This document shows positions 1-64,000 of a stretch of 64,000 nt of DNA, in pieces. Source of the stretch: Microbacterium sp. p3-SID336 (GTDB taxonomy: Bacteria > Actinomycetota > Actinomycetes > Actinomycetales > Microbacteriaceae). Location: contig NZ_JALXPE010000003.1 in assembly GCF_025143365.1 (NCBI RefSeq), forward strand, positions 30,826 to 94,825. Reading direction: 5' to 3'. Within the stretch, counting starts at the first letter, position 1. Every line of letters begins with the position of its first letter. Position numbers and translations under genes: made by a program. The notes beneath the pieces are model-generated. The model had not been told where the DNA came from. It searched no databases and saw only the letters and a list, made by a program, of their open reading frames with translations.

Positions 1-1652
1 GTGTACCAGACGGCCGTGTCGACCGGGACCGCGGTGCCGTCGAAGGGCTGGCTGCGGAGCTGGACGACGGCGCCCTCGGGGAGCTCGAGCGGGGCGGTGC
101 CGAGGTTCGCGAGCACGTGCACCTCGCCGCGGCGGAAGGCCACCGCGTCCGGTCCCGCGTCCTCCCACACGAGCGAGCCCGTGCCGAAGTCGTACTCGCG
201 GCGTCCGGCGAGCAGGCGCTTGTACAGCGCGAGGGTCGACGCGGGGTCGACCTCCTCCACGTCGCGCGCGTACGCCGCCCAGTCGGCGGGCTGCGGGAGC
301 CAGGAGAGTCCGGTGTCGTTGAAGCCGAACGCGGGGGCCTCCGCGTTCCACGGCAGCGGCACGCGGCAGCCGTCGCGGCCGTAACGCTTGCCGCCCGTGC
401 GGAACCACGTGGGATCCTGCCGGAACTCGTCCGGGATCTCCATGGCCTCGGGCAGCCCGAGCTCTTCGCCCTGGTACAGATAGGCGGAGCCGGGCAGGGC
501 GAGCATCAGCGTGGTCGCCGCGCGAGCCCGGGCCAGGCCGATCGTCGTGTCGGGCTTGTCCGGGGTGTTCGGTCCGATGCCCTCGCCCTGCGGGTTCTCC
601 GCGGTCAGCGCGAGGCGCGAGGCGTGGCGCACCACGTCGTGGTTGGACAGCACCCAGGTGCTGGGGGCGCCGACCGCGCCGAACTCGTCCAGCGATTCGC
701 GGATGACGTCGCCCAGGGCCTTCGCGTCCCACGGTGTCATCAGGTACGGGAAGTTGAACGTCTGGTGCATCTCGTCCGGCCGCACCCACAGCGCGGTCTG
801 CTGCAGCGTCGGCATCCACGCCTCACCGCACAGCGCGCGGTCGCCGTCGTACTCGGCGAGCACCCGGTGCCAGTCGCGGTAGATCTCGTGCACGCCGTCC
901 TGGCCCCAGTAGGGCACGTTCGCCTCGCCGCCGCCCATGGAGTCGGCGTCCGTCGGCGGGGTGTAGTCGGGCAGGCCCTCGGTCTTGATCATGCCGTGGG
1001 CCACGTCGACCCGGAAGCCGTCGACGCCGCGGTCCAGCCAGAAGCGCAGGATCGAGCGGAACTCCTCCTGAACCTCCTCGTTGTTCCAGTCGAAGTCCGG
1101 CTGCGTCGCGTCGAAGATGTGCAGGTACCACTGGCCGGGGGTGCCGTCCGCCTCGGTCACGCGCTGCCACATGCCGCCGCCGAACACCGACTCCCAGTTG
1201 TTCGGCGGGAGCTCGCCGTTCTCGCCCCTGCCGTCGCGGAAGATGTAGCGGGCGCGCTCGGGGCTGCCGGGACCGGCCTTCAGCGCCTCCTGGAACCACG
1301 GGTGCTGGTCGGAGGAGTGGTTGGGGACGAGGTCGACGATCACCCGGATGCCGCGCGCGTGCGCTTCGGCCAGCATCTCGTCGAAGTCGGCGAGGGTGCC
1401 GAACAGCGGGTCGACGTCACGGTAGTCCGCCACGTCGTATCCGGCGTCGCGCTGCGGGCTCGTCATGAACGGGCTCAGCCAGATCGCGTCGACGCCCAGC
1501 TCCTGCAGCGCGTCGAGGCGGCTCGTGATGCCGGGGAGGTCGCCGATGCCGTCGCCGGACGCGTCCGCGAAGGAGCGGGGGTAGATCTGGTAGATGACGG
1601 CGCTGCGCCACCACTCGGAACCGGGGGCTGCGATCTGTTCGAGCTGTGCCAT
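1..1652 (-). CDS. GH13 alpha-glucosidase, 3' end cut by window edge
   Basis: Cytoplasmic glycoside hydrolase family 13 enzyme, most like alpha-glucosidase/oligo-1,6-glucosidase, which releases glucose from short alpha-glucosides. The protein begins MAQLEQIAAPGSEWW and has the family signature IYQIYPRSF near residue 20. The GH13 catalytic set is visible: the nucleophile Asp in DGFRVDVAHG (about residue 215), the acid Glu in CGEAW (about 273) and the transition-state Asp in LSNHD (about 334). The frame is open to base 1, so the last few to about 20 residues are missing; the family is usually 540-570 residues. The ATG at 1652 has no Shine-Dalgarno but sits 7 nt after a TAGCCT -10 box, so the transcript is probably leaderless. 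A LacI-type operator lies just upstream. Substrate preference (maltose, isomaltose, sucrose or trehalose) cannot be read from the sequence. Confidence 0.9.
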   Translation of the reverse strand, partial: MAQLEQIAAPGSEWWRSAVIYQIYPRSFADASGDGIGDLPGITSRLDALQELGVDAIWLSPFMTSPQRDAGYDVADYRDVDPLFGTLADFDEMLAEAHARGIRVIVDLVPNHSSDQHPWFQEALKAGPGSPERARYIFRDGRGENGELPPNNWESVFGGGMWQRVTEADGTPGQWYLHIFDATQPDFDWNNEEVQEEFRSILRFWLDRGVDGFRVDVAHGMIKTEGLPDYTPPTDADSMGGGEANVPYWGQDGVHEIYRDWHRVLAEYDGDRALCGEAWMPTLQQTALWVRPDEMHQTFNFPYLMTPWDAKALGDVIRESLDEFGAVGAPSTWVLSNHDVVRHASRLALTAENPQGEGIGPNTPDKPDTTIGLARARAATTLMLALPGSAYLYQGEELGLPEAMEIPDEFRQDPTWFRTGGKRYGRDGCRVPLPWNAEAPAFGFNDTGLSWLPQPADWAAYARDVEEVDPASTLALYKRLLAGRREYDFGTGSLVWEDAGPDAVAFRRGEVHVLANLGTAPLELPEGAVVQLRSQPFDGTAVPVDTAVWY

Positions 1653-1659
1653 GCGCAAC

Positions 1660-1680
1660 AGGCTACTGCAAACGCTTACA
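1660..1680 (-). promoter_or_regulatory. LacI-type operator and -10 box of the GH13 gene
   Basis: Read on the minus strand, TGTAAGCGTTTGCA (1680-1667) is a 14-bp near-palindrome with the central CG typical of LacI-family (MalR/CcpA-like) operators. It is followed directly by TAGCCT (1665-1660), a -10 box 7 nt before the ATG. An operator in the -35/-10 spacer implies repression. The regulator is not adjacent and is not identified. Confidence 0.6.
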
Positions 1681-1725
1681 CTCCCGCCAGCGCGCGGATC
1701 GAAACGGTTCGGCGACGGCCTGCGC

Positions 1726-2622
1726 TCAGGGCGTGGGCATACCGCCGTTCACGTTCAGGGTCTCGCCGATCACGTAGCTCGACTCCGGCGACGCCAGGAA
1801 CACGTAGGCCGGAGCGAGCTCGGCGGGCTGTCCCATCCGGCCCAGCGGAGTGTCCTGACCGAACTGGTCGATCTTCTCCTGCGGCTGTCCGTCGCTCGGC
1901 TGCAGCGGCGTCCAGATGGGTCCGGGTGCCACGGCGTTCACGCGGATCCCTTTCGGGGCGAGCTGCTGCGCGAGCCCCTTGGTGAACGCGTTGATCGTCG
2001 CCTTGGTCGAGGCGTAGTCGACGAGGATGTCGGACGGCGAGTACGCCTGGATCGACGTCGTGTTGATGATCGTCGCACCGGCCGGGAGGTGCGGGAGCGC
2101 GGCCTTCGTGATGCGGAACATGGCGTAGACGTTGGTCTGGAAGGTGTCGTCGAACTGCTCGTCCGTGACGTCGGCGAGCGTCTCCTGGTACACCTGCTTG
2201 CCGCCGTTGTTGACGAGGATGTCGAGACCGCCGAGTGCCGCGACCGCCTCGGCGACCAGCGTGCGGCAGTACTCCGGGTCGCGGAGGTCGCCGGGGAGCG
2301 TCGCGACCGTGGCGCCGGCCTCTCGCAGGATCCCGGCGATGCGGCTCGCATCCTCCTCCTCCTCGGGCAGGTACGAGATCGCCACGTCGGCCCCTTCCCT
2401 GGCGAACGCGATCGCCGTGGCCGCGCCGATGCCCGAGTCGCCGCCCGTGATGAGGGCCTTGCGGCCGGTCAGGCGCCCCGTGCCGCGGTAGGTCTCCTCG
2501 CCGAGGTCGGCCTTCGGTGTCAGGTCGGCGTCGAGGCCGGGTTCGCGCATGTGCTGCTTCTGCGGCTGGATGTCGGCGTAGAGCTCGGCCGGGTTGGTGA
2601 AGGTGTACTGGTCGCGGGACAT
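1726..2622 (-). CDS. SDR-family oxidoreductase (general stress protein 39-like)
   Basis: NAD(P)-dependent short-chain dehydrogenase of 298 residues, in the long SDR subgroup that includes B. subtilis YdaD/GS39 and E. coli YghA. The first 50 residues (SRDQYTFTNPAELYADIQPQ...) are the N-terminal extension typical of that subgroup. The nucleotide-binding motif TGGDSGIG, an NNGG variant of the usual NNAG, the catalytic Ser of the TTSIQAY segment and the YASTK (YxxxK) motif are all present. The C-terminus ends ETLNVNGGM as is usual. The start at 2622 is chosen because GGAAAGGA lies at good spacing; the frame stays open further upstream but without a ribosome site. The substrate is unknown; relatives are stress-induced aldehyde or alcohol reductases. 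Confidence 0.88.
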   Translation of the reverse strand: MSRDQYTFTNPAELYADIQPQKQHMREPGLDADLTPKADLGEETYRGTGRLTGRKALITGGDSGIGAATAIAFAREGADVAISYLPEEEEDASRIAGILREAGATVATLPGDLRDPEYCRTLVAEAVAALGGLDILVNNGGKQVYQETLADVTDEQFDDTFQTNVYAMFRITKAALPHLPAGATIINTTSIQAYSPSDILVDYASTKATINAFTKGLAQQLAPKGIRVNAVAPGPIWTPLQPSDGQPQEKIDQFGQDTPLGRMGQPAELAPAYVFLASPESSYVIGETLNVNGGMPTP

Positions 2623-2983
2623 GGCTCGTCCTTTCCGGGGGATCGTGGACTGGCCACCCATGCTGCGCGCCGTCTCCGGCGACCGGCAAACGCCTTGCAC
2701 CCTCCGCGCGGCTTTGCTACGCGCGCGGCGGGGACCGGCGAGCCGGAGGCGACCCCGCTCGCATCCCCGGCGTCGCGCGACCCTCGATGTCCGGCCGGAG
2801 AGGGCTGCCCGAAAGACACCGCCCGTCGCGCACCCCGTCGACCTCGTTCGAACCTCGACATCCGGACGGGCAGGAGTGGCCGAAAGACGCTTCAGTGAAC
2901 GCCGTGAGGGGAGAACCCTGGGATGGTGACCTGTCCGGTCGCACGCGCGCGCCCCCGTGCGCGGTTCCGATCGAGGGGACCCC
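2623..2983. other. Intergenic region between divergent genes
   Basis: This 361-bp gap separates the SDR gene from the secreted protein. The ribosome sites of both flanking genes are visible at its ends (GGAAAGGA on the minus strand near 2635, GAGGGG at 2972). CGAAAGAC occurs twice (around 2810 and 2881). No RNA gene, convincing operator or coding frame was recognised. Confidence 0.4.
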
Positions 2984-4246
2984 ATGTCCGGTACCGGCCG
3001 TCGCGCTGCGCCCTGGGTCGTCGTGGCCGCGCTCGTCGTCGGCGCCGTGTTCGCCGGCGCCGCCCCCGCGGTGTCCGACGCGGGAGCGCCGAGCGAGGAC
3101 GCGGGCCCCGAGGCCGACGACTCCGCCCGCTCGGTCGCCCTGGCCTACGAGTTCCTCGACGCGAGGGTCGATGAGTTCTGCGACGGCGCAGGGCGCTGCC
3201 TGCCGCGGAGCTACCAGGGCGGCTTCTTCACCACCCCCACCTGGGACTTCACGCCGTCGTTCGTGTACGACGACGCCCTGGTGGTGATCGCCTACACCGC
3301 CCGCGGCCTCCCCGACGACCTGCGCCGCGCCCGCGCCATCGGCGACACGATGCTCTTCGTGCAGGCGCACGACCCGATCGGGGACGGACGCACCCGCGCC
3401 TCCTACGAGCCGCACGGCATCCGCCAGGGCCGCGTGGAGATCACCGGCCCCGGCTCGTTCACCGGCAACCAGGCGTGGGTCGGGCTCGCGCTCTCGCGGC
3501 TGTCCCACGCCACCGGAGAGCAGAAGTACCTGCAGGGCGCCCTGCGCATCGGCGAGTGGATCCAGACCAACACCGCCGACCTGACGCGCGCCCCCTACGG
3601 CTACACGGGAGGGCAGACCGACACCGGCGCCGCGCTGACGTGGAAGTCCACCGAGCACAACAGCGACGTGGCGGGCTTCTTCACGCAGCTCGCTGCACTC
3701 ACGGGCGACGCCGTGTGGTCCGACCGTGCCGCGGTCGCGGCGGGATTCGTCGCCGCGATGCAGAGCGCCGACGGACACGTCGACACCGGCACGCTCCTCG
3801 ACGGCAGCACGATCAACACCCGCCCGGTCCCGCTCGACGCGCAGACGTGGAGCGCGCTCGCCACCGGAGACCCGCGGTACGGTGCGGCGCTGGACTGGAC
3901 CCTCGCGCGCCTGATGGCGACGGACGGCCCCTACCGCGGCCCGTCGATCAGCGACGTGGACGTGTCGAAGGCCTGGTTCGAAGGCAGCGGTCACCTCGCC
4001 CTGGCGCTGCGTCTGCGGGGAGCCGAGGGGGACGCGGCGCAGGCCGAGGCGCTGCTCGCGGATGTCCGTCTGGCGCAGCGTGACGCGGCGAACGGCGACG
4101 GCAAGGGCATCGTGGCGACCTCGACCGACGGCCTGGACTCGGGCTTCGGCGACCTCTACTACGCGAGTCTGCACACCGGGACGACGGCCTGGTACCTGCT
4201 GGCCGAGGCCGGCGACAACCCGTTCGCGCTGCCCGCCACGCGCTGA
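2984..4246 (+). CDS. Secreted six-hairpin (alpha/alpha) glycosidase-like protein
   Basis: 420-residue exported protein of uncertain function. Residues 1-30 form a signal peptide (RR, then a hydrophobic stretch, then AAPAVSDA); no lipobox Cys is present. The mature part has the repeating helix pattern of (alpha/alpha)6-barrel proteins, with aromatic/Gly turns such as NQAWVGLAL, PYGYTGGQTD and KAWFEGSGHL, and a C-terminal GTTAWYLLAEAGDNPF typical of six-hairpin glycosidases. Acidic residues in YDDALV and in EHNSDVAG could serve in catalysis, but I cannot assign a family or substrate. Two Cys (DEFCDGAGRC) could form a disulfide outside the cell. The ATG at 2984 is preferred over a GTG at 2957 because GAGGGG lies 6-8 nt upstream. 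It is convergent with purQ, 13 bp away. Confidence 0.7.
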   Translation: MSGTGRRAAPWVVVAALVVGAVFAGAAPAVSDAGAPSEDAGPEADDSARSVALAYEFLDARVDEFCDGAGRCLPRSYQGGFFTTPTWDFTPSFVYDDALVVIAYTARGLPDDLRRARAIGDTMLFVQAHDPIGDGRTRASYEPHGIRQGRVEITGPGSFTGNQAWVGLALSRLSHATGEQKYLQGALRIGEWIQTNTADLTRAPYGYTGGQTDTGAALTWKSTEHNSDVAGFFTQLAALTGDAVWSDRAAVAAGFVAAMQSADGHVDTGTLLDGSTINTRPVPLDAQTWSALATGDPRYGAALDWTLARLMATDGPYRGPSISDVDVSKAWFEGSGHLALALRLRGAEGDAAQAEALLADVRLAQRDAANGDGKGIVATSTDGLDSGFGDLYYASLHTGTTAWYLLAEAGDNPFALPATR

Positions 4247-4259
4247 GCGCGCGACCGCG

Positions 4260-4967
4260 TCAGGCGGCGACGCGGGCGACGGCGGCGATCGCGCTCGTGA
4301 AGAAGTCGAGTCCGTCGACCCCGCTGCGCATGGCAGCGGCCGTGTCCGGGCCGAAGCCCGGCTCGGTGGCATGCTCGGGGTGCGGCATGAGCCCCACCAC
4401 GTTGCCGGCCTCGTTCGTGAGGCCGGCGATGTCGCGCAGCGAGCCGTTCGGATTGACCCCGGCGTAGCGGAACGCCACCAGGCCCTCGCCCTCGATGCGG
4501 TCGAGCGTCTCCTCGTCGGCGATGTAGCCGCCGTCGGCGTTCTTCAGCGGGATGATGATCTCCTGGCCGTTGCGGAACGCGTTGGTCCAGGCGGTGTCGG
4601 CGTTCTCGACCGTGAGCTTCTGATCGCGGCGCACGAAGTGCTGGTGGCCGTTGCGGATCAGGCCGCCGGGCAGCAGGTGCGCCTCGACGAGCATCTGGAA
4701 GCCGTTGCAGATGCCGAGCACGGGCATGCCCTGGGCGGCGGCGTCCTTCACCTCGGCCATGATCGGCGAGAGCGCGGCGATGGCTCCGGCGCGCAGGTAG
4801 TCGCCGTAGCTGAAGCCCCCGGGAAGGACGAGCGCATCGACGCCTTCCAGGTCGTGCGACCCGTGCCAGAGGGCGACCGGCTCGGCGCCGGCGATGCGGA
4901 CCGCGCGCTGCGCGTCGACGTCGTCGAGTGAGCCGGGGAACGTGACGACCCCGATGCGGATCGTCAT
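4260..4967 (-). CDS. purQ: Phosphoribosylformylglycinamidine synthase, glutaminase subunit
   Basis: Class I glutamine amidotransferase subunit of FGAM synthase (step 4 of de novo purine synthesis). It supplies ammonia to PurL in the PurLQS complex. The 235-residue protein begins [16 protein letters not shown] and has the nucleophile Cys in GICNGFQ (about residue 87) and the catalytic His-Glu in MPHPEH near the C-terminus. It overlaps purS by 4 bp (ATGA), so the two are translationally coupled. The usual next gene, purL, does not follow: an unrelated convergent gene ends 13 bp away, so purL must be elsewhere. Confidence 0.97.
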
Positions 4968-5212
4968 TCTGCGACCTCGATGCCCACGACGTCCTCGATC
5001 ACGGCGTTCGACAGCACCTCGTCGGCGAGACGCTTGGCCTCGGCGAGCACCTCGTCGGTGACCTCGCCCTCGACCGTGAGCTCGAAGCGCTTGCCGATGC
5101 GGACGTCGGTGAAGCCCTCGACACCCAGGCGGGCGAACGCGCCGGAGACGGCCTTCCCCTGCGGGTCGAGCAGTTCGGGCTTGGGCATGACGTCGACGAC
5201 GATGGTGGGCAT
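4964..5212 (-). CDS. purS: Phosphoribosylformylglycinamidine synthase subunit PurS
   Basis: 82-residue PurS, which dimerises and bridges PurQ and PurL in the Gram-positive-type FGAM synthase. The sequence [20 protein letters not shown] with a conserved Gly-rich VRIGK segment and an acidic C-terminus is typical, and the length matches the family. The ATG at 5212 is preceded by TTGGAG at good spacing. A possible -10 (TAGACT on the minus strand, about 5250) gives a short leader. It is the first gene of the purS-purQ operon. Confidence 0.95.
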
Positions 5213-5385
5213 GACGGCTCCAAGAGTCGCGGGTGGACGGGCGGGTCCAGTCTACTGGCTCCCCGTCCCGTCGATACGCGGCGAGGATCCGTCCGGCGAG
5301 ACCGCGGACCGTCGTCGAGAGCCCGTCTCGCCTGCGGCCCGGCGCCGCGGCGTCGGCGACAGCCCGGGCCTCGAAACGGGTGTCC

Positions 5386-5916
5386 TCAGGAGTGGAAGAC
5401 GGTGTGCAGGTCGCCGATGGCCTCGCGGCCGCCGAGCCCGTCGATCTCGAACAGCACGGAGATCCCCGCGACGTGGCTGCCGAGGCGCTGCACCAGCTGA
5501 CGGCCGGCCGCGAGCGTGCCGCCCGTGGCGAGCACGTCGTCGATCAGCAGCACGCGGGATCCCGCGGGCAGGTCGTCGTGCATCTCGATCGTGGCCGTGC
5601 CGTACTCGAGGGCGTAGTCCACCGAGGCGGCAGGGCGGGGGAGCTTGCCGGCCTTGCGGATCGGGATGAGCCCGACGCCGGCGGCGATGGCGGCCGCGCC
5701 GGCCAGGATGAAGCCGCGCGCCTCGATGCCGGCGACCACGTCGAACTGCCCGGCGAAGGGTTCGATGATGGCCTCGGTGGTGACCCGCAGGGCCTCGGCG
5801 TCGGCGAGGAGCGGCGTGATGTCGCGGAAGACGATGCCCGGCTCCGGATAGTCGGGGACGCTGCGGATCAGCGCTTCGGCGCGGGCGAGGGCGGGGGACA
5901 GGGTGGCTTCGGGCAC
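5386..5916 (-). CDS. apt: Adenine phosphoribosyltransferase
   Basis: Purine salvage enzyme converting adenine and PRPP to AMP, cytoplasmic, 176 residues. Type I phosphoribosyltransferase features are present: FRDITPLL near residue 30, [12 protein letters not shown], the RKAGKLP loop and the PRPP-binding [13 protein letters not shown] motif near residue 120. The GTG start at 5916 is supported by TACCCT exactly 6 nt upstream (leaderless arrangement) and by the absence of any Shine-Dalgarno. It is separated from purS by 173 bp and probably transcribed on its own. Its promoter abuts the palindromic repeat at 5935-6020. Confidence 0.95.
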
Positions 5917-5934
5917 CGGTCAAGGGTACGCCGC

Positions 5935-6020
5935 GTTCACAACTCAGGAGAAACACGGGGTGCAGGGCCGGAATCGGGCCGTACTCCGCGTAAGTGCGCG
6001 GTTCTGCCTGAGTTGTGAAC
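5935..6020. repeat. 86-bp palindromic intergenic element, copy A
   Basis: The ends are a perfect 14-bp inverted repeat: GTTCACAACTCAGG at 5935-5948 and CCTGAGTTGTGAAC at 6007-6020. A second element at 30960-31046 has the same ends (extended to CAGGAG) and almost the same length (87 bp), while the interiors differ. It lies between the divergent apt and ceb promoters. The 58-nt interior makes it unlike a simple terminator. Function unknown; it looks like a small dispersed repeat family or a non-autonomous mobile element. Confidence 0.8.
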
Positions 6021-6055
6021 GGATGGGGCGCGGCCGACGCCGGGGCGAGGTCGGG

Positions 6056-6112
6056 TTGACAGCCGTGGGAGCGCTCCCATAGAGTGCATCGAAGTTCGTG
6101 GGAGCGCTCCCA
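6056..6112 (+). promoter_or_regulatory. ceb operon promoter with two CebR boxes
   Basis: TTGACA (6056-6061) and TAGAGT (6080-6085) form a near-consensus promoter with an 18-bp spacer. Two identical perfect palindromes TGGGAGCGCTCCCA lie at 6066-6079 (inside the spacer) and 6099-6112 (downstream of the start). This 14-mer is the published CebR operator of actinobacterial cellobiose operons. The placement predicts repression released by cellobiose. Confidence 0.92.
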
Positions 6113-6161
6113 TGAATCCCCGAACCACCACCACCGCACGACCACCACAAAGGAGTGACCC

Positions 6162-7469
6162 GTGAACACACGTGCCCGCACCCGGATCCTGGCGACCGCC
6201 GCCGTGGCATCCGTCTCCGCCCTCGCCCTGGCCGGCTGCTCCGGCAGCGGCGGAGGCGACGAAGGCAGCGCCGACGAGCAGATCACGCTGACCGTGACCA
6301 CGTTCGGCACCTTCGGCTACGAAGACCTCTACGACGAGTACGAAGAGGCGCACCCGAACGTCAAGATCGAGGCGACCAACATCGACACCGGCGGCAATGC
6401 CCGCACCGACGCCTTCACCAAGATCGCCGCCGGCTCCGGCCTCAGCGACATCGTCGCGATCGAGGAGGGCTGGCTCGGCGCGATCATGGACGTCTCCGAC
6501 ACCTTCGTGGACCTCCGCGACTACGGCATCGAGGACCGCAAGGGCGACTGGGTCGATTGGAAGTACGGCCAGGCCACCGACCCGGAGGGTCGCGTCATCG
6601 GCTACGGCACCGACATCGGCCCGAGCGGCATCTGCTACAACGGCGCCGCGTTCGAGGCCGCGGGCCTGCCCGGCGACCGCGAGTCCGTCGCCGAGCTGCT
6701 GAACGGCGACTGGGAGAACTACTTCGCCGTGGGCGCCGACTACACCGCGAAGACGGGCAAGGCCTGGTACGACCACTCCGGCTTCGTCTGGAACGCCATG
6801 GTGAACCAGCTCGACGAGGGCTACTACACGGCGGACGGCGAGCTGAACGTCGAGGGCAACGACGAGCTGCAGCAGCGGTTCGAGCTGCTCGGGGCCGCGA
6901 CCGAGGGCGGCCAGTCCGCCGCGCAGACCGCCTGGGACTGGAACGGCGGCAAGTCGTTCGTCGACGGCACCTTCGCGACCTTCGTCTGCCCCGGCTGGAT
7001 GCTCGGCGTGGTGCAGGGGCAGATCGAGGCCGGCGGCGGCGACGCCTCCACGGGCTGGGACTTCGCGGACGTGTTCCCGGGAGGCGCGGCCAACTGGGGT
7101 GGCGCGTTCCTCTCCATCCCGGAGACCTCGCAGCACAAGGAGGCCGCGGCCGAGCTCGCGGACTGGCTCACGCAGCCCGAGCAGCAGGTGAAGCAGTCCG
7201 CCGCCGCGGGCAACTTCCCCTCGACGGTGAAGGCTCAGGAGACCCTCGCCGAGGAGGCGACGCCGAACGAGTTCTTCAACGACGCCCCCACCGGAGCGAT
7301 CCTCGCCGAGCGGGCCAAGGGCGTCGTGGCGCAGTTCAAGGGCGCCGACGACTCCGTCATCCAGGAGAACGTGTTCGGCCCGGCGCTGAGCAGCCTGGAC
7401 CGCGGTGAGACCGACACCCAGGGCGCCTGGGACCAGGCCATCGGCCTGCTGAACGAGCTGGTCGGCTGA
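6162..7469 (+). CDS. cebE: Cellobiose ABC transporter, substrate-binding lipoprotein
   Basis: 435-residue family 1 extracellular sugar-binding protein. The N-terminus has a lipoprotein signal (ALALAGCSGSG, lipobox LAGC, lipidated Cys near residue 25) and then a Gly/Ser linker, so it is anchored to the outer face of the membrane. It presents oligosaccharide to the CebF-CebG permeases. The GTG start at 6162 follows AGGAG at 6151. It is assigned to cellobiose/cellodextrin because CebR boxes precede it and because permeases, a beta-glucosidase and a LacI repressor follow in the order known from Streptomyces and Thermobifida. No ATPase is encoded here; the shared MsiK-type ATPase is normally unlinked. 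Confidence 0.9.
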   Translation: MNTRARTRILATAAVASVSALALAGCSGSGGGDEGSADEQITLTVTTFGTFGYEDLYDEYEEAHPNVKIEATNIDTGGNARTDAFTKIAAGSGLSDIVAIEEGWLGAIMDVSDTFVDLRDYGIEDRKGDWVDWKYGQATDPEGRVIGYGTDIGPSGICYNGAAFEAAGLPGDRESVAELLNGDWENYFAVGADYTAKTGKAWYDHSGFVWNAMVNQLDEGYYTADGELNVEGNDELQQRFELLGAATEGGQSAAQTAWDWNGGKSFVDGTFATFVCPGWMLGVVQGQIEAGGGDASTGWDFADVFPGGAANWGGAFLSIPETSQHKEAAAELADWLTQPEQQVKQSAAAGNFPSTVKAQETLAEEATPNEFFNDAPTGAILAERAKGVVAQFKGADDSVIQENVFGPALSSLDRGETDTQGAWDQAIGLLNELVG

Positions 7470-7480
7470 TCATCTCCGCG

Positions 7481-7524
7481 TCGACAGGCTCAGTGGCCCC
7501 GGCGTGGGTGGCTGAGCCTGTCGA
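7481..7524. repeat. Palindromic hairpin between cebE and cebF
   Basis: TCGACAGGCTCAG (7481-7493) and CTGAGCCTGTCGA (7512-7524) are a perfect 13-bp inverted repeat with an 18-nt loop. It resembles REP-type intergenic palindromes recalled from related actinobacteria. In the mRNA it would form a stable hairpin just after the binding-protein gene, where such structures can stabilise the upstream message and favour excess binding protein over permease. Confidence 0.75.
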
Positions 7525-7552
7525 AGCCCGGTTCCCGGCTAAGGACACGCAC

Positions 7553-8641
7553 ATGACCCTCACCGCCCCGCCCGCGGAGCAGCAGACCGCCGCCCCCGCC
7601 CCGTCGGACGCCCCGCCGCGCCGCTCCTGGCGCACCCGCGTCTCCCGGTTCGACCATCGCGCGTCGCCGTACTTCTACATCTCCCCGTTCTTCCTGCTGT
7701 TCGGCCTCGTCGGGCTGTTCCCGCTGCTCTACACGGTGTGGGTCGCGGTGCACGAGTGGGACCTGCTGAAGGGCGAGGGCGACTTCGTCGGGCTCGGCAA
7801 CTTCGTCGAGATCCTCGGCGACGGCATGTTCTGGAACTCGATCCGCAACACTCTCAGCATCTTCCTGCTGTCGGCGATCCCGCAGATCGCGGTCGCACTC
7901 GTGATCGCCTACCTGCTGGACCGCGGGCTGCGGGCGCCGACGTTCTGGCGCATGAGCGTGCTCATCCCGTTCGTGGTGACACCGGTCGCCGTGGCGATCA
8001 TCTTCTCGAGCATCTTCAACGAGGCCGACGGGCTGGCCAACAACCTGCTCAACCTGGTGGGCATCGCGGATCAGCAGTGGAAGCACGACACGGTCCTGTC
8101 CCATCTCGCGATCGCGGTCATGGTGAACTTCCGGTGGACGGGATACAACGCCCTGATCCTGCTCGCGGCGATGCAGGCCGTGCCGCGCGACCTGTACGAG
8201 TCCGCGGCCCTCGACGGCGCCGGCTCCGCACGGCGCTTCTTCTCGATCACGATCCCCACGATCCGGCCGACGCTGATCTTCGTGATCATCACCGCGACCA
8301 TCGGCGGGCTGCAGATCTTCGCGGAGCCGCGGCTGTTCGACGTGTCCACCGCGGGCGGCATCGGCGGCAGCGACCGGCAGTTCCAGACCACGGTGCTGTT
8401 CCTGTGGGAGCTGGCCTTCTTCCGTCGCGATCTCGGCGAGGCCTCGGCCGTGGCGATCCTGCTGTTCCTGCTGATCGTCGGCATCGGTCTGATCAACTTC
8501 CTCATCTCGCGCCGGATCTCCACCGGCGACGCCCCGAGGAACCGGGCCGCGCGACGCCGCGCCCGCACCGCCGGCACGGCTGCGACCGCGGCCGCAGCCG
8601 GCGCGACGATCGCCATCACGACCGAGGAGGAGGCGCGATGA
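7553..8641 (+). CDS. cebF: Cellobiose ABC transporter permease CebF
   Basis: 362-residue inner-membrane permease of the MalF type with about six membrane segments, starting at ISPFFLLFGLVGLFPLLYTVW near residue 45. The cytoplasmic EAA loop is recognisable as ESAALDGAGSARRFFSITI, where the ATPase docks. The ATG at 7553 is preferred over an in-frame start at 7493: the extra 20 residues would be encoded by the 3' half of the intergenic hairpin, and AAGGA precedes 7553. The C-terminus has an unusual Ala-rich tail of about 30 residues. It overlaps cebG by 4 bp. Confidence 0.92.
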   Translation: MTLTAPPAEQQTAAPAPSDAPPRRSWRTRVSRFDHRASPYFYISPFFLLFGLVGLFPLLYTVWVAVHEWDLLKGEGDFVGLGNFVEILGDGMFWNSIRNTLSIFLLSAIPQIAVALVIAYLLDRGLRAPTFWRMSVLIPFVVTPVAVAIIFSSIFNEADGLANNLLNLVGIADQQWKHDTVLSHLAIAVMVNFRWTGYNALILLAAMQAVPRDLYESAALDGAGSARRFFSITIPTIRPTLIFVIITATIGGLQIFAEPRLFDVSTAGGIGGSDRQFQTTVLFLWELAFFRRDLGEASAVAILLFLLIVGIGLINFLISRRISTGDAPRNRAARRRARTAGTAATAAAAGATIAITTEEEAR

Positions 8642-9528
8642 CCGCCACCCAGGCCCTCAGCGTGCCGGAGCGCCTCCGGCGCCGACGCGGCGCGACCACC
8701 GGGACCGCGGGCGTCGGCAGCCGCCCCGGATTCCTCGCCTACGGGCTGCTGGCCGCGTTCGTCCTCGGCAGCGCCTACCCGCTGTGGTGGTCGTTCGTGG
8801 TCGCGAGCGGCACCAACGCCACCCGCGGTGAGACGCTGCCGCTGATCCCGGGCGGCAACTTCCTCGCGAACGCCGCGAAGGTCTTCGACGCGATCCCGTT
8901 CTGGCTCGCGCTCGGCAACTCGGTGCTGATCTCGTCGATCATCACGATCTCCGTCGTCACCTTCTCCACCCTCGCGGGGTACGCGTTCGCGAAGCTGCGC
9001 TTCCGCGGGCGGGACGGTCTGATGGTGTTCGTGATCGCGACCATGGCGATCCCCACGCAGCTCGGCATCATCCCGCTGTTCATGCTGATGCGGGAGCTGG
9101 GCTGGACCGGCACGATCGGCGCCGTCATCGTGCCGACGCTGGTCACCGCGTTCGGCGTCTTCTTCATGCGGCAGTACCTGGTGGACGTGATCCCGGACGA
9201 GCTGATCGAAGCCGCCAGGGTCGACGGCGCCACCCAGTTCCGCACCTTCCTGACGGTCGGCGTGCCCGCCGCGCGACCGGCCATGGCGATCCTCGGCCTG
9301 TTCACGTTCATGACCGCATGGACCGACTACCTGTGGCCGCTGATCGTGCTCTCCCCCCAGAACCCGACGCTGCAGACGGCCCTCAGCCAGCTGCAGTCCG
9401 GGTACTACATCGACTACTCGATCGTGCTCGCCGGTGCGGTGCTCGCGACCCTCCCGCTGCTCGTGCTCTTCGTGGTCGCGGGGCGGCAGCTGGTCAGTGG
9501 CATCATGGCCGGCGCGGTGAAAGGATGA
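8638..9528 (+). CDS. cebG: Cellobiose ABC transporter permease CebG
   Basis: 296-residue MalG-type permease, the partner of CebF. About six membrane segments are visible, from LAYGLLAAFVLGSAYPLWW near residue 32 to the C-terminal VLFVVAGRQLVSGIMAGAVKG, which is the conserved end of MalG-family proteins. The EAA loop reads EAARVDGATQFRTFLTVGVP. The start overlaps the cebF stop (ATGA) and the end overlaps the ribosome site of bglC, so the operon is tightly coupled. Confidence 0.93.
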   Translation: MTATQALSVPERLRRRRGATTGTAGVGSRPGFLAYGLLAAFVLGSAYPLWWSFVVASGTNATRGETLPLIPGGNFLANAAKVFDAIPFWLALGNSVLISSIITISVVTFSTLAGYAFAKLRFRGRDGLMVFVIATMAIPTQLGIIPLFMLMRELGWTGTIGAVIVPTLVTAFGVFFMRQYLVDVIPDELIEAARVDGATQFRTFLTVGVPAARPAMAILGLFTFMTAWTDYLWPLIVLSPQNPTLQTALSQLQSGYYIDYSIVLAGAVLATLPLLVLFVVAGRQLVSGIMAGAVKG

Positions 9529-9533
9529 CCCCT

Positions 9534-10964
9534 ATGACGCGTGCCTTCCCCTCGCAGTTCCTCTTCGGCGCGGCGACCGCGGCCTACCAGATCGAGGGCG
9601 CCGCCTTCGAGGACGGCAGGACGGCATCCATCTGGGACGCGTTCGCCCGGGTGCCTGGTGCCGTCGTCGGCGGCGACACCGGAGACGTGGCGTGCGACCA
9701 CTACCACCGGTACCCGCAGGACGTGGCGCTCATGAAGGAGCTCGGGCTGCAGACCTACCGGTTCTCCACCTCGTGGGCGCGCGTGCGCCCGGACGGCGGC
9801 GCGGTGAACCGAGCGGGCGTGGACTTCTACTCGCGCCTGGTGGACGAGCTGCTCGCCGCCGACATCCTGCCCTGGCTCACGCTGTACCACTGGGACATGC
9901 CGCAGGCGCTGCAGGAGCTCGGCGGCTGGACGAGCCGGGACACGGTCGACCGCTTCCTGGAGTATGCGGGCACCATGCACGACGCGCTGGGGGACCGTGT
10001 GAACGTGTGGACGACGCTCAACGAGCCGTGGTGCTCGTCGTTCCTGTCGTACACGGGCGGCGAGCACGCGCCCGGTCACACCAGCGTCGCCGAGGGGCTG
10101 CTCGCGTCGCACCACCTGTTGCTGGCGCACGGAGCCACCGTGAAGGAGCTGCGGTCGAGGGATGCGTCCCTCAACCTCGGCATCACGCTGAACCACACCG
10201 TCGTCGACCCGGCCGACCCCGCGGACGCCGCCGACGTGGACGCGGCTCGACGCCTGGACGGCCAGTTCAACCGCTGGTTCCTCGACCCGATCTACCGCGG
10301 TGCCTACCCCGCGGACATCGTGGAGGACATCCGCGCCGTCGACGCCGACGCGGTCGCACGGTTCGAGGCTGCGGTGCACGAGGGGGACCTCGACACGATC
10401 TCCCAGCACATCGACACGCAGGGCGTGAACTACTACCACGGCGACCTCGTCTCGGGCACGGCGCCGGAGGAGGCGCCCGCGTCGAGCGTTCCCGCGACGG
10501 CACACGTCACCCGCAGCCCGCACCCGGCGCCCGACGGCATCCACGCGGTCGAGCGCGGGCTGCCGCGCACCGCGCAGGGCTGGGAGGTGCAGCCGGAGGG
10601 ACTGACCCGGCTGCTGCAGCGCATCTGGACCGAGTACGCGGAGCCCGCGGGCACCGTGCTGTACGTCACCGAGAACGGCGCCGCCTACGACGACACGGTC
10701 GTGGTCGAGGAGGGTGAGACGCGCGTGCACGACGCGGACCGCACCGAGTTCCTGCGGCGGCACCTGGACGCGGTGCTCGACGCGGTGGACGCCGGAGTGG
10801 ATGTGCGCGGCTACTTCTACTGGTCCCTGTTCGACAACTACGAGTGGGCGTGGGGCTACGCCAAGCGCTTCGGCATCGTGCGCGTCGACTACGACACCCA
10901 GGAGCGGGCGGTGAAGGACTCCGGTCGCGAGTACGCACGGGTGATCGCCGCCAGGGCCCTCTGA
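9534..10964 (+). CDS. bglC: GH1 beta-glucosidase
   Basis: Cytoplasmic family 1 glycoside hydrolase of 476 residues that would cleave imported cellobiose and short cellodextrins to glucose. The N-terminal signature FLFGAATAAYQIEGA, the acid/base Glu in TLNEPW (about residue 165) and the nucleophile Glu in VTENGA (about residue 380) are all present, as is the C-terminal WSLFDNYEWAWGY aglycone segment. Two start codons exist, 9525 and 9534. The second is preferred because GAAAGGA ends 8 nt before it and the protein then begins MTRAFPSQFLFG. It is last of the four structural ceb genes and is followed by the cebR gene. Confidence 0.95.
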   Translation: MTRAFPSQFLFGAATAAYQIEGAAFEDGRTASIWDAFARVPGAVVGGDTGDVACDHYHRYPQDVALMKELGLQTYRFSTSWARVRPDGGAVNRAGVDFYSRLVDELLAADILPWLTLYHWDMPQALQELGGWTSRDTVDRFLEYAGTMHDALGDRVNVWTTLNEPWCSSFLSYTGGEHAPGHTSVAEGLLASHHLLLAHGATVKELRSRDASLNLGITLNHTVVDPADPADAADVDAARRLDGQFNRWFLDPIYRGAYPADIVEDIRAVDADAVARFEAAVHEGDLDTISQHIDTQGVNYYHGDLVSGTAPEEAPASSVPATAHVTRSPHPAPDGIHAVERGLPRTAQGWEVQPEGLTRLLQRIWTEYAEPAGTVLYVTENGAAYDDTVVVEEGETRVHDADRTEFLRRHLDAVLDAVDAGVDVRGYFYWSLFDNYEWAWGYAKRFGIVRVDYDTQERAVKDSGREYARVIAARAL

Positions 10965-10998
10965 CGGGGTCGCGGCACCGTGCCCGCGCGCGACCGCA

Positions 10999-11131
10999 CG
11001 GATGGTACGGCACGAGTCCGCGGGCCGGAGCCGGCGGACGACCGTGCCCGCATCGGGTGGCCCATTGCCGGGGTGCGCGCGGAGATGCGCGGGGGCCTTC
11101 TTCAGGCGGATGGTACGGCACGAGTCCGCGG
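10999..11131. repeat. 25-bp direct repeats upstream of cebR
   Basis: A 25-bp sequence beginning CGGATGGTACGGCACGAG occurs at 10999-11023 and again, identically, at 11107-11131, 108 bp apart. The second copy ends 19 bp before the cebR start and so covers the region expected for its -35. The unit carries short CGGA/TCCG arms but is not a LacI-type palindrome. Function unknown. Confidence 0.8.
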
Positions 11132-11149
11132 ACCGGTGAGAATAGGGCG

Positions 11150-12163
11150 ATGGAAGAGCGTGCGCTGATGTCGCCCCGGGCGACCATCGAAGAGGTCGCG
11201 GCGGCGGCGGGCGTGTCCCGGTCGACGGTGTCGCGGGTCGTCAACGGCTCGACGGCGGTGAGCCCGGAGGCGCTCGCCGCGGTGCGCGCCGCGATCGACA
11301 GGCTCAACTACGTGCCGAACCGCGCCGCCCGCTCGCTGGCCTCGCGGCAGACGCACGCGATCGCACTGATCGTCCCGGAGGACACCACGCGCTTCTTCGG
11401 CGATCCGTTCTTCGCGGCGATCGTGGCGGGCATCACCGGGGCGCTCGGCAGCTCCGACTATCTGCTCAACCTGCTGATCGCGAGCGACGACCCCGGCGAC
11501 AAGATGACGAGCTTCGTGCGCAACGGCGGTGTCGACGGCGCCCTGATCGTGTCGCATCACGCGAGCGACGCGTTCGTGGACCGGATCGCGGACGCCGTCC
11601 CTGTCGTCTTCGGCGGGCGTCCGGTGCGCCGCGGCGAGGCCGACTACGTGGTGGACGTGGACAACGTCGCGGGCGCGAAGGTCGCCACGCAGCGGCTCGT
11701 CGACATCGGCAGGACGCGCATCGCCACGATCTCGGGACCGCTCACGATGATCTCCTCGACCGATCGCGTGCAGGGCTTCCGGGCGGCGCTCGCCGACGCG
11801 GGGCTCACGCCGGTGGCCGAGGAGGAGGGCGACTACAGCGAGGCGAGCGGCGCGGAGGCTGCCCGCCGGCTGCTGGCGGCCGACCGGCCGGACGGCATCT
11901 TCGTGGCGAGCGACCTGATGGCCAGGGGTGCGCTGACGGCGCTGCGGGCCGCGGGGGTGCGCGTGCCCGAGGACATCGCGCTGGTCGGGTTCGACGACTC
12001 GTCGGTCGCGCTGACGACCGATCCGCAGCTGACCACCATGCGGCAGCCGATGTACGCGCAGGGGGAGACGATGGCGCGCGTACTGCTGTCGCGGTTGGCG
12101 GGAGAGGACCCAGCGCGGACGACCATCCTGCCGACCGAGCTCGTGGTCCGCGCCTCGGCCTGA
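11150..12163 (+). CDS. cebR: LacI-family cellobiose repressor
   Basis: 337-residue transcriptional regulator. The LacI helix-turn-helix with hinge is at residues 11-60 (TIEEVAAAAGVSRSTVSRVV, then the Tyr-Val-Pro-Asn hinge), followed by a periplasmic-binding-protein-like sugar domain ending in the usual VGFDDSSVA and TTMRQP motifs. It is assigned as CebR from its position after bglC and the two TGGGAGCGCTCCCA boxes at the operon promoter. The ATG at 11150 lies 6 nt after GAGAAT, which suggests a leaderless transcript; an internal ATG at 11168 is possible. A separate promoter in the 185-bp gap after bglC is likely. Confidence 0.88.
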   Translation: MEERALMSPRATIEEVAAAAGVSRSTVSRVVNGSTAVSPEALAAVRAAIDRLNYVPNRAARSLASRQTHAIALIVPEDTTRFFGDPFFAAIVAGITGALGSSDYLLNLLIASDDPGDKMTSFVRNGGVDGALIVSHHASDAFVDRIADAVPVVFGGRPVRRGEADYVVDVDNVAGAKVATQRLVDIGRTRIATISGPLTMISSTDRVQGFRAALADAGLTPVAEEEGDYSEASGAEAARRLLAADRPDGIFVASDLMARGALTALRAAGVRVPEDIALVGFDDSSVALTTDPQLTTMRQPMYAQGETMARVLLSRLAGEDPARTTILPTELVVRASA

Positions 12164-12351
12164 GCATCGTCGCGCTGCGCCCCCGGTCCGTGCAGATCCT
12201 GAGGACGGCGGTCGGGCGGAGGGTTGCACGGCGGTGCGGACTGGCCGGCGGCTTCGATCGAGCGCGCGCGGATGCGGCCCTGGCGCCCCCTCCTGGTCAG
12301 GGACGCACCCGCGCGGCCGTGGTGAACGTGGTCCACGCAGAACGCAATAAC

Positions 12352-12365
12352 TGAATGAGCGTTCA
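12352..12365. promoter_or_regulatory. Probable TetR-type operator
   Basis: TGAATGAGCGTTCA (TGAA, 6-bp centre, TTCA) sits 59 bp before the TetR gene and upstream of a possible -10 TATTCT at 12391. The spacing and sequence fit operators of TetR regulators and suggest autoregulation. The rest of the gap from 12164 shows nothing I can name. Confidence 0.5.
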
Positions 12366-12423
12366 ATGGAAACGGTACACCGCTCGCCGATATTCTGGAA
12401 AACTTCCGGGAGGTGGTCGTCCC

Positions 12424-13098
12424 ATGGCTCGAACCCACGAGCAGAACCGCCAGGCGCGTGAGCGTGCGCGCGAGAACATCATCCAGGCGGCGATCGAGGC
12501 CTTCAGCGAACGCGGTGTCGCCGGCGCGAGCGTCGCCGAGATCACCTCGCGCGCCGGTGTGGCGCAGGGCCTCGTCAACTACCACTTCGGCGGCAAGGAT
12601 CAGCTCATCGGCGCCGTCATCGACCGCTGGTTCGAGACCGTGCTCGGACTGGCTCGCGTCGACGGCGCGCCCGACGAGATGCTCGCCGCGATCATCGACG
12701 GGACCCTGATGGCTGCGGCCTTCGCGATGCCGCTGCAGCGGGCCGTGCTCGCGATGCAGCAGCAACCGGCGACCCACCGGCTGTTCGCCGAGTCGGAGCA
12801 GCGCCACGCCGAGGCGGTGGCTGCGGCCGAGGATGCCGTGCGTGCCGTCTTCCGCGCCCGCGGCGCCGCGGATCCCGCGCTGGAGGAGATCATGCTGCGC
12901 AGCACCCTCGAGGGGATCTTCGTCAAGTACTGCGTCTACGGCGACACCTACCCGCTCGAGGACGCGCGCCGCTGGCTGCACCAGCGCTACGGGCTGCCCG
13001 CACCCGCCGAGCCCATGCCGCTGCCGAACCCTCCGCGCGACGGGGAGCCGCGTCCGCGGGCGACAGCCTCCCTGCGTACGAGCGCGACCCACGACTGA
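12424..13098 (+). CDS. TetR/AcrR-family regulator (BetI-like)
   Basis: 224-residue dimeric repressor. The helix-turn-helix lies at residues 15-60 (QAAIEAFSERGVAGASVAEI, then GVAQGLVNYHFGGKDQL), the standard TetR motif. The C-terminal ligand domain is closest in style to BetI regulators, as in AAFAMPLQRAVLAMQQQPAT. The ATG at 12424 follows GGGAGGTGG. Neither neighbour is an obvious target: cebR lies upstream, and the next gene is a convergent GntR regulator 35 bp away. It may act on a distant locus. The ligand is unknown. Confidence 0.85.
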   Translation: MARTHEQNRQARERARENIIQAAIEAFSERGVAGASVAEITSRAGVAQGLVNYHFGGKDQLIGAVIDRWFETVLGLARVDGAPDEMLAAIIDGTLMAAAFAMPLQRAVLAMQQQPATHRLFAESEQRHAEAVAAAEDAVRAVFRARGAADPALEEIMLRSTLEGIFVKYCVYGDTYPLEDARRWLHQRYGLPAPAEPMPLPNPPRDGEPRPRATASLRTSATHD

Positions 13099-13133
13099 GC
13101 CGGCGGCCCCAGCGCCCCGGTGCCCCCGTGGGG

Positions 13134-13790
13134 TCAGGCGAGGTGCATCCGGGCGAAGGCGCCGAGCACCACGCGCTCGGACTGCACCAGGTAGCGCTCG
13201 AGCTCCGTGGCTCCCGCCGCGGCGCCCTGCGTGAGGAAGGCGTCGAGCACGGCCCGGTTCTTGCGCACGAACGGCTCGTGCAGCGACCGCGGATCGTCGA
13301 TCTTGAGGAACGCCAGCCGCAACTCGGCCGCGACGTTGCGATAGGTGCGGGCGAGGCGGGGGCTGTCGGCCAGGTCGACCAGTGCCACGTGGAAGGCCAT
13401 GTTGGCGCTGCCGACCGCTCGCCACGTGCCCGCGTCGTCGCGCGCGGCATGGCTCCCCGCATCCTCGGCGGCGTCCACCGCGTCCTTCATGCGCTGCACC
13501 GCCGGGTGCTCGGGCTCGGAGTGCCGCAGAGCCGTGCACTCGATGATGCGGCGGGCGCGGTAGATGTCGACGACGTCGGCGATGGACGGCGATGCCACGG
13601 AGACTCCGCGGTGCGGGATGTGCTCGACCAGGCCCTGCTCCGCCAGCACGCGGAAGGCCTCGCGCAGCGTGTTGCGCGACACGTCGAACCGTTCGGCCAG
13701 TGCCGACTCGGACAGGCGGGAGCCCGGGGCGAAGTCGCCGTCGATGATGCGCTGACGGAGCACGTCGGCGAGCGGGCCCTGCTGGTTCAT
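13134..13790 (-). CDS. GntR-family (FCD) regulator of the 5-oxoproline cluster
   Basis: 218-residue FadR-subfamily GntR regulator. The winged helix is at residues 5-70 (LRQRIIDGDFAPGSRLSESA, then SRNTLREAFRVL). It is followed by an all-helical FCD ligand domain with the metal-binding pattern Asp plus three His partly visible (FHVALVD and nearby). It is divergent from the pxp operon across a 160-bp gap holding a perfect 13-bp palindrome, so it probably controls that operon. The ATG at 13790 lies 6 nt after TACGAT, a leaderless arrangement. It is analogous in position to regulators such as kipR next to kipI/kipA, although of a different family. Confidence 0.88.
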   Translation of the reverse strand: MNQQGPLADVLRQRIIDGDFAPGSRLSESALAERFDVSRNTLREAFRVLAEQGLVEHIPHRGVSVASPSIADVVDIYRARRIIECTALRHSEPEHPAVQRMKDAVDAAEDAGSHAARDDAGTWRAVGSANMAFHVALVDLADSPRLARTYRNVAAELRLAFLKIDDPRSLHEPFVRKNRAVLDAFLTQGAAAGATELERYLVQSERVVLGAFARMHLA

Positions 13791-13874
13791 GCCTTCATCG
13801 TAGGCGGGTGCCCGGGCCGCTCCGCCCGGGATCGGTACGAGATGGCAATGCGGCTGTCGCACGATGGAAACATT

Positions 13875-13887
13875 ATTGTTGAACAAT
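13875..13887. promoter_or_regulatory. GntR/FadR-type operator
   Basis: ATTGTTGAACAAT is a perfect palindrome (ATTGTT, G, AACAAT) of the size and A/T-rich style bound by FCD-type GntR regulators. It stands out in GC-rich DNA and lies between the divergent GntR gene and the transporter gene at 13951. Confidence 0.65.
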
Positions 13888-13950
13888 CGGGCGTGGTCCG
13901 TTCTACACTGGGTGCCTATCCGACGCCCACCAACGACGATGGGAACCCCT

Positions 13951-15228
13951 ATGTCCGAGCAGTCCTCCGCCGCCCTCACCCCTGAGGACGAGGCCAGAGC
14001 CGCCACCGCGAAGAAGCGCGCAGGGCGCAGTGCCGTCATCGGCGCGATCTTCCTGATGGCGACGAGCGCCATCGGCCCCGGCTTCATCACCCAGACCGCG
14101 ACGTTCACCGCCCAGATGGGCGCCGCCTTCGCCTTCGCGATCCTCGTCTCGATCCTCGTCGACATCGCCGTGCAGCTGAACGTCTGGCGCATGATCACGT
14201 CCTCGGGCAAGCGCGCCGGCGAGCTCGCCAACAGCGCCATCCCGTTCTCCGGTCATGTCATCGCGGTGCTGGTCGTGATCGGCGGCCTCGCGTTCAACAT
14301 CGGCAACATCGCCGGTGGCGGGCTCGGCCTCAACGCCCTCCTCGGGGTCGATCCCAAGCTGGGCGGCGCCGTCACGGCGGCCCTGGCGATCATCATCTTC
14401 CTGGTGAAGAAGGCAGGCAGGGTGATGGACGTCGTGCTGATCGTGCTCGGCATCGGCATGATCGTGATGACGGTCGTCGTCGCGATCATCGCGCAGCCGC
14501 CGGTCGGGGATGCGCTGCGGCAGACCTTCGTGCCGGACGAGCTGAACTTCGCCACCATCACCACGATCGTCGGCGGCACGGTCGGCGGCTACATCACCTA
14601 CTCCGGTGCGCACCGCTACCTCGACTCCGGTCACGTCGGACCGCAGTACGCCAAGCCCGTGATGCGGGCGGCAGCCAACGGCATCCTCGTGACCGGCATC
14701 ATGCGCTACGTGCTGTTCCTCGCCATCCTCGGCGTGGTCGCATCGGGCGTCGCCCTCGACCTGTCCTCGCAGGCCGCCAACCCCGCGGGGCAGGCCTTCG
14801 GGGCCGTGCTCGGCGACGCGGGCCTGCGCATCTTCGGTGCGATCTTCTGGGCCGCCGCGATCAGCTCCGTCATCGGCGCCGCGTACACGTCGGCCACCTT
14901 CCTCTCGACCTTCACCGCCAAGCTGCGCGGCGGCTGGCCGCTGCAGCTCGCGACCGTCGCGTTCATCGTCGTGTCGCTCGGGGTGTACCTCGCGATCGGC
15001 ACGGCGCCCGCCGCGATCCTGGTCTTCGTCGGCGGCTTCAACGGCCTCATCCTGCCGATCGGACTGACCGTCTTCATGTACATCGGCTGGTTCCGCCGCG
15101 ACCTGCTCGGAGACCGCAAGTACCCGATCTGGCTGCTCGTCGCCGGTACCGTCGTGACCGTGCTGACCTGGTACATGGGGGCCGTGTCCATCGGCCCGAT
15201 CTTCGCCTTCCTCGGAATCGGAGCGTGA
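13951..15228 (+). CDS. NRAMP-like transporter (YcsG-type)
   Basis: 425-residue membrane protein with about 11 hydrophobic segments, related to the NRAMP/MntH superfamily. The first segment carries [19 protein letters not shown], which is the position of the metal-binding DPGN motif of true NRAMP proteins; here it reads GPGF, so metal transport is doubtful. The homologous gene ycsG lies next to ycsF/ycsI/kipIA in B. subtilis, and this gene precedes the same set here with only 4 nt to pxpA. A role in uptake of 5-oxoproline or a related acid is therefore an inference. The ATG at 13951 has only a weak ribosome site; 13939 is an alternative. Confidence 0.85.
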
Positions 15229-15232
15229 CGTC

Positions 15233-15997
15233 ATGGCGACCATCGACCTGAACTCGGACCTCGGCGAGAACGTCCCCGACCGGGTCGTGAGCGACGATGC
15301 GAGCATGCTCGAGATCGTCACGAGTGCGAACGTGTCGTGCGGGTTCCACGCCGGGAGCCCGGAGGGCATCCGCGAGACCCTCGCTGCGGCGGTCGCGGGC
15401 GGCGTCGTGATCGGCGCGCATCCCGGCTACCGCGACTACGAGAACTTCGGGCGCACGAAGGTCGACATCGACTCCGCGACGCTGCAGGCCCACGTGGAGT
15501 ATCAGCTCGGCGCCCTGCTCGGCCTCGCCGCGGCGGTCGGCGGACGGGTGTCGTACGTCAAGCCGCACGGCGCGCTGTACAACACCATCGCCCGCGACGA
15601 GCGGCAGTCGAAGGACGTGGTCGCAGCGATCCGCGCGATCGACCCCTCGCTCGTGCTGCTCGGGCTCGCGGGCGGTGTGGTGCTCGACGTCGCCGAGCGG
15701 GCAGGGCTCGCGGTCGCCGCCGAGGCCTTCGCCGACCGCGCCTACCAGCCGGACGGACAGCTCGTGTCCCGCACCGAGGAGGGCGCCGTGCTGCACGACC
15801 CCGTCGCGGTCGCCGAGCGCATGGTGCGCCTGGCCGCGGACGGCGTGATCCGGGCGATCGACGGCACCGACGTCGCCGTCTCCGCCCAGTCGATCTGCGT
15901 GCACGGCGACAGCCCGGGATCCGTCGCGATGGCCGCCGAGACCAAGCGCCTGCTGGAAGCCGAGGGCATCACGATCGCGCCCTTCGCCGGAGCCTGA
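15233..15997 (+). CDS. pxpA: 5-oxoprolinase subunit PxpA (LamB/YcsF family)
   Basis: 254-residue subunit of the ATP-dependent prokaryotic 5-oxoprolinase PxpABC, which opens pyroglutamate (5-oxoproline) to glutamate. The family signature is clear: IDLNSDLGE at residues 4-12, [27 protein letters not shown] and a C-terminal ICVHGDSPG. Conserved His and Asp residues in these motifs line the barrel active site. It lies between the transporter and the YcsI-like gene, coupled by gaps of 4 and 1 nt. Confidence 0.95.
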
Positions 15998-15998
15998 C

Positions 15999-16799
15999 AT
16001 GGCCGTGCTCGCGACCCCCGCCCAGCTCGCCGATGCGCGCGCCGCCCGTGCCGCGCACCGGGCGGGGCACGCCGCCCCCACCAGCGGCGTCGCCCCCGGG
16101 CTGACGCAGGCGAACCTCATCGCCGTGCCCGCCGACTGGGCCTTCGAGACCCTTCTGTATGCGCAGCGCAACCCTCAGCCGTGTCCGGTCCTCGAGGTGA
16201 TCGAACAGGGCGCGGTGGAGTCCCGGCTCGCACCGGGCAGCGACATCCGCACCGACATCGGGCGCTACCGCGTCTGGCGGGACGGCGAGCTCGTCGAGGA
16301 GGTGTCCGACGCGACGGCGGCGTGGGCAGAGCATCCCGACCTGGTCGCCTTCCTCATCGGCTGCAGCTTCACGTTCGAGACCGGGCTGGCGGAGGCAGGG
16401 ATCCCGATCCGTCATCAGCAGCTCGGGCGCAACGTGCCCATGTACCGGACGGCGGTGGACTGCACTCCGGCGGGACGACTGCGCGGGGAGATGGTCGTCT
16501 CGATGCGTCCGATCCCGGCGGACCGCGTCGCCGATGCCGTGCAGATCTCCGGACGCACCCCGGCCGTGCACGGCGCGCCGGTGCACATCGGCGACCCGGC
16601 CTCCCTCGGCATCGCCGACGTGATGGTGCCCGACTTCGGCGACGCCCCGGAGATCCGCCCCGGGGAGCTCCCGGTCTTCTGGGCCTGCGGCGTCACCCCG
16701 CAGGCGGCGATCATGGCCTCGAAGCCGCCGTTCGCGGTCACCCACGCCCCGGGCTACATGTTCGTCACCGATGTGCCGGATGCGGAGTATCGGGTCTGA
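15999..16799 (+). CDS. Putative hydro-lyase, YcsI/DUF1445 family
   Basis: 266-residue protein of the DUF1445 family, annotated as putative hydro-lyase or D-glutamate cyclase-like. It has the family motifs [15 protein letters not shown] near residue 28, [10 protein letters not shown] near 118 and a C-terminal [13 protein letters not shown] followed by TDVPDAEY. In mammals a relative acts as a D-glutamate cyclase that forms and removes 5-oxo-D-proline, which fits the neighbouring 5-oxoprolinase genes. It overlaps the next gene by 1 bp (the A of TGA is the A of ATG). The precise reaction here is not proven. Confidence 0.9.
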
Positions 16800-18355
16800 T
16801 GCGCATCCTCACCGCCTCCGACAGCGCGCTCCTCGTCGAGGCCGACGACCTCGCGCAGGCCATGCGACTGAACCTCGCCTGGGACGGCGTCCCCGGCGTG
16901 GTCGAGCGCATCCCGGGGGCCCGTACGGTGCTCGTCCGCTTCGACCCCCACCGCACGACGGCCACGGCGCTCGCCGAGATCCTGGCCGCGACCGAGGCCG
17001 ATGCCGTCGAGCTCCCGGACGCGGGAGAGGTGACGGTCCCCGTCCGATACGACGGAGAGGACCTGGACGAGACCGCCGCCCTGCTCGGCGTGTCAGCGGA
17101 GGAGCTCGTCGAGCGCCACCTCGCCGCCGAATGGCGGGTGGCCTTCTCGGGCTTCGCCCCCGGCTTCGGATACGCCGTCAGCGGCGACCCGCTCTTCGAC
17201 GTGCCACGACGATCGTCGCCCCGCACCCGGGTGCCTGCCGGTTCGGTCGCGCTCGCGGGGGCGTTCAGCGGCGTGTATCCCCGGGAGAGTCCGGGCGGCT
17301 GGCAGCTCATCGGCCGCACCGCCCTGGAGATGTGGGACATCGATCGCGACCCGCCTGCCCTGCTCGCGCCGGGCCGCCGCGTGCGCTTCGTGCGTGCGGA
17401 GCGGGAGGCGACCGCGCTGGCTGCCGCGCCCGACGCCGCCGCGCCCGCCGCTGAACCCGCCGCGCCCGCCGCCGCTGCGGTCGAGGTCGTGCGGGCGTCG
17501 CTGCAGCTGCTCGTGCAGGATGCCGGGCGCCCGGGCTATGCGGCCCTCGGGGTCTCCGCGTCCGGGGTGGCCGACCGGACCGCGTCGCACGATGCGAACC
17601 GCGCCGTGGGCAACCCTCCCGAGGCCGCGGTGCTGGAGAGCGTGGGCGGAGCGGTGCTGCGCTTCCGCGGGGCCGGCGTCGCCGCAGTGGCGGGGGCGCT
17701 CGGCACGCTCGTCCTCAGCGATTCCGCGGGGGTGGAGCGGCCGGTCGTGCACGGTGCCCCGTTCGCGACGGTCGACGGGGACGAACTCACCCTCGGGCAT
17801 CCGGAGCAGGGCCTGCGCTACGTCGTCGGCGTGCGCGGCGGACTCGACGTCGATCCGGCGCTGGGCAGTCGCGCGGCCGACACGCTCGCCGGTCTCGGGC
17901 CGCAGCCGCTGTCCGCCGGTGCCGTCGTCCCCATCGGCGAGGTCGCGGCGGCCTCGGTCGACCCGGTGTCCGTGCCGCGACCGCTGCCCGCCCCCGGCGA
18001 CCTCGTGCACCTCGAGATCACGCTCGGGCCCCGCGACGACTGGTTCACGCCGGCCGGACGCGAAGTGCTCACCGCGCAGGAATGGACCGTCACCCCGCGT
18101 TCCGACCGGGTCGGGATCCGCCTCCACGGCGACACGCCCCTGGAGCGGGCGGTCAGCGGCGAACTGCCCAGCGAGGGCGCTGTCACGGGTGCCATCCAGG
18201 TGCCGCCGGACGGGCAGCCCGTGCTCTTCCTCCCCGACCATCCGCTGACCGGCGGCTACCCCATCGTCGGCGCGCTCACCGACCGCAGCCTCGACCTCGC
18301 CGCCCAGCTCGCGCCGGGCGTGCGCGTGCGCTTCACCGTCAAGGAGACCCCATGA
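16799..18355 (+). CDS. Fused 5-oxoprolinase subunits PxpB-PxpC (KipI-KipA)
   Basis: 518-residue fusion of two subunits that are separate in E. coli and B. subtilis. Residues 1-200 are PxpB/KipI ([38 protein letters not shown]). After an Ala/Pro-rich linker (about 205-230) comes PxpC/KipA ([20 protein letters not shown], and [10 protein letters not shown] near the end). The domains resemble the carboxyltransferase portion of urea carboxylase, which matters because a biotin carboxylase-BCCP protein is encoded next. It starts on the ATG overlapping the ycsI-like stop and overlaps the next gene by 4 bp. Confidence 0.93.
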
Positions 18356-20067
18356 CCACTGTGCTGATCGCCAACCGGGGGGAGATCGCCGTCCGCGTGA
18401 TGCGCGCCTGCGCCGAGGCGGGGTACGTCTCGGTCGCCGTGTACGCGGATCAGGATGCGGATGCCCTGCACGTGCGTCTCGCGGACGAGGCCGTGGCCCT
18501 CGGCGGCGACACCGCGGCGGACACGTACCTGTCGATCGAGGCGCTGATCGAGGCGGCGCGACGGAGCGGCGCCGATGCGGTGCACCCCGGCTACGGCTTC
18601 CTGTCGGAGAGTGCGGCGTTCGCACGTGCGGTGGAGGACGCGGGTCTCGTGTGGATCGGACCCTCGCCGGAGAGCATCGACGCACTCGGCGACAAGATGA
18701 CGGCCCGTCGCATCGCCCAGCGCGTTGGCGCGCCCCTCGCCGCCGGCACCGACGAGCCGCTGTCCGGCCCGGAGCAGGCCGTGGCCTTCGCGGAGGAGCA
18801 CGGCTTGCCCATCGCGATCAAGGCCGCGTTCGGCGGCGGCGGGCGCGGACTCAAGGTCGTGCGGGAGCTGTCCGAGGTCGGGGCGGCATTCGAGGCGGCG
18901 ACGCGCGAGGCCGTGGCGGCCTTCGGTCGCGGCGAGTGCTTCGTGGAGCGGTTCCTGGAGCGCCCGCGGCACATCGAGGTGCAGGTGCTCGGGGACGGAC
19001 GCGGCGGTGTGGTCGTGGTGGGCGACCGTGACTGCTCGATGCAGCGCCGCAACCAGAAGCTCATCGAGGAGGCTCCGGCGCCCGGACTCACAGCGGCCCA
19101 GCGCGAGCAGTTCCATGACGCGGCGCGGGCGATCTGCGCCGAGGTGCAGTACCGCGGCGCCGGCACCGTGGAGTTCCTGCTCGCGGCCGACGGCACGATC
19201 TCGTTCCTGGAGGTGAACACGCGCCTCCAGGTGGAGCACCCGGTGACGGAGCAGGTCACCGGCACCGATCTGGTGCGCGAGCAGTTCCGCATCGCGTTCG
19301 GCGAGGGGCCGTCCTTCACCGAGACCCCGACCCCGCTCGGTCACGCGTTCGAGTTCCGCATCAATGCGGAGGACCCGGGCCGCGGATTCCTGCCGAGCCC
19401 GGGCCGCGTCGACGTGCTGCGCGTGCCCGGAGGCCCCGGCGTGCGCTGGGACAGCGGCATCGAGGCGGGAGACACCGTGCAGCCCGCGTTCGACTCGATG
19501 ATCGCGAAGCTCATCGTGCACGCGGAGTCGCGGGATGCGGCGCTCGTCCGGGCGCGTCGGGCGCTGCGCGAGCTGTCGGTCGAGGGGCCGGCCACCGTGA
19601 TCCCGTTCGACCTCCGCGCGATCGACGACCCGGCCTTCGCGACCGCGACCTTCGCCGTGCACACCCAGTGGATCGAGACGACGCTGCTCCCGGCGCTCGA
19701 GTCCCAGGCGCGGCCGGCGGTCGCCCCGACCTCCGGACTGCAGCGGTTCTCGGTGGAGATCGACGGCCGCCGCGTCGTGCTCGGCCTCCCCGCGGAGCTG
19801 CTGGCGGGCATCGGCCGGTCGGCGGGGGAGGTCGCGGCGCCCGTCTCTGCGACGGACCCCGCGGAGCTCCGCGTCCCCGCGCCGGGCACGCTCGTGCGGT
19901 GGCTCGTCGACGACGGCGCGGCAGTGGCCGAGGGAGAGCCGGTGGCCGTCCTCGACGCGATGAAGATGGAGACCACGGTCGGCGCGCACCGTGCCGGCAC
20001 CCTCGCCCGCGGCGCCGACACCGGCAGCGTCCTCTCCGCCGACGCCCTCCTCGCGACGATCGCCTGA
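18352..20067 (+). CDS. Biotin carboxylase fused to biotin carrier domain
   Basis: 571-residue protein resembling the alpha subunit of actinobacterial acyl-CoA carboxylases. Residues 1-445 are the biotin carboxylase: [16 protein letters not shown], the ATP-grasp Gly-rich loop [12 protein letters not shown], and [14 protein letters not shown]. Residues about 500-571 are a biotinyl domain with the modified Lys in DAMKMET. The middle is shorter than in propionyl- or acetyl-CoA carboxylase alpha chains, and no acyl-CoA carboxyltransferase is nearby. It is the last gene of the pxp operon, overlapping pxpBC by 4 bp. Together with PxpBC it contains all the domain types of urea carboxylase, so it may form a carboxylase with the oxoprolinase subunits; this is inference. 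Confidence 0.9.
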
Positions 20068-20081
20068 GCCGCGGGACGGGG

Positions 20082-21437
20082 TCAGGTGGGGTCGCCGCCC
20101 AGCGGCCCTACCGGCTCCAGCGGCTTCGGATCGTCGGCGCCGGTCTTGCGGGCGCGGGCGATGAGGTTGCCCAGGTGATAGATGAGCAGCGCGGCGACCG
20201 TGCCGAGCACGATGCCGCCGAATGCGAAGTCGCCCAGCTGCATCGAGAACCCGGCGATGCCGATCACGAGGGACACCGCGGCCGTGTACTGGTTGACCGG
20301 GCGGGAGAAGTCCACGCGGCTGTCGACCCAGATCTTGATGCCGATGATGCCGATCAGCCCGTAGAGCGCGGTGGTCGCGCCGCCCAGCACCCCGGCCGGG
20401 ATCGAGTTGAACACCTCACCGACCTTCGGGGAGAACGCGAGCAGGATCGCGAACAGGCCGGCCACCCAGTAGACGGCGGTCGAGTACACGCGGGTCGCGG
20501 CCATGACACCGATGTTCTCGCCGTAGGTCGTGGTGCCGGAGCCGCCGAAGCCGCCCGCGATCGTGGTGGCGACACCGTCGGCGATCAGGGCGCGGCCGGT
20601 GTGCTTGTTGATGGACGGGTCCTCCGTCATCGTGGCGACTCCGCGCACGTGGCCGACGTTCTCCGCGATCAGCACGAGCACGACGGGCAGGAACATCGCG
20701 ATGGTGGACCAGGTGCCCGGCTCGACGAAGTCGGGGAGCTGGAAGTGCGGCAGGCCGATCCAGGGAGCCTCGGCGATCAGCTCGGCGGGCGTCTTGTCGC
20801 CGCGGAGTGCGTTGGGCACGTCGAACGAGCCGTTGAACGCGGCCCAGACGAAGCCGACCGCGACGCCGAGGAAGATCGAGATGCGACCGAGGAAGCCGCG
20901 GAACAGCACCGCGAACAGGATGATCGCGACGAGAGTGATGGTGGCCGTCACCGGGTCCAGCGCGAAGTTGTTCCAGGCGGTGGGCGCGAGGTTGAAGCCG
21001 ATCAGGGCGACGATGGCGCCGGCGACGACCGGGGGCATCAGGGCGTCCACCCAGCGCAGCCCGGCGAACTGCACGACGAGGCCGACGATGGTGAGCAGCA
21101 CGCCGACCGCGACGACGCCCGCGAGCGCGGAGCCCGTGCCGCCCGCGGCGACGGCGGCCGTGATGGGGGCGATGAACGCGAAGGAGCTGCCGAGGTAGCT
21201 GGGCAGCTGATTCTTCGTGATGAGCAGGAAGAGCAGGGTGCCGAGACCGCTGAACAGCAGCGTGGTCGACACGGGAAAGCCGGTGAGTGTCGGCACCAGG
21301 AAGGTGGCGCCGAACATGGCGACCACGTGCTGCGCGCCGATGGCGATGGTCGCGGGCCAGCTCAGGCGCTCCTCGGGGGTGACGACGGTGCCGGGGGCGA
21401 CCGTGCGGCCGTTTCCGTGCAGCTTCCACAAAGCCAT
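20082..21437 (-). CDS. Uracil/xanthine permease (NCS2 family)
   Basis: 451-residue nucleobase transporter of the NCS2/UraA family with about 14 membrane segments. The start MALWKLHGNGRTVAPGTVV followed by ERLSWPATIAIGAQHVVAMFGAT is characteristic of UraA-like uracil:proton symporters. The substrate-site motif reads AENVGHV (Glu of the TM8 region) and a second conserved Glu lies in TTTYGENIGVM (TM10). The ATG at 21437 follows GAGGAG. It is probably monocistronic and convergent with the pxp operon, and supplies pyrimidine or purine bases for salvage. Uracil versus xanthine specificity is not decided. Confidence 0.93.
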   Translation of the reverse strand: MALWKLHGNGRTVAPGTVVTPEERLSWPATIAIGAQHVVAMFGATFLVPTLTGFPVSTTLLFSGLGTLLFLLITKNQLPSYLGSSFAFIAPITAAVAAGGTGSALAGVVAVGVLLTIVGLVVQFAGLRWVDALMPPVVAGAIVALIGFNLAPTAWNNFALDPVTATITLVAIILFAVLFRGFLGRISIFLGVAVGFVWAAFNGSFDVPNALRGDKTPAELIAEAPWIGLPHFQLPDFVEPGTWSTIAMFLPVVLVLIAENVGHVRGVATMTEDPSINKHTGRALIADGVATTIAGGFGGSGTTTYGENIGVMAATRVYSTAVYWVAGLFAILLAFSPKVGEVFNSIPAGVLGGATTALYGLIGIIGIKIWVDSRVDFSRPVNQYTAAVSLVIGIAGFSMQLGDFAFGGIVLGTVAALLIYHLGNLIARARKTGADDPKPLEPVGPLGGDPT

Positions 21438-21537
21438 GCGGGCTCCTCAGGGGTTCGGGATCGGGGCGGAGTGCTGGAGCAACACTACCGATTCCTGAGT
21501 TTTCCCTGAGCGCCGGAATCGAGGGTAGACGCGGCCG

Positions 21538-21550
21538 TAGAATGGTAGAC
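21538..21550 (+). promoter_or_regulatory. vapBC -10 box deciding the vapB start
   Basis: TAGAAT at 21538-21543 is a good -10 element, followed after 7 nt by GTG at 21551. This leaderless geometry favours the GTG over the ATG at 21542, which lies inside the -10 box itself. Confidence 0.55.
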
Positions 21551-21814
21551 GTGAGCCTGAACATCAAGAACGAGACCACCCATGAGCTGGTGCGGCGCCT
21601 CGCGGAACTCACGGGCCAGAGTCAGACGGGCGCCGTGGAAGACGCGGTGCGTCGTCGCCTCGCGGAGCTGGAGCACGATCGTGAGGCGGAGGTCGCGCGC
21701 AAGCTGGCGGCGATCGAGGCCGTGGTCGCGCGTTTCCAGGCACTGCCCGTCATCGGCCCGAGCTACGAGGAGATCATGGAGGAGATGTACGACGAGCAGG
21801 GCCTCCCGCGTTGA
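21551..21814 (+). CDS. vapB: Type II antitoxin VapB
   Basis: Small antitoxin (87 residues from the GTG) of the Rv0623/PSK family. The N-terminal ribbon-helix-helix begins MSLNIKNETTHELVRRLAEL, which matches the family start M(A/S)LNIK and supports GTG at 21551. The C-terminal acidic part (EEIMEEMYDEQGLPR) would wrap the toxin. It overlaps vapC by 4 bp, with the toxin starting on TTG. The pair binds and represses its own promoter in characterised systems. Confidence 0.9.
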   Translation: MSLNIKNETTHELVRRLAELTGQSQTGAVEDAVRRRLAELEHDREAEVARKLAAIEAVVARFQALPVIGPSYEEIMEEMYDEQGLPR

Positions 21815-22200
21815 TCGTCGATACATCAGCGCTGATGGCCATTCTCAAGCGCGAGCCCGAGGCGGAGAGCTTCGCTCTGCTTATGACGCGCGAGTCGGTG
21901 GCCCTCTCCGCCGCCACTTTGACCGAGGCGTACATCGTCGCGGGCGTGCAGGTGGGAGCGCCAGCGCTGGCCGAAGTCGATGCGCTGCTTTGGAGCGCGG
22001 ACGCTGAGGTCATCCCGGTCGATGAAGCCCAGGCGCGGCTCGCCGGCGATGCGTACCTTCGGTTCGGCCGCGGCTCGGGCAGCCGCGCGCGCCTCAACTA
22101 CGGCGACTGCTTCTCCTACGCACTCGCGATCAGTCGCGATCAGCCGCTGCTGTTCAAGGGAGACGACTTCGCCCACACCGACGTGCGGCGGGTGGAGTAG
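21811..22200 (+). CDS. vapC: Type II toxin VapC, PIN-domain ribonuclease
   Basis: 129-residue PIN-domain RNase. The Mg-binding acidic residues are in place: Asp in IVDTSAL (residue 4), Glu in TLTEAY (about 40), and Asp in NYGDCFSYALA and FKGDDF (about 93-113). It uses a rare TTG start overlapping the vapB stop (TTGA), which would keep toxin synthesis dependent on, and below, antitoxin synthesis. VapC toxins cleave tRNA or rRNA; the target here is unknown. It is convergent with purC, 15 bp apart. Confidence 0.92.
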   Translation: MIVDTSALMAILKREPEAESFALLMTRESVALSAATLTEAYIVAGVQVGAPALAEVDALLWSADAEVIPVDEAQARLAGDAYLRFGRGSGSRARLNYGDCFSYALAISRDQPLLFKGDDFAHTDVRRVE

Positions 22201-22215
22201 GAGGCGACGGGAGCG

Positions 22216-23091
22216 TCAGGCGCCGAGGCGGTCGATGAGCTCGCGGTAGCGCGCGGTGGTGCGGGCGACGACGTCATCGGGCAGCGCGGGCGGCTCGCCC
22301 TGCCTGTCCCAGTTCGCGGCGAGCCAGTCGCGCACGATCTGCTTGTCGAAGCTCGCCATGCGCTCCGCCGGCGTCGTCCCGGTGCGCCACGACTCGGCGT
22401 CCCAGTAGCGCGAGGAGTCGCTCGTGAGCACCTCGTCGGCGAGACGCAGCACGCCGTCGGCGTCGACCCCGAACTCGAACTTCGTGTCGGCGAGGATCAG
22501 GCCCTTGTCCTCCGCGATCGCGGCGGCGCGGGCGTAGACGGCCAGTGAGGTGTCGCGCAGCTCCGCGGCGCGTTCGGCCCCGACGAGCTCGACGACGCGG
22601 TCATACGTGATGTTCTCGTCGTGCTCGCCCAGAGGGGCCTTGTAGGCGGGGGTGAACAGCGGCTCCGGCAGACGGTCGCCGTTGTGCAGGCCCTCGGGCA
22701 GCGCGATGCCGCACACCGTGCCGTGCTCCTGGTACTCGGCCCACCCGGAGCCCGTGATGTAGCCGCGCACGACGCATTCGATCGGCAGCATCTCCAACGA
22801 CTGGGCGAGCATCGCACGGTCGGCGACCTCGGCGGGGAGCTCGCCGTCCGCGAGGTGGTTCGGCACGTCGAGCTGTGCGAACCACCAGCGGCTGAGCCGT
22901 GTGAGCAGCGCGCCCTTGTCGGTGATGCCGGGGGAGAGCACGACGTCGAACGCGCTGACACGGTCGGACGCGACGACGAGGATGCGGGTGTCGGCCGGGT
23001 CCTCCGAGGCGTAGAGGTCGCGGACCTTGCCGGAGTAGAGGTGTCGCCATCCGGTGATGCTCGGCGCGGGGGCTGCGGAAGGTGTGCTCAC
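22216..23091 (-). CDS. purC: SAICAR synthase
   Basis: Phosphoribosylaminoimidazole-succinocarboxamide synthase, step 8 of purine synthesis, which joins aspartate to CAIR using ATP. The 291-residue protein has YSGKVRDLY near residue 19, SDRVSAFDVV near 43, IECVVRGYITGSGW near 103, LADTKFEFG near 200 and LADEVLTSDSSRYW near 215, all of which match yeast/actinobacterial-type PurC. The GTG at 23091 is the only workable start: an ATG 8 nt upstream runs into TGA. GATAAT lies exactly 6 nt before it, so the mRNA is probably leaderless. Confidence 0.96.
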   Translation of the reverse strand: MSTPSAAPAPSITGWRHLYSGKVRDLYASEDPADTRILVVASDRVSAFDVVLSPGITDKGALLTRLSRWWFAQLDVPNHLADGELPAEVADRAMLAQSLEMLPIECVVRGYITGSGWAEYQEHGTVCGIALPEGLHNGDRLPEPLFTPAYKAPLGEHDENITYDRVVELVGAERAAELRDTSLAVYARAAAIAEDKGLILADTKFEFGVDADGVLRLADEVLTSDSSRYWDAESWRTGTTPAERMASFDKQIVRDWLAANWDRQGEPPALPDDVVARTTARYRELIDRLGA

Positions 23092-23146
23092 CCGCCCATT
23101 ATCCCGGTCCCCGTCGCGTCGCCCGCACAGAAGTCAAGGGGGGCGC

Positions 23147-23188
23147 TTGCCGCCCGGGCCCACGGAGGCGTATAGTCCACGTGGACTA
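23147..23188 (+). promoter_or_regulatory. padR promoter with perfect palindromic operator
   Basis: TTGCCG (23147-23152) and TATAGT (23171-23176) are spaced by 18 bp. A perfect 16-bp palindrome TAGTCCACGTGGACTA (23173-23188) overlaps the -10 and the start of transcription. It is very likely the binding site of the PadR protein encoded 13 bp downstream, which would repress itself and the exporter gene. Confidence 0.8.
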
Positions 23189-23201
23189 ATCGAGGTGGAG
23201 C

Positions 23202-23828
23202 ATGGCGAAGGACCCGGTGACCACCCTCACGCCGCTGGGCGTGATGGTGCTCGCGCTGCTGCGCGAGGGCGACATGCACCCCTACGAGATGGTGCGCCTG
23301 CTGCGCGCACGACACGACGACCGGCTGATCGCCGTCACGAACGGCACGCTCTACCACACGGTCGCCCGGCTCCAGAGGGCCGGGCTGCTGGAGGAGGTCG
23401 GCATCGACCGAGACGGCAACCGGCCGGAGCGCACGACCTACACGCTCACGGACGACGGGCGCGAGGCCGTGCTCGCCTGGGTGCGCCGCGAGCTCCCGCG
23501 CATCGATCGCGAGACCGACGCCCGTGTCGCACTCGCCGAGGCGCACAACCTCGATCGCGACGACGTGATCGGCCTGCTGCGCGAGCGTCGCACGGCCCTC
23601 ACCGACTCGCACACCCTGCACCGCGACGGGCTGCACAAGGCTCACCGCAAGGGCGTCCCCGCCCAGGTCCTCGTCGAGGTCGAGCGCCAGGAGGCGCTGC
23701 TCGCCGCGGAGCTGCGGTGGCTCGACTCCCTGCTCACCCGGCTCGACGGCGGCACCCTCTCGTGGGGACCCGACGCGTTCGACCACTCCGACCGCTACCT
23801 CGCTCAGCGAAAGGCCGCACAGCAATGA
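23202..23828 (+). CDS. PadR-family repressor
   Basis: 208-residue PadR regulator: an N-terminal winged helix (residues 8-95) with LREGDMHPYEMVRLLRAR, GTLYHTVARLQRAGLL and a Glu/Arg-rich wing, then a C-terminal dimerisation helix domain (Vir_C-type) as in group 1 PadR proteins. It is encoded directly behind the TAGTCCACGTGGACTA operator and overlaps the downstream MFS exporter gene by 4 bp. The standard arrangement is a drug-sensing repressor controlling its own efflux pump. The inducer is unknown. Confidence 0.93.
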   Translation: MAKDPVTTLTPLGVMVLALLREGDMHPYEMVRLLRARHDDRLIAVTNGTLYHTVARLQRAGLLEEVGIDRDGNRPERTTYTLTDDGREAVLAWVRRELPRIDRETDARVALAEAHNLDRDDVIGLLRERRTALTDSHTLHRDGLHKAHRKGVPAQVLVEVERQEALLAAELRWLDSLLTRLDGGTLSWGPDAFDHSDRYLAQRKAAQQ

Positions 23829-25372
23829 CCGAATCCCGCCAGACCGCAGGGCCGCAGACCGGTCCGTTCGCTGCCGGTCATGCGCCCAAGAGCCCGTGGC
23901 CGGCGCTCTGGGCGCTCGTCATCGGCTTCTTCATGATCCTCGTCGACACCACGATCGTCTCGGTCGCGAACCCCGCCATCAAGGCCGCGCTCGACCCGGA
24001 GACGAACAACCTCGACAATGTCGTGTGGGTGACCAGCGCCTACCTGCTCGCCTACGCCGTGCCCCTGCTCATCACCGGGCGGCTCGGCGATCGCTTCGGC
24101 CCGAAGAACATCTACCTGATCGGGCTCGCCGTGTTCACACTCGCGTCGCTCTGGTGCGGTCTGTCGACCACGCTGGAGGGACTCATCGCGGCGCGTGCGG
24201 TGCAGGGGCTCGGTGCCGCGTTCATGACGCCGCAGACCATGGCCGTCATCACCCGCACCTTCCCGCCCGAGCGCCGTGGCGCCGCGATGGGGCTGTGGGG
24301 AGCCACGGCGGGTGTCGCCACTCTGGTCGGCCCCCTCGCCGGTGGCCTGCTGGTGGACGGCTTGGGCTGGGAGTGGATCTTCTTCGTCAACCTTCCGGTC
24401 GGCGTCGTGGCGTTCGTGCTCGCCTGGGTGCTCGTGCCGCGCCTGAAGACGCACCCGCACCGCTTCGACCTGGTGGGCGTGGTGCTCAGCGCCGTCGCGC
24501 TGTTCCTGCTCGTGTTCGGGCTGCAGGAGGGGGAGAAGTTCGACTGGGGTGTGATCTGGGGACCCATCTCGGTGTGGGGCCTGATCATCGCCGGGCTCGT
24601 GGTGATGGCGCTGTTCATCGTGCAGCAGGCGCGGACCCGGAGCGAACCGCTCGTGCCCCTCGCCCTGTTCCGCGACCGCAACTTCTCCGGGGCGAACGTC
24701 GCGATCGCCGCGGTCGGGTTCACCGTCACGAGCATGTCCCTGCCGATGATGTTCTTCCTGCAGACCGCGCGCGGGCTCACGCCGACCGAGGCCGCGATGC
24801 TGCTCATCCCGATGGCGGTGCTCTCGGGTGTGCTCGCGCCGGTGGCCGGCAAGATCCTCGACCGGGTCGATCCGCGGCTCATCCTGATCCCCGGTCTGCT
24901 CTGCGTCGGCGGTGCGCTGCTGTGGTACTCGGCACTGACCACGATGGACACGCCGATCCTGATGTTCCTGCTGCCGTCCGCGCTGATGGGCATCGGCAAC
25001 GCGGGCATGTGGGGCCCTCTCGCGACGACCGCCACGCGCAAGCTGCCGCCGCGCCAGGCGGGCGCGGGCGCCGGCATCTACAACACCACGAGGACCATCG
25101 GCTCCGTGATCGGCTCGGCGTCGATCGCCGCGTTCATGCAGTCGCGTCTGGAGGCGAACCTCCCGGGACTGGCCGAGGCGCCGGCGGGTGTCGGCGGCGG
25201 CGGATCCCTTCCGCCTCAGGTCGCCGAGGGGTTCGCCGCCGGCATGGCGCAGGCCCTCCTGCTCCCGGCCGCGGTGATCGTGGTCGCCCTGATCGCCGCG
25301 CTCTTCCTCGGTCGCTACGACCGCGCGGGGGAGCAGACGCAGCAGACCACGCCCGCGGCGCCGACCGCCTGA
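23825..25372 (+). CDS. MFS drug exporter, DHA2 (EmrB/QacA) family
   Basis: 515-residue proton-driven exporter with 14 predicted membrane segments. The hallmark motifs of DHA2 pumps are present: FFMILVDTTIVSVANPAI (motif D1, TM1), LITGRLGDRFGPKNIYLIG (motif A), RAVQGLGAAFMTPQ (motif B) and GATAGVATLVGPLAGGLL (motif C, exporter-specific). A Gly-rich loop precedes the last segment. The gene is coupled to the PadR repressor (ATGA). Substrates are probably toxic organic compounds or antibiotics, unspecified. Confidence 0.93.
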   Translation: MTESRQTAGPQTGPFAAGHAPKSPWPALWALVIGFFMILVDTTIVSVANPAIKAALDPETNNLDNVVWVTSAYLLAYAVPLLITGRLGDRFGPKNIYLIGLAVFTLASLWCGLSTTLEGLIAARAVQGLGAAFMTPQTMAVITRTFPPERRGAAMGLWGATAGVATLVGPLAGGLLVDGLGWEWIFFVNLPVGVVAFVLAWVLVPRLKTHPHRFDLVGVVLSAVALFLLVFGLQEGEKFDWGVIWGPISVWGLIIAGLVVMALFIVQQARTRSEPLVPLALFRDRNFSGANVAIAAVGFTVTSMSLPMMFFLQTARGLTPTEAAMLLIPMAVLSGVLAPVAGKILDRVDPRLILIPGLLCVGGALLWYSALTTMDTPILMFLLPSALMGIGNAGMWGPLATTATRKLPPRQAGAGAGIYNTTRTIGSVIGSASIAAFMQSRLEANLPGLAEAPAGVGGGGSLPPQVAEGFAAGMAQALLLPAAVIVVALIAALFLGRYDRAGEQTQQTTPAAPTA

Positions 25373-25375
25373 GCG

Positions 25376-25687
25376 TCAGCGCAGGGCGAGCTGGATCCTC
25401 CGGCTGAGCCGGTCAGCCGCCCTGCGCACGCCCAGCGTGGGAGTGCGCCCGCTCGCCCTGCCCTCCAGCACGATCCGCACGTCCGACCCCGCCCCGACGG
25501 GGGCCGCGACCACGCGCACGCGCTGCCGCTCGGCGAAGACGGCACCGCGCCGCGTGAAGACGACGCTCCGCTCGTCGGTCACCGGCCCCTCGCTGCCGGC
25601 GGCCCTCGCGCCGATGCGCCGGACCGCATCGAGGACCGATGCGGTGCCCTCCGTGGTGTAGAAACTCGTGTGCGCCGTCGCACGCAT
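25376..25687 (-). CDS. Small conserved hypothetical protein
   Basis: 103-residue soluble protein with no domain I recognise. It starts MRATAHTSFYTTEGTASVLD, is basic at the C-terminus (RRAADRLSRRIQLALR), and has an alternating beta pattern in the middle (RSVVFTRRGAVFAERQRVRV). The start at 25687 is supported by a strong GGGGGAG ribosome site, which argues that this is a real gene rather than antisense noise. It ends 3 bp from the MFS stop (convergent) and is divergent from the amino-acid transporter across 209 bp. A TAGGGT -10 for that transporter lies at 25837. Confidence 0.65.
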   Translation of the reverse strand: MRATAHTSFYTTEGTASVLDAVRRIGARAAGSEGPVTDERSVVFTRRGAVFAERQRVRVVAAPVGAGSDVRIVLEGRASGRTPTLGVRRAADRLSRRIQLALR

Positions 25688-25896
25688 GACGGACTCCCCC
25701 TGGTGTCTCGATCCCTTCACGGGACCCTCCCGCCCCGTCCGGTCCCACTGGAGAGACGGGGAGAGGGGCCGTTCATTACGCGAGTGCGGCCGACTTCGCC
25801 AGCGTCCCCGGTGCGTGCTCAGCGGATGCCCAGGGTTAGGGTGGATGGTCGGCGGCCGCCGGGTCGCCCCTTCCGACCCCTCGAGGAGCACTCGTC

Positions 25897-27375
25897 GTGA
25901 GCCGAAATCCATCCTCCGCGGTGAGCCGCCTGCGCCGGTTCGGGCGCACCGCCGGCGCGACCGCGCTCGCCGCCTTCATCGCCGTCGGCGCTCTCCTCGT
26001 CGGGGCGGCGCCCGCGTCCGCCGAGGGCGAGACCTATGTGATCGGCACCGACACCACCTTCGCGCCGTTCGAGTTCACGAACGAGAGCGGCGACCTGGTC
26101 GGCATCGACATGGACCTGCTGCGTGCGATCGCCGAGGATCAGGGCTTCGAGGTGGAGATCCGCCAGCTGGGCTTCGACGCCGCCGTCCAGGCTCTCCAGT
26201 CGAACCAGGTCGACGCGGTCATGGCCGGCATGTCCATCACCGACGAGCGCAAGCAGACGTTCGACTTCAGCGACCCGTACTTCACCAGCGGTGTGCAGCT
26301 CGGCGTGCTCGAGTCCAGCGACATCGAGTCCCTCGACGACCTCGACGGCAAGACCGTGGCGGTGAAGACCGGCACCCAGGGCCAGACCTTCGCCGAGGAG
26401 AACCAGGAGGAGTACGGCTTCCGCATCACCCCGTACCAGGACACCACGGACATGGTGGACGCGGTCAAGGCCGGGCAGGCCGTCGGGTACTTCGAGGACT
26501 TCCCCGTCCTCGCCTACGGCATCCAGCAGGGCTCGGGCTTCCGTCTCGTCGGAGACCCCGCGCTCGGCGGCGAGTACGGCTTCGCGGTGAACAAGGGCCA
26601 GAACGGCGAGCTCCTGGAGATGTTCAACGCCGGGCTCGCCAATCTGCAGGACTCCGGCGAGTACGAGGAGATCGTCGACACCTACCTCGCCGCGGGCGAC
26701 GACGCCGGTGAGGCGCAGCCCACCGACATCATCTCGGTCGCGGTGAAGTACTGGCCCGCCCTCATGCAGGGTCTCTGGCTCACGATCCTTGCGACGATCG
26801 TCGCGGTGGTCGCGGCCTTCATCCTCGGCGTCATCTTCGGCTTCGGGCGGATCTCGAAGTTCGCGCCGTTCCGCTGGATCGCGACCGCCTACGTGTACGT
26901 CTTCCGCGGAACGCCGATCCTGATCCAGGCCTTCTTCGTGTTCTTCGCCATCCCGCAGCTGATCCCCGACCTCAAGTTCGACCCGTTCGTGGCCGGAGCG
27001 ATCACGCTGTCGCTGAACACCGGCGCCTACATGACGGAGATCATCCGCGGCGGCATCCAGGCGGTCGACCCCGGCCAGGCGGAGGCGTCGCGCTCGCTCG
27101 GCCTGAGCCACTGGAAGACGATGCGGAAGGTCGTGCTGCCGCAGGCGTTCCGGATCATGATCCCGTCGTTCGTGAACCAGGGCATCATCACGCTGAAGGA
27201 CACCTCGCTCATCAGCGTCATCGGTCTCGCCGAGCTGACCTTCGTCTCGCGCCAGATCATCGCCTCGACGTATCTCTCGGCACAGGTGCTGACGATCGTC
27301 GCCATCATCTACTTCGTCGTGATCACGCTGCTGACGCTGCTCGCGAACCGCCTCGAGAGGAAGGCCAACGCATGA
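25897..27375 (+). CDS. Amino-acid ABC transporter: binding protein fused to permease
   Basis: 492-residue protein combining two functions. Residues 1-43 are a signal peptide ending PASAEG. Residues 44-270 are a family 3 solute-binding domain ([39 protein letters not shown]). Residues about 283-490 are a polar amino-acid permease of the HisM/GlnP type ([46 protein letters not shown]). The layout resembles GlnP of lactic-acid bacteria with a single binding domain. The ATPase gene follows with a 4-bp overlap. The ligand is likely glutamine or another polar amino acid. The GTG start at 25897 follows GAGGAG with a long spacing of about 8 nt. Confidence 0.92.
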
Positions 27376-28100
27376 GCAAGATCGAGGTCAGGGACCTGCA
27401 CAAGTCCTTCGGCGACAACGAGGTGCTCCAGGGCATCGACCTCACGGTCGCGGACGGCGAGGTCGTCGCCGTCATCGGCCCCTCCGGCTCCGGCAAGTCG
27501 ACGCTGCTGCGCTGCCTCAACAAGCTGGAGGAGCCCACCTCGGGCCATGTCATCGTCGACGGCGTCGACCTCACCGACAAGAGCGTGAAGCTCGACGAGG
27601 TGCGCCAGCGCATCGGCATGGTGTTCCAGCACTTCAACCTGTTCCCGCACATGACCGTGCTGGAGAACATCACGCTGGCTCCCGTCGAGCTGGGGCGCAT
27701 GACCAAGGCGCAGGCGCGCGAGCGGGCGCTCGCCCTGCTGGAGCGGGTGGGGCTGCAGGAGAAGGCCGATGCCAAGCCCGCATCGCTCTCGGGCGGGCAG
27801 AAGCAGCGCGTCGCGATCGCCCGCGCGCTCGCCATGGACCCCGAGATCATGCTGTTCGACGAGGCCACGAGCGCCCTCGACCCCGAGATGGTCGGCGAGG
27901 TGCTCCAGGTGATCCGCGACCTCGCCGAGGGCGGCATGACCATGGTGCTGGTGACGCATGAGATGGGCTTCGCCCGCGAGGTCTCCGACCGCACGGTGTT
28001 CATGGACGGCGGCGTGGTCGTCGAGGAGGCGGCGCCCGCCGAGCTGTTCGGCGCCCCCAAGAACGAGCGCCTGCAGGACTTCCTGTCGAAGGTGCTCTGA
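27372..28100 (+). CDS. Polar amino-acid ABC transporter ATPase (GlnQ-like)
   Basis: 242-residue ATPase partner of the preceding fused binding protein-permease. Walker A is GPSGSGKST (about residue 38), the Q-loop is [15 protein letters not shown], the signature is [15 protein letters not shown], Walker B is [12 protein letters not shown] and the H-loop is LVTHEMGFA. These sequences are diagnostic of the polar amino-acid uptake group. It overlaps the previous gene by 4 bp and ends the operon; a hairpin follows at 28160. Confidence 0.96.
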
Positions 28101-28159
28101 CCTCGACGACGCTCTGAGGTCGGGATGCGTCGACGCGGCAGACGCTCCTCTGCATCTCA

Positions 28160-28196
28160 CGAAGACCCACCTCCCTCGCCGGACGGTGGGTCTTCG
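28160..28196 (+). terminator. Hairpin after the amino-acid ABC operon
   Basis: CGAAGACCCACC and GGTGGGTCTTCG form a perfect 12-bp stem with a 13-nt loop, 60 bp after the ATPase stop. There is no U-run, as is common for actinobacterial terminators. A small palindrome CGTGTTACACG at 28221-28231 lies just beyond and may belong to the promoter of the next gene. Confidence 0.7.
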
Positions 28197-28254
28197 AGCG
28201 TTGGCGATCATCTTGAGTAGCGTGTTACACGTCACAATGACTGAAGGAGATCAC

Positions 28255-29571
28255 ATGCACCGTCCGAACCCCGCTCGTCCGCTTCGCGCCCTCGCCGCCT
28301 CCGCCCTCGTCGTCGGAGCCATCGCGCTCGGAGCGTGCTCTCCTCCGGCGTCCTCGCCCTCGCCGTCCGCCACCGACTCCTCGCCGGCGAAACCCAATGC
28401 CGAGGAGCAGCGTGTCGCTGCGGCCGCGACGAAGAAGGTGGCGGCGGCGCAGATCGCGGTCTCCGGGCTCGCCGAGATCGTCGACGGATTCCGCGCGGCG
28501 CTGAAGGGAGAGAAGCCGGACACGGTCGTCGAGACGGCGACGAAGGCGGGCACGGACCTGTGGGCCCGCGCGGTGGCCACCGCCCAGGGCACCATCGCCG
28601 AGCTCCCGGCGGCGAAGGACGAGGACCGCGGTCTGTACTGGGCCCGGCTCACCATGCGCGTGGCTCTCGAGGACTGGGCCGGCGGGCATGGCGACCGCGG
28701 GGCCCGACTGGCCGATGCCGTCGACGCCCTGGAGTACGCTTCCCGCGGCTACGGCGACGCCACCTTCACCGCGGACGGTGCCCGCCATGTGATGCTGAGC
28801 GGCTTCGACCCGTTCGGCGACTGGAAGAAGGAGCCCTTCCTCAGCAACCCCTCCGGAGCGATCGCGCTGCACCTCGACGGTCGCACGATCGACACCCCGC
28901 AGGGGCCGGTCGTGTTCCAAGCCGTGATGCTCCCCGTGAGCTGGGCGGAGTTCGACCGCGGCGTGGTGGAGCGCGCATACGCGCCCGTGCTGGCCCCGGG
29001 CGATGCCGACGCGGATGTCGTCGCGACGATCAGCCAGGGCGTCTACCCCGAATTCTCGATCGAGCAGTGGGCGGGGGCGTTCCGCGACGGGGCGCCCGAC
29101 AACCGTGGCGAGGGCGCTCCCGAGGGATTCCGCGAAGAGGTGCCGGCGGCGACGGGCTTCCCGCAACCGCCCAAGACGCTGCAGTTCATCGAGACCACGC
29201 TGCCGTACGAGGCGATGATCGCCGCGGGGACCACTCCGTCCGCCGTGAAGCTCAACCCGATCGCCTGCACCTCGAAGACCGAGGCGCGAGGCGATGACGA
29301 CACGACGTGCGACATCGTGCCCCCGGCGCCGGATGCGCTCGCAGCCAGCGGCAGCGGAGGTGCCTACCTCTCGAACGAGAGCATGTACCGCGCCAACCGC
29401 CTTCGCATCGGCCTCGGGCGCGACGATGTGCGCGGCGGGCACCTGCACACGCCGGTGCCGGATTACACGGGCGTCGACGACACGGGGCGCGGAGAGGCGT
29501 TCGAGGCGCAGCGTCATGCAGTGGTCGATCAAGCGCAGGCGCTGCTTCTGGCCGCGGCGACCGCGGGCTGA
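28255..29571 (+). CDS. Lipoprotein with pyroglutamyl-peptidase-like (C15) domain, Cys replaced by Ser
   Basis: 438-residue exported lipoprotein: signal AIALGACSPP with a lipobox Cys near residue 26, then a Ser/Pro linker, a helical segment, and from about residue 175 a peptidase C15-like fold. Visible C15 landmarks are VMLSGFDPFGDW (substrate loop), SIEQWAG with the catalytic Glu at 270, DGAPDNRG, and GGHLHTP with the catalytic His at 398. The catalytic Cys position, normally in a Y-x-C-N motif, reads GAYLSNESMYR, so Ser373 stands in its place. The domain also contains an insertion with two Cys (CTSKTEARGDDDTTC) that could form a disulfide. Classical enzymes are cytoplasmic and about 200-215 residues. 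Either a serine variant or a non-catalytic binding protein. AAGGAG precedes the ATG. Confidence 0.82.
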   Translation: MHRPNPARPLRALAASALVVGAIALGACSPPASSPSPSATDSSPAKPNAEEQRVAAAATKKVAAAQIAVSGLAEIVDGFRAALKGEKPDTVVETATKAGTDLWARAVATAQGTIAELPAAKDEDRGLYWARLTMRVALEDWAGGHGDRGARLADAVDALEYASRGYGDATFTADGARHVMLSGFDPFGDWKKEPFLSNPSGAIALHLDGRTIDTPQGPVVFQAVMLPVSWAEFDRGVVERAYAPVLAPGDADADVVATISQGVYPEFSIEQWAGAFRDGAPDNRGEGAPEGFREEVPAATGFPQPPKTLQFIETTLPYEAMIAAGTTPSAVKLNPIACTSKTEARGDDDTTCDIVPPAPDALAASGSGGAYLSNESMYRANRLRIGLGRDDVRGGHLHTPVPDYTGVDDTGRGEAFEAQRHAVVDQAQALLLAAATAG

Positions 29572-29610
29572 GGTCGGCTCACCCTCGGGCGGCGGTCGCC
29601 CGGGTCGAGG

Positions 29611-29636
29611 AGGCCGGCGGGGCCGGGGGCCGGCCT
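29611..29636. terminator. Possible bidirectional hairpin between converging genes
   Basis: AGGCCGGC and GCCGGCCT form an 8-bp stem with a 10-nt G-rich loop between the lipoprotein gene and purD. It overlaps the first bases of the purD stop codon, so it could end transcription from either side. No U-run. Confidence 0.4.
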
Positions 29637-30912
29637 ACTCGGCGACCTGCGCGGCGATGTCCGTGCGGAAGTGCGCGCCGTCGAGGCGGATGCGGCCGAT
29701 CGCGTCGTACGCACGGTCGCGGGCCGTCCGGAAGTCGGGTGCCACCGCGACCACGTTCAGCACACGGCCGCCCGTCGCGATGAGGGAGCCCCCGGGGGCG
29801 TCAGGGCTCGCGGTCGCCGCGTGCACCAGCCGCACACCCTCGACGGCAGCCGCGTCGTCCAGACCCTCGATCGGGCGACCCGTCTGCGGCGCCTCGGGGT
29901 AGCCCTCGCTGGCCAGCACCACCGTGATGGCCACGTCGTCGCGGAACACCGGCTCCGGCTGGTCCTCCAGGGTGCCGGAGGCGGCCGCGAACAGCAGCTG
30001 CGACAGCGGGGTCGACAGCCGCGGCAGCACGACCTGGGTCTCCGGGTCGCCGAAGCGCGCGTTGAACTCGATCACCCGCACGCCGTGCGGGGTGAGGATG
30101 AGCCCGGCATAGAGCAGCCCGATGAAGGGGGTGCCCTCGGCGTCCAGCTGCCGGATCACGGGAAGCGCCACGTCGCGGGTGACCTCGGCGACGAACTCCT
30201 GCTCGCTGCCGAACTGCTCCGCGAGCCAGGGCAGCGGCGAATACGCCCCCATGCCGCCCGTGTTGGGCCCGGCATCGCCGTCGAGGGCACGCTTGAAGTC
30301 CTGGGCAGGGCTGAGCGCGCGCACGGTGTCGCCGTCGCTCAGGAAGAACAGCGAGACCTCCGGACCGGAGAGGAACTCCTCCACGAGCACGGGGCCGGCG
30401 GGCAGATACTGCTCCGCGTGCGCGAGCGCGGCCGCCCGGTCGGCGGTCACGATGACGCCCTTGCCCGCGGCGAGACCGTCGGCCTTGACGACGTAGGGTG
30501 CGCCGAGCTCGTCGAACGCCGCCTCGGCCTCCGCGCTGCTCGCGGCGCGCACGGCGCGACCGGTCGGCACGCCCGCGGCGTCCATGACCCGCTTGGCGAA
30601 CGACTTGGAGCCCTCCAGCTGCGCGGCGGCGCGGCCGGGGCCGAACACGGGGATGCCGCGGGCGCGCAGCTCGTCGGCCACACCGGCGACCAGGGGGGCC
30701 TCGGGGCCGATCACGACCAGGTCGATGGCGTGCTCGTTGGCGAACGCCGTGACCGCGGCTCCGTCGAGCGGGTCCACCGACACGGGGGTCGCATCCTGGG
30801 CGATGCCGGCGTTGCCGGGCGCCACGAAGATGTCGTGGCCCGCCTCCTCCGCTCGGAGGGCGAGGATGATCGCGTGCTCACGGGCACCGGAACCGAGGAC
30901 GAGGATCTTCAC
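29635..30912 (-). CDS. purD: Phosphoribosylamine-glycine ligase (GAR synthetase)
   Basis: Second step of purine synthesis, joining glycine to phosphoribosylamine with ATP. The 425-residue ATP-grasp enzyme starts KILVLGSGAREHAI and has FGPGRAAAQLEGSKSFAK near residue 90, YVVKADGLAAGKGV near 135, NTGGMGAYSP near 220 and EFNARFGDPETQVVLPRL near 280, all standard for PurD. The GTG start at 30912 has TAGGCT exactly 6 nt upstream, the same arrangement as purM, so the transcript is probably leaderless. The palindromic element copy B lies about 50 bp upstream. Confidence 0.96.
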   Translation of the reverse strand: MKILVLGSGAREHAIILALRAEEAGHDIFVAPGNAGIAQDATPVSVDPLDGAAVTAFANEHAIDLVVIGPEAPLVAGVADELRARGIPVFGPGRAAAQLEGSKSFAKRVMDAAGVPTGRAVRAASSAEAEAAFDELGAPYVVKADGLAAGKGVIVTADRAAALAHAEQYLPAGPVLVEEFLSGPEVSLFFLSDGDTVRALSPAQDFKRALDGDAGPNTGGMGAYSPLPWLAEQFGSEQEFVAEVTRDVALPVIRQLDAEGTPFIGLLYAGLILTPHGVRVIEFNARFGDPETQVVLPRLSTPLSQLLFAAASGTLEDQPEPVFRDDVAITVVLASEGYPEAPQTGRPIEGLDDAAAVEGVRLVHAATASPDAPGGSLIATGGRVLNVVAVAPDFRTARDRAYDAIGRIRLDGAHFRTDIAAQVAE

Positions 30913-30959
30913 CCGTCCAGCCTATCGAGGCGCTCCGGCCGGATTTCAGCCTGCCGGGC

Positions 30960-31046
30960 GTTCACAACTCAGGAGTGATGCGTGAGACGCGGGCGTTCTG
31001 ACGGCGCGTCGCGTCGGGTCGGCCCCGATTCTCCTGAGTTGTGTAC
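30960..31046. repeat. 87-bp palindromic intergenic element, copy B
   Basis: The ends are GTTCACAACTCAGGAG (30960-30975) and CTCCTGAGTTGTGTAC (31031-31046), a 16-bp inverted repeat with one mismatch. The same termini bound the 86-bp element at 5935-6020. It lies between purD (promoter side) and the 3' end of the NUDIX gene. The interior is not conserved apart from a short GAA-CGGGG stretch next to one end. Confidence 0.8.
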
Positions 31047-31054
31047 GCCGGGGC

Positions 31055-31729
31055 TCAGAGCTCGATCGGGCGCTCGTCCGTCTCGTCCCACGGCACCGTC
31101 CACCCGGCGGCGTCGAACAGGGCGTCCAGCACCATGGCCGTGAAGCCCCACACGATCGTGCCGTCGACGTCGAACGCCGGGCCGCGGAACGTGCGCCCCA
31201 GGCGCGACAGCGTCGAGGTGAACCGGATGTCGGGGTCGAGGAGCTGTGCGACGGGGACGCGGAACACCTCCACGGTCTCGGCGTGATCGACGGCGACCAC
31301 CCGCGACGGCGACTGCCACCACGCGAGCACGGGCGTGACCAGATGGTTGCTCGCGGCGAGGGGGATCACGGGAAGCGTGGCCAGCACCTCCACGCCGGTG
31401 GGGTCGAGTCCTGTCTCCTCCTGCGCCTCGCGGAGCGCGGTGGCCACGGCATCCGCATCGCCCTGGTCCACGCGGCCGCCCGGGAACGACACCTGCCCGG
31501 GGTGGGAGGAGAGCGTCGGGGCGCGGCGCTGGAGCAGCACGTCGAGGTCCCGCGCGACGGCCGCGTCCGGCGTGGTGGCGGGAATGCGGTCGAGCACGCC
31601 GAACAGGATGAGCACGGCGGCGTCGTGGGCGCTCTGCGGGTCGGCGAGCGGCGGGATCGGCACGCCCCAGGAGTGGTCGGCCACAGCGGCGAGCAGCTCG
31701 GCGCGGGCGCCCTGGGGATGCATGCTCAT
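31055..31729 (-). CDS. NUDIX hydrolase, probable CoA diphosphatase
   Basis: 224-residue pyrophosphohydrolase. The motif LSSHPGQVSFPGGRVDQGD followed by REAQEETGL (about residues 78-107) joins the CoA-diphosphatase family signature (HxGQVxFPGG) to the NUDIX box. One box position that is usually Glu is Asp (QGDAD). The enzyme would split CoA into phosphopantetheine and adenosine 3',5'-bisphosphate; broader nucleotide clearance is possible. The start at 31729 is supported by TAAGCT 7 nt upstream (leaderless); a second ATG at 31723 is possible. It is divergent from the sterol-carrier-like gene. Confidence 0.9.
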   Translation of the reverse strand: MSMHPQGARAELLAAVADHSWGVPIPPLADPQSAHDAAVLILFGVLDRIPATTPDAAVARDLDVLLQRRAPTLSSHPGQVSFPGGRVDQGDADAVATALREAQEETGLDPTGVEVLATLPVIPLAASNHLVTPVLAWWQSPSRVVAVDHAETVEVFRVPVAQLLDPDIRFTSTLSRLGRTFRGPAFDVDGTIVWGFTAMVLDALFDAAGWTVPWDETDERPIEL

Positions 31730-31736
31730 GCGTTCG

Positions 31737-31777
31737 AGCTTAGGCCGCTGACGTGCGCGGGGCCCCGGTTCTAGGGT
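31737..31777. promoter_or_regulatory. Back-to-back -10 boxes of two divergent leaderless genes
   Basis: On the minus strand TAAGCT (31742-31737) precedes the NUDIX ATG by 7 nt. On the plus strand TAGGGT (31772-31777) precedes the ATG at 31784 by 6 nt. The whole intergenic gap is only 54 bp, so the two promoters overlap in their upstream regions. Confidence 0.5.
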
Positions 31778-31783
31778 GGAGGC

Positions 31784-32152
31784 ATGGCGAGGAAGATCGA
31801 CATCATCGACGGTCGGGCGGCGCTCGACGCCGTGCGGGCCGCCGAGGCCGCGGGCGCGAAGCCGCAGCGCACGGAGCTCGCCACCGCCGTGCGGTACCTG
31901 CTGCAGCTGCTCGACGAGAAGGCGCCGGGCAACAGCGTCGAGGTGCGGGTGCCGCCGTTCGGCGCGGTGCAGGTGATCCAGGGGCCCCGGCACACCCGGG
32001 GCACTCCGCCCAACGTGGTGGAGATGGACGCGGCGACCTGGATCGCGGTGGCCACGGGCGCCGAGGCCTGGGCGGACGCGGAGTCCGCGGGGCGCATCCA
32101 CGCCTCGGGCACCAGGGCCGACCTCACCGCGGTGCTGCCGCTGCGCCCCTGA
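31784..32152 (+). CDS. Sterol-carrier-like (SCP_3) protein
   Basis: 122-residue protein of the bacterial SCP family (sterol carrier family protein), common next to purine genes in Actinobacteria. Recognisable features are the N-terminal helix RAALDAVRAAEAAGAKPQRT, the strands VEVRVPPFGAVQVIQGPRHTRG and the closing VEMDAATWIAVATGAEAWAD, ending LTAVLPLRP. It may bind a hydrophobic ligand; no function is established. The start is leaderless or uses GGAGG, which overlaps the spacer. Confidence 0.82.
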   Translation: MARKIDIIDGRAALDAVRAAEAAGAKPQRTELATAVRYLLQLLDEKAPGNSVEVRVPPFGAVQVIQGPRHTRGTPPNVVEMDAATWIAVATGAEAWADAESAGRIHASGTRADLTAVLPLRP

Positions 32153-32263
32153 GCGCGCGCACGGACGCCCCTCGTCTTCCGGCTGCGGCCTCTGCGGGCC
32201 TGAGCGCGCCCGCAGACGCCCCTCGTCTTCCGGCTGCTGCCGCTGCGGGCCTGAGCGAGCCCG
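32138..32263. repeat. 51-bp tandem repeat, about 2.4 copies
   Basis: Segments starting CCTGAGCG at 32148, 32199 and 32250 repeat with a 51-bp period. Shared cores are GACGCCCCTCGTCTTCCGGC and GCTGCGGGCCTGAGCG. The first copy includes the stop codon of the sterol-carrier-like gene, so the array arose by duplication of its 3' end. The period is a multiple of three, but the array lies outside the reading frame's end. Confidence 0.75.
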
Positions 32264-32356
32264 CGGTAGGCCGCTCGGTCGCTGCGGCTGGGCCTCGCGC
32301 CGAGCAGGCACGCGGACGCGGTCCCCGGTTCTGCTGCTGCGCGCCTCGCGCACACG

Positions 32357-32392
32357 GAAGGCCGCCCGGTCGCTGCCGATCGGGCGGCCTTC
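32357..32392. terminator. Hairpin between converging genes
   Basis: GAAGGCCGCCCG and CGGGCGGCCTTC make a perfect 12-bp stem with a 12-nt loop, 16 bp beyond the stop of the BtpA-family gene (minus strand). It probably terminates transcription of that gene and perhaps of the sterol-carrier-like gene from the other side. Confidence 0.75.
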
Positions 32393-32408
32393 GACGTGAG
32401 AGCGGGCG

Positions 32409-33227
32409 TCAGGCGAGCTGCGAGCGGAACGCCTTCGCCGCGCCCATCAGCTCCTCGACCCTGGCGCGGTCGGCCCGGTTCTCGAACCGGCCGTCCTGCT
32501 TGAAGTAGGTGCCGACCACGGCGCCGTCGGCCACCGCGAGCTGATCGGCGACGTTCGACGCCCGCACTCCGGTGTTGACGAAAACGGGCACGTCCCCGGC
32601 GTTCTCCTTCACGATCGCGAGCGACTGCGTGTCGGTGGGCGCCCCGGCGGTGAGGCCGGACACGCACAGCGCGTCCGGCTGCGTGGCGAACACGGTGGAC
32701 CGTGCGATCGAGCCCAGGTCCCGCTCGGCGAGGTAGGCGGCCGACTCCGGGACGATGTTGAACAGCAGCTTCACGCCGGCTGCGCCGATGCGGTGCCGGT
32801 GCCGGGCGACCTCGCCCACGTTGGTGTTCCACAGGCCGAAGTCGCTGGCGTAGACGCCGGTGAAGATCTCGCGCACGAAGGCGGCGTCGGTCGCGGTGGC
32901 CAGGTCGATGGAGGCGCGGCCGTCCCACAGCACGTTCACGCCGTACGGGACGGCGAGGTCGGACTGCAGCTCGCCGATGATGCGAGCCATCGCGATCGCC
33001 GTGATCGGCTCGGTCTTCGTGAGATAGGGGAGGCTGAACTCGTTGGAGATGAGCACGGCGTCCACCCCGCCGCTCTGCAGCGCGTCCAGCTCGCTCTTGG
33101 CGCGGTCCACGATCGCCGCGACGCCGGCGGCGGTGTCGTAGCCGGGGTCGCCGGGGAGCGGGGCCAGGTGCAGCATCGCCACGATCGGCTTCTGCGTGCC
33201 GAACACCTCCGGGAGCCAGTTGGGCAT
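32409..33227 (-). CDS. BtpA/SgcQ-family TIM-barrel protein
   Basis: 272-residue cytoplasmic protein of the BtpA family (BtpA of cyanobacteria, SgcQ of E. coli), predicted to be a phosphate-binding TIM barrel. Motifs include VAMLHLAPLPGDPGY (residues 16-30), GGVDAVLISNEFSLPY, PYGVNVLWDG, ASDFGLWNTNVGE and the C-terminal phosphate-site-like VFVNTGVRASNV and DGAVVGTYFKQDG. No enzymatic activity is known to me for the family, though SgcQ lies in a sugar operon. It is divergent from the DeoR gene with shared operator-like sequences between them, and so probably belongs to the same regulon as the downstream ABC importer. Confidence 0.88.
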   Translation of the reverse strand: MPNWLPEVFGTQKPIVAMLHLAPLPGDPGYDTAAGVAAIVDRAKSELDALQSGGVDAVLISNEFSLPYLTKTEPITAIAMARIIGELQSDLAVPYGVNVLWDGRASIDLATATDAAFVREIFTGVYASDFGLWNTNVGEVARHRHRIGAAGVKLLFNIVPESAAYLAERDLGSIARSTVFATQPDALCVSGLTAGAPTDTQSLAIVKENAGDVPVFVNTGVRASNVADQLAVADGAVVGTYFKQDGRFENRADRARVEELMGAAKAFRSQLA

Positions 33228-33263
33228 GTCTTCCTCGTTTCTTCGGAATGGATCACAGTGAGT

Positions 33264-33308
33264 GTGAAAGATTCACGAAGAGCAAAGCATAAGTAACTCA
33301 TTCACACA
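33264..33308. promoter_or_regulatory. Probable DeoR operators between divergent genes
   Basis: GTGAAAGATTCAC (33264-33276) is an inverted repeat of GTGAA, and a third copy of the half-site appears as TTCACAC near 33301. Repeated TGTGAA half-sites are usual for DeoR-family repressors. The region is AT-richer than its surroundings and lies between the BtpA-family gene and the DeoR gene. A TAGGGT -10 for the latter is near 33320. Confidence 0.55.
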
Positions 33309-33350
33309 AGGTTGTCGCCTAGGGTGGAGCTGCCACACGAGGAGGTAGGG

Positions 33351-34124
33351 ATGGAAGCCCACGAGCGCCGCGCGTTGATCGAGCAACGGGTGCTCTCCGA
33401 CGGCGAGGCCGAGTTCAAGGCCCTCGCGCTGGAGTTCGACGTCTCGGAGATGACGATCCGCCGCGACCTGGAGCTGCTGGAGGAGCGCGGGAGCGTGCGC
33501 CGCGTGACCGGCGGTGTGATCGCCGCGCACGGCACCGCCGTCGAGCCGGGGTTCAACTCGCGCGCCCTGATGGGGGCGCGCGAGAAGATCAACATCGCCG
33601 CCGCGGCCGTCGCGCACCTCAACCACGGCGAGACCGTGGTGCTCGACAGCGGCAGCACGGCGCTCGCCGTGGCCCGCGCGATCGTCGGCAAGGGTCTCGG
33701 ACTGACCGTGGTCACGCCGAGCATCCTGGTCGCGCTGGAGCTGCACGACGAGCCGAACACCACGATCCTCGTGACCGGAGGGCGGGTCCGGCCCGGCGAG
33801 CTCAGCCTGGTCGGCGCCGAGTCGATCGAGGCCTTCCGGCGCTACAACTGCGACGTGTACGTGATGGGCGTCTCCGGCGTCGACGGCAAGCGCGGGCTCT
33901 CCGACTACAGCAACGAGGAGGGCGCCGTGAAGCGCGCGGCGATCGAGGCCTGCGACCGGGTGATCGTCGTCGCCGACGCCTCGAAGCTCGGCCGCGTCCA
34001 TCTCACGAACGTGGCGGGGCCCGGCGAGGTCGACCTGCTGGTCACGGACGGCGCGGTGGACCATCCGGCCCTCGCGGGGCTGCGGGCCGCCGGCGTGCAG
34101 ATCGAGGCCGTTCCCGCGCTCTGA
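33351..34124 (+). CDS. DeoR-family transcriptional regulator
   Basis: 257-residue repressor. The DeoR helix-turn-helix is at residues 5-58 (ERRALIEQRVLSDGEAEFKA, FDVSEMTIRRDLELLEERG, VRRVTGGV). The C-terminal sensor domain resembles ribose-5-phosphate isomerase, with DSGSTALAVARAI and the GVDGKRGLSDYSNEEGAVKR ligand loop, which in this family binds a sugar phosphate made by the pathway. GGAGG precedes the ATG at 33351. It sits between the BtpA-family gene and the transporter operon and is the obvious local regulator. Confidence 0.93.
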   Translation: MEAHERRALIEQRVLSDGEAEFKALALEFDVSEMTIRRDLELLEERGSVRRVTGGVIAAHGTAVEPGFNSRALMGAREKINIAAAAVAHLNHGETVVLDSGSTALAVARAIVGKGLGLTVVTPSILVALELHDEPNTTILVTGGRVRPGELSLVGAESIEAFRRYNCDVYVMGVSGVDGKRGLSDYSNEEGAVKRAAIEACDRVIVVADASKLGRVHLTNVAGPGEVDLLVTDGAVDHPALAGLRAAGVQIEAVPAL

Positions 34125-34152
34125 CGGGGACGGGGTGCGGGCGGGATGCGGC

Positions 34153-34216
34153 GCGCAACGGTTGCGCAACGGCTGTGAGAATTCGCATTGACAACGGGCG
34201 TCGTCACGTTTTACTG
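34153..34216 (+). promoter_or_regulatory. Promoter and palindrome upstream of the sugar ABC operon
   Basis: TTGACA (34188-34193) with TTTACT (34210-34215), 16 bp apart, is a plausible promoter; TTACTG at 17 bp is an alternative. Just upstream, GCGCAACGGTTGCGC (34153-34167) is a 15-bp inverted repeat, and GTTGCGCAAC (34161-34170) is a second overlapping palindrome. The position upstream of -35 fits an activator or an upstream repressor site. Confidence 0.6.
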
Positions 34217-34297
34217 TTCCACAGCGTTGAGATTTCTTCCCATTCCTCCCTGGGGGTGGTGGAAACTAACACTGACTCAGACACGAAGGAGTGGAAC

Positions 34298-35335
34298 ATG
34301 CGTAAGACGAAGGTCCTTGCCGGCATCGGATTCGGTGCCGTGGCCCTGCTCGCCCTCGCCGGCTGCGGACAGGTCGGCGGCGGAACGGGCGGCGGAGAGT
34401 CGGGCGGCGGAAGCTCCGAGGGCGGGGCGATGGTCACCGTCGTCAAGATCTCGGGCGTCGGCTGGTTCGACCGCATGGAGGTCGGCGTGAACGAGTTCGC
34501 CGAGGAGACGGGGATCGACGCGCGGCAGGAGGGCGCGGACGACGCCAGCCCGGAGAAGCAGATCCAGATCATCCAGGACCTGATCGCGCAGTCGCCCGCC
34601 GCGATCACGGTCGTTCCCAACTCGCCGGAGGCGCTGGAATCGGTCCTGAAGCAGGCCAGGGACCAGGGCATCGTCGTCGTGGCCCACGAAGCCGCCGGCA
34701 TCAAGAACGCCGACATCGACATCGAGGCGTTCGACAACCGGGCCTACGGGGCCCAGATCATGGACAACCTCGCGGAGTGCATGGGCGAGACCGGCCAGTA
34801 CGTGTCGTTCGTCGGCGGCCTCACCGCCAAGACCCACATGGACTGGGTCGGCGGCGCGTACGACCAGCAGCAGGCCGAGTACCCCGAGCTGACCCGGGTC
34901 GAGGAGCCCGTGGAGAGCAAGGAGGACGAGAACGTCGCCTACCAGCGTGCCAAGGAGCTGCTGGCGAAGTACCCCGACCTCGCGGGCTTCCAGGGCTCGG
35001 CGGGCACCGACGTCGCCGGCATCGCCCGCGCCGTGCAGGAGGCCGGTCTGGAGGACCAGGTCTGCGTGATGGGGACGAGCATCCCCTCGGTCGCCAAGAA
35101 GTACATCGTCGACGGCTCGATCGACAAGATCTTCTTCTGGGACCCGGCGATGGCGGGCAAGGCGCAGCTCAAGATCGCGCAGCTGCTCGTCGACGGCGAG
35201 GAGATCACCGACGGCACCGACCTCGGCATCGAGGGCTACACCTCCCTCACCAAGCTCGAGGGCTTCGACAACGTGTTCGTGGGCGACGCGGCCGTCATCG
35301 TCGACAAGGACAACGTCGACGAGTACGACTTCTGA
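34298..35335 (+). CDS. Sugar ABC transporter binding lipoprotein (RhaS/LsrB-like)
   Basis: 345-residue periplasmic-binding-protein-like (Peripla_BP_4) lipoprotein. Lipobox LALAGC with the Cys near residue 23, then a Gly/Ser-rich linker. The domain begins MVTVVKISGVGWFDRM and ends FVGDAAVIVDKDNVDEYDF, an end shared with the rhamnose/autoinducer-2 group. Typical family elements are EKQIQIIQDLIAQSPAAITV and GTSIPSVAKKYIVDGSIDKI. The ligand is unknown: a pentose, deoxyhexose, tetritol or related compound is possible. AAGGAG precedes the ATG. First gene of a seven-gene run ending at 43308. Confidence 0.92.
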   Translation: MRKTKVLAGIGFGAVALLALAGCGQVGGGTGGGESGGGSSEGGAMVTVVKISGVGWFDRMEVGVNEFAEETGIDARQEGADDASPEKQIQIIQDLIAQSPAAITVVPNSPEALESVLKQARDQGIVVVAHEAAGIKNADIDIEAFDNRAYGAQIMDNLAECMGETGQYVSFVGGLTAKTHMDWVGGAYDQQQAEYPELTRVEEPVESKEDENVAYQRAKELLAKYPDLAGFQGSAGTDVAGIARAVQEAGLEDQVCVMGTSIPSVAKKYIVDGSIDKIFFWDPAMAGKAQLKIAQLLVDGEEITDGTDLGIEGYTSLTKLEGFDNVFVGDAAVIVDKDNVDEYDF

Positions 35336-35399
35336 CCCGACGTCACCCCACGACTCAGGGTGGGGCCGCCCGAGGCCGGCCCCACCCCGGAGGAACAAC

Positions 35400-36908
35400 A
35401 TGAACGCAGAACAGGCGCACCCGACGCCCGTGCTCGAGGTGCGGGGGGTGCGGAAGGTGTTCGGCGGCGTCGTCGCGCTCGACGACGTCGCCCTCACCCT
35501 CCTCCCGGGGCGGGTGCACTGCCTCGCCGGAGAGAACGGGTGCGGCAAGTCCACCCTCATCAAGATCATCAGCGGGGTCGAGAAGCCCGAGGCGGGGGAG
35601 ATCCTGCTCGACGGCGAGCCGATGACGCACCTCTCGCCCACCCAGGCCCTCCGCGCCGGCATCCAGGTCATCTACCAGGACTTCTCGCTCTTCCCCAACC
35701 TCACGGTCGCGGAGAACATCGTGCTGCCCGCCGCCATCGCCGCGCGGCGGAAGCTGTACAGCGCGAAGAACCGGCGTCCGGAGGCGCAGCGCATCGTCGA
35801 GGAGCTGGGGCTCACCCTCGACCTCGACGCCGACGTGGAACGGCTCTCCGTCGCCGACCGTCAGCTGACCGCCATCTGCCGCGCCCTGGTGCAGGACGCC
35901 AGGGTCATCTTCATGGACGAGCCCACGACCGCGCTCACGCACTCCGAGGTGGAGCGCCTGTTCGCCCTGGTGCGGCGGCTGCAGCAGCGCGGCGTCGCGC
36001 TCGTCTTCGTCAGCCACAAGCTCGACGAGGTGCTGGAGGTCTCGCAGGACATCACGGTCCTCCGCTCGGGACGGCTCGTCGCCAGCGGGCCCGCCGCCGA
36101 GTTCGACGTCGCCTCGCTCACCCAGGCGATGACGGGGCGCGCGGTCGACGACTCGCGCGTCGTGGTCCCCGTGGACGAGGAGGCGGCGCCGCTGCTGCGG
36201 GTCGAGCACCTCGACCTCCCCGGCGCCTTCACCGACGTCTCCTTCGATCTGCAGCCGGGGGAGATCCTCGGGCTCACCGGTCTGCTCGGCTCGGGCCGCG
36301 GCGAGATCGCCGACGCCCTGTTCGGGCTGCTGACGCCGCGCGCGGGCACCGTCACGCTCGATGGCCGCCGCGTGCGCCCTGGCAGCATCCGCGCCTCGAT
36401 CGACGCCGGCTTCGGCTACGTGCCGGAAGACCGGCTCACGCAGGGGCTCTTCCTGGACAAGTCCATCTCGGACAACATCATCGCCGGCTCCCTCGACCAG
36501 CACGCGGTCGGCCGTGTGCTGCTGAGCCGGCGCCGCACCGCCGAGACCATCTCGCGCCTGTTCTCCCGGCTGCGCATCAAGGCGCCCACCGTGGAGGCCC
36601 CGGTGCGCTCCCTCTCCGGCGGCAACGCGCAGCGCGTGGTGCTGGCGAAGTGGCTCGCGACGAAACCCCGCGTGCTGATCCTCAACGGGCCCACCGTCGG
36701 CGTCGACGTCGGCTCGAAGGAGGAGATCCTGCAGATCCTGCGGGACGCGGCGCGCGACGGCATGGGCGTGCTCATGATCTCGGACGACGTGGCGGAGCTG
36801 GTCTCCGTCTGCCACCGCGTGCTCGTGGTGCGCCGCGGCGCGATCGTCTCCCGACTGTCCGGCGACGAGATCGCCGCCCCCCGTATCCAGGAGGTGATGG
36901 CCGCGTGA
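35400..36908 (+). CDS. Sugar ABC transporter ATPase, two nucleotide-binding domains
   Basis: 502-residue RbsA/MglA-type duplicated ATPase. The first domain has Walker A GENGCGKST (about residue 45), signature LSVADRQ and an intact Walker B IFMDEPTTALT. The second has signature LSGGNAQR but a degenerate Walker A region (GLLGSGRGE, usual for this class) and a Walker B reading LILNGPTVGVD near residue 428, with Asn and Gly where Asp and the catalytic Glu normally stand. Only the first site is thus likely to hydrolyse ATP. It is in operon with the binding protein (64-nt gap) and overlaps the permease gene by 4 bp. Confidence 0.94.
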   Translation: MNAEQAHPTPVLEVRGVRKVFGGVVALDDVALTLLPGRVHCLAGENGCGKSTLIKIISGVEKPEAGEILLDGEPMTHLSPTQALRAGIQVIYQDFSLFPNLTVAENIVLPAAIAARRKLYSAKNRRPEAQRIVEELGLTLDLDADVERLSVADRQLTAICRALVQDARVIFMDEPTTALTHSEVERLFALVRRLQQRGVALVFVSHKLDEVLEVSQDITVLRSGRLVASGPAAEFDVASLTQAMTGRAVDDSRVVVPVDEEAAPLLRVEHLDLPGAFTDVSFDLQPGEILGLTGLLGSGRGEIADALFGLLTPRAGTVTLDGRRVRPGSIRASIDAGFGYVPEDRLTQGLFLDKSISDNIIAGSLDQHAVGRVLLSRRRTAETISRLFSRLRIKAPTVEAPVRSLSGGNAQRVVLAKWLATKPRVLILNGPTVGVDVGSKEEILQILRDAARDGMGVLMISDDVAELVSVCHRVLVVRRGAIVSRLSGDEIAAPRIQEVMAA

Positions 36909-37933
36909 GCGCCACCGACACCCGCATCCGCCTCCCCCGCCTGGGGCGGCACTCGAACGAGCTCGTGCTCGCCGGGATCATCCTCCTCCTCGTGGTCGTG
37001 ATGTGCGCCGTGAACCCCGCGTTCTTCACGGTGCACACGCTGTTCTCGATCCTGCGGTCGGCCCTGGTGCCGATGGTCTTCGCGCTCGCGGTGCTGCTGG
37101 TGATCATCTCCGGCGGCATCGACGTCTCGTTCGCGGCGATCGGCATCTTCGCCGCCTACACGACCGTCACCCTCGCCCAGGGCGGGAGCTTCGATCCCGG
37201 GCTGCTCGGCATCCTCGTCATCGCCATCGTGATCGGCGGGGCGCTCGGGTTCGTGAACGGCATCGTGATCGCGCGCTTCCGGCTGCCCACCCTGATCGTG
37301 ACCCTGGCCACCCAGGGCATCTTCAAGGGCGTGCTGCTGGCCTACATCGGCTCCCGCTACATCGCCGAGCTGCCGGGCAGCGTGTCGTGGCTCTCCACCG
37401 CGAACCTCATCTCGATCGAGTCGACCCGCGCGTACCTGCCGATGCTGATCGTGCCCGTCGTGCTGCTCGTGATCGGCGCCTCGTTCCTGCTGCGCCGCAC
37501 CATGTTCGGCCGCGGCGTCTACGCGATGGGCGGCGACCTGGAGGGTGCACGGCGCGCGGGCTTCCCGGTCGTGCGCCTGCAGATCCTGCTCTACATGCTG
37601 GTCGGCGCGATCGCGGCCATCGGCGGACTGATCCACGTGGTCCTCGGACGCAGCGCCAACCCGCAGGATCTCGTGGGCACCGAGCTCGACGTGATCGCCG
37701 CGGTCGTGCTCGGCGGCGCCTCCATCTTCGGCGGACGCGGCACCGTGACCGGCACCGTGCTCGGCGTGCTGCTGGTGCAGATCATCAACAACAGTCTCAT
37801 CCTGATGGGCGTGCCGACGGCCTGGCAGCGCGCCGCCGTCGGGATCCTGCTGGTGATCGGCGTGGGCATCCAGGCCGTGATGGCCCGCCGCGCCGCCCGG
37901 CGCACGTTCGTCCTCGACACGGTGAAGGAGTGA
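36905..37933 (+). CDS. Sugar ABC transporter permease 1 (RbsC type)
   Basis: 342-residue integral membrane protein of the RbsC/AraH family with 8-10 membrane segments. The conserved cytoplasmic signature is near residues 205-225 (YAMGGDLEGARRAGFPVVRL), and GGASIFGGRGTVTGTVLG is the usual C-terminal Gly-rich element. The GTG start overlaps the ATPase stop. It forms a heterodimeric channel with the next protein, as LsrC-LsrD or YtfT-YjfF do. Confidence 0.93.
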   Translation: MSATDTRIRLPRLGRHSNELVLAGIILLLVVVMCAVNPAFFTVHTLFSILRSALVPMVFALAVLLVIISGGIDVSFAAIGIFAAYTTVTLAQGGSFDPGLLGILVIAIVIGGALGFVNGIVIARFRLPTLIVTLATQGIFKGVLLAYIGSRYIAELPGSVSWLSTANLISIESTRAYLPMLIVPVVLLVIGASFLLRRTMFGRGVYAMGGDLEGARRAGFPVVRLQILLYMLVGAIAAIGGLIHVVLGRSANPQDLVGTELDVIAAVVLGGASIFGGRGTVTGTVLGVLLVQIINNSLILMGVPTAWQRAAVGILLVIGVGIQAVMARRAARRTFVLDTVKE

Positions 37934-37935
37934 CC

Positions 37936-39033
37936 ATGCCATCGACGACACCCCGAGGCCGGTTCGGCGAGATGAACGACCAGGTCGACCGGTCCGTGCG
38001 CTCGCTGCTCGACCGCATCCACGTGAACCGCGGCGTGGGCCGCATGCTCGTGCTGTTCGCGCTCGCGTTCGCGCTGTTCGCGATCCTGAACCCGCGGGTG
38101 TTCCTGAACCCGGTGAACCTGCAGAACATGATGGTCGCCTCCCCGGAGGTCGGCATCCTGGCCATCGCGATGACCCTCGCGATGCTCACCGGCGGGATCG
38201 ACCTGTCGCTGGTGGCCATCGCGAACCTGTCCGCGATCACGGTGAGCACGATGTTCACCGCGATCGCGAGCAGCGACCCCGCGATGGCGGAGTCCCTGGG
38301 CGGCCTCATCGCGCTGGTCGGCGTGGCCGTCGGCGTGCTCGCCGGCGCGATCAACGGCTTCCTGATCGCCACGGTCGGCATCACGCCGATCCTCGCGACG
38401 CTCGCCACCATGCAGATCTTCAACGGCATCGCGATCGTGTGGACCGGCGGCAAGACGCTGTACGGCGCGCCGGCGGTGCTGTCGTCCGTCGGGCAGTCCA
38501 CGGTCGCCGGCATCCCGATCCTCTTCCTGGAGTTCCTGGTGGTCGCGGTGCTGATCGGCGTGCTGATCACGCGCACCCCGTTCGGCCGGCGGACGCAGCT
38601 GCAGGGCGCGAACCCCACCGCGGCGATGTACTCCGGCATCCGCAGCACCGGCGTCCTCTACGGCACCTACGTCACGACGGGCCTCCTCGGCGGCCTCGCC
38701 GGGCTCGTGTTCCTGTCGCGCAACCCGACGGCCAGCGCCGATTACGGCACGTCCTACGTGCTGCTCGTGATCGTGATCGCGGTGCTCGGCGGGACGAACC
38801 CGACCGGCGGCTTCGCGACCGTGACCGGTGTGGTGCTCGCGACGCTCGTGCTGCAGGTGGTGCAGTCGGGCTTCACGGCCATCCGCCTCTCCGCGTACGA
38901 GTACGCCATCGCGCAGGGCGTGATCCTGATCGCGGTGATGGTGTTCGACCAGGTGCGGGTGCGACGACGGCCACGGCGGGCGCCGAGCAGCCAGACCGAG
39001 ACGATCGCGCTCGCCGAGATCCCCCGCGCCTGA
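37936..39033 (+). CDS. Sugar ABC transporter permease 2 (RbsC type)
   Basis: 365-residue second permease of the same family, divergent from its partner. It has an N-terminal cytoplasmic tail of about 35 residues, then GRMLVLFALAFALFAILNPR, MLTGGIDLSLVAIANLSAI (family hallmark GGIDLS), QGANPTAAMYSGIRSTGVLY and VLGGTNPTGGFATVTG. GGAG precedes the ATG, 2 nt after the first permease stop. Two non-identical permeases plus one double ATPase is the layout of rhamnose, tetritol and AI-2 type importers. Confidence 0.93.
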   Translation: MPSTTPRGRFGEMNDQVDRSVRSLLDRIHVNRGVGRMLVLFALAFALFAILNPRVFLNPVNLQNMMVASPEVGILAIAMTLAMLTGGIDLSLVAIANLSAITVSTMFTAIASSDPAMAESLGGLIALVGVAVGVLAGAINGFLIATVGITPILATLATMQIFNGIAIVWTGGKTLYGAPAVLSSVGQSTVAGIPILFLEFLVVAVLIGVLITRTPFGRRTQLQGANPTAAMYSGIRSTGVLYGTYVTTGLLGGLAGLVFLSRNPTASADYGTSYVLLVIVIAVLGGTNPTGGFATVTGVVLATLVLQVVQSGFTAIRLSAYEYAIAQGVILIAVMVFDQVRVRRRPRRAPSSQTETIALAEIPRA

Positions 39034-39057
39034 CCGGCGCCCGCGAAACGCACACGG

Positions 39058-40539
39058 ATGGACCTGTTCCTCGGCATCGACGTCGGCACCTACGAGACCA
39101 AGGGCGTGCTGGTGGACGCGGCGGGCGTCGTGCACGCGGAGGCGCGTGCCCGGCACGGGATCAGCACCCCGGCGCCCGGATGGGTGGAGCAGGATGCCGA
39201 CGCCGTGTGGTGGGCGGATGTCGTGGCCGTCGCTGCGGAGCTGCGGGCCGCGGTGCCCGACGCCGTGATCGCCGCGGTCGCGTGCAGCGCCATCGGTCCG
39301 TGCGTGCTGCCGGTCGACGCCGAGCTGCGACCGCTGCGGCCCGCGATCCTGTACGGCGTCGACACCAGGGCGACGGAGGAGATCGGTCTGCTCGAGGAGC
39401 GCCTGGGTGCCGACGAGATCGTCCGTCGGACCGGGAACGTTCTCACCAGCCAGTCCGCCGGCCCGAAGGCGCTGTGGGTCGAGCGGCACGAGCCGGAGGT
39501 CGCCGCGCAGACGCGGTGGTACCTCACCAGCCAGAGCTACCTGGTGGCCCGGCTCACCGGTCGCGTGGCGATCGACCATGCCACGGCCGGGTACTTCCAC
39601 CCCTGCTACGACCTCGCACGCCAGGAGTGGGACCTGGACGGCATCGCCGACCTGATCCCGGCGGAGAAGCTGCCGCCGCTCGCGTGGTCCTCCGAGGTGG
39701 CGGGCGCCGTCACACCGGCGGCGGCGGCGGCGACCGGCATCCCCGCCGGCACCCCGGTCATGGTCGGCACAACGGACGCGGTGGCGGAGGCGGTCGGCTC
39801 GTCCGTGGTCGCCGTGGACGACCTCATGCTCATGTACGGGTCGAGCGGCTACTTCATCCGCGTGACAGCGCAGCCGCACGTCGACCCTCGGCTGTGGGCG
39901 GCGCCGTTCGCGCTGCCGGGGCGCTTCGTGCTCGCCGCGGGGACCTCGACCGCCGGCACCGCGACCCGGTGGATCGCCGACCTGCTCGGGCTCGACCACG
40001 GCGACGGCGACACCGCGATGTTCGGGCGACTGATGGACCTCGTCCGCGCGGCACCCCCGGGGTCGAACGGCGTGCTGCACCTGCCGCACTTCAGCGGGGA
40101 GCGCACCCCCGTGCACGACCCGGACGCGCGCGCCGCGTTCACCGGGCTCAGCCTCGGCTCGGGGCGGGCCGAGCTCGCCAGGGCCGTGGTGGAGGGGGTC
40201 GGCGCGTCCGTGGCGCAGGCCGTGTCCGCGCTGCTCGAGGCCGGCGGAGGCGAGCCGCGCGCGGTCGCCGTCGGCGGCGGGACCCGCAACGAGGTGCTGC
40301 TGCAGACCGTGAGCGACCTGACCGGGCTGACGCAGCGCACGGCGGCCACCCTGGGTGCGGCCTACGGCGACGCCATGCTCGCCGCGATCGGCACGGGCGC
40401 GGTGACGGAGGAGCAGGCGGTGGGCTGGGTGGCGTTCTCGGACGAGGTGCGGCCGGGCACGGACGGACGGTTCCGCGACGCGGACCGGCATGTGCAGACG
40501 TACCGCGCGCTGCGCGCGGTGAGGGAGGGAGAGCGATGA
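39058..40539 (+). CDS. FGGY-family carbohydrate kinase
   Basis: 493-residue sugar/polyol kinase. The N-terminal phosphate-binding loop IDVGTYETKGVLVD (residues 6-19), the catalytic Asp in VGTTDAVAEAVG (about residue 240), HFSGERTPVHDPDARAAFTG and the adenosine loop AVGGGTRNEVLLQTVSD are standard FGGY features. The N-terminal substrate region does not match xylulokinase, gluconokinase, glycerol kinase or LsrK closely enough for me to name a substrate. It is encoded 24 nt after the second permease and overlaps the peptidase gene by 4 bp, so it probably phosphorylates the imported compound. Confidence 0.92.
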   Translation: MDLFLGIDVGTYETKGVLVDAAGVVHAEARARHGISTPAPGWVEQDADAVWWADVVAVAAELRAAVPDAVIAAVACSAIGPCVLPVDAELRPLRPAILYGVDTRATEEIGLLEERLGADEIVRRTGNVLTSQSAGPKALWVERHEPEVAAQTRWYLTSQSYLVARLTGRVAIDHATAGYFHPCYDLARQEWDLDGIADLIPAEKLPPLAWSSEVAGAVTPAAAAATGIPAGTPVMVGTTDAVAEAVGSSVVAVDDLMLMYGSSGYFIRVTAQPHVDPRLWAAPFALPGRFVLAAGTSTAGTATRWIADLLGLDHGDGDTAMFGRLMDLVRAAPPGSNGVLHLPHFSGERTPVHDPDARAAFTGLSLGSGRAELARAVVEGVGASVAQAVSALLEAGGGEPRAVAVGGGTRNEVLLQTVSDLTGLTQRTAATLGAAYGDAMLAAIGTGAVTEEQAVGWVAFSDEVRPGTDGRFRDADRHVQTYRALRAVREGER

Positions 40540-41609
40540 GCAGGTGGCGGGAGCTGGCCGAGCATCTGGCGACGGTGAACGAGGTGGGGCAGGGGACGAA
40601 GGTCTCGGTCTTCGCCACGACCTCGTCGGTGCTCGACGCGGTGGACGCGTTCGTCGAGGAGGTGTACCGGCGCGGCGGCGTCCCCCAGGTGCTGCTCGCC
40701 GAGGAGCGGTACGACCGGCACGCCCTGGCGCACGCGAGCGAGGAGGTGCTGCGGGCGGCCGCCCCGCTGGAGCTCGCGTCGATGGAGTGGGCGGACGTGC
40801 ACGTGTCGTTCCGCGGCATGGAGCCGCCCGCGGCCGAGATCGACGGCGCCCGGCTGAGCCTCCAGCGCGAGGGCAAGGGTGTGGTGTCGACCGCCCGCTG
40901 GCAGGGTACCCGCTGGACGCTCGTGCGGATCCCGACGCCGGAGTGGGCGGCCCTGGTCGGTGTGCCCCAGACGCAGCTCGAACAGGAGTTCTTCGCGGGG
41001 ACCCTCGCGGACTGGCCGGCGCATCGCGCGCATCTCGATCGGCTGTGTGCGGAGCTGGACACGGTGTCGACCGTCCGCATCCTCGACGAGGACACGGACC
41101 TGCGGCTGAACTGCGCTGGACGCACGTGGGTGCCGTTCGCGGGCGAGGCGAACCTGCCGGACGGCGAGGTCGCGACCGCTCCCGTCGAGGACGGCGTGGA
41201 CGGGCACATCACCTTCCCCGGCACCTTCTGGTTCGGCGGGGCGACGATCACCGACCTCCGGCTCGAGTTCGAGGCGGGACGGGTTGAGCGGGTGTCCGCC
41301 ACGCGGGGCCTCGACCTCGTGGAGCGCATCCTGGAGGCGGACGGCGCGCGCCGGGTGGGCGAGCTGGGCATCGGCACCAACCCGCACGTGCAGACCATGA
41401 CTGGCGACCTGCTGATCGACGAGAAGATCCTCGGCACGGTGCACATCGCCCTCGGCCGCTCGTACCCGCAGTGCGGAGGGAAGAACGAGTCGGCCATCCA
41501 CTGGGACATCGTGAAGGACCTCCGCCCGTCCGGGCGGCTCGAGGCGGACGCGCGCGTGCTGATCGACCGGACGACGTACGACCCGCTGCTCGCAGGACAG
41601 GAGAGCTGA
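40536..41609 (+). CDS. M29-family metallo-aminopeptidase-like protein
   Basis: 357-residue member of the AmpS/PepS/aminopeptidase T (M29) family, slightly short for the family (370-410). The expected metal ligands are all recognisable: Glu211 in LPDGEV, Glu276 in GELGIGTN, His303 in TVHIALG, and His322 and Asp324 in AIHWDIVKDL. So it should bind a dinuclear metal centre and be active. What is odd is the place: a peptidase sandwiched, with overlapping start and stop, between two sugar kinases. It may act on an amide- or amino-acid-linked sugar, or have been recruited for another hydrolysis. Membership is clear; substrate is unknown. Confidence 0.9.
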   Translation: MSRWRELAEHLATVNEVGQGTKVSVFATTSSVLDAVDAFVEEVYRRGGVPQVLLAEERYDRHALAHASEEVLRAAAPLELASMEWADVHVSFRGMEPPAAEIDGARLSLQREGKGVVSTARWQGTRWTLVRIPTPEWAALVGVPQTQLEQEFFAGTLADWPAHRAHLDRLCAELDTVSTVRILDEDTDLRLNCAGRTWVPFAGEANLPDGEVATAPVEDGVDGHITFPGTFWFGGATITDLRLEFEAGRVERVSATRGLDLVERILEADGARRVGELGIGTNPHVQTMTGDLLIDEKILGTVHIALGRSYPQCGGKNESAIHWDIVKDLRPSGRLEADARVLIDRTTYDPLLAGQES

Positions 41610-41610
41610 C

Positions 41611-43308
41611 ATGCGCAAGATCATCAACGACCCCGAGACCTTCGTCGACGAGACCCTGGAAGGGATCCTGCTCGCGCATCCCGACGAGCTGCGTGCGGTC
41701 ACCGCCGACCGCCGGGCGCTCGCGCGGACGGATGCGCCGGCCCCCGGACGCGTGGGCATCGTCACCGGCGGCGGCTCGGGCCACCTGCCCTTCTTCCTCG
41801 GCTACGTGGGGCGGGGGCTGTGCTCGGCCGTCGCGGTGGGCAACGTGTTCTCCTCCCCGAGTGCCGCGCAGATCCATGCCGCATCGGTCGCGGTGCACTC
41901 CGACGCCGGTCTGCTCTACCTGTACGGCAACTACGGCGGCGACGTGCTGAACTTCGATCTCGCCGCGGAGCGCTGTCGCGCGGAGGGCATCGAGGTGCGC
42001 ACGGTGCTCGGTGCGGACGACCTGCAGTCGGCGCCGCGCGACCGTGCCGATACGCGGCGCGGCGTCGCAGGACTCGTGCTGGTGTACAAGGTCGCGGGTG
42101 CCATGGCCGACCGCGGAGGCTCGCTCGACGAGGTCGCACGGGTGGCGCAGAAGGCGGCCGATGCGACCAGGACCATGGGCGTCGGGCTGTCGCCGACCGT
42201 GCTCCCCGCGGCCGGCGAGGAGACGTTCACGCTCGACGAGGGCGAGATGGAGATCGGCGTCGGCATCCACGGCGAACGCGGCAGCCACCGCGGCCCTCTG
42301 GAGTCGGCGGATGCCATCACGGATCGGTTCCTGGCGGAGCTCGGCGCGGAGCTCGATCTCACCGCGGGCCGCCGGGTCGCTGTGCTGGTGAACGGACTCG
42401 GGGCGACGCCGCTGGAAGAGCTGTACGTGATCTACCGGCGCGTGCACCGCACTCTCGCGGAGGCCGGCGTGGAGATCGGGTATCGCCTGATCGGGGAGTA
42501 CGTCACCAGCCTGGAGATGGCGGGGGCGTCCCTGTCGATCATGCAGCTCGACGACGAGCTGGAGGAGCTGCTGCGCGACCCCGCGGGCTCCCCCTTCTTC
42601 CGCCAGGGCAGTGCACCGGTCGGGGAGACGGCCGTCGCGGTCGCCGTCGCCGACGAGGGCGCGGCAGCCGTCGAGGTCACCCGCGCCGCGTCGCCCAGCG
42701 CGCTGCGGGCGCGGCTGCTGCGCGTGCTGCCGCGGATGGAGGCCCACCGGGAGGAGCTGCGCACGCTCGACGCGGCGCTCGGCGACGGCGACCTCGGGGT
42801 GACGGTCGCGGCCGGCAGCGTCGCGATCGCCCGTGCGCTGGAGCAGCTTCCGGACGACGCCGATGCTCGCAGCCTCCTGCGTGCCGCGGGGGACGCGTTC
42901 GCGGCCGCGAACCCGTCCACGTTCGCCGCCCTCGTCGGGAGCGGGCTCCTGGCAGCGGCCGAGCGGACGCCCGAGGGCACGCACCTGGATCGCACGGGGC
43001 TGGCCGCCGCGGTGCGCGCCGTCGCGGAGCGGATCGCCGCCCAGGGCGGCGCGGCACGGGGCGACAAGACCGTGATCGACGTCCTGCATCCCGTCGCGGA
43101 GGCGCTGGATGCCGGCGCGGACGCGGCCGGAGTCGCGGTCGCCGCGCGGGAGGCCGTCGCCGAGAGCACCGCGTGGCAGTCGCGCCGCGGCAGGGCGGGA
43201 TGGCAGCAGGAGCGGTCGGTGGGCCACGCCGACCCCGGGTCGGTCGCCGTCACCCGGTTCGTGGAGGAGCTGGCGCTCGAGGAGTCCGCGAGCGGGACGG
43301 CGTCCTAG
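41611..43308 (+). CDS. DhaK-DhaL type ketose kinase (dihydroxyacetone kinase family)
   Basis: 565-residue ATP-dependent kinase with an N-terminal DhaK domain (1-325) and C-terminal DhaL domain (about 360-560). His220 in VGIHGERG is the residue that binds the ketone as a hemiaminal, and Asp387, Asp392 and Asp394 (LDAALGDGDLG) would hold Mg-ATP. The substrate loop reads GSGHLP rather than the GSGHEP of classical dihydroxyacetone kinases (Leu59 for Glu), which points to another small ketose such as erythrulose; this is inference. It follows the M29 gene by 1 nt. Its TAG stop overlaps the convergent phosphatase stop in a shared CTAG. Confidence 0.9.
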   Translation: MRKIINDPETFVDETLEGILLAHPDELRAVTADRRALARTDAPAPGRVGIVTGGGSGHLPFFLGYVGRGLCSAVAVGNVFSSPSAAQIHAASVAVHSDAGLLYLYGNYGGDVLNFDLAAERCRAEGIEVRTVLGADDLQSAPRDRADTRRGVAGLVLVYKVAGAMADRGGSLDEVARVAQKAADATRTMGVGLSPTVLPAAGEETFTLDEGEMEIGVGIHGERGSHRGPLESADAITDRFLAELGAELDLTAGRRVAVLVNGLGATPLEELYVIYRRVHRTLAEAGVEIGYRLIGEYVTSLEMAGASLSIMQLDDELEELLRDPAGSPFFRQGSAPVGETAVAVAVADEGAAAVEVTRAASPSALRARLLRVLPRMEAHREELRTLDAALGDGDLGVTVAAGSVAIARALEQLPDDADARSLLRAAGDAFAAANPSTFAALVGSGLLAAAERTPEGTHLDRTGLAAAVRAVAERIAAQGGAARGDKTVIDVLHPVAEALDAGADAAGVAVAAREAVAESTAWQSRRGRAGWQQERSVGHADPGSVAVTRFVEELALEESASGTAS

Positions 43309-44084
43309 GGGAGGGGGAGGTGCGGCGGGAAGGCGGCGATGCCTCCCCGCCGGGTGGGCGGGCGGCGCACGATCAGCCCGGCCTCCTCGGCGATCAGCGC
43401 GCCCGCCGCCCAGTCGAACTCGTACAGGTCGGTCTCGATGAAGGCGTCGACGCTGCCCTCCGCCGCGAGGCAGAGGCCCAGGGCCGCCGAGCCCACGCTG
43501 CGGAGATCGGTGAAGGAGGACATCAGCCCGGGGAGCTCGGCGAGCTGCCGCGCGCGCTGTGCCGGGTCGTAGGAGAAGCCGACGGCCAGCAGCACCGGCG
43601 TCGCCCCCTCGACGGGCCCGTGCAGCTGTCGCCGCACGCCCGCCGTCTCACGGAAGGCCCCGTGCCCTGCCGCGGCCGCGTACACGTGTCCCAGTTCGGG
43701 GGCGTGCACGACTCCGGCGAGCCAGGCCCCGGAGCGGACGTCCTGCACGGCGACCGAGGAGCCGTAGTGCGGCAGCCCGCGGACCACGTTCGAGGTGCCG
43801 TCGAGCGGGTCGATCGACCACCGCAGCTCGGCGGCCGAGCCGGCCGTCGTCGCGTACTCCTCGCCGGACACCTCGTCGTCGGGGCGGTGCGCGGCGAGAA
43901 CGGCACGGATCGCGCGCTCCGCCCGCAGGTCGGCCTCGGTGACGACATCGCCCGCGGCGCCCTTGGTGCGAACGCCCAGCGCATCGGCGGCGGTGTCCCT
44001 GGCCGTGCGGGCCTCGGCGAGCTCATGGGCCCCCGCGGCGGCGGCGGCGAGGGCGATATCGAGCAGTTCGGGCGCAGACGGCAT
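43305..44084 (-). CDS. Inositol monophosphatase family phosphatase
   Basis: 259-residue Mg-dependent, Li-sensitive-type phosphatase of the IMPase/CysQ superfamily. Motifs are DVVTEADLRAERAIR and GEEY (first metal Glu), WSIDPLDGTSNVVRGLPHY (the DPxDGT metal site, about residue 90) and ETDLYEFDWAAGALIAEEAG (WDxAAG variant, with FDWAAG here). It could act on inositol phosphate, histidinol phosphate or PAP. GGAGGT precedes the ATG at 44084. It is convergent with the carbohydrate operon and therefore probably not part of it. Confidence 0.9.
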   Translation of the reverse strand: MPSAPELLDIALAAAAAGAHELAEARTARDTAADALGVRTKGAAGDVVTEADLRAERAIRAVLAAHRPDDEVSGEEYATTAGSAAELRWSIDPLDGTSNVVRGLPHYGSSVAVQDVRSGAWLAGVVHAPELGHVYAAAAGHGAFRETAGVRRQLHGPVEGATPVLLAVGFSYDPAQRARQLAELPGLMSSFTDLRSVGSAALGLCLAAEGSVDAFIETDLYEFDWAAGALIAEEAGLIVRRPPTRRGGIAAFPPHLPLP

Positions 44085-44140
44085 GGCAGATCGGACCTCC
44101 GGTGGGCGATCCTCCAGCGTAGCGCCGCGACGCCGCCGGC

Positions 44141-44938
44141 CTAGCGGCGCGCGACCACCAGCGGGACCCCGGTGAGCGGGTGCGGGAGCACGTCGACGGG
44201 CTGCCCGTACACCTGCTCGATCCGCGCGGCGGTGAGGACCGTGGTCGGGGTGCCGGTCGCCGCCACCCGTCCGCCCGCGAGCAGGGTCACGCGGTCGGCA
44301 TGGGCGAGGGCGGCGTTGAGGTCGTGCAGCACGACGGCGACCGCGGCGCCGGCGTCGGCCTGCGCGCGGATCAGCCGCATGACGTCTTCGTGGTGCTTGA
44401 GATCGAGCGCAGCGGTCGGCTCGTCCAGCAGGAGGATCCCGGTGCGCTGTGCGAGGACGCGGGCCAGCGCGACCCTGGCGCGTTCGCCGCCCGAGAGCGA
44501 GGGAACGACACGGTCGCGGAGTGCGGCGACCTCGGTGTGCGCCAGAGCCGCAGCGACCGCGTCGTCGTCGTCCGCTGAGGCCGTCGTCCGGGCCCAGGGG
44601 GCGCGGCCCATGCGCACGACCTGTTCCACCGTGAACGGGAAGGTGACGGTGTTCTCCTGCAGCAGCACCCCGCGCCGCTGCGCGAGCACGCGCGGCCGCA
44701 GCGATCCGATCGGCATCCCGTCCAGCAGCACCTGGCCGGACCGTGGTGCCACATCGCCGGCGAGCACGCCGAACAGGGTCGACTTGCCCGCGCCGTTCGG
44801 CCCGATGAGCGCGTGGACCTCGCCCCGGTGCACATCGATGGAGGCGTCGTCGAGGATCGATCGACCACGTCCACGGGCCTCCCCGCGGGTGTCGCCGACG
44901 CGGACCGTGATCCCGTCCGCGCGCAGCCGGGGGGTCAT
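44141..44938 (-). CDS. hmuV: Haem ABC transporter ATPase
   Basis: 265-residue ATPase of the FepC/HmuV group. Walker A GPNGAGKST (about residue 45), Q-loop GVLLQENTVTFPFTVEQVV, signature LSGGERARVALARVLAQ, Walker B ILLLDEPTAALD and H-loop VVLHDLNAALAHADR are complete. The PFTVEQVVRMGR segment is typical of haem importers. It overlaps the permease gene by 4 bp and ends the hmuTUV operon, which is preceded by an iron box. Confidence 0.93.
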   Translation of the reverse strand: MTPRLRADGITVRVGDTRGEARGRGRSILDDASIDVHRGEVHALIGPNGAGKSTLFGVLAGDVAPRSGQVLLDGMPIGSLRPRVLAQRRGVLLQENTVTFPFTVEQVVRMGRAPWARTTASADDDDAVAAALAHTEVAALRDRVVPSLSGGERARVALARVLAQRTGILLLDEPTAALDLKHHEDVMRLIRAQADAGAAVAVVLHDLNAALAHADRVTLLAGGRVAATGTPTTVLTAARIEQVYGQPVDVLPHPLTGVPLVVARR

Positions 44939-46008
44939 GCCCAGCCCCCCGCGCGGCGCCGCGTCCGGACGAGCAGCCAGAGGAAGAACGGCCCGCCGAC
45001 GAGCGAGGTGATCATGCCGATCGGCAGGTCGGCGAGGGGCACGGCCGTGCGGGCGACGAGATCGGCCACACCGATCAGCAGCGCCCCGCCGAGCGCCGAG
45101 GCGATCACGAGGGGCAGGTGCGCCGGGCCGATGAGCATCCGCATGAGATGCGGCACCACGAGCCCGGCGAAGCCGATGATCCCGGCGAACGCGACGGCCG
45201 CGCACACGAGGAGGGCCACGGTCACGATCACGACGATCCGCAGCAGCTCGACGTTCACGCCGAGGTGGCGCGCGGTGCGCTCGCCGAGTGCGAAGAGGTC
45301 GAGGCCGCGGGCCACGATCAGGGCGACGGCCAGGCCGATCGCGACGAGCGGTGCGACCACCTGGATGTTCGACCACAGCGCGCCGTTGAGCGAACCGAGC
45401 TGCCAGAACACGATCTGCTCGCGGGTCGAGGTGGTGCCGAGGAACGTGAGGAAGGCCATGCCGGCACCGGCGATGGCGTTGGCGGCGATCCCGGTCAGCA
45501 GCAGCGTGACCACCTCGGTGCGGCCGCCCGAACGGCTGATCAGGTACACGGAGAACACGGCGACGAGCCCGCCGAGGAACGCGAAGACGGGGGTGGTCCA
45601 CATGCCGAAGGTGGCGAGGCCGAAGGTGATGCTGGCGGCGGCGCCGAGTGCTGCTCCCGAGGACACGCCCACCACGCCCGCGTCGGCGAGCGGATTGCCG
45701 AAGATCGCCTGCATGAGCACGCCGGACACCGCGAGCGCCGCCCCGACCAGCAGTCCGAGCACCACGCGCGGGAGGCGGAGGGTGTAGATCACGCCGTAGT
45801 CGGTCGCCGCGGCGGGTGCCCAGGCCGTGTCGATGCCGATGCCGCGCAGCAGCACTCCGACGAGTGCGGCGGGGCTCAGCTCGTACTGGCCGCTGGTGAT
45901 CGAGACGGCGCACGTGACGGCCACGGCGACGAGAAGCGCGAGAACGACGAGGGTGAAGCGCAGCGTCCGGTGCCCGGTCGGCGTCGGGGTGACGACCTCC
46001 CCGCTCAC
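44935..46008 (-). CDS. hmuU: Haem ABC transporter permease
   Basis: 357-residue FecCD/BtuC-type permease with about ten membrane segments. Landmarks are LRLPRVVLGLLVGAALAVSG, MQAIFGNPLADAGVVGVSSG, LGVNVELLR and IGFAGLVVPHLMRMLIGPAH (cytoplasmic coupling helices), all standard. It overlaps both hmuT and hmuV by 4 bp. The assignment to haem rather than siderophore rests on HmuT and on the divergent HtaA-domain gene. Confidence 0.93.
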   Translation of the reverse strand: MSGEVVTPTPTGHRTLRFTLVVLALLVAVAVTCAVSITSGQYELSPAALVGVLLRGIGIDTAWAPAAATDYGVIYTLRLPRVVLGLLVGAALAVSGVLMQAIFGNPLADAGVVGVSSGAALGAAASITFGLATFGMWTTPVFAFLGGLVAVFSVYLISRSGGRTEVVTLLLTGIAANAIAGAGMAFLTFLGTTSTREQIVFWQLGSLNGALWSNIQVVAPLVAIGLAVALIVARGLDLFALGERTARHLGVNVELLRIVVIVTVALLVCAAVAFAGIIGFAGLVVPHLMRMLIGPAHLPLVIASALGGALLIGVADLVARTAVPLADLPIGMITSLVGGPFFLWLLVRTRRRAGGWA

Positions 46009-47111
46009 GTCGTCGGCTCGGGGGCGTACAGTGCGCGGGCCAGCGCGCCGATCACGTCGGCCGACCGCGGTCCGAAGCTGAGGATCTCGGCGTCGGCCAT
46101 GTCGATCACCCGGCGGTTGGCGCCGGCGGGAGTCTGCGCCACGGCGGGGATCCGTTCGATCAGTCCCTCGATGCCGCCGACGGACTCGAGGCCGTCCGTC
46201 ATCATCACGAGCACGTCGGGTCGCGCGGCGACCAGCGCCTCCGCGGTCAACGGCTTCATGCCCTGCCAGCCGATCTCGGAGGCGACGTCGACCCCGCCGA
46301 CCGCGTCGATCAGCGAGTCCGCCCCGGAGTCCTCCCCGAAGATGTAGTAGACGTTGGCGCTGCCGCGCACGTACAGGAAGAGCATCCGCGCACGGTCTTC
46401 GACGGCGGGGGGCGCGACCGCGGCGATCTCGGCCACGGCCGTCTGCACGTCGTCGTGGAGTCGTGTGCGCAGTTCCTGCCCGCGGGAGGGCACGCCGAGG
46501 GCGGCGGCGATCTCGGTCACGAGCGCCCCGGTCGTGTCGAGCCGGCGCTCGCTGGAGATCACGACCACGGCGATGCCGGCGTCGCGCAGCTGCTGGCGCA
46601 CCTCCTTCGGCCCGATCGACGTGTCGGTGAGGATCACGGTGGGAGCGAGCTCGAGGATCGCCTCGGGGTTGAGGGAGTGCCCGGTCTTCGTCACCACCGG
46701 GAGGTGCTCGGTCCCGGGGAAGAGCGTGGACGAGTCGCGGCCGACGACGCGATCGCCGAGGCCCAGCGCGAAGACGGTCGAGGCGATCGTGCCGGAGATG
46801 TCGATCGGGAGGATGCGGTCGACGGTGGTGATCGCGACCTCACGGTCTTCGCTGTCGGTGACGGTCACGGGCAGTGCGGGCGCGGTGTCGTCCTCGACGG
46901 GGGCGATCTCGTGACGGGCGAGGCAGGCGGTCGAGGGTCCGCGTGCCGTGCGGACGTCGTCGACGAGCGCGAGGGAGGCCAGGGGAGCGGTGGCCTGCGG
47001 GCAGGACTCATCCGTCGTCGCAGCCCCCGGGGCGCCGGCTCGGGGAACGGTGCAGGCCGTGAGGCCGACCGCGAGAGCAGCCGCGAGGACGAGAGCGCAG
47101 AGGCGAAGCAT
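46005..47111 (-). CDS. hmuT: Haem-binding lipoprotein HmuT
   Basis: 368-residue class III binding lipoprotein. Lipobox VGLTAC with the Cys near residue 20. The mature domain has VFALGLGDRVVGRDSSTLFP, the T-GHSLNPEAILELAPTVIL stretch and the C-terminal DAEILSFGPRSADVIGALA, a pattern characteristic of haem-binding HmuT proteins rather than siderophore binders. The Tyr and His axial ligands cannot be fixed without alignment. The iron box at 47111-47129 directly abuts the start codon, so DtxR binding should block both transcription and access to the start. Confidence 0.9.
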   Translation of the reverse strand: MLRLCALVLAAALAVGLTACTVPRAGAPGAATTDESCPQATAPLASLALVDDVRTARGPSTACLARHEIAPVEDDTAPALPVTVTDSEDREVAITTVDRILPIDISGTIASTVFALGLGDRVVGRDSSTLFPGTEHLPVVTKTGHSLNPEAILELAPTVILTDTSIGPKEVRQQLRDAGIAVVVISSERRLDTTGALVTEIAAALGVPSRGQELRTRLHDDVQTAVAEIAAVAPPAVEDRARMLFLYVRGSANVYYIFGEDSGADSLIDAVGGVDVASEIGWQGMKPLTAEALVAARPDVLVMMTDGLESVGGIEGLIERIPAVAQTPAGANRRVIDMADAEILSFGPRSADVIGALARALYAPEPTT

Positions 47112-47129
47112 TAGGCAAGGCTAACCTAA
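47111..47129 (-). promoter_or_regulatory. DtxR iron box at hmuT
   Basis: TTAGGCAAGGCTAACCTAA is a 19-bp near-palindrome matching the DtxR/IdeR consensus TTAGGTTAGGCTAACCTAA at all but two positions. It begins at the first base of the hmuT start codon and extends upstream, so it must overlap the promoter or transcription start. Confidence 0.9.
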
Positions 47130-47179
47130 AACTTGACGGACGTGACAGAGCGGACCTACGCTCAGGAATCGCAGCTTAC

Positions 47180-47198
47180 TTAGCTGAGCCTAACCAAC
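47180..47198 (+). promoter_or_regulatory. Second DtxR-like box, for the HtaA gene
   Basis: TTAGCTGAGCCTAACCAAC matches the DtxR consensus at about 15 of 19 positions. It lies 76 bp before the GTG of the HtaA-domain gene and 50 bp from the first box, giving each divergent unit its own site. Confidence 0.7.
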
Positions 47199-47273
47199 AT
47201 TCGTCCCTCGCCCGACTGCCCATGCGGCTGCGCCGGAGCGCGCTCGATCGCGCCCGGAGAGCCGTGGAGAATC

Positions 47274-50200
47274 GTGAACGACACAGCCATCGCACCTCTC
47301 GCGAGCCCACGCCTGCGCGTCCTGCTCGCCGCCCTGATCTCCGTCCTCCTCGTCGCCGCCGGGGCGGTGATCGCACCCCCCGCACACGCGGCCGGCGGCA
47401 CCGTGACTCCCACCGTGACCTCCGCGAGCACCTCGGGCCTCACCGTGCAGGTGCAGGCGAGCGGCCTCCCCGACGTGTCCGGCGCCTATGCGGCGCTCAT
47501 CGTGAAGGGCACCGAGAGCGGCCTGAGCGGCGCGGGCGGGTACGCGGCCTTCGCGCTGCCGTTCCCGCGCGTGCAGGGCGGAGCGAGCAGCTTCACGCTG
47601 ACGGCCGCCGCGGGATCGCTCGACCGCACCAAGAGCTACGAGGTGCTCGTGTGGCAGCAGCACTCGAATCCGAGCGCCTCGACGATCTACGGGCGCGGCG
47701 ACGTCGCGGTCTCCACCGCGCAGTGGGATGCGCTGTTCGGCACCACCCCGACCGACCCCGGCACCGACCCGGGCACGGATCCCGGCACCGACCCGGGCAC
47801 GGACCCCGGCACGGATCCGGGTACCGACCCCGGCACGGACCCGGGTACCGACCCCGGCACGGATCCGGGTACCGACCCGGGTACCGACCCCGGCGCGGAC
47901 CCGGGTACCGACCCGGGCACGGATCCCGGCACCGACCCGGGCACGGATCCCGGTACCGACCCCGGCACGGACCCGGGCACCGATCCCGGCACGGTCGCAG
48001 CGGCGATCGAGGTGTTCCTCGCCGACGGCACCACCCCGGCCGCGGGCGTCGCGCTGGCAGCGGGGGACCGGATCGTCGTGCGCGGCACCGGGTACGACCC
48101 GAGCGCGAACGTCGGTGGCCGCGGCGTGCCCATCCCGAAGCACCTACCGCAGGGCACCTACGTGGTGTTCGGCAACTTCGGCGCGGACTGGCACCCCTCC
48201 ACGGGCGCCGCCTCGTCCAGCCGCTCCGTCGGGGCGCAGTCCTGGGCTCTCGCCGAGGACGTGCTGGACCAGGTGCCGCCGCAGTACCAGTCCGCGATCC
48301 GCGCGCAGTGGGTCGACATCTCGGCCGACGGGTCCTTCCAGGTCACCCTCACCCTCAAGGACACCCCGGCGAAGCCCGGCTCCTACGGCGTCTACACCTA
48401 CGCGGCGGGCGGCGTCTCCAATCCCGACCAGGAGCGGAGCGTGGCGCTGGACTACCGTATCGCCCCCACGCTCACCACGGCGGTGAAGACCGCGACCGCG
48501 CAGGACGGCCTGACGGTCACCGCGACCACCGCGAAGCTCGACGGCGTCACGGGGGCGTACGTCGCCCTGATCGAGTCGGACACGGAATCGAGCGTGACCG
48601 CGAGCGGAGGCTTCCTCGCCATGACGTACGTGCGGACGATCGACGCCGGCACGTTCACGGTGGACCTGACGACCGCCGCGAAGAACCTCGACCGCACGAA
48701 GACCTACGAGGTCATCGTGTGGAAGCAGCACACGATGCCGAGCGGGGACACGATCCACGCGCGCGGCCCCGTCACCATCACCGCGGACCAGTGGAAGGCG
48801 CTGCTCGACGAGAAGCCGACGGAGCCGAAGCCGCCCGTCACCCCGACGACGCCTCCCACGACGCCGCCGGCGAGCGTCGCGGGCGGATCGCTGCGCTGGG
48901 CGATCTCCTCGTCGTTCGCGAACTACGTCGCGGGTCCGATCGCCCAGGGTGCCATCCAGGTGTCCGGCGGTGCCACCCGCTCCGGGGGCCAGTTCCAGTT
49001 CGGGCAGAGCGTCGGCGGCGACTACGACACCGGCACGGGGCTCGGCAGCGTCGTCTACCGCGGTGCCGTCCGCTTCACCGGACACCACGGCGTGCTCGAT
49101 GTCACCGTCTCCGACCCGGTCGTGCGCGTGACCTCGGCCGGAGCGGCGACCGTGTTCGTGACCAGCGGCGGGGCTGCGGTCCCGTTCGCGACGCTCGACC
49201 TGTCTCGTGCCGCCCGCATCGCCGCCAACGGCGCCGTCACCTATTCGGGCGCCCCGGCCACGCTGACGGCGGCCGGTCGCGATCGCGTGCTCGCGGGGTA
49301 CTCCACCACGCTCGACCCGGTCACGTTCACGATCGGCTCGGCCGCTGCGGCGCCATCGGGGTCGACCGGCACGGTGGCCGCCGCGACGGTCGTGACGCGC
49401 ACCCCGGTCCCCGCGACACCGCCCGCCACCGAAGGCATCGCGATCGACGCGCTAAACCTCGCCGCGCTCGCCGCGGGTCTCGATGCGACCGTGACGGCCG
49501 CCGGGTTCCGGCCGCACGAGGAGGGCATCCGCGTCGTCGTGTACTCGACGCCCGTGCTGCTCGACACCGTCACGGCGGATGCCTCAGGTGTCGCGACCTG
49601 GTCGGGTTCGCTACCGGCGGCGCTGGAGGACGGCGACCACACGCTCACGTTCCAGGGATCGGTCGACCGCGGCCTCGCGTTCACGCTGGCCAGGACCGCC
49701 GCCACGATCGACACGTGCACCGTCGAGGGCGCGACGATGCAGTGGGGGTACAAGGAGTCCTTCCGGACGTACATCGAGGGCATCGCGAAGGGCGGCTGGA
49801 CCCTGACCGGCGTCGAGTACCGCTACCCCGACTTCGTGTGGGAGGGCGGAACCGGCACCCTCGACGAGGCGGCACTGTCCGGGCTCGTCACGTTCGGCGG
49901 CAGCATCGCGTTCACGGGTCACGAGGGCGCCCTGAACACGACTCTCGCGGATGCCCGCATCGAACTGGCGGGTCGCGTCGGCTACCTGGTGTTCGACGTG
50001 ACGGGCACCACGCAGTCCGGGGAGGTCGTGGATCAGCAGGGCGTGCGGCTGGCGGAGTTCGCTCTCGATGACGCGACCGTGGCGGACGGCGTCCTCGCCA
50101 TCGACGGAGTGCCCACCGCGCTGACGGAGGCCGGGGCCGCGGCGTTCGGCACCTACGCCGCGGGAGAGCAGCTCGACCCGGTGACCGCATCCATTCCGGT

Positions 50201-50423
50201 CGACGGAGGGTGCGGTACGGCGGCCGAGGAGGAGCGGGGCACGGAGTCGGGTGCGAGCGCCGCCGTGACCGCGACGTCGGAGCCCGCCGGCACGGAGGGT
50301 GCCCCGGTGTGGCTGTGGATCGTCGCCGGGCTCGCGGTGGTCGCGCTCGGCACCGGCGGCGGTGTGCTGATCGCCCGGCGTCGCCGCGCGTCGGACGATG
50401 CGGTGACCACGACCCGGCTCTGA
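47274..50423 (+). CDS. Large HtaA-domain haem-binding surface protein
   Basis: 1049-residue exported, membrane-anchored protein. In order: signal peptide (1-41, ending AHA); a 115-residue domain (about 43-155); 20 perfect TDPG-type repeats (160-239); an Ig-like domain (about 240-395, RIVVRGTGYDPSANV); a second copy of the 115-residue domain (about 398-513); HtaA domain 1 (about 537-687, SLRWAISSSFANYVAG); an Ig-like linker; HtaA domain 2 (about 820-976, MQWGYKESFRTYIEG); and a C-terminal membrane helix with RRRR (1012-1040). HtaA domains bind haem and pass it to HmuT in corynebacteria. The duplicated 115-residue domain is not one I can name. GTG start with GGAGA upstream; iron box at 47180. 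Confidence 0.93.
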   Translation: MNDTAIAPLASPRLRVLLAALISVLLVAAGAVIAPPAHAAGGTVTPTVTSASTSGLTVQVQASGLPDVSGAYAALIVKGTESGLSGAGGYAAFALPFPRVQGGASSFTLTAAAGSLDRTKSYEVLVWQQHSNPSASTIYGRGDVAVSTAQWDALFGTTPTDPGTDPGTDPGTDPGTDPGTDPGTDPGTDPGTDPGTDPGTDPGTDPGADPGTDPGTDPGTDPGTDPGTDPGTDPGTDPGTVAAAIEVFLADGTTPAAGVALAAGDRIVVRGTGYDPSANVGGRGVPIPKHLPQGTYVVFGNFGADWHPSTGAASSSRSVGAQSWALAEDVLDQVPPQYQSAIRAQWVDISADGSFQVTLTLKDTPAKPGSYGVYTYAAGGVSNPDQERSVALDYRIAPTLTTAVKTATAQDGLTVTATTAKLDGVTGAYVALIESDTESSVTASGGFLAMTYVRTIDAGTFTVDLTTAAKNLDRTKTYEVIVWKQHTMPSGDTIHARGPVTITADQWKALLDEKPTEPKPPVTPTTPPTTPPASVAGGSLRWAISSSFANYVAGPIAQGAIQVSGGATRSGGQFQFGQSVGGDYDTGTGLGSVVYRGAVRFTGHHGVLDVTVSDPVVRVTSAGAATVFVTSGGAAVPFATLDLSRAARIAANGAVTYSGAPATLTAAGRDRVLAGYSTTLDPVTFTIGSAAAAPSGSTGTVAAATVVTRTPVPATPPATEGIAIDALNLAALAAGLDATVTAAGFRPHEEGIRVVVYSTPVLLDTVTADASGVATWSGSLPAALEDGDHTLTFQGSVDRGLAFTLARTAATIDTCTVEGATMQWGYKESFRTYIEGIAKGGWTLTGVEYRYPDFVWEGGTGTLDEAALSGLVTFGGSIAFTGHEGALNTTLADARIELAGRVGYLVFDVTGTTQSGEVVDQQGVRLAEFALDDATVADGVLAIDGVPTALTEAGAAAFGTYAAGEQLDPVTASIPVDGGCGTAAEEERGTESGASAAVTATSEPAGTEGAPVWLWIVAGLAVVALGTGGGVLIARRRRASDDAVTTTRL
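47751..47990 (+). repeat. Twenty 12-bp repeats encoding TDPG
   Basis: 240 bp made of twenty 12-bp units (ACC/ACG GAC/GAT CCC/CCG GGC/GGT), each encoding Thr-Asp-Pro-Gly; one unit encodes Ala-Asp-Pro-Gly. The synonymous third bases vary in blocks, for example runs of CCGGGTACC and CCCGGCACG, as expected from unit duplication. The stretch would be an extended spacer lifting the outer part of the protein off the wall, and its copy number is likely variable between strains. Confidence 0.95.
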
Positions 50424-50430
50424 GCGCCGC

Positions 50431-50468
50431 GACGCCGCCCTCCCGCGGAACAGGGGGAGGGCGGCGTC
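50431..50468 (+). terminator. Strong hairpin terminator after the HtaA gene
   Basis: GACGCCGCCCTCCC and GGGAGGGCGGCGTC form a perfect 14-bp stem with a 10-nt loop, 7 bp after the stop codon. There is no long U-run, but stability alone suggests a terminator. Confidence 0.85.
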
Positions 50469-50489
50469 GTGACGTGGGAGAATGGAGGC

Positions 50490-50807
50490 ATGTCCCCCCG
50501 CGATACCCACCAGACCGTCGAAGCGACCGTGCGCCGTGTGCCGCGGTACGGCGTGCTCATGGGCATCGGCGTCGTCCTCGGGGTGATCGTCGCCGGCATC
50601 CTCACGATGGTCGGCAGCTACGACGAGTCGCAGGCGCTCGACGTGGTCTACCCGCCCGGTCAGGTGTTCGGCTTCCTCCTGCTGTGGACGGTGCCGATCG
50701 GCCTGGCACTCGGCGGGGTGGCGGGGCTCGTCCTGGAGCGCATCGCCCGTCGTCACGACCGCGTCGTCAGGGTCGACCGCGAGACGGTGGTCGACGACGA
50801 GGACTGA
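50490..50807 (+). CDS. Small membrane protein with two membrane helices
   Basis: 105-residue hypothetical membrane protein. A basic N-terminus (EATVRRVPRYG) leads into helix 1 (GVLMGIGVVLGVIVAGILTMV). A short external loop with YPPGQ follows, then helix 2 (VFGFLLLWTVPIGLALGGVAGLVL), and an Arg/Asp/Glu-rich cytoplasmic tail ending VVDDED. Similar short proteins are common in Microbacteriaceae near purine genes and are sometimes called Trk-related without evidence. The ATG at 50490 is chosen because GAGAAT lies 6 nt upstream (leaderless); a GTG at 50469 is the alternative. Confidence 0.7.
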   Translation: MSPRDTHQTVEATVRRVPRYGVLMGIGVVLGVIVAGILTMVGSYDESQALDVVYPPGQVFGFLLLWTVPIGLALGGVAGLVLERIARRHDRVVRVDRETVVDDED

Positions 50808-50810
50808 GCG

Positions 50811-51416
50811 TCAGGCCAGCTCGGCGATGACCGGGCGGATCGCTCCGTCGAACGCGACGACGTCACGCCGCAGCCCGTCGGTCACCGCGACCGAGAGCGC
50901 CCCGATCCACCAGATCCCGCGCTGGGACAGCGGCAGCACCTGCACGTTCAGCTCGAAGGAGTGGGCGCGCCGCCCGATCTCCCGCTCGAACTCCGCGATC
51001 GCGCTCGCATACGCCCGGTAGGCGTCGCCGCCGGTGTGGCTCTTCATCGAGCCGACGTAGCGGTCGTGGGCCGCGCGCGCGAACCGCAGGGCGGTCGGCG
51101 CATGCGGGCGGATCGCGTCCGCGAGCTCCTCCGCGCCCAGGGCGGGCAGCGCCACGAGCGTGTCGAACCCGTCGATCAGCTCGAGCGGCACGCCGGAGCG
51201 GTGCGCGCGCGGCTCGACCGTCATGTCCCAGTAGTCCCGCCACTGCGCCTCGACCTCGGGGGAGGCGTCGACGGCGTCGGGCGCGCGCACCGGAAGGTCG
51301 CGCAGTGCGGGAAGGTCTGCGGGCGAGCGGATCCCGAGCAACTGCCGCAGCGCGAGCGCGACGAGCACCGAGACGCTCGCGTCTTCGCGGATGAGCCACT
51401 GCGGCTTGTCGGCCAT
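50811..51416 (-). CDS. Conserved actinobacterial hypothetical protein
   Basis: 201-residue soluble protein I cannot assign. It has a helix-rich N-terminus (VSVLVALALRQLLGIRSPAD), a central QWRDYWDMTVEP segment and FDTLVALPALGAEELADAIR, and a C-terminal aromatic stretch (QRGIWWIGALSVAVTDGLRR). No catalytic motif, signal or membrane helix is evident. The start at 51416 has TACGAT 6 nt upstream and no Shine-Dalgarno, fitting a leaderless mRNA. It is convergent with the small membrane protein gene, 3 bp apart. Confidence 0.7.
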   Translation of the reverse strand: MADKPQWLIREDASVSVLVALALRQLLGIRSPADLPALRDLPVRAPDAVDASPEVEAQWRDYWDMTVEPRAHRSGVPLELIDGFDTLVALPALGAEELADAIRPHAPTALRFARAAHDRYVGSMKSHTGGDAYRAYASAIAEFEREIGRRAHSFELNVQVLPLSQRGIWWIGALSVAVTDGLRRDVVAFDGAIRPVIAELA

Positions 51417-51569
51417 GCGCCCATCGTAGGCGGGCGAGGTGCCGCGCTCCGAGTCCCTGCACGGTAAACCCCGCGTCGAGCCGCGTCAACCCTCGCGGGA
51501 ATCCCCGAGCCGGGGAGTAGACCTGCCTGCACGTCGGCGCTCGTCGGCGGGTAGTCGAGAGGAAGAGCG

Positions 51570-52478
51570 ATGTCGCAGAGCAATGCAGAAGGGACCGTCG
51601 GCGGCGGTACGGACGAGTCGCCGGGCACGGTCAGGACCGCCGCGCACGAGGCGGCAGGAGTTGCCGGCACGGCGAAGGACGAGGCCGCCGGCGTCGTCGA
51701 GACCGCGAAGGCCGAGGCGGGCGCCGTCGCCCACGAGGCCAAGGACCAGGTGCGTGACCTCTACCACCAGACGAGGGCCGAGCTGACCGAGCAGGCGGCG
51801 GTCCAGCAGCGCCGCGTCGCGGACGGGCTTCGATCGGTCGGCGGGGAACTGGGCAGCATGGCGGACGGCGCCGAGGGCGGCGTCGCGGCCGATCTGGTGC
51901 GCCAGGCGTCCACGAGGATCCAGGGGATCGCCGGATGGATCGGCGACCGCGACCCGGGGTCGCTGCTCACGGAGGTGAAGTCGTATGCGCGGGCCAAGCC
52001 GGGCACGTTCATCGCCGTCGCGGCCGTGGCAGGGCTCGTGGTCGGGCGGCTGACCAGAGCGCTCTCGGAGAGCGCGGCCGACTCGGCCTCCGGCACGTCG
52101 GGTTCCGCTTCCGGGGTCTCCGCCGGGGGTGCCGGTGTCGGCGCCGGCACAGGGTCGTCCGCGTCGAGCGCCGCCGGGCTCTCGGGTGTGGGATCCACCG
52201 CGGACATCACCCCCGCGGCGACGACACCCGCGGCCGTCCCCGGCGCGGCAGGAGCTGCGGGCGGCACGGGCGCCGCAGGCAGCACGGGCAGCACCACGCT
52301 GGGCGAGCCGCCGATGCCGACGGACGGCACAGTTCCCGGAGCCCCGGACGGCATGAGCGGCATCGACGCCGGCACAGCGCCGTGGGGTGTGACCAGGGAC
52401 GAGGATCGCGGCGACACCCCGCTGTACGACCGGACGGACGCGGCGAACCGCGCTCCGGGCGACGAGGAGCGACCATGA
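51570..52478 (+). CDS. Helical envelope protein with Gly/Ala/Thr-rich tail
   Basis: 302-residue protein, first of a three-gene operon. Residues 20-75 are an amphipathic repeat region of AHEAAGVAGTAKDEAAGVVE type, resembling LEA/apolipoprotein-like stress helices. About residues 140-160 contain a single weak membrane helix (GTFIAVAAVAGLVVGRLTRAL) shared with DUF3618-type proteins. The last 120 residues are low-complexity Gly/Ala/Thr/Ser. GAGGAAGAG precedes the ATG. It overlaps the holin-like gene by 4 bp. A role in cell-envelope or osmotic stress is plausible but inferred. Confidence 0.75.
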   Translation: MSQSNAEGTVGGGTDESPGTVRTAAHEAAGVAGTAKDEAAGVVETAKAEAGAVAHEAKDQVRDLYHQTRAELTEQAAVQQRRVADGLRSVGGELGSMADGAEGGVAADLVRQASTRIQGIAGWIGDRDPGSLLTEVKSYARAKPGTFIAVAAVAGLVVGRLTRALSESAADSASGTSGSASGVSAGGAGVGAGTGSSASSAAGLSGVGSTADITPAATTPAAVPGAAGAAGGTGAAGSTGSTTLGEPPMPTDGTVPGAPDGMSGIDAGTAPWGVTRDEDRGDTPLYDRTDAANRAPGDEERP

Positions 52479-52891
52479 CCGACGCCACACCCTCGGAGCA
52501 GAAGGCCGAGACCACGTCCCTGGGCGACCTGCTCAGCGAGGTGACCAGCGACCTGTCGACGCTGATGCGCCAGGAGCTGGAACTCGCGAAGGCCGAGCTC
52601 AAGCAGTCGGCCACACGCGCCGGTCGCGGGGCGGGGATGCTCGGCGGGGCGGGATACGGCGCCATGATGGCCGTCTTCTTCCTGTCGGTCGCCCTGTGGT
52701 GGGGACTCGGCTACTACGTGACGGGTCTCGGCTGGTCGGCCGTGATTGTCGCGGTCATCTGGGCGGTCATCGCCCTCGTCCTGTTCCTGATGGGACGCAC
52801 GCAGTTGAAGAGCATCGAGGGGGCTCCGCGCACGGTGGACACCCTGAAGCGGATCCCCGATGCCGTGAAGAGGAATGAGGAGAACCGATGA
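52475..52891 (+). CDS. Phage-holin-family-like (DUF1469) membrane protein
   Basis: 138-residue protein of the actinobacterial holin superfamily III/DUF1469 type. A cytoplasmic N-terminus with LGDLLSEVTSDLSTLMRQEL and LELAKAELKQSATRAGRGAG precedes two membrane helices (MLGGAGYGAMMAVFFLSVAL, SAVIVAVIWAVIALVLFLMG). These genes are chromosomal housekeeping genes in Actinobacteria despite the name and typically lie beside DUF3618 genes, as here. It overlaps both neighbours by 4 bp. Confidence 0.88.
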   Translation: MTDATPSEQKAETTSLGDLLSEVTSDLSTLMRQELELAKAELKQSATRAGRGAGMLGGAGYGAMMAVFFLSVALWWGLGYYVTGLGWSAVIVAVIWAVIALVLFLMGRTQLKSIEGAPRTVDTLKRIPDAVKRNEENR

Positions 52892-53451
52892 GCGATTCAC
52901 CCGACGCGATCCGCGCCGACATCGAGAGGACCAGGGCCGAGTTCGGCCGCGACGTCGATGCGCTGGCCGACAAGGTCACCCCGTCGAAGGTCGTGCACCG
53001 GCAGACGCAGAAGATCAAGGGTGCGGCGCGTTCCGTCGTCGACCGGGTGATGGGCGCCGCCGACGATGCGGGCGGCGCGGTGGGCGATGCGTCGTCCTCC
53101 GTCGCCGACGCCGGCCGACGCACGGTCGCCAAGGCACAGGGCAACCCGCTCGCCGTGGGGCTGATGGCCTTCGCGGCGGGGCTCGTGATCGCCGCTGTGA
53201 TCCCCGCCTCCGACAAGGAGAAGGAGCTCGCGGACGACCTCAAGGAGAAGGCCCAGCCGCTGATGGACGAGGCGGCGGACGTCGCGAAGACCATCGGCCA
53301 GGACCTGAAGGAGCCGGCGCAGGACGCCTTCGCCGCGGTGAAGGACGAGGCCGCGGGCGCCGCCGCGCACATCAGGGACGACGCGACGCAGGCCGTCGAC
53401 GAGGTCAAGGGCTCCGCGCAGGACGCCCGTGACACCGCGAGCGGGAGCTGA
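52888..53451 (+). CDS. DUF3618 membrane-associated protein
   Basis: 187-residue DUF3618 protein. The family signature is at the N-terminus (DAIRADIERTRAEFGRDVDA, LADKVTPSKV). One membrane helix lies near residues 90-110 (NPLAVGLMAFAAGLVIAAVI), followed by a long Ala/Glu/Lys-rich amphipathic tail that is probably helical. It is last in the three-gene operon, with a strong terminator 26 bp downstream. Function unknown; the family is envelope-associated. Confidence 0.9.
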   Translation: MSDSPDAIRADIERTRAEFGRDVDALADKVTPSKVVHRQTQKIKGAARSVVDRVMGAADDAGGAVGDASSSVADAGRRTVAKAQGNPLAVGLMAFAAGLVIAAVIPASDKEKELADDLKEKAQPLMDEAADVAKTIGQDLKEPAQDAFAAVKDEAAGAAAHIRDDATQAVDEVKGSAQDARDTASGS

Positions 53452-53477
53452 GCGCTTCGCCCTGCCGCCCTCCCCTC

Positions 53478-53509
53478 GGGCCCGCTGCCGTGCTGTCGGC
53501 AGCGGGCCC
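53478..53509 (+). terminator. Hairpin terminator after the DUF3618 operon
   Basis: GGGCCCGCTGCCG and CGGCAGCGGGCCC form a perfect 13-bp stem with a 6-nt loop. It lies 26 bp past the stop of the last operon gene. Confidence 0.85.
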
Positions 53510-53575
53510 GTACCGGGTGGGCGTCGCGGGCGCAAGCCCGTGGACGCGGTGAGCCGGGCGTGGGATGGTCGTCCC

Positions 53576-53608
53576 ATGAAGCTCGACTCGACCGCGTGGC
53601 AGTGCTGA
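53576..53608 (+). other. Possible 10-codon leader ORF
   Basis: ATG at 53576 opens a 10-codon frame encoding MKLDSTAWQC, ending TGA at 53606-53608, 2 bp before the ATG of the next gene. Its stop and the next start are close enough for coupling, but there is no clear ribosome site before it and no evidence that it is translated. Confidence 0.25.
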
Positions 53609-53610
53609 CC

Positions 53611-53886
53611 ATGTCCCGATCGCACACCCTCGACGCTCCGGACGAGGATTCCGTCTCCGCCCTGTCCGCCAGACCGCTGTGGGCCGCCGTCGCCGACGGG
53701 TTCTACGTCGGCAGCCGCGCCGGATCCTTCCTCGGTTACGTCGACCGGCAGCCGGGCGGCCTGTGGCGCGCGTTCGACGCGGCGTCCCGCGTGATCGGCG
53801 ACTTCCCCGACCACCACGCGGCCATCGCCGCGGCGACGGACGCACGGCCCGAGGCCGGCCTCGCCGGAAGCGAGAGCATCGGATGA
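53611..53886 (+). CDS. Small hypothetical protein coupled to BLUF gene
   Basis: 91-residue soluble protein with the segment PLWAAVADGFYVGSRAGSFL, then GYVDRQPGGLWRAFDAASRV and a His-rich DHHAAIAA. I recognise no family. Its stop codon overlaps the BLUF start (ATGA), so the two are translated together. The start is uncertain: ATG 53611 is used here, GTG 53602 and an upstream ATG at 53560 are possible, and none has a clear ribosome site. Confidence 0.55.
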   Translation: MSRSHTLDAPDEDSVSALSARPLWAAVADGFYVGSRAGSFLGYVDRQPGGLWRAFDAASRVIGDFPDHHAAIAAATDARPEAGLAGSESIG

Positions 53887-54362
53887 CTCCCGACCATGCC
53901 CTGCTCTCGCTCGTCTACTGCAGCACGGCGACCCAGGCGTTCGGCGACCAGGAGCTCGCGCAGCTGCTCGACACGAGCCGCACGGCCAACGAGGCGCGCG
54001 ACATCACCGGTCTCCTCTTATACCGCGACGGCGAGTTCGTGCAGATCCTCGAAGGGGAGGAGCGCGAGGTGGAGGCGCTGATGGCGCGGATCGCGACCGA
54101 TCCCCGGCACACGGATGTGCGGGTGCTCCTGCGCGAGCCGCTGCACGAGCGCCGATTCGCCGACTGGACGATGGGGTACCAGACCCTGACGGCGGCCGAG
54201 CCGCGGATGGCCGACGGGTACCGCGATTCCTTCGACGATCTGCGCATGGGAGACCACGACATGATCGGCCGGGCGCTGATGGAGCTCACCATGTGGTTCC
54301 GGGTGCGGGAGGCCGCCCAGGGCGCGGAAGCGCTGGAGATCCGACCGGTCGGCGGGCGGTAG
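53883..54362 (+). CDS. Short BLUF-domain blue-light photoreceptor
   Basis: 159-residue stand-alone BLUF protein that should bind FAD and sense blue light. The photocycle residues can be placed by spacing identical to AppA: Tyr12 (LVYCS), Asn36 (TANEARDITG), Gln54 (FVQILEG), Trp95 and Met97 (DWTMGY). After the domain (about residue 100) only a 60-residue helical tail follows, with no GGDEF, EAL or DNA-binding output, so it must signal by protein contact as PixD or BlrB do. Its coupled partner at 53611 is the nearest candidate. It is followed 9 bp later by purM. Confidence 0.93.
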   Translation: MTPDHALLSLVYCSTATQAFGDQELAQLLDTSRTANEARDITGLLLYRDGEFVQILEGEEREVEALMARIATDPRHTDVRVLLREPLHERRFADWTMGYQTLTAAEPRMADGYRDSFDDLRMGDHDMIGRALMELTMWFRVREAAQGAEALEIRPVGGR

Positions 54363-54371
54363 GCTGTTCGG

Positions 54372-55487
54372 GTGGCTGCCTCCCCCACCAACCCCTATTC
54401 CGAAGCCGGCGTCGACACTGCTGCGGGCGATCTCGCCGTCGAGCTGATGAAGTCGTCCGTTCGCGCGACGCACGGCCCCGAGGTGCTCGGCGGCGTCGGC
54501 GGATTCGCCGGGCTGTTCGACGCCAGCGCCCTCCGCGACTTCCGGCGTCCACTGCTGGCGACCAGCACCGACGGCGTCGGCACCAAGGTCGCCATCGCCC
54601 AGGCGATCGACAAGCACGACACGATCGGACAGGACCTCGTCGGCATGGTCGTGGACGACATCGTCGTGGTCGGCGCGAAGCCGCTGTTCATGACCGACTA
54701 CATCGCATGCGGCAAGGTGGTCCCCGAGCGGATCGCCGACATCGTCCGCGGCATCGCCGAAGCCTGTGCCGCCACCGGCACCGCGCTCGTCGGCGGCGAG
54801 ACCGCCGAGCACCCCGGGCTGCTCGGACCGCGCGACTACGACGTCGCCGGCGCCGCGACCGGAGTGGTCGAGGCCGATGCGATCCTGGGCGCCGAGCGCG
54901 TGCACGACGGCGATGCGGTGATCGCGGTCGCCTCCAGCGGCCTGCACTCCAACGGCTACTCCCTCGTGCGGCACATCATCACCCGCGCCGGGATCTCCTA
55001 CGGCGACAACGCTGCCGATTTCGGCAGCACGTGGGGCGAGGCCCTGCTGGAGCCGACCCGCCTCTACACGCTGCCGCTGCTGCGGCTGATCGACCGGCTG
55101 GACGGCGGCGTGCACGCGCTCAGCCACGTCACGGGCGGCGGCATCGCGGCGAACCTGGCGCGCGTGCTGCCCCAGGGCAGCTGGGCCGAGGTCGACCGGT
55201 CCTCGTGGTCGCCCAGCCCGGTGTTCCGCGTGCTGAGCGACATCGCCGGCTCCACCCTGGAATCGGCCGAGGGCACCTGGAACCTCGGCATCGGGTTCCT
55301 CGCGGTGGTCGCCGCCGAGAAGACGGATGCGGCGGTCGCCGCACTGCAGGCGGAGGGCATGCACTCCTGGCAGGTCGGCACCGTCGGCTTCGGCGCACGG
55401 CCGTCCGGCGAGTTCGAAGAGGGCGCCAAGGGCGTCGACGGCGGAGCGGTGCGCCTGGTCGGCGCCTACGCGGACGGAGCGAAGTAA
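54372..55487 (+). CDS. purM: AIR synthetase (PurM)
   Basis: Phosphoribosylformylglycinamidine cyclo-ligase, step 5 of purine synthesis. The 371-residue protein has YSEAGVDTAAGDLAVELMK near residue 10, the nucleotide-binding ATSTDGVGTKVAIA near 65, MVVDDIVVVGAKPLFMTDYI near 95, ALVGGETAEHPG near 140 and GLHSNGYSLVR near 193, all standard. The GTG start at 54372 has TAGGCT 6 nt upstream, identical to purD, so both are probably leaderless and share a promoter type. It is followed by purF after 6 nt. Confidence 0.96.
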   Translation: MAASPTNPYSEAGVDTAAGDLAVELMKSSVRATHGPEVLGGVGGFAGLFDASALRDFRRPLLATSTDGVGTKVAIAQAIDKHDTIGQDLVGMVVDDIVVVGAKPLFMTDYIACGKVVPERIADIVRGIAEACAATGTALVGGETAEHPGLLGPRDYDVAGAATGVVEADAILGAERVHDGDAVIAVASSGLHSNGYSLVRHIITRAGISYGDNAADFGSTWGEALLEPTRLYTLPLLRLIDRLDGGVHALSHVTGGGIAANLARVLPQGSWAEVDRSSWSPSPVFRVLSDIAGSTLESAEGTWNLGIGFLAVVAAEKTDAAVAALQAEGMHSWQVGTVGFGARPSGEFEEGAKGVDGGAVRLVGAYADGAK

Positions 55488-55493
55488 CCACCC

Positions 55494-56966
55494 ATGTGCG
55501 GCATCGTCGGAATGGTGGGGACAGCCCCGGTCAATCAGGACATCTACGACGCGCTGCTGCTGCTGCAGCACCGCGGCCAGGACGCCACGGGCATCGCGAC
55601 GGCCGAGTCCAACGGCGTGATGCACAACGCCAAGGCGCCGGGAATGGTGCGCGAGGCGTTCCGCACGCGGGACATGCGCGCGCTGCTCGGCAACGTCGGC
55701 CTCGGCCACGTGCGCTACGCCACCAAGGGCACCGCGTCGAGCGAGGAGGAGATGCAGCCGTTCTATGTGAACGCGCCCTACGGCATCATCCTCATCCACA
55801 ACGGCAACCTCACCAACACCCGTGAGCTCACGGCCGACATGGCCAAGCGCGACCGCCGTCATCTCAACTCGTCGAGCGACACCGAGCTGCTGCTGAACGT
55901 GCTCGCGGGCGAACTGCAGGCCACGACCTCCACGGTCGACCTCGACCCGGAGCGCATCTTCGAGGCCGTGGCGCGCACGCACGAGCGCATCGAGGGCGCC
56001 TACGCGGTGATCGCGGTCATCGCCGGGTACGGGCTGCTCGCCTTCCGCGACCCGTTCGGCATCCGTCCGCTCATCCTCGGCCGCCGTCCGTCGATCGTGC
56101 CGGGCAAGGAGGGGCGCGACGAGTGGGTCGTGGCCAGCGAGTCCCTGGTGCTCGAGAACGCCGACTACGAGGTCGTGCGGGAGGTCGAGCCCGGCGAGGC
56201 CGTGTTCATCACGAACGACGGCGAGCTGTTCACGAAGCAGTGCGCCGCCGAGACGCACCTCGCGCCGTGCGCCTTCGAGTACGTCTACCTCGCCCGCCCC
56301 GACTCGATCATGAACGGCATCTCGGTCTACGAGTCGCGGCTGCGGATGGGCGACCGCCTCGCCGACACGATCGCGAAGCACGTGCCCATGGACAGGATCG
56401 ACGTGGTCATGCCGATCCCCGACTCCTCCCGCCCCGCGGCGATGGAGGTGGCCCGCAAGCTCGGCATCGAGTACCGCGAGGGCTTCTACAAGAACCGCTA
56501 TGTGGGCCGGACCTTCATCATGCCGGGTCAGGCGGTGCGCAAGAAGAGCGTGCGGCAGAAGCTCAACGCGATGTCGGCCGAGTTCCAGGGCAAGAACGTG
56601 CTGCTGATCGACGACTCGATCGTGCGGGGCACCACGTCGAAGGAGATCATCCAGATGGCGCGGGATGCCGGCGCCGCTTCGGTGACGTTCGCCTCCGCTG
56701 CGCCGCCCGTGCGGCACCCGCACGTGTACGGCATCAACATGCCCTCGCGTCACGAGCTGATCGCCCACGGCCGGACGATCCCGGAGATCGCCGAGGAGCT
56801 GGGCTGCGACCACCTGGTGTACCAGGAGGTCGAGGATCTCAAAGCCGCAATCACCGAGGGCTCCGCGCTGGAGGACCTCGACATGAGCTGCTTCGACGGC
56901 CGCTACGTCACCGGCACGGTCACCGACGAGTACCTCGCCTGGGTGGAGGGGTCGCAGACCTCATGA
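55494..56966 (+). CDS. purF: Amidophosphoribosyltransferase
   Basis: Committed step of purine synthesis: PRPP and glutamine to phosphoribosylamine. The 490-residue protein begins MCGIVGMVGTA, so Cys2 becomes the N-terminal nucleophile after Met removal, and there is no propeptide (unlike B. subtilis PurF). The glutaminase domain (RGQDATGIA, GNVGLGHVRYATKG) is followed by the phosphoribosyltransferase domain with the PRPP loop VLLIDDSIVRGTTSKEI near residue 365. The stop overlaps the start of the following MFS gene (ATGA). Confidence 0.97.
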   Translation: MCGIVGMVGTAPVNQDIYDALLLLQHRGQDATGIATAESNGVMHNAKAPGMVREAFRTRDMRALLGNVGLGHVRYATKGTASSEEEMQPFYVNAPYGIILIHNGNLTNTRELTADMAKRDRRHLNSSSDTELLLNVLAGELQATTSTVDLDPERIFEAVARTHERIEGAYAVIAVIAGYGLLAFRDPFGIRPLILGRRPSIVPGKEGRDEWVVASESLVLENADYEVVREVEPGEAVFITNDGELFTKQCAAETHLAPCAFEYVYLARPDSIMNGISVYESRLRMGDRLADTIAKHVPMDRIDVVMPIPDSSRPAAMEVARKLGIEYREGFYKNRYVGRTFIMPGQAVRKKSVRQKLNAMSAEFQGKNVLLIDDSIVRGTTSKEIIQMARDAGAASVTFASAAPPVRHPHVYGINMPSRHELIAHGRTIPEIAEELGCDHLVYQEVEDLKAAITEGSALEDLDMSCFDGRYVTGTVTDEYLAWVEGSQTS

Positions 56967-58276
56967 CGTCGCCGAGCGCACGGCCGCTGTGGCAGGGCCG
57001 GGCACTCGCGCTGATCGGGATCGTCCTGGTCGCGTTCTCGCTGCGCTCCGCGGTGGCCTCGCTGTCCCCGGTGCTCGACCATGTGATGGACGACTTCCCG
57101 GTGTCTCCGGTGGTGGTCGGCCTGATCGGTGCGGCACCGCCCGTGTGCTTCGCGCTGTTCGGTCTGCTCACCCCGCTGTTCGAGCGCCGGTTCGGACTGG
57201 AGCGGATGGCGGTGACCGCGATCGCGTTGATGGCGCTCGGGCTGCTGCTGCGCGGGGTCGCGGTGGATTCGACGAGCCTGCTGGGTGCCACGGCGATCGT
57301 GTTCGCGGGCGTCGGCTCGGGCAACGTGCTGCTGCCGCCGCTGGTGAAGAAGTACTTCCCCGACCGTCTCGGCGTGATGATGACGGTGTACTCGACCACG
57401 ATGGCGGTGTCGACGTTCCTGCCACCGCTGGTCGCCGTGCCGGTCGCTGACACGTTCGGCTGGCGCCTGTCGCTGGGGATGTGGGGCGTGATGGCGGCTC
57501 TCGCGCTCGTGCCCTGGGTCACCCTGCTGCTGCGACACCGCACGGGGTCGTCGGAGCCGGTGCCCGCCGAGCTGCTCGTCCCCGACCCGACGGACGGAGT
57601 GGACGACGTCCGCGACGCCGTGGCCGCCTCGACGGGCCCGATCACCACGGTGCCGGCCAATCCGCGCGCATTCTCGCGCCTGTGGCGGCTGCCGCTCGCG
57701 TGGGCGCTGGCGCTTGTGTTCGGCACCTCGTCGACCATGGCCTACGTCTCGTTCGCGTGGATGCCCACGATGCTGGTCGACATCGGCGGTGTGAGCCCGG
57801 CGACCGCCGGATTCCTGCTCTCGCTGTTCGCGCTGATCGGCCTCCCGTGCTCGATGCTCGTGCCGATCCTGGTGGTGCGCTTCCAGGCGACCCGCCCCCT
57901 GTTCCTCGTCGCGGTCGGCGCCGGTCTCGTCGGACTGCTCGGCCTGCTGCTGGCGCCGACGGTCGCGCTGCCGCTGTGGGTGAGCATCTTCGGCCTGACG
58001 GCGATCATGTTCCCGCTGAGCCTCGTGCTGCTGAGCATCCGCGCCCGCACGCCGGAGAGCGCGGTGGCGCTGAGCGGGTTCGTGCAGAGCATCGGCTACG
58101 CCATCGCCGCGGTCTTCCCGCTGCTGGTCGGACTGCTGCACGACACGACCGGCGGGTGGAAGGTCCCGTTGATCGTGGTCGGGGCGGTGCTGGTGGCGTC
58201 GATCCCCGCGGGCATCGTCGCGGGGCGCCGTCGCACGATCGAGGACGAGTGGGAGCGGCGGCACGGCTCGTGGTGA
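56963..58276 (+). CDS. MFS transporter, CynX/NimT family
   Basis: 437-residue major facilitator with 12 predicted membrane segments, of the CynX/NimT (cyanate, 2-nitroimidazole) group. Recognisable are LIGIVLVAFSLRSAVASLSP near residue 15 (family-typical RxAV motif in TM1), FGLLTPLFERRFGLERM (motif A equivalent) and a long central cytoplasmic loop rich in Asp/Pro between TM6 and TM7. Translational coupling to purF is notable and suggests co-expression with purine synthesis, perhaps as a purine or analogue exporter; this is inference. Confidence 0.88.
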   Translation: MTSPSARPLWQGRALALIGIVLVAFSLRSAVASLSPVLDHVMDDFPVSPVVVGLIGAAPPVCFALFGLLTPLFERRFGLERMAVTAIALMALGLLLRGVAVDSTSLLGATAIVFAGVGSGNVLLPPLVKKYFPDRLGVMMTVYSTTMAVSTFLPPLVAVPVADTFGWRLSLGMWGVMAALALVPWVTLLLRHRTGSSEPVPAELLVPDPTDGVDDVRDAVAASTGPITTVPANPRAFSRLWRLPLAWALALVFGTSSTMAYVSFAWMPTMLVDIGGVSPATAGFLLSLFALIGLPCSMLVPILVVRFQATRPLFLVAVGAGLVGLLGLLLAPTVALPLWVSIFGLTAIMFPLSLVLLSIRARTPESAVALSGFVQSIGYAIAAVFPLLVGLLHDTTGGWKVPLIVVGAVLVASIPAGIVAGRRRTIEDEWERRHGSW

Positions 58277-58282
58277 GCCGGC

Positions 58283-59317
58283 TCAGTGCGCCCCGCGCGG
58301 GGGTGCCGTCGACGACCGCACGATGAGCTGCGGCTCGGTCGAGGGCATGTCGCCGACGGGGTCGCGCCCTTCGATCTGCGCGATCAGCCGCAGCGCCGCC
58401 GCGCGGCCCATAGCCTCGAAGGGCTGCCGGATCGTGGTGAGGGCGGGGGAGGCGTAGGCGGCGAGGGCGATGTCGTCGACGCTGACCACCGAGACGTCCT
58501 CCGGCACGCTGCGCCCCGCCTCGTGGAGCGCGCGGATGAGGCCGAACGCCATCTCGTCGCTGCTGACGAACACCGCGGTCGCCTCGGGGATCGCGGCGAT
58601 GGTGCGTCCCGCCCGGTAGCCGGATTCGGGGGTCCAGTCCGCGGGGATCACGGGAGGCGGCACGATGCCGCGGTCGCGGAGCGTCTGCTCCCAGGCCTCG
58701 CTGCGCTGCTCGGTCTCCGTCCAGTAGTCGTCGCCGGACACGTGCCACACCGTGGCATGGCCGAGGTCGAGCAGGTGCTCGACGGCGAGGCGGGCGATCG
58801 CGCGCTGGTCGACGGCGAGCGGCGCATCGTGTTCGAGGGACGTGCGCTCGCTGCGGGTCGCGGGGGTGCGCTCTGTGCGGGCGCGCATGGCGGGGCTGTC
58901 GAGCGCGATCGGGACGCCGAGGATGATGCCCTCCGCTCCCTGGCGCTCCAGCCGGTCGAAGGCTTCGAAGAAGGCGTCATCCGAGGCGTGGTCGGCGACG
59001 GCGGCGGTCGTCACGGTGTAGCCGTTCGCGGCGGCGGCCTGCTGGATGCCGACGCCCAGGGCCGCCGAGGAGTAGCGGTCGGTGGAGACGACGATCACCC
59101 CGAGCACGCGGGTGCGGCCGCTGGCGAGGGAGGCGGCAGCCGCATGCACCCGATAGCCGAGCTCCTCGACGGCGGCGAGCACGCGGCGGGCGGTCTCCGG
59201 GCGCACGTTGTCCTGCCCTGACATCACGCGCGAGACGGTCTGGGTGGAGACCCCGGCGAGGCGGGCGACGTCGACCTGGCTCGGGGCGCGGTCGTCTTTG
59301 GGGCGGCGGGGTGACAT
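58283..59317 (-). CDS. LacI-family regulator of the GH35 gene
   Basis: 344-residue repressor. LacI helix-turn-helix at residues 13-60 (SQVDVARLAGVSTQTVSRVM and GYRVHAAAASLASGRT), then a sugar-binding domain with FVSSDEMAFGLIRALHEAG and VDDIALAAYASPALTTIRQP. It is divergent from the beta-galactosidase gene, so galactoside control is likely. The ATG at 59317 lies 6 nt after TACCAT with no Shine-Dalgarno (leaderless). The loop around TERTPATRSERTSLEHDAPL is longer and more charged than in typical members and may be an effector-site insertion. Confidence 0.9.
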   Translation of the reverse strand: MSPRRPKDDRAPSQVDVARLAGVSTQTVSRVMSGQDNVRPETARRVLAAVEELGYRVHAAAASLASGRTRVLGVIVVSTDRYSSAALGVGIQQAAAANGYTVTTAAVADHASDDAFFEAFDRLERQGAEGIILGVPIALDSPAMRARTERTPATRSERTSLEHDAPLAVDQRAIARLAVEHLLDLGHATVWHVSGDDYWTETEQRSEAWEQTLRDRGIVPPPVIPADWTPESGYRAGRTIAAIPEATAVFVSSDEMAFGLIRALHEAGRSVPEDVSVVSVDDIALAAYASPALTTIRQPFEAMGRAAALRLIAQIEGRDPVGDMPSTEPQLIVRSSTAPPRGAH

Positions 59318-59379
59318 GCCCCAATGGTAGCGATCAAACGGCGGAATGACGCGGAGCACGACGGACGACGATGCGATAA

Positions 59380-59393
59380 TGTGAACGCAAACA
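59380..59393. promoter_or_regulatory. LacI-type operator near the GH35 start
   Basis: TGTGAACGCAAACA is an imperfect palindrome (TGT, central CG, ACA) in the 93-bp gap between the divergent LacI and GH35 genes, 17 bp before the GH35 ATG. It is the best operator candidate there. Confidence 0.5.
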
Positions 59394-59410
59394 ATTCTGT
59401 GGGGAGCGCT

Positions 59411-61300
59411 ATGCCTGACCTTCTCGCCGCAGCCGCGGACGGTTCGCCCGCCGCCGCGGCCCCGCCGGCCGTCACCCCTTCCGACGGCACGCCGGCGCTG
59501 GCCTGGCGAGCGGGCGAGATCCTGCGTCGCGGCGTCCCGCATCGGATCCTCGCCGGCTCCCTCCACTACTTCCGTGTGCATCCCGACCAGTGGGAGGACC
59601 GGCTGCGGCGCCTCGCCGCCATGGGCGCGAACACGGTGGACACCTACGTCGCCTGGAACTTCCACGAGCGCGTCGAGGGCGAGCCGCGCTTCGACGGCTG
59701 GCGGGACATCGCACGCTTCGTCCGTCTGGCGGGGGAGGTCGGGCTGGACGTGTTCCTGCGACCGAGCCCCTACATCTGCGCCGAGTGGTCGAACGGCGGG
59801 ATCCCCTTCTGGCTCTCGGGTCGCGCTGCGGCGCTGCGGACGAGCGCCCCCGACTTCCTCGCCGCCGTGGACGCCTGGTACGACGCGCTGCTCCCGCAGC
59901 TCGTGCCGCTGCAGGCGGCGTACGGCGGGCCGATCGTGGCGATCCAGATCGAGAACGAGTACGGCTCCTTCGGCAGCGACGACGCCTACCTCGCATACCT
60001 GCGGGACGGCCTGCGCGCCCGCGGCATGGTGGAGATGCTCACGACCGCCGACGGCACCACCGACGACATGATCGCGCACGGCAGCGTGCCCGGCGCCATG
60101 ACCACGTTCACGTTCGGCACCGGCGTCCCTCTCGCGGCGGCGCTGCGCCGCCCGGGGGAAGCCCTGATGTGCAGCGAGCTGTGGGGCGGGTGGTTCGACC
60201 ACTGGGGCGAGCGGCATCACGTGCGTTCGGCGGCCAGCATGGGCGGCACGGTGCGCGAGCTGCTCGACGAGGGCGGCTCGGTCAGCCTCTACATGGCGCA
60301 CGGCGGCACGAACTTCGGGTTCTGGAACGGTGCGAACCACGACGGGGTGCTGCAGCCGACGGTGACCAGCTACGACTCGGATGCGCCGATCGGCGAGGAC
60401 GGCACGCTCGGCGAGAAGTTCCACGCGGTGCGCGCGCTGTTCGCCCCGTTCCATCCGGGCGAGCTGCCGCCGGTTCCCGCCCAGCCTCGACGTCAGGCCG
60501 CGGCATCGGCCCCGCTGCGACCGACGGCGTCGCTGCTCGACCTGCTCGCGACGCTGCCGGCCGACGCGGAGTCGCCGCAGCCGCAGACGTTCGAACAGCT
60601 CGGTGCGGAGGACGGGCTCGTGGCCTACGAGGCTGCCGTCACCTTTCCGGAGGGGGCGACCCTGACGATCGACGGACTGCACGACCGCGCCGTGGTGCAC
60701 CTCGACCGACAGCGGCTCGGAGTGCTCACGCGCGACGGGGACACCTCCCTCGCGCTGCCGTCGGCCGGAGGCTCCGGACGCCTGACGATCCTGGTGGAGA
60801 GCCTGGGGCGCATCAACTACGGGCCGTACACCGGCGAGGGCAAGGGCATCATGCGCGGCGTGCTGATCGGGCGGCGCTTCGTGCACGGTTGGACCCACCG
60901 GATCGTGCCGGACAGTGCGCCGGTCGCGATCGTCGGCGCGAGCTCGGACGGCGCGGCACGCGTCGATGACGCGACCCGGCGGAATGGCGCGTCGGGTGGG
61001 AACGGCGGGGCAGTCGGGAACCACGCGGAGGGGGTGGCCGTCGCGTCCTTCGACGTGGCTGAGCCGCTGGATGCGTGGCTGGCGTTCCCCGGTGGCGGGA
61101 AGGGCTTCGTGTGGCTCAACGGCTTCCTGCTCGGGCGCTACTGGCGCGTCGGTCCGCAGGAGACGCTGTACGCCCCCGCCCCGCTCTGGCGCGTCGGGCG
61201 CAACGACGTCGTGGTGCTCGACCTCGACGGTCTGGGCTCGGCGGTGGAGATCCGCGAGACGCCGTCGTTCGGGGAGACCGAGGAGTTCATCGGCTCCTGA
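59411..61300 (+). CDS. GH35 beta-galactosidase
   Basis: 629-residue family 35 glycoside hydrolase, intracellular since no signal peptide is seen. The catalytic barrel (about residues 45-360) carries ILAGSLHYFRVHPDQWEDRL, VAWNFHE, the acid/base Glu in QIENEYGSFG (about 182) and the nucleophile Glu in CSELWGGWFDHWG (about 258). C-terminal beta domains end FVWLNGFLLGRYW, usual for the family. A Ser/Gly/Asn-rich insertion near residues 520-540 looks like a loop expansion. Regulated by the divergent LacI protein. Substrate: beta-galactosides, linkage unknown; the ABC permeases at 62-64 kb may feed it. GGGGAG precedes the ATG. Confidence 0.95.
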   Translation: MPDLLAAAADGSPAAAAPPAVTPSDGTPALAWRAGEILRRGVPHRILAGSLHYFRVHPDQWEDRLRRLAAMGANTVDTYVAWNFHERVEGEPRFDGWRDIARFVRLAGEVGLDVFLRPSPYICAEWSNGGIPFWLSGRAAALRTSAPDFLAAVDAWYDALLPQLVPLQAAYGGPIVAIQIENEYGSFGSDDAYLAYLRDGLRARGMVEMLTTADGTTDDMIAHGSVPGAMTTFTFGTGVPLAAALRRPGEALMCSELWGGWFDHWGERHHVRSAASMGGTVRELLDEGGSVSLYMAHGGTNFGFWNGANHDGVLQPTVTSYDSDAPIGEDGTLGEKFHAVRALFAPFHPGELPPVPAQPRRQAAASAPLRPTASLLDLLATLPADAESPQPQTFEQLGAEDGLVAYEAAVTFPEGATLTIDGLHDRAVVHLDRQRLGVLTRDGDTSLALPSAGGSGRLTILVESLGRINYGPYTGEGKGIMRGVLIGRRFVHGWTHRIVPDSAPVAIVGASSDGAARVDDATRRNGASGGNGGAVGNHAEGVAVASFDVAEPLDAWLAFPGGGKGFVWLNGFLLGRYWRVGPQETLYAPAPLWRVGRNDVVVLDLDGLGSAVEIRETPSFGETEEFIGS

Positions 61301-61387
61301 CGGACGCTCTCGAAGGAGCCGCCCGCGTCGCCGTGTGCGGCGCGGCTCGCGTCTGCCGTCTGCCGCGGGCATACTGGCACGTCGCAA

Positions 61388-61401
61388 GGTAACGTGTTAC
61401 C
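61388..61401. promoter_or_regulatory. GGTAAC-GTTACC inverted repeat
   Basis: GGTAACGTGTTACC has two 6-bp arms around GT and stands out in AT content. It lies between the GH35 stop and the first small membrane protein gene. It could be an operator for that gene; no regulator is identified. Confidence 0.4.
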
Positions 61402-61484
61402 CGATGGTAGCATCGGATTCGCGTCCGTCGCCCTCCGTCGACGGACGCTCCTTTCTGTCCGCGCCCCTCCTCGAACGGTTCCCC

Positions 61485-61745
61485 ATGCCCGCGAAGACGT
61501 CACTCGACCGAACCCTCAGCATCTCGTGCGTCGTGATCGGCGCCGTCGCCGTCTTCTGCGGTTTCGCACTGTTCCCGCCCCTCATCGGCATCATCGTGGG
61601 CTTGCGTGCACGGCAGCGAGAACCCGAGGGGGAGGACATCGCCGCCTGGGGCATCGGCCTCAACATCGCCGTGCTGCTCGGGTGGCTCGTGACCCTCGCC
61701 GTTCTCGTGATGACCGGCACGCTCGCCCAACTACTGCGTCCGTAG
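61485..61745 (+). CDS. Small two-helix membrane protein (DUF4190-like), copy 1
   Basis: 86-residue membrane protein with two hydrophobic helices (ISCVVIGAVAVFCGFALFPP and IGLNIAVLLGWLVTLAVLVM) joined by a charged loop GLRARQREPEGEDIAAWGIG. The loop/helix pattern matches DUF4190-type proteins and the neighbouring copy 2. Start uncertain: 61485 gives a length similar to the paralogue, while an ATG at 61404 beside the inverted repeat would add 27 residues. Neither has a ribosome site. Function unknown. Confidence 0.65.
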   Translation: MPAKTSLDRTLSISCVVIGAVAVFCGFALFPPLIGIIVGLRARQREPEGEDIAAWGIGLNIAVLLGWLVTLAVLVMTGTLAQLLRP

Positions 61746-61839
61746 GTCCGACCGGAGCGCAGAGCCGCTCGCGGTCGGGCCGCGGATCCACCGACGATCG
61801 TCGAAGAACGGCGTCGTCACCTAATGAATGGAGAGATTC

Positions 61840-62115
61840 ATGTACGAAGCATCACCTCAAGCGGCCGTGCCCCAGCCACGCACGATGAGCACGACTTCCT
61901 TCGCGTTGGGGATCGTGTCGGTCCTCTGCGGCTTCCTCTTCGTCGTACCCATCCTCGGGCTGATCTTCGGGATCATCGGCAAACGACGCGAACCGGCCGG
62001 CACCACGCTCGCGGTCTGGGGCATCGTCCTCAACGCGGTGGTCCTCGTCGGCTGGATCGTGCTTCTCATCCTGCTCATCGTGACGGGAGCCTTCACAGTG
62101 ATCTTCCGCCAGTAG
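61840..62115 (+). CDS. Small two-helix membrane protein (DUF4190-like), copy 2
   Basis: 91-residue paralogue of the preceding protein: a Pro/Ala-rich N-terminus (YEASPQAAVPQPRTM), helix 1 (FALGIVSVLCGFLFVVPILG), the loop GIIGKRREPAGTTLAVWGIV aligned with the QREPEGEDIAAWGIG loop of copy 1, and helix 2 ending in VTGAFTVIFRQ. GGAGAG at 61830 supports the ATG at 61840. The pair arose by tandem duplication and has diverged strongly. Convergent with the ABC permease gene. Confidence 0.75.
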   Translation: MYEASPQAAVPQPRTMSTTSFALGIVSVLCGFLFVVPILGLIFGIIGKRREPAGTTLAVWGIVLNAVVLVGWIVLLILLIVTGAFTVIFRQ

Positions 62116-62142
62116 TGGTCCCGACCGCGGGTGTCGCGTGAA

Positions 62143-63063
62143 TCAGCCTTTCACGGCACCCGCGGCCAGGCCCGAGCGCCAGTACTTCTGCAGCGTGAAG
62201 AACAGCACGACCAGGGGGATCACCCCGAGCAGTGCCCCGAGCATCACGGCCCCCTTGTCGGGCGAGAAGTAGCTCATCATCCCGTAGAGGCCGAGCGTGA
62301 CCGGCTTGAGCTCCGGACTGGAGATCATCATGAGCGGCAGCAGGAAGTTGTTCCACGTCGCCACGAAGATGAACAGGAAGATGGTCACCATCGCCGGGCC
62401 CAGCAGCCGCAGCACGATCGTGAAGAAGATCCGTGCCTCGCCCGCGCCGTCGATCCGGGCGGCCTCCAGCAGCTCTGTCGGCACGGACGACTGCGCGTAG
62501 ACCATGCCGAGGAAGACGCCGAAGGGCGACACGGCCGAGGGGATGATGATCGCCCATACCGTGTTCGTGAGCCCGAGCGCGTGGAACTCGATGTAGAGCG
62601 GAACCGTGAGCAGGGCGACCGGCAGCAGCAGCCCCGCCATGATCACGCCGACCGCGAGCCTCTTGCCGGGGAAGGCGAACTTCGCGATCGCATACCCGGC
62701 CATCACCGCGAACAGTGTGCCGATCACGCCGGCGCTCACGGAGTAGAACAGGGAGTTGCCGACCCAGCGCCAGAACAGGCCCTGGGTCCAGCCCATGAGG
62801 CTCTCGTAGTTCGGGCCGAGGTTCGGGGAGGCGAACCAGAACCCGAAGGTCGACGTGAGGTCGGCATTGCTCTTGGTCGAGGCGACGACGAGCCAGAACA
62901 CCGGGACGAGGAAGTACAGCGCGGCGACGACCAGGGCGATGATGCCGAAGGTGCGGGCCGCAGGTCCGGGGGCGATCGAGGGCGGCGGCGCATCGGCGTC
63001 CTGACGGCGGCGGCCACGGCGGGCGGCGCGGGGCGCGACGGTCATGAGTCGGGTGGTGGTCAT
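62143..63063 (-). CDS. Sugar ABC transporter permease (MalG type)
   Basis: 306-residue permease with about six membrane segments, basic N-terminal tail (RAARRGRRRQ), FGIIALVVAALYFLVPVFWL, the EAA loop ELLEAARIDGAGEARIFFTI and the terminal KYWRSGLAAGAVKG typical of MalG-type proteins. It overlaps the upstream permease gene by 4 bp. The binding-protein gene is not in the window and should lie beyond 64000. Proximity to the GH35 enzyme suggests galactosides, without proof. Confidence 0.93.
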   Translation of the reverse strand: MTTTRLMTVAPRAARRGRRRQDADAPPPSIAPGPAARTFGIIALVVAALYFLVPVFWLVVASTKSNADLTSTFGFWFASPNLGPNYESLMGWTQGLFWRWVGNSLFYSVSAGVIGTLFAVMAGYAIAKFAFPGKRLAVGVIMAGLLLPVALLTVPLYIEFHALGLTNTVWAIIIPSAVSPFGVFLGMVYAQSSVPTELLEAARIDGAGEARIFFTIVLRLLGPAMVTIFLFIFVATWNNFLLPLMMISSPELKPVTLGLYGMMSYFSPDKGAVMLGALLGVIPLVVLFFTLQKYWRSGLAAGAVKG

Positions 63064-63989
63064 GCGTCGCCCTTCCGGCGCTGCAGCAGCGCGTACACGA
63101 TCGCGAGCGCTCCGGCGATTCCGGCCATGAGCAGGGAGTAGGCGGAGGCGGGGCCGCTGCCCGAGGGCGAGAGCTCGCCCATCATGGTGTTGTAGGTGAG
63201 CATCATCGGGGTGAAGTCCTTGCCCATCCACGAGTTCGCGGCCTCCATGATCACCGGTTCGTTGAAGAGCTGGATGGTGCCGATGATCGACAGCAGCACC
63301 GCCAGCAGCGCGGCGCCGTGCACCAGGGGCACCTTGATGCGTGTCGCGATCTGGAACCCGCTCGCGCCGTCGAGCCGCGCGGCTTCGTAGAGATCCCGCG
63401 GCACGGCCTGCAGGGCGCTGAGGAAGATGAGCATGTTGTACCCCGTGTAGGTCCACGTGGTCATGTTCGCCATCGAGAACAGGATCGTCTGCGGCGACAT
63501 GAGGTCGGTGCCCGGGGGGAGGTAGGGAAGGAACGGCGAGACCTCGGGGGTGTAGAGGTACAGCCACATCATCGCGGCGATGATGCCGGGGACGGCGTAC
63601 GGCAGGAAGAACGCGAGGCGGAAGAGGGCGGGACGCCGCACGATGAACGAGTCCAGCAGCAGGGCGAGCGCAAGGGCGGCCAGGATCATGACCGGGATCT
63701 GCAGCGCGGCGTACAGCACCACGCGCCCCATGCCCAGCCAGAACGCGCCGTCGGTCGCGGCGGCGGCGAAGTTGTCGAGCCCGACGAAGGTGTCCACCAG
63801 CTCGCCTCCGCCGTACAGTCCGCCGCCGGCAGGTACCTGGGCGAAGAACGAGGAGCGCACGGACACGACGATGGGGATCAGGAAGACGACCGCGAACAGC
63901 ACGGCGAAGGGGGCCATGAACAGCCAGCCGGTGAGTCCTTCGCGACGCACGCGCGACCGGCGCCGCGGCGGGGAGGAGGGGGGCGGCAT
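63060..63989 (-). CDS. Sugar ABC transporter permease (MalF type), start near window edge
   Basis: 309-residue (as read) permease: a basic N-terminus (PPRRRSRVRREGLTG), LFMAPFAVLFAVVFLIPIVV, and a periplasmic loop with DTFVGLDNFAAAATDGAFW. The conserved MalF EAA loop ALQAVPRDLYEAARLDGASG and a C-terminal YALLQRRKGDA follow. ATG at 63989 is used, but the frame stays open to the window end and no ribosome site is visible in the remaining 11 bp, so the true start may lie outside. Pairs with the following MalG-type permease. Confidence 0.9.
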   Translation of the reverse strand: MPPPSSPPRRRSRVRREGLTGWLFMAPFAVLFAVVFLIPIVVSVRSSFFAQVPAGGGLYGGGELVDTFVGLDNFAAAATDGAFWLGMGRVVLYAALQIPVMILAALALALLLDSFIVRRPALFRLAFFLPYAVPGIIAAMMWLYLYTPEVSPFLPYLPPGTDLMSPQTILFSMANMTTWTYTGYNMLIFLSALQAVPRDLYEAARLDGASGFQIATRIKVPLVHGAALLAVLLSIIGTIQLFNEPVIMEAANSWMGKDFTPMMLTYNTMMGELSPSGSGPASAYSLLMAGIAGALAIVYALLQRRKGDA

Positions 63990-64000
63990 CGCGACCGTCG

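Follow-up and report, generated by a model that had tools for sequence, protein, structure and literature searches.

Organization of the locus

The locus raises the question of which pathway is served by a compact group of sugar-uptake and kinase genes that also encodes a peptidase-fold protein. The window, i.e. the whole stretch of DNA that was analysed, comprises 64,000 nucleotides, and seven of its genes, coding for a CUT2 importer, an FGGY kinase, an M29 protein and a DhaK-DhaL fusion, run head-to-tail from 34298 to 43308, with a DeoR gene and a divergent BtpA gene at their head (Table 1). Along the plus strand a gap of 64 bp follows the first gene; the second and third genes overlap by 4 bp, gaps of 2 and 24 bp come next, and after another 4-bp overlap a single base pair separates the last two genes. 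The divergent pair is 123 bp apart. The inverted repeat GTGAA-N3-TTCAC in this intergenic region, whose two arms were intact in six of the eight relatives shown (read by eye), is possibly the DeoR operator. No Rfam match above the gathering scores occurred between positions 31000 and 46000.

Table 1. Features of the locus and their positions in the window
Feature	Positions	Strand	Evidence
Predicted TIM barrel of the phosphate-binding type (BtpA/SgcQ family)	32409..33227	-	PF03437 284.8 bits; TIGR00259; AlphaFold and fold matches
BtpA-DeoR intergenic region, inverted repeat GTGAA-N3-TTCAC	33228..33350	.	candidate DeoR operator
DeoR-type regulator	33351..34124	+	PF08220, PF00455
CUT2-type sugar-binding protein (SBP)	34298..35335	+	PF13407
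Sugar ABC ATPase, two ABC domains	35400..36908	+	PF00005, two stretches
Sugar ABC permease 1	36905..37933	+	PF02653
Sugar ABC permease 2	37936..39033	+	PF02653
FGGY carbohydrate kinase, M29/M42-associated clade	39058..40539	+	PF00370, PF02782; tree
M29-family metallo-aminopeptidase-fold protein, metal-ligand residues intact	40536..41609	+	PF02073
DhaK-DhaL fusion kinase	41611..43308	+	PF02733, PF02734
Inositol-monophosphatase-family gene, convergent; cassette membership uncertain	43305..44084	-	PF00459

The initial annotation had described a single catabolic locus with a DeoR/BtpA head, a rhamnose/AI-2-type importer and two kinases of different folds. Its gene families were all recovered with Pfam profiles, the coordinates are correct and agree with one head-to-tail locus, the kinases do belong to the unrelated FGGY and DhaK-DhaL types, and the importer is RhaS/LsrB-like by profile, every score being below the equivalog cut-off. 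The pathway had been left unassigned, and no paper listed in searches of the open-access literature was seen to give this gene set an assignment.

Distribution of the gene set

The closest named relatives of the M29 protein are from Microbacterium, at about 88-90% identity. Among 80 fetched loci of the M29 subfamily, chosen by M29 sequence patterns, a BtpA gene and an FGGY kinase gene both lie within 11 kb of the M29 gene in 66, which belong to seven named phyla; the cassette is therefore not specific to one strain, and the grouping is more than chance. The initial annotation had named uniqueness to one strain as a refutation of its reading, and this is not what was observed. The full set is also carried by L008 and L009 (Microbacterium maritypicum and M. 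oxydans). M29 travels with BtpA and FGGY, while DhaK-DhaL, present in 28 of the 80 loci by a loose count, is an optional module. Inositol-monophosphatase-family genes were located within 11 kb of M29 in 14/80. A search for M29 relatives on plasmids matched 37 records, and none of the seven neighbourhoods examined contained this gene set.

Kinases

Both domains of the FGGY kinase scored above their cut-offs (150.1 and 95.7 bits). The protein falls below every NCBIfam cut-off displayed, including that of XylB (TIGR01312, 278 bits against an equivalog cut-off of 380.25). In a tree built by a quick method with SH-aLRT support only (117 rows thinned to 98), the M29-type kinases form a clade of 69 rows with a support of 99, inside which the kinases of the M42 contexts L147, L172 and L194 occupy three separate points, a grouping favoured by the choice of rows, since at loci with several FGGY genes the best match to the query kinases was taken for M29/M42 contexts and the gene nearest BtpA for all others. 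One row from an M29 context, the long branch L069, is placed outside the clade.

The DhaK-DhaL fusion belongs to the dihydroxyacetone kinase family protein model PRK14479 (567.5 bits, cut-off 492) and remains below the equivalog cut-offs of TIGR02363 (356.1 vs 406.25) and TIGR02361 (354.4 vs 574.95). Its DhaK motif reads GSGHLPFF, as compared with GSGHEPMH in the solved DhaK 4LRX, and GSGHLP was present in 31/31 motif matches from loci with a DhaK/DhaL match. Given this departure from the 4LRX motif, the enzyme may act on a ketose, as previously suggested, but not necessarily on plain dihydroxyacetone.

The BtpA/SgcQ protein

Assignment to the BtpA/SgcQ family is supported by PF03437 (284.8 bits vs 30) and TIGR00259 (297 vs a cut-off of 153.4); the score with the photosystem I biogenesis BtpA model NF045918 (166.4 bits) lies below its 400-bit equivalog cut-off. 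The AlphaFold model has a pLDDT of 92.5, and its fold matches are phosphate-binding TIM barrels.

A second sample was collected from the BtpA side, and 4 of its 80 loci gave no BtpA match. Where identity to the window protein was at least 38%, an FGGY kinase was found within 11 kb in 38 of 41 loci (14/15 and 24/26), and M29 or M42 was nearby in 12; below 38%, PfkB was nearby in 21/35. The BtpA proteins of the M42 cassettes are more divergent (38-45% identity to that of the window). Proteins 74-79% identical to it occur in CUT1, SDR and FGGY loci devoid of M29 and M42 (L139-L143, L190), and therefore BtpA does not depend on the peptidase-fold enzyme.

A role of BtpA as the pathway aldolase was considered. 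It is weakened by a LacD/DeoC-type aldolase, which four M42 cassettes (L194, L203, L204, L205) encode in the same gene run as BtpA, and by the lack, in our reading, of a conserved lysine on any barrel strand. A weaker aldolase match (37%) was observed near the M29 cassette of L032. A PurD-M42-BtpA-PfkB operon (L120) was taken for a hint of phosphoribosylamine chemistry, and this argument was dropped because its PurD, the only strong match in that genome (the next scored 29.5 bits), may be a housekeeping enzyme.

Relationship to the sgc operon

A BtpA protein (SgcQ in E. coli) and a metallopeptidase-fold protein are common to the window and to sgcXBCQAER of E. coli K-12, as are a regulator (SgcR in E. 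coli) and the import and phosphorylation of a sugar. The window differs in that an ABC importer and an FGGY kinase stand in place of the PTS subunits and M29 in place of the M42 protein SgcX; the RPE-like epimerase SgcE has no counterpart, since Pfam gave no match to an epimerase family in the ten window proteins scanned, whereas DhaK-DhaL is missing from the sgc operon. SgcQ is 63-69% identical to the BtpA proteins of eight loci (L111, L112, L117, L131-L133, L153, L188). The sgc operon is likely the PTS counterpart of the ABC and FGGY cassette.

According to the accessible text of a 2026 atlas, the substrate and functions of sgc are still unestablished, and deletion mutants grew normally on 190 carbon sources (PMC13343008), so that the comparison yields no phenotype. 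We found no assigned chemistry for sgc or BtpA/SgcQ, and the ABC and FGGY cassette, with a testable SBP and a soluble kinase, offers a route to the substrate. Neither the sgc connection nor the exchange of M29 for M42 described below was part of the initial annotation.

The M29 protein, its replacement by M42 and the proposed pathway

The M29 protein is assigned by its PF02073 match and by its fold. Residues E211, E276, H303, H322 and D324, which we take to be the M29 metal ligands, are kept in 44/44 aligned M29 proteins of these loci, in 3/3 longer aminopeptidases and in 7/7 short M29 proteins from other contexts. In the same 44 proteins R93, R131, R196 and W85 are invariant; none of these is found in the three longer aminopeptidases, and among the seven other short proteins each arginine occurs in three and W85 in none. 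The aminopeptidases PepS, AmpS and AmpT are longer (about 400-418 aa vs 357 aa) and have Asn in place of K297, and the additional Arg and Trp residues are those of the window protein. As proof of a phosphorylated substrate the basic residues are only suggestive, K297 (7/7 other short proteins) and R308 (2/3 longer ones) being present outside the cassettes as well.

In six cassettes (L147, L172, and L194 with L202, L203, L204 and L205) an M42 peptidase replaces M29, and in five of the six the SBP has the same predicted sugar-contact residues. The M42 cassette was found in one of eight genomes of the order of G1001, namely G1001 itself; in the order of G958 an M42 protein was found in 5/121 genomes, four with the cassette, the fifth (L206) being left out as it has BtpA and M42 with an FGGY match of just 26%. 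Such an interchange predicts one shared substrate for both enzymes.

We infer that the genes constitute an accessory catabolic cassette, probably for a furanose, ketopentose-like sugar or a sugar conjugate, and give this reading a probability of about 0.55. The sugar would be taken up by the CUT2 ABC importer and phosphorylated by the FGGY kinase, both tasks presumably falling to the PTS in E. coli sgc; the metal-dependent peptidase-fold enzyme (M29, or M42 elsewhere and in sgc) together with BtpA/SgcQ would then convert the product into a ketose phosphate for central metabolism. The small products may be handled by optional helpers: DhaK-DhaL, a tartronate-semialdehyde-reductase-like enzyme or a LacD/DeoC-type aldolase. 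The analysis shows the gene content and its conservation, the interchange of M29 and M42, the partnership with the kinase and the kept binding residues; the substrate, the sequence of steps and each reaction are inferred. Weighing against this reading are the presence of M29 or M42 in no more than 12/41 loci seen from the BtpA side, the close BtpA relatives in loci devoid of both, the divergent BtpA of the M42 cassettes, the changed Ser223 contact (see below), the normal growth of the sgc mutants and the choice of the 80 loci by M29 patterns. For the M29/M42 step we lean towards a hydrolysis that splits an amide-type bond of a sugar conjugate, although we would not give this even odds; isomerisation of the sugar or its phosphate is a more doubtful assignment. 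It is tempting to speculate, tentatively, that the unrelated M29 and M42 folds independently became the same sugar-pathway enzyme, carrying out an isomerisation or another non-peptidase reaction on a phosphorylated sugar, with BtpA as the partner sugar-phosphate isomerase or epimerase. If so, this would represent a new catabolic route that several environmental phyla share with sgc of E. coli. The interchange of M29 and M42 is also a caution that proteins annotated as aminopeptidases in sugar operons may not be peptide-digesting enzymes.

A rather speculative alternative follows the usual isomerase, kinase and aldolase/epimerase logic, which the three enzymes match: M29/M42 would be a metal-dependent aldose-ketose isomerase, FGGY would form the ketose phosphate, BtpA would epimerise or cleave it, and DhaK-DhaL would rescue dihydroxyacetone or glyceraldehyde. 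No other isomerase family was matched among the ten window proteins scanned, and the polyol-type loci L139-L143 (plasmids of Rhizobium, Thermus, Labrenzia and Shinella), which combine BtpA, FGGY and DeoR as the window does, have a CUT1 importer and, instead of M29/M42, an SDR dehydrogenase, which would also yield a ketose. However, the FGGY kinases of the SDR-type loci belong to a different clade, two unrelated peptidase folds would both have to be converted, and to our knowledge neither M29 nor M42 has an isomerase precedent.

It is unlikely that M29 and M42 are ordinary peptidases acting on something unrelated, the sugar pathway consisting of the importer, FGGY and BtpA only. Their metal-ligand residues and fold are aminopeptidase-like, neither was present in 29/41 of the BtpA-FGGY-type loci (at least 38% identity), and neither was detected at L117, which has CUT2, an AraB-like kinase and BtpA; yet the association of M29 with BtpA and FGGY across phyla, the substitution by M42 and the four invariant residues foreign to the longer aminopeptidases argue against this view.

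The sugar-binding protein and the likely substrate

Five of the six D-ribulose contacts of AauA, an SBP of the same family (Aau/Rbl D-ribulose importers, PDB 9I1M), are identical in the window SBP (K50, W56, E131, H180, E209), and a furanose, ketopentose-like sugar is for this reason the best guess for the substrate. Across 52 SBPs the K, W and first E were found in all, H in 48 and E or D in 49; Ser223, replaced in the window, was found in two. The initial annotation had proposed a C4 or branched sugar or a polyol, and the residues favour a ribulose-like furanose over a tetritol or branched sugar in particular.

D-ribulose 5-phosphate passes through the pentose phosphate pathway without BtpA, M29 or DhaK-DhaL. 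Simple use of D-ribulose by AauA/Rbl-like uptake and a ribulokinase, in which BtpA and M29 would play accessory roles, would fit the conserved contacts and the L117 kinase, which exceeds the ribulokinase model PRK04123 (489.2 vs 428) though not TIGR01234, but it is improbable given that pathway, the exchanged Ser223, the FGGY scores in the window and the different gene set of the C. rodentium Rbl locus (importer, kinase and KpsF-like isomerase in the accessible text of PMC12307932). The accessible description of the Aau/Rbl importers mentions neither BtpA, M29 nor DhaK-DhaL, all three of which are encoded in the window.

Gene content of the locus

The families named in the initial annotation were borne out by Pfam profile matches for all ten proteins: BtpA, DeoR, Peripla_BP_4, ABC ATPase, two copies of BPD_transp_2, FGGY, Peptidase_M29, Dak1+Dak2 and an inositol-phosphatase-family neighbour. 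Seven plus-strand genes follow one another almost without gaps, with BtpA and DeoR divergent; every component belongs to a known family, and together they have the layout of a sugar-catabolic cassette. The closest named relatives belong to Microbacterium, so the window probably does too. No pathway assignment for this gene set was found in the open-access papers searched, and a word search of the FGGY family review (PMC3245297) returned neither BtpA nor peptidase.

The leader of the binding-protein gene contains TTGACA, then TTTTACTGTTCCACAG and ATTTCTTCCCATTCC. It is strongly conserved in L008-L011, still recognisable in Leucobacter and without a match in Rfam; it is a candidate promoter or operator.

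Features and loci of the cassette and its relatives (positions in nt)
Feature	Locus	Position
Ten proteins matched to families	window	32409-44084
Leader upstream of binding-protein gene	window	34188-34297
Inositol-monophosphatase-family gene	window	43305-44084
Inositol-monophosphatase-family genes	L042, L044, L057, L060, L076, L085	
RuBisCO-like protein	L067	11107-12261
PfkB-BtpA-PurD-M42-binding protein operon	L120	5190-10793
Divergent BtpA with PfkB	L123, L126, L128, L160, L162, L163, L166-L168, L170, L173, L176	

Distribution of the cassette

One scan of species genomes with an alignment of 29 M29 proteins gave 240 matching stretches, 222 of them encoding a relative, and the best 80 of these were retained (L008-L087). 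Counts for these loci should be read as those of a set picked through M29 patterns. In a radius of 11 kb around M29, 75 of them had an FGGY kinase, 70 had BtpA and 66 had both; a CUT2 binding protein was present in 46, and DhaK or DhaL was matched in 28. The BtpA and FGGY pair was found in Actinomycetota (38/41), Chloroflexota (11/16), Spirochaetota (6/8), Atribacterota (5/6), Thermodesulfobacteriota (3/3), Deinococcota (1/1), Verrucomicrobiota (1/1) and one record without phylum, and was absent from the two Thermomicrobiota loci and the one Bacteroidota locus of the 80; several of the 14 loci lacking it are short contigs. The full set of CUT2 importer, DhaK/DhaL, BtpA and FGGY occurred in 26/80, counting L052, where DhaK is matched only weakly and at a distance. 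Since BtpA exceeded the Pfam cut-off in only 10 of 297 genomes drawn from the order, the cassette is an accessory trait.

At E ≤ 1e-30, BtpA was detected in 55/301 Chloroflexota, 9/296 Spirochaetota and 28/394 genomes of the actinobacterial class. The BtpA loci, which share some genomes with the M29 set, comprised 79 hand-picked from 95 listed places and one from the sample of the order, and tblastn recovered BtpA in 76 of them. Where BtpA was at least 38% identical to that of the window (n=41), an FGGY kinase lay within 11 kb in 38, so that BtpA of this clade nearly always accompanies a sugar kinase; M29 or M42 was present in only 12 and thus marks a subset. Below 38% (n=35), a PfkB kinase was found in 21.

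Against the cassette reading stand the 29 of 41 BtpA-FGGY loci without M29 and M42, and the BtpA proteins of M29/M42-free loci (L139-L143, L190), which are 74-79% identical to that of the window, as well as the more divergent BtpA (38-45%) of cassettes carrying M42 in place of M29. The kinase tree (117 rows thinned to 98; quick method, SH-aLRT only) took, from loci with several FGGY genes, the best query match in M29/M42 contexts and the gene nearest BtpA in the others, a choice that favours the grouping of M29/M42 contexts; one M29-context row (L069, on a long branch) fell outside the M29-type clade.

The AlphaFold model of BtpA (pLDDT 92.5) predicts a phosphate-binding TIM barrel, which fits its sugar-kinase company. 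The fold matches (PcrB, KDPGal aldolase, HisF and hexulose-phosphate synthase) were tied and single out no reaction.

Other BtpA neighbourhoods were also observed. A divergent BtpA group in Chloroflexota (28-33% to the window BtpA) adjoins a PfkB-family kinase, not FGGY, and SIS-domain proteins of sugar isomerase/deglycase type adjoin BtpA in five loci (L130, L181, L182, L183, L197). The tight L120 operon, with a nucleoside-type binding protein, contains the sole strong PurD match of its genome. On rhizobial plasmids (L151, L152, L153) a BtpA 60-61% identical to that of the window neighbours CUT1, an isomerase-like protein and a PIG-L deacetylase; FGGY, M29 and M42 were not seen in these stretches.

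Binding protein

The nearest solved relatives of the window binding protein are 5BRA and 9I1M, the latter being AauA with bound D-ribulose, for which six contact residues are named in PMC12307932. The window protein shares Lys37, Trp43, Glu118, His167 and Glu196 and has Gly in place of Ser223. Across the 52 binding proteins of these loci (the window and a few repeats counted in), the K, W and E contacts are invariant; 48 proteins keep H, 49 have E or D, and 2 have Ser. These residues suggest a ligand with a ribulose-like furanose ring that differs near C5. In L117 a ribulokinase-like kinase stands beside BtpA and a CUT2 importer.

Comparison with the sgc operon

In E. coli K-12, sgcX, sgcB, sgcC, sgcQ, sgcA, sgcE and sgcR are grouped together. 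SgcX, annotated with a Zn-dependent exopeptidase domain, aligned over its full length with a solved M42 protein and preserves the M42 motifs. SgcQ is 63-69% identical to BtpA of eight loci (L111, L112, L117, L131-L133, L153, L188). According to PMC13343008, the substrate of sgc is not established; expression is induced on slow-growth substrates that contain nitrogen, and mutants grew without a defect on 190 carbon sources. Here a PTS would take the place of the importer and kinase of the cassette; if so, the M42/M29 substrate would be a phosphorylated sugar. A short spirochaete contig (L188) carries an sgc-like PTS version with relatives of M42, SgcQ, SgcE and SgcC.

Proposed pathway

The genes, their conservation, the replacement of M29 by M42, the kinase partnership and the residue patterns are established. 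A ribulose-like sugar or conjugate would be imported and phosphorylated by FGGY, M29/M42 and BtpA may convert the product to a ketose phosphate, and small products would be cleaved or rescued. For M29/M42, hydrolysis of an amide-type bond is tentatively favoured (probability about 0.4), because both are aminopeptidase families and related loci carry other metal amidohydrolase families (PIG-L by annotation, creatininase, M24-like); a binding pocket apparently shaped for a monosaccharide counts against it. Isomerisation, somewhat less likely, is the main rival because loci with CUT1, FGGY, BtpA and DeoR (L139-L143) carry an SDR dehydrogenase in place of M29/M42.

DhaK-DhaL and accessory genes

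The window DhaK has the motif GSGHLPFF versus GSGHEPMH in the solved E. coli DhaK 4LRX; HLP occurred in 31/31 motif hits from loci with a DhaK/DhaL match, the hit being absent where that match is weak, as in L052. Dihydroxyacetone may not be the substrate, since DhaK-DhaL scored above the broad family cut-off and below the dihydroxyacetone kinase equivalog cut-offs.

Recurrent helpers included a tartronate-semialdehyde-reductase-like protein (9/80 loci; family scores below all cut-offs). Four M42 cassettes have a LacD/DeoC-type aldolase, and one spirochaete locus has an epimerase. Inositol-monophosphatase-family genes lie near the cassette in 14/80 loci of several phyla, hinting at a dephosphorylation step. 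In the FGGY-BtpA-DhaK-DhaL-M29 run of L067, a RuBisCO-like gene (208 bits to an MtnW-type model, below cut-off) starts 44 bp beyond M29. In four genomes of only ~1.2-1.4 Mb (L194, L202-L205) the M42 version persists together with an importer, DhaK/DhaL and an aldolase, suggesting that the sugar is important to these streamlined actinobacteria.
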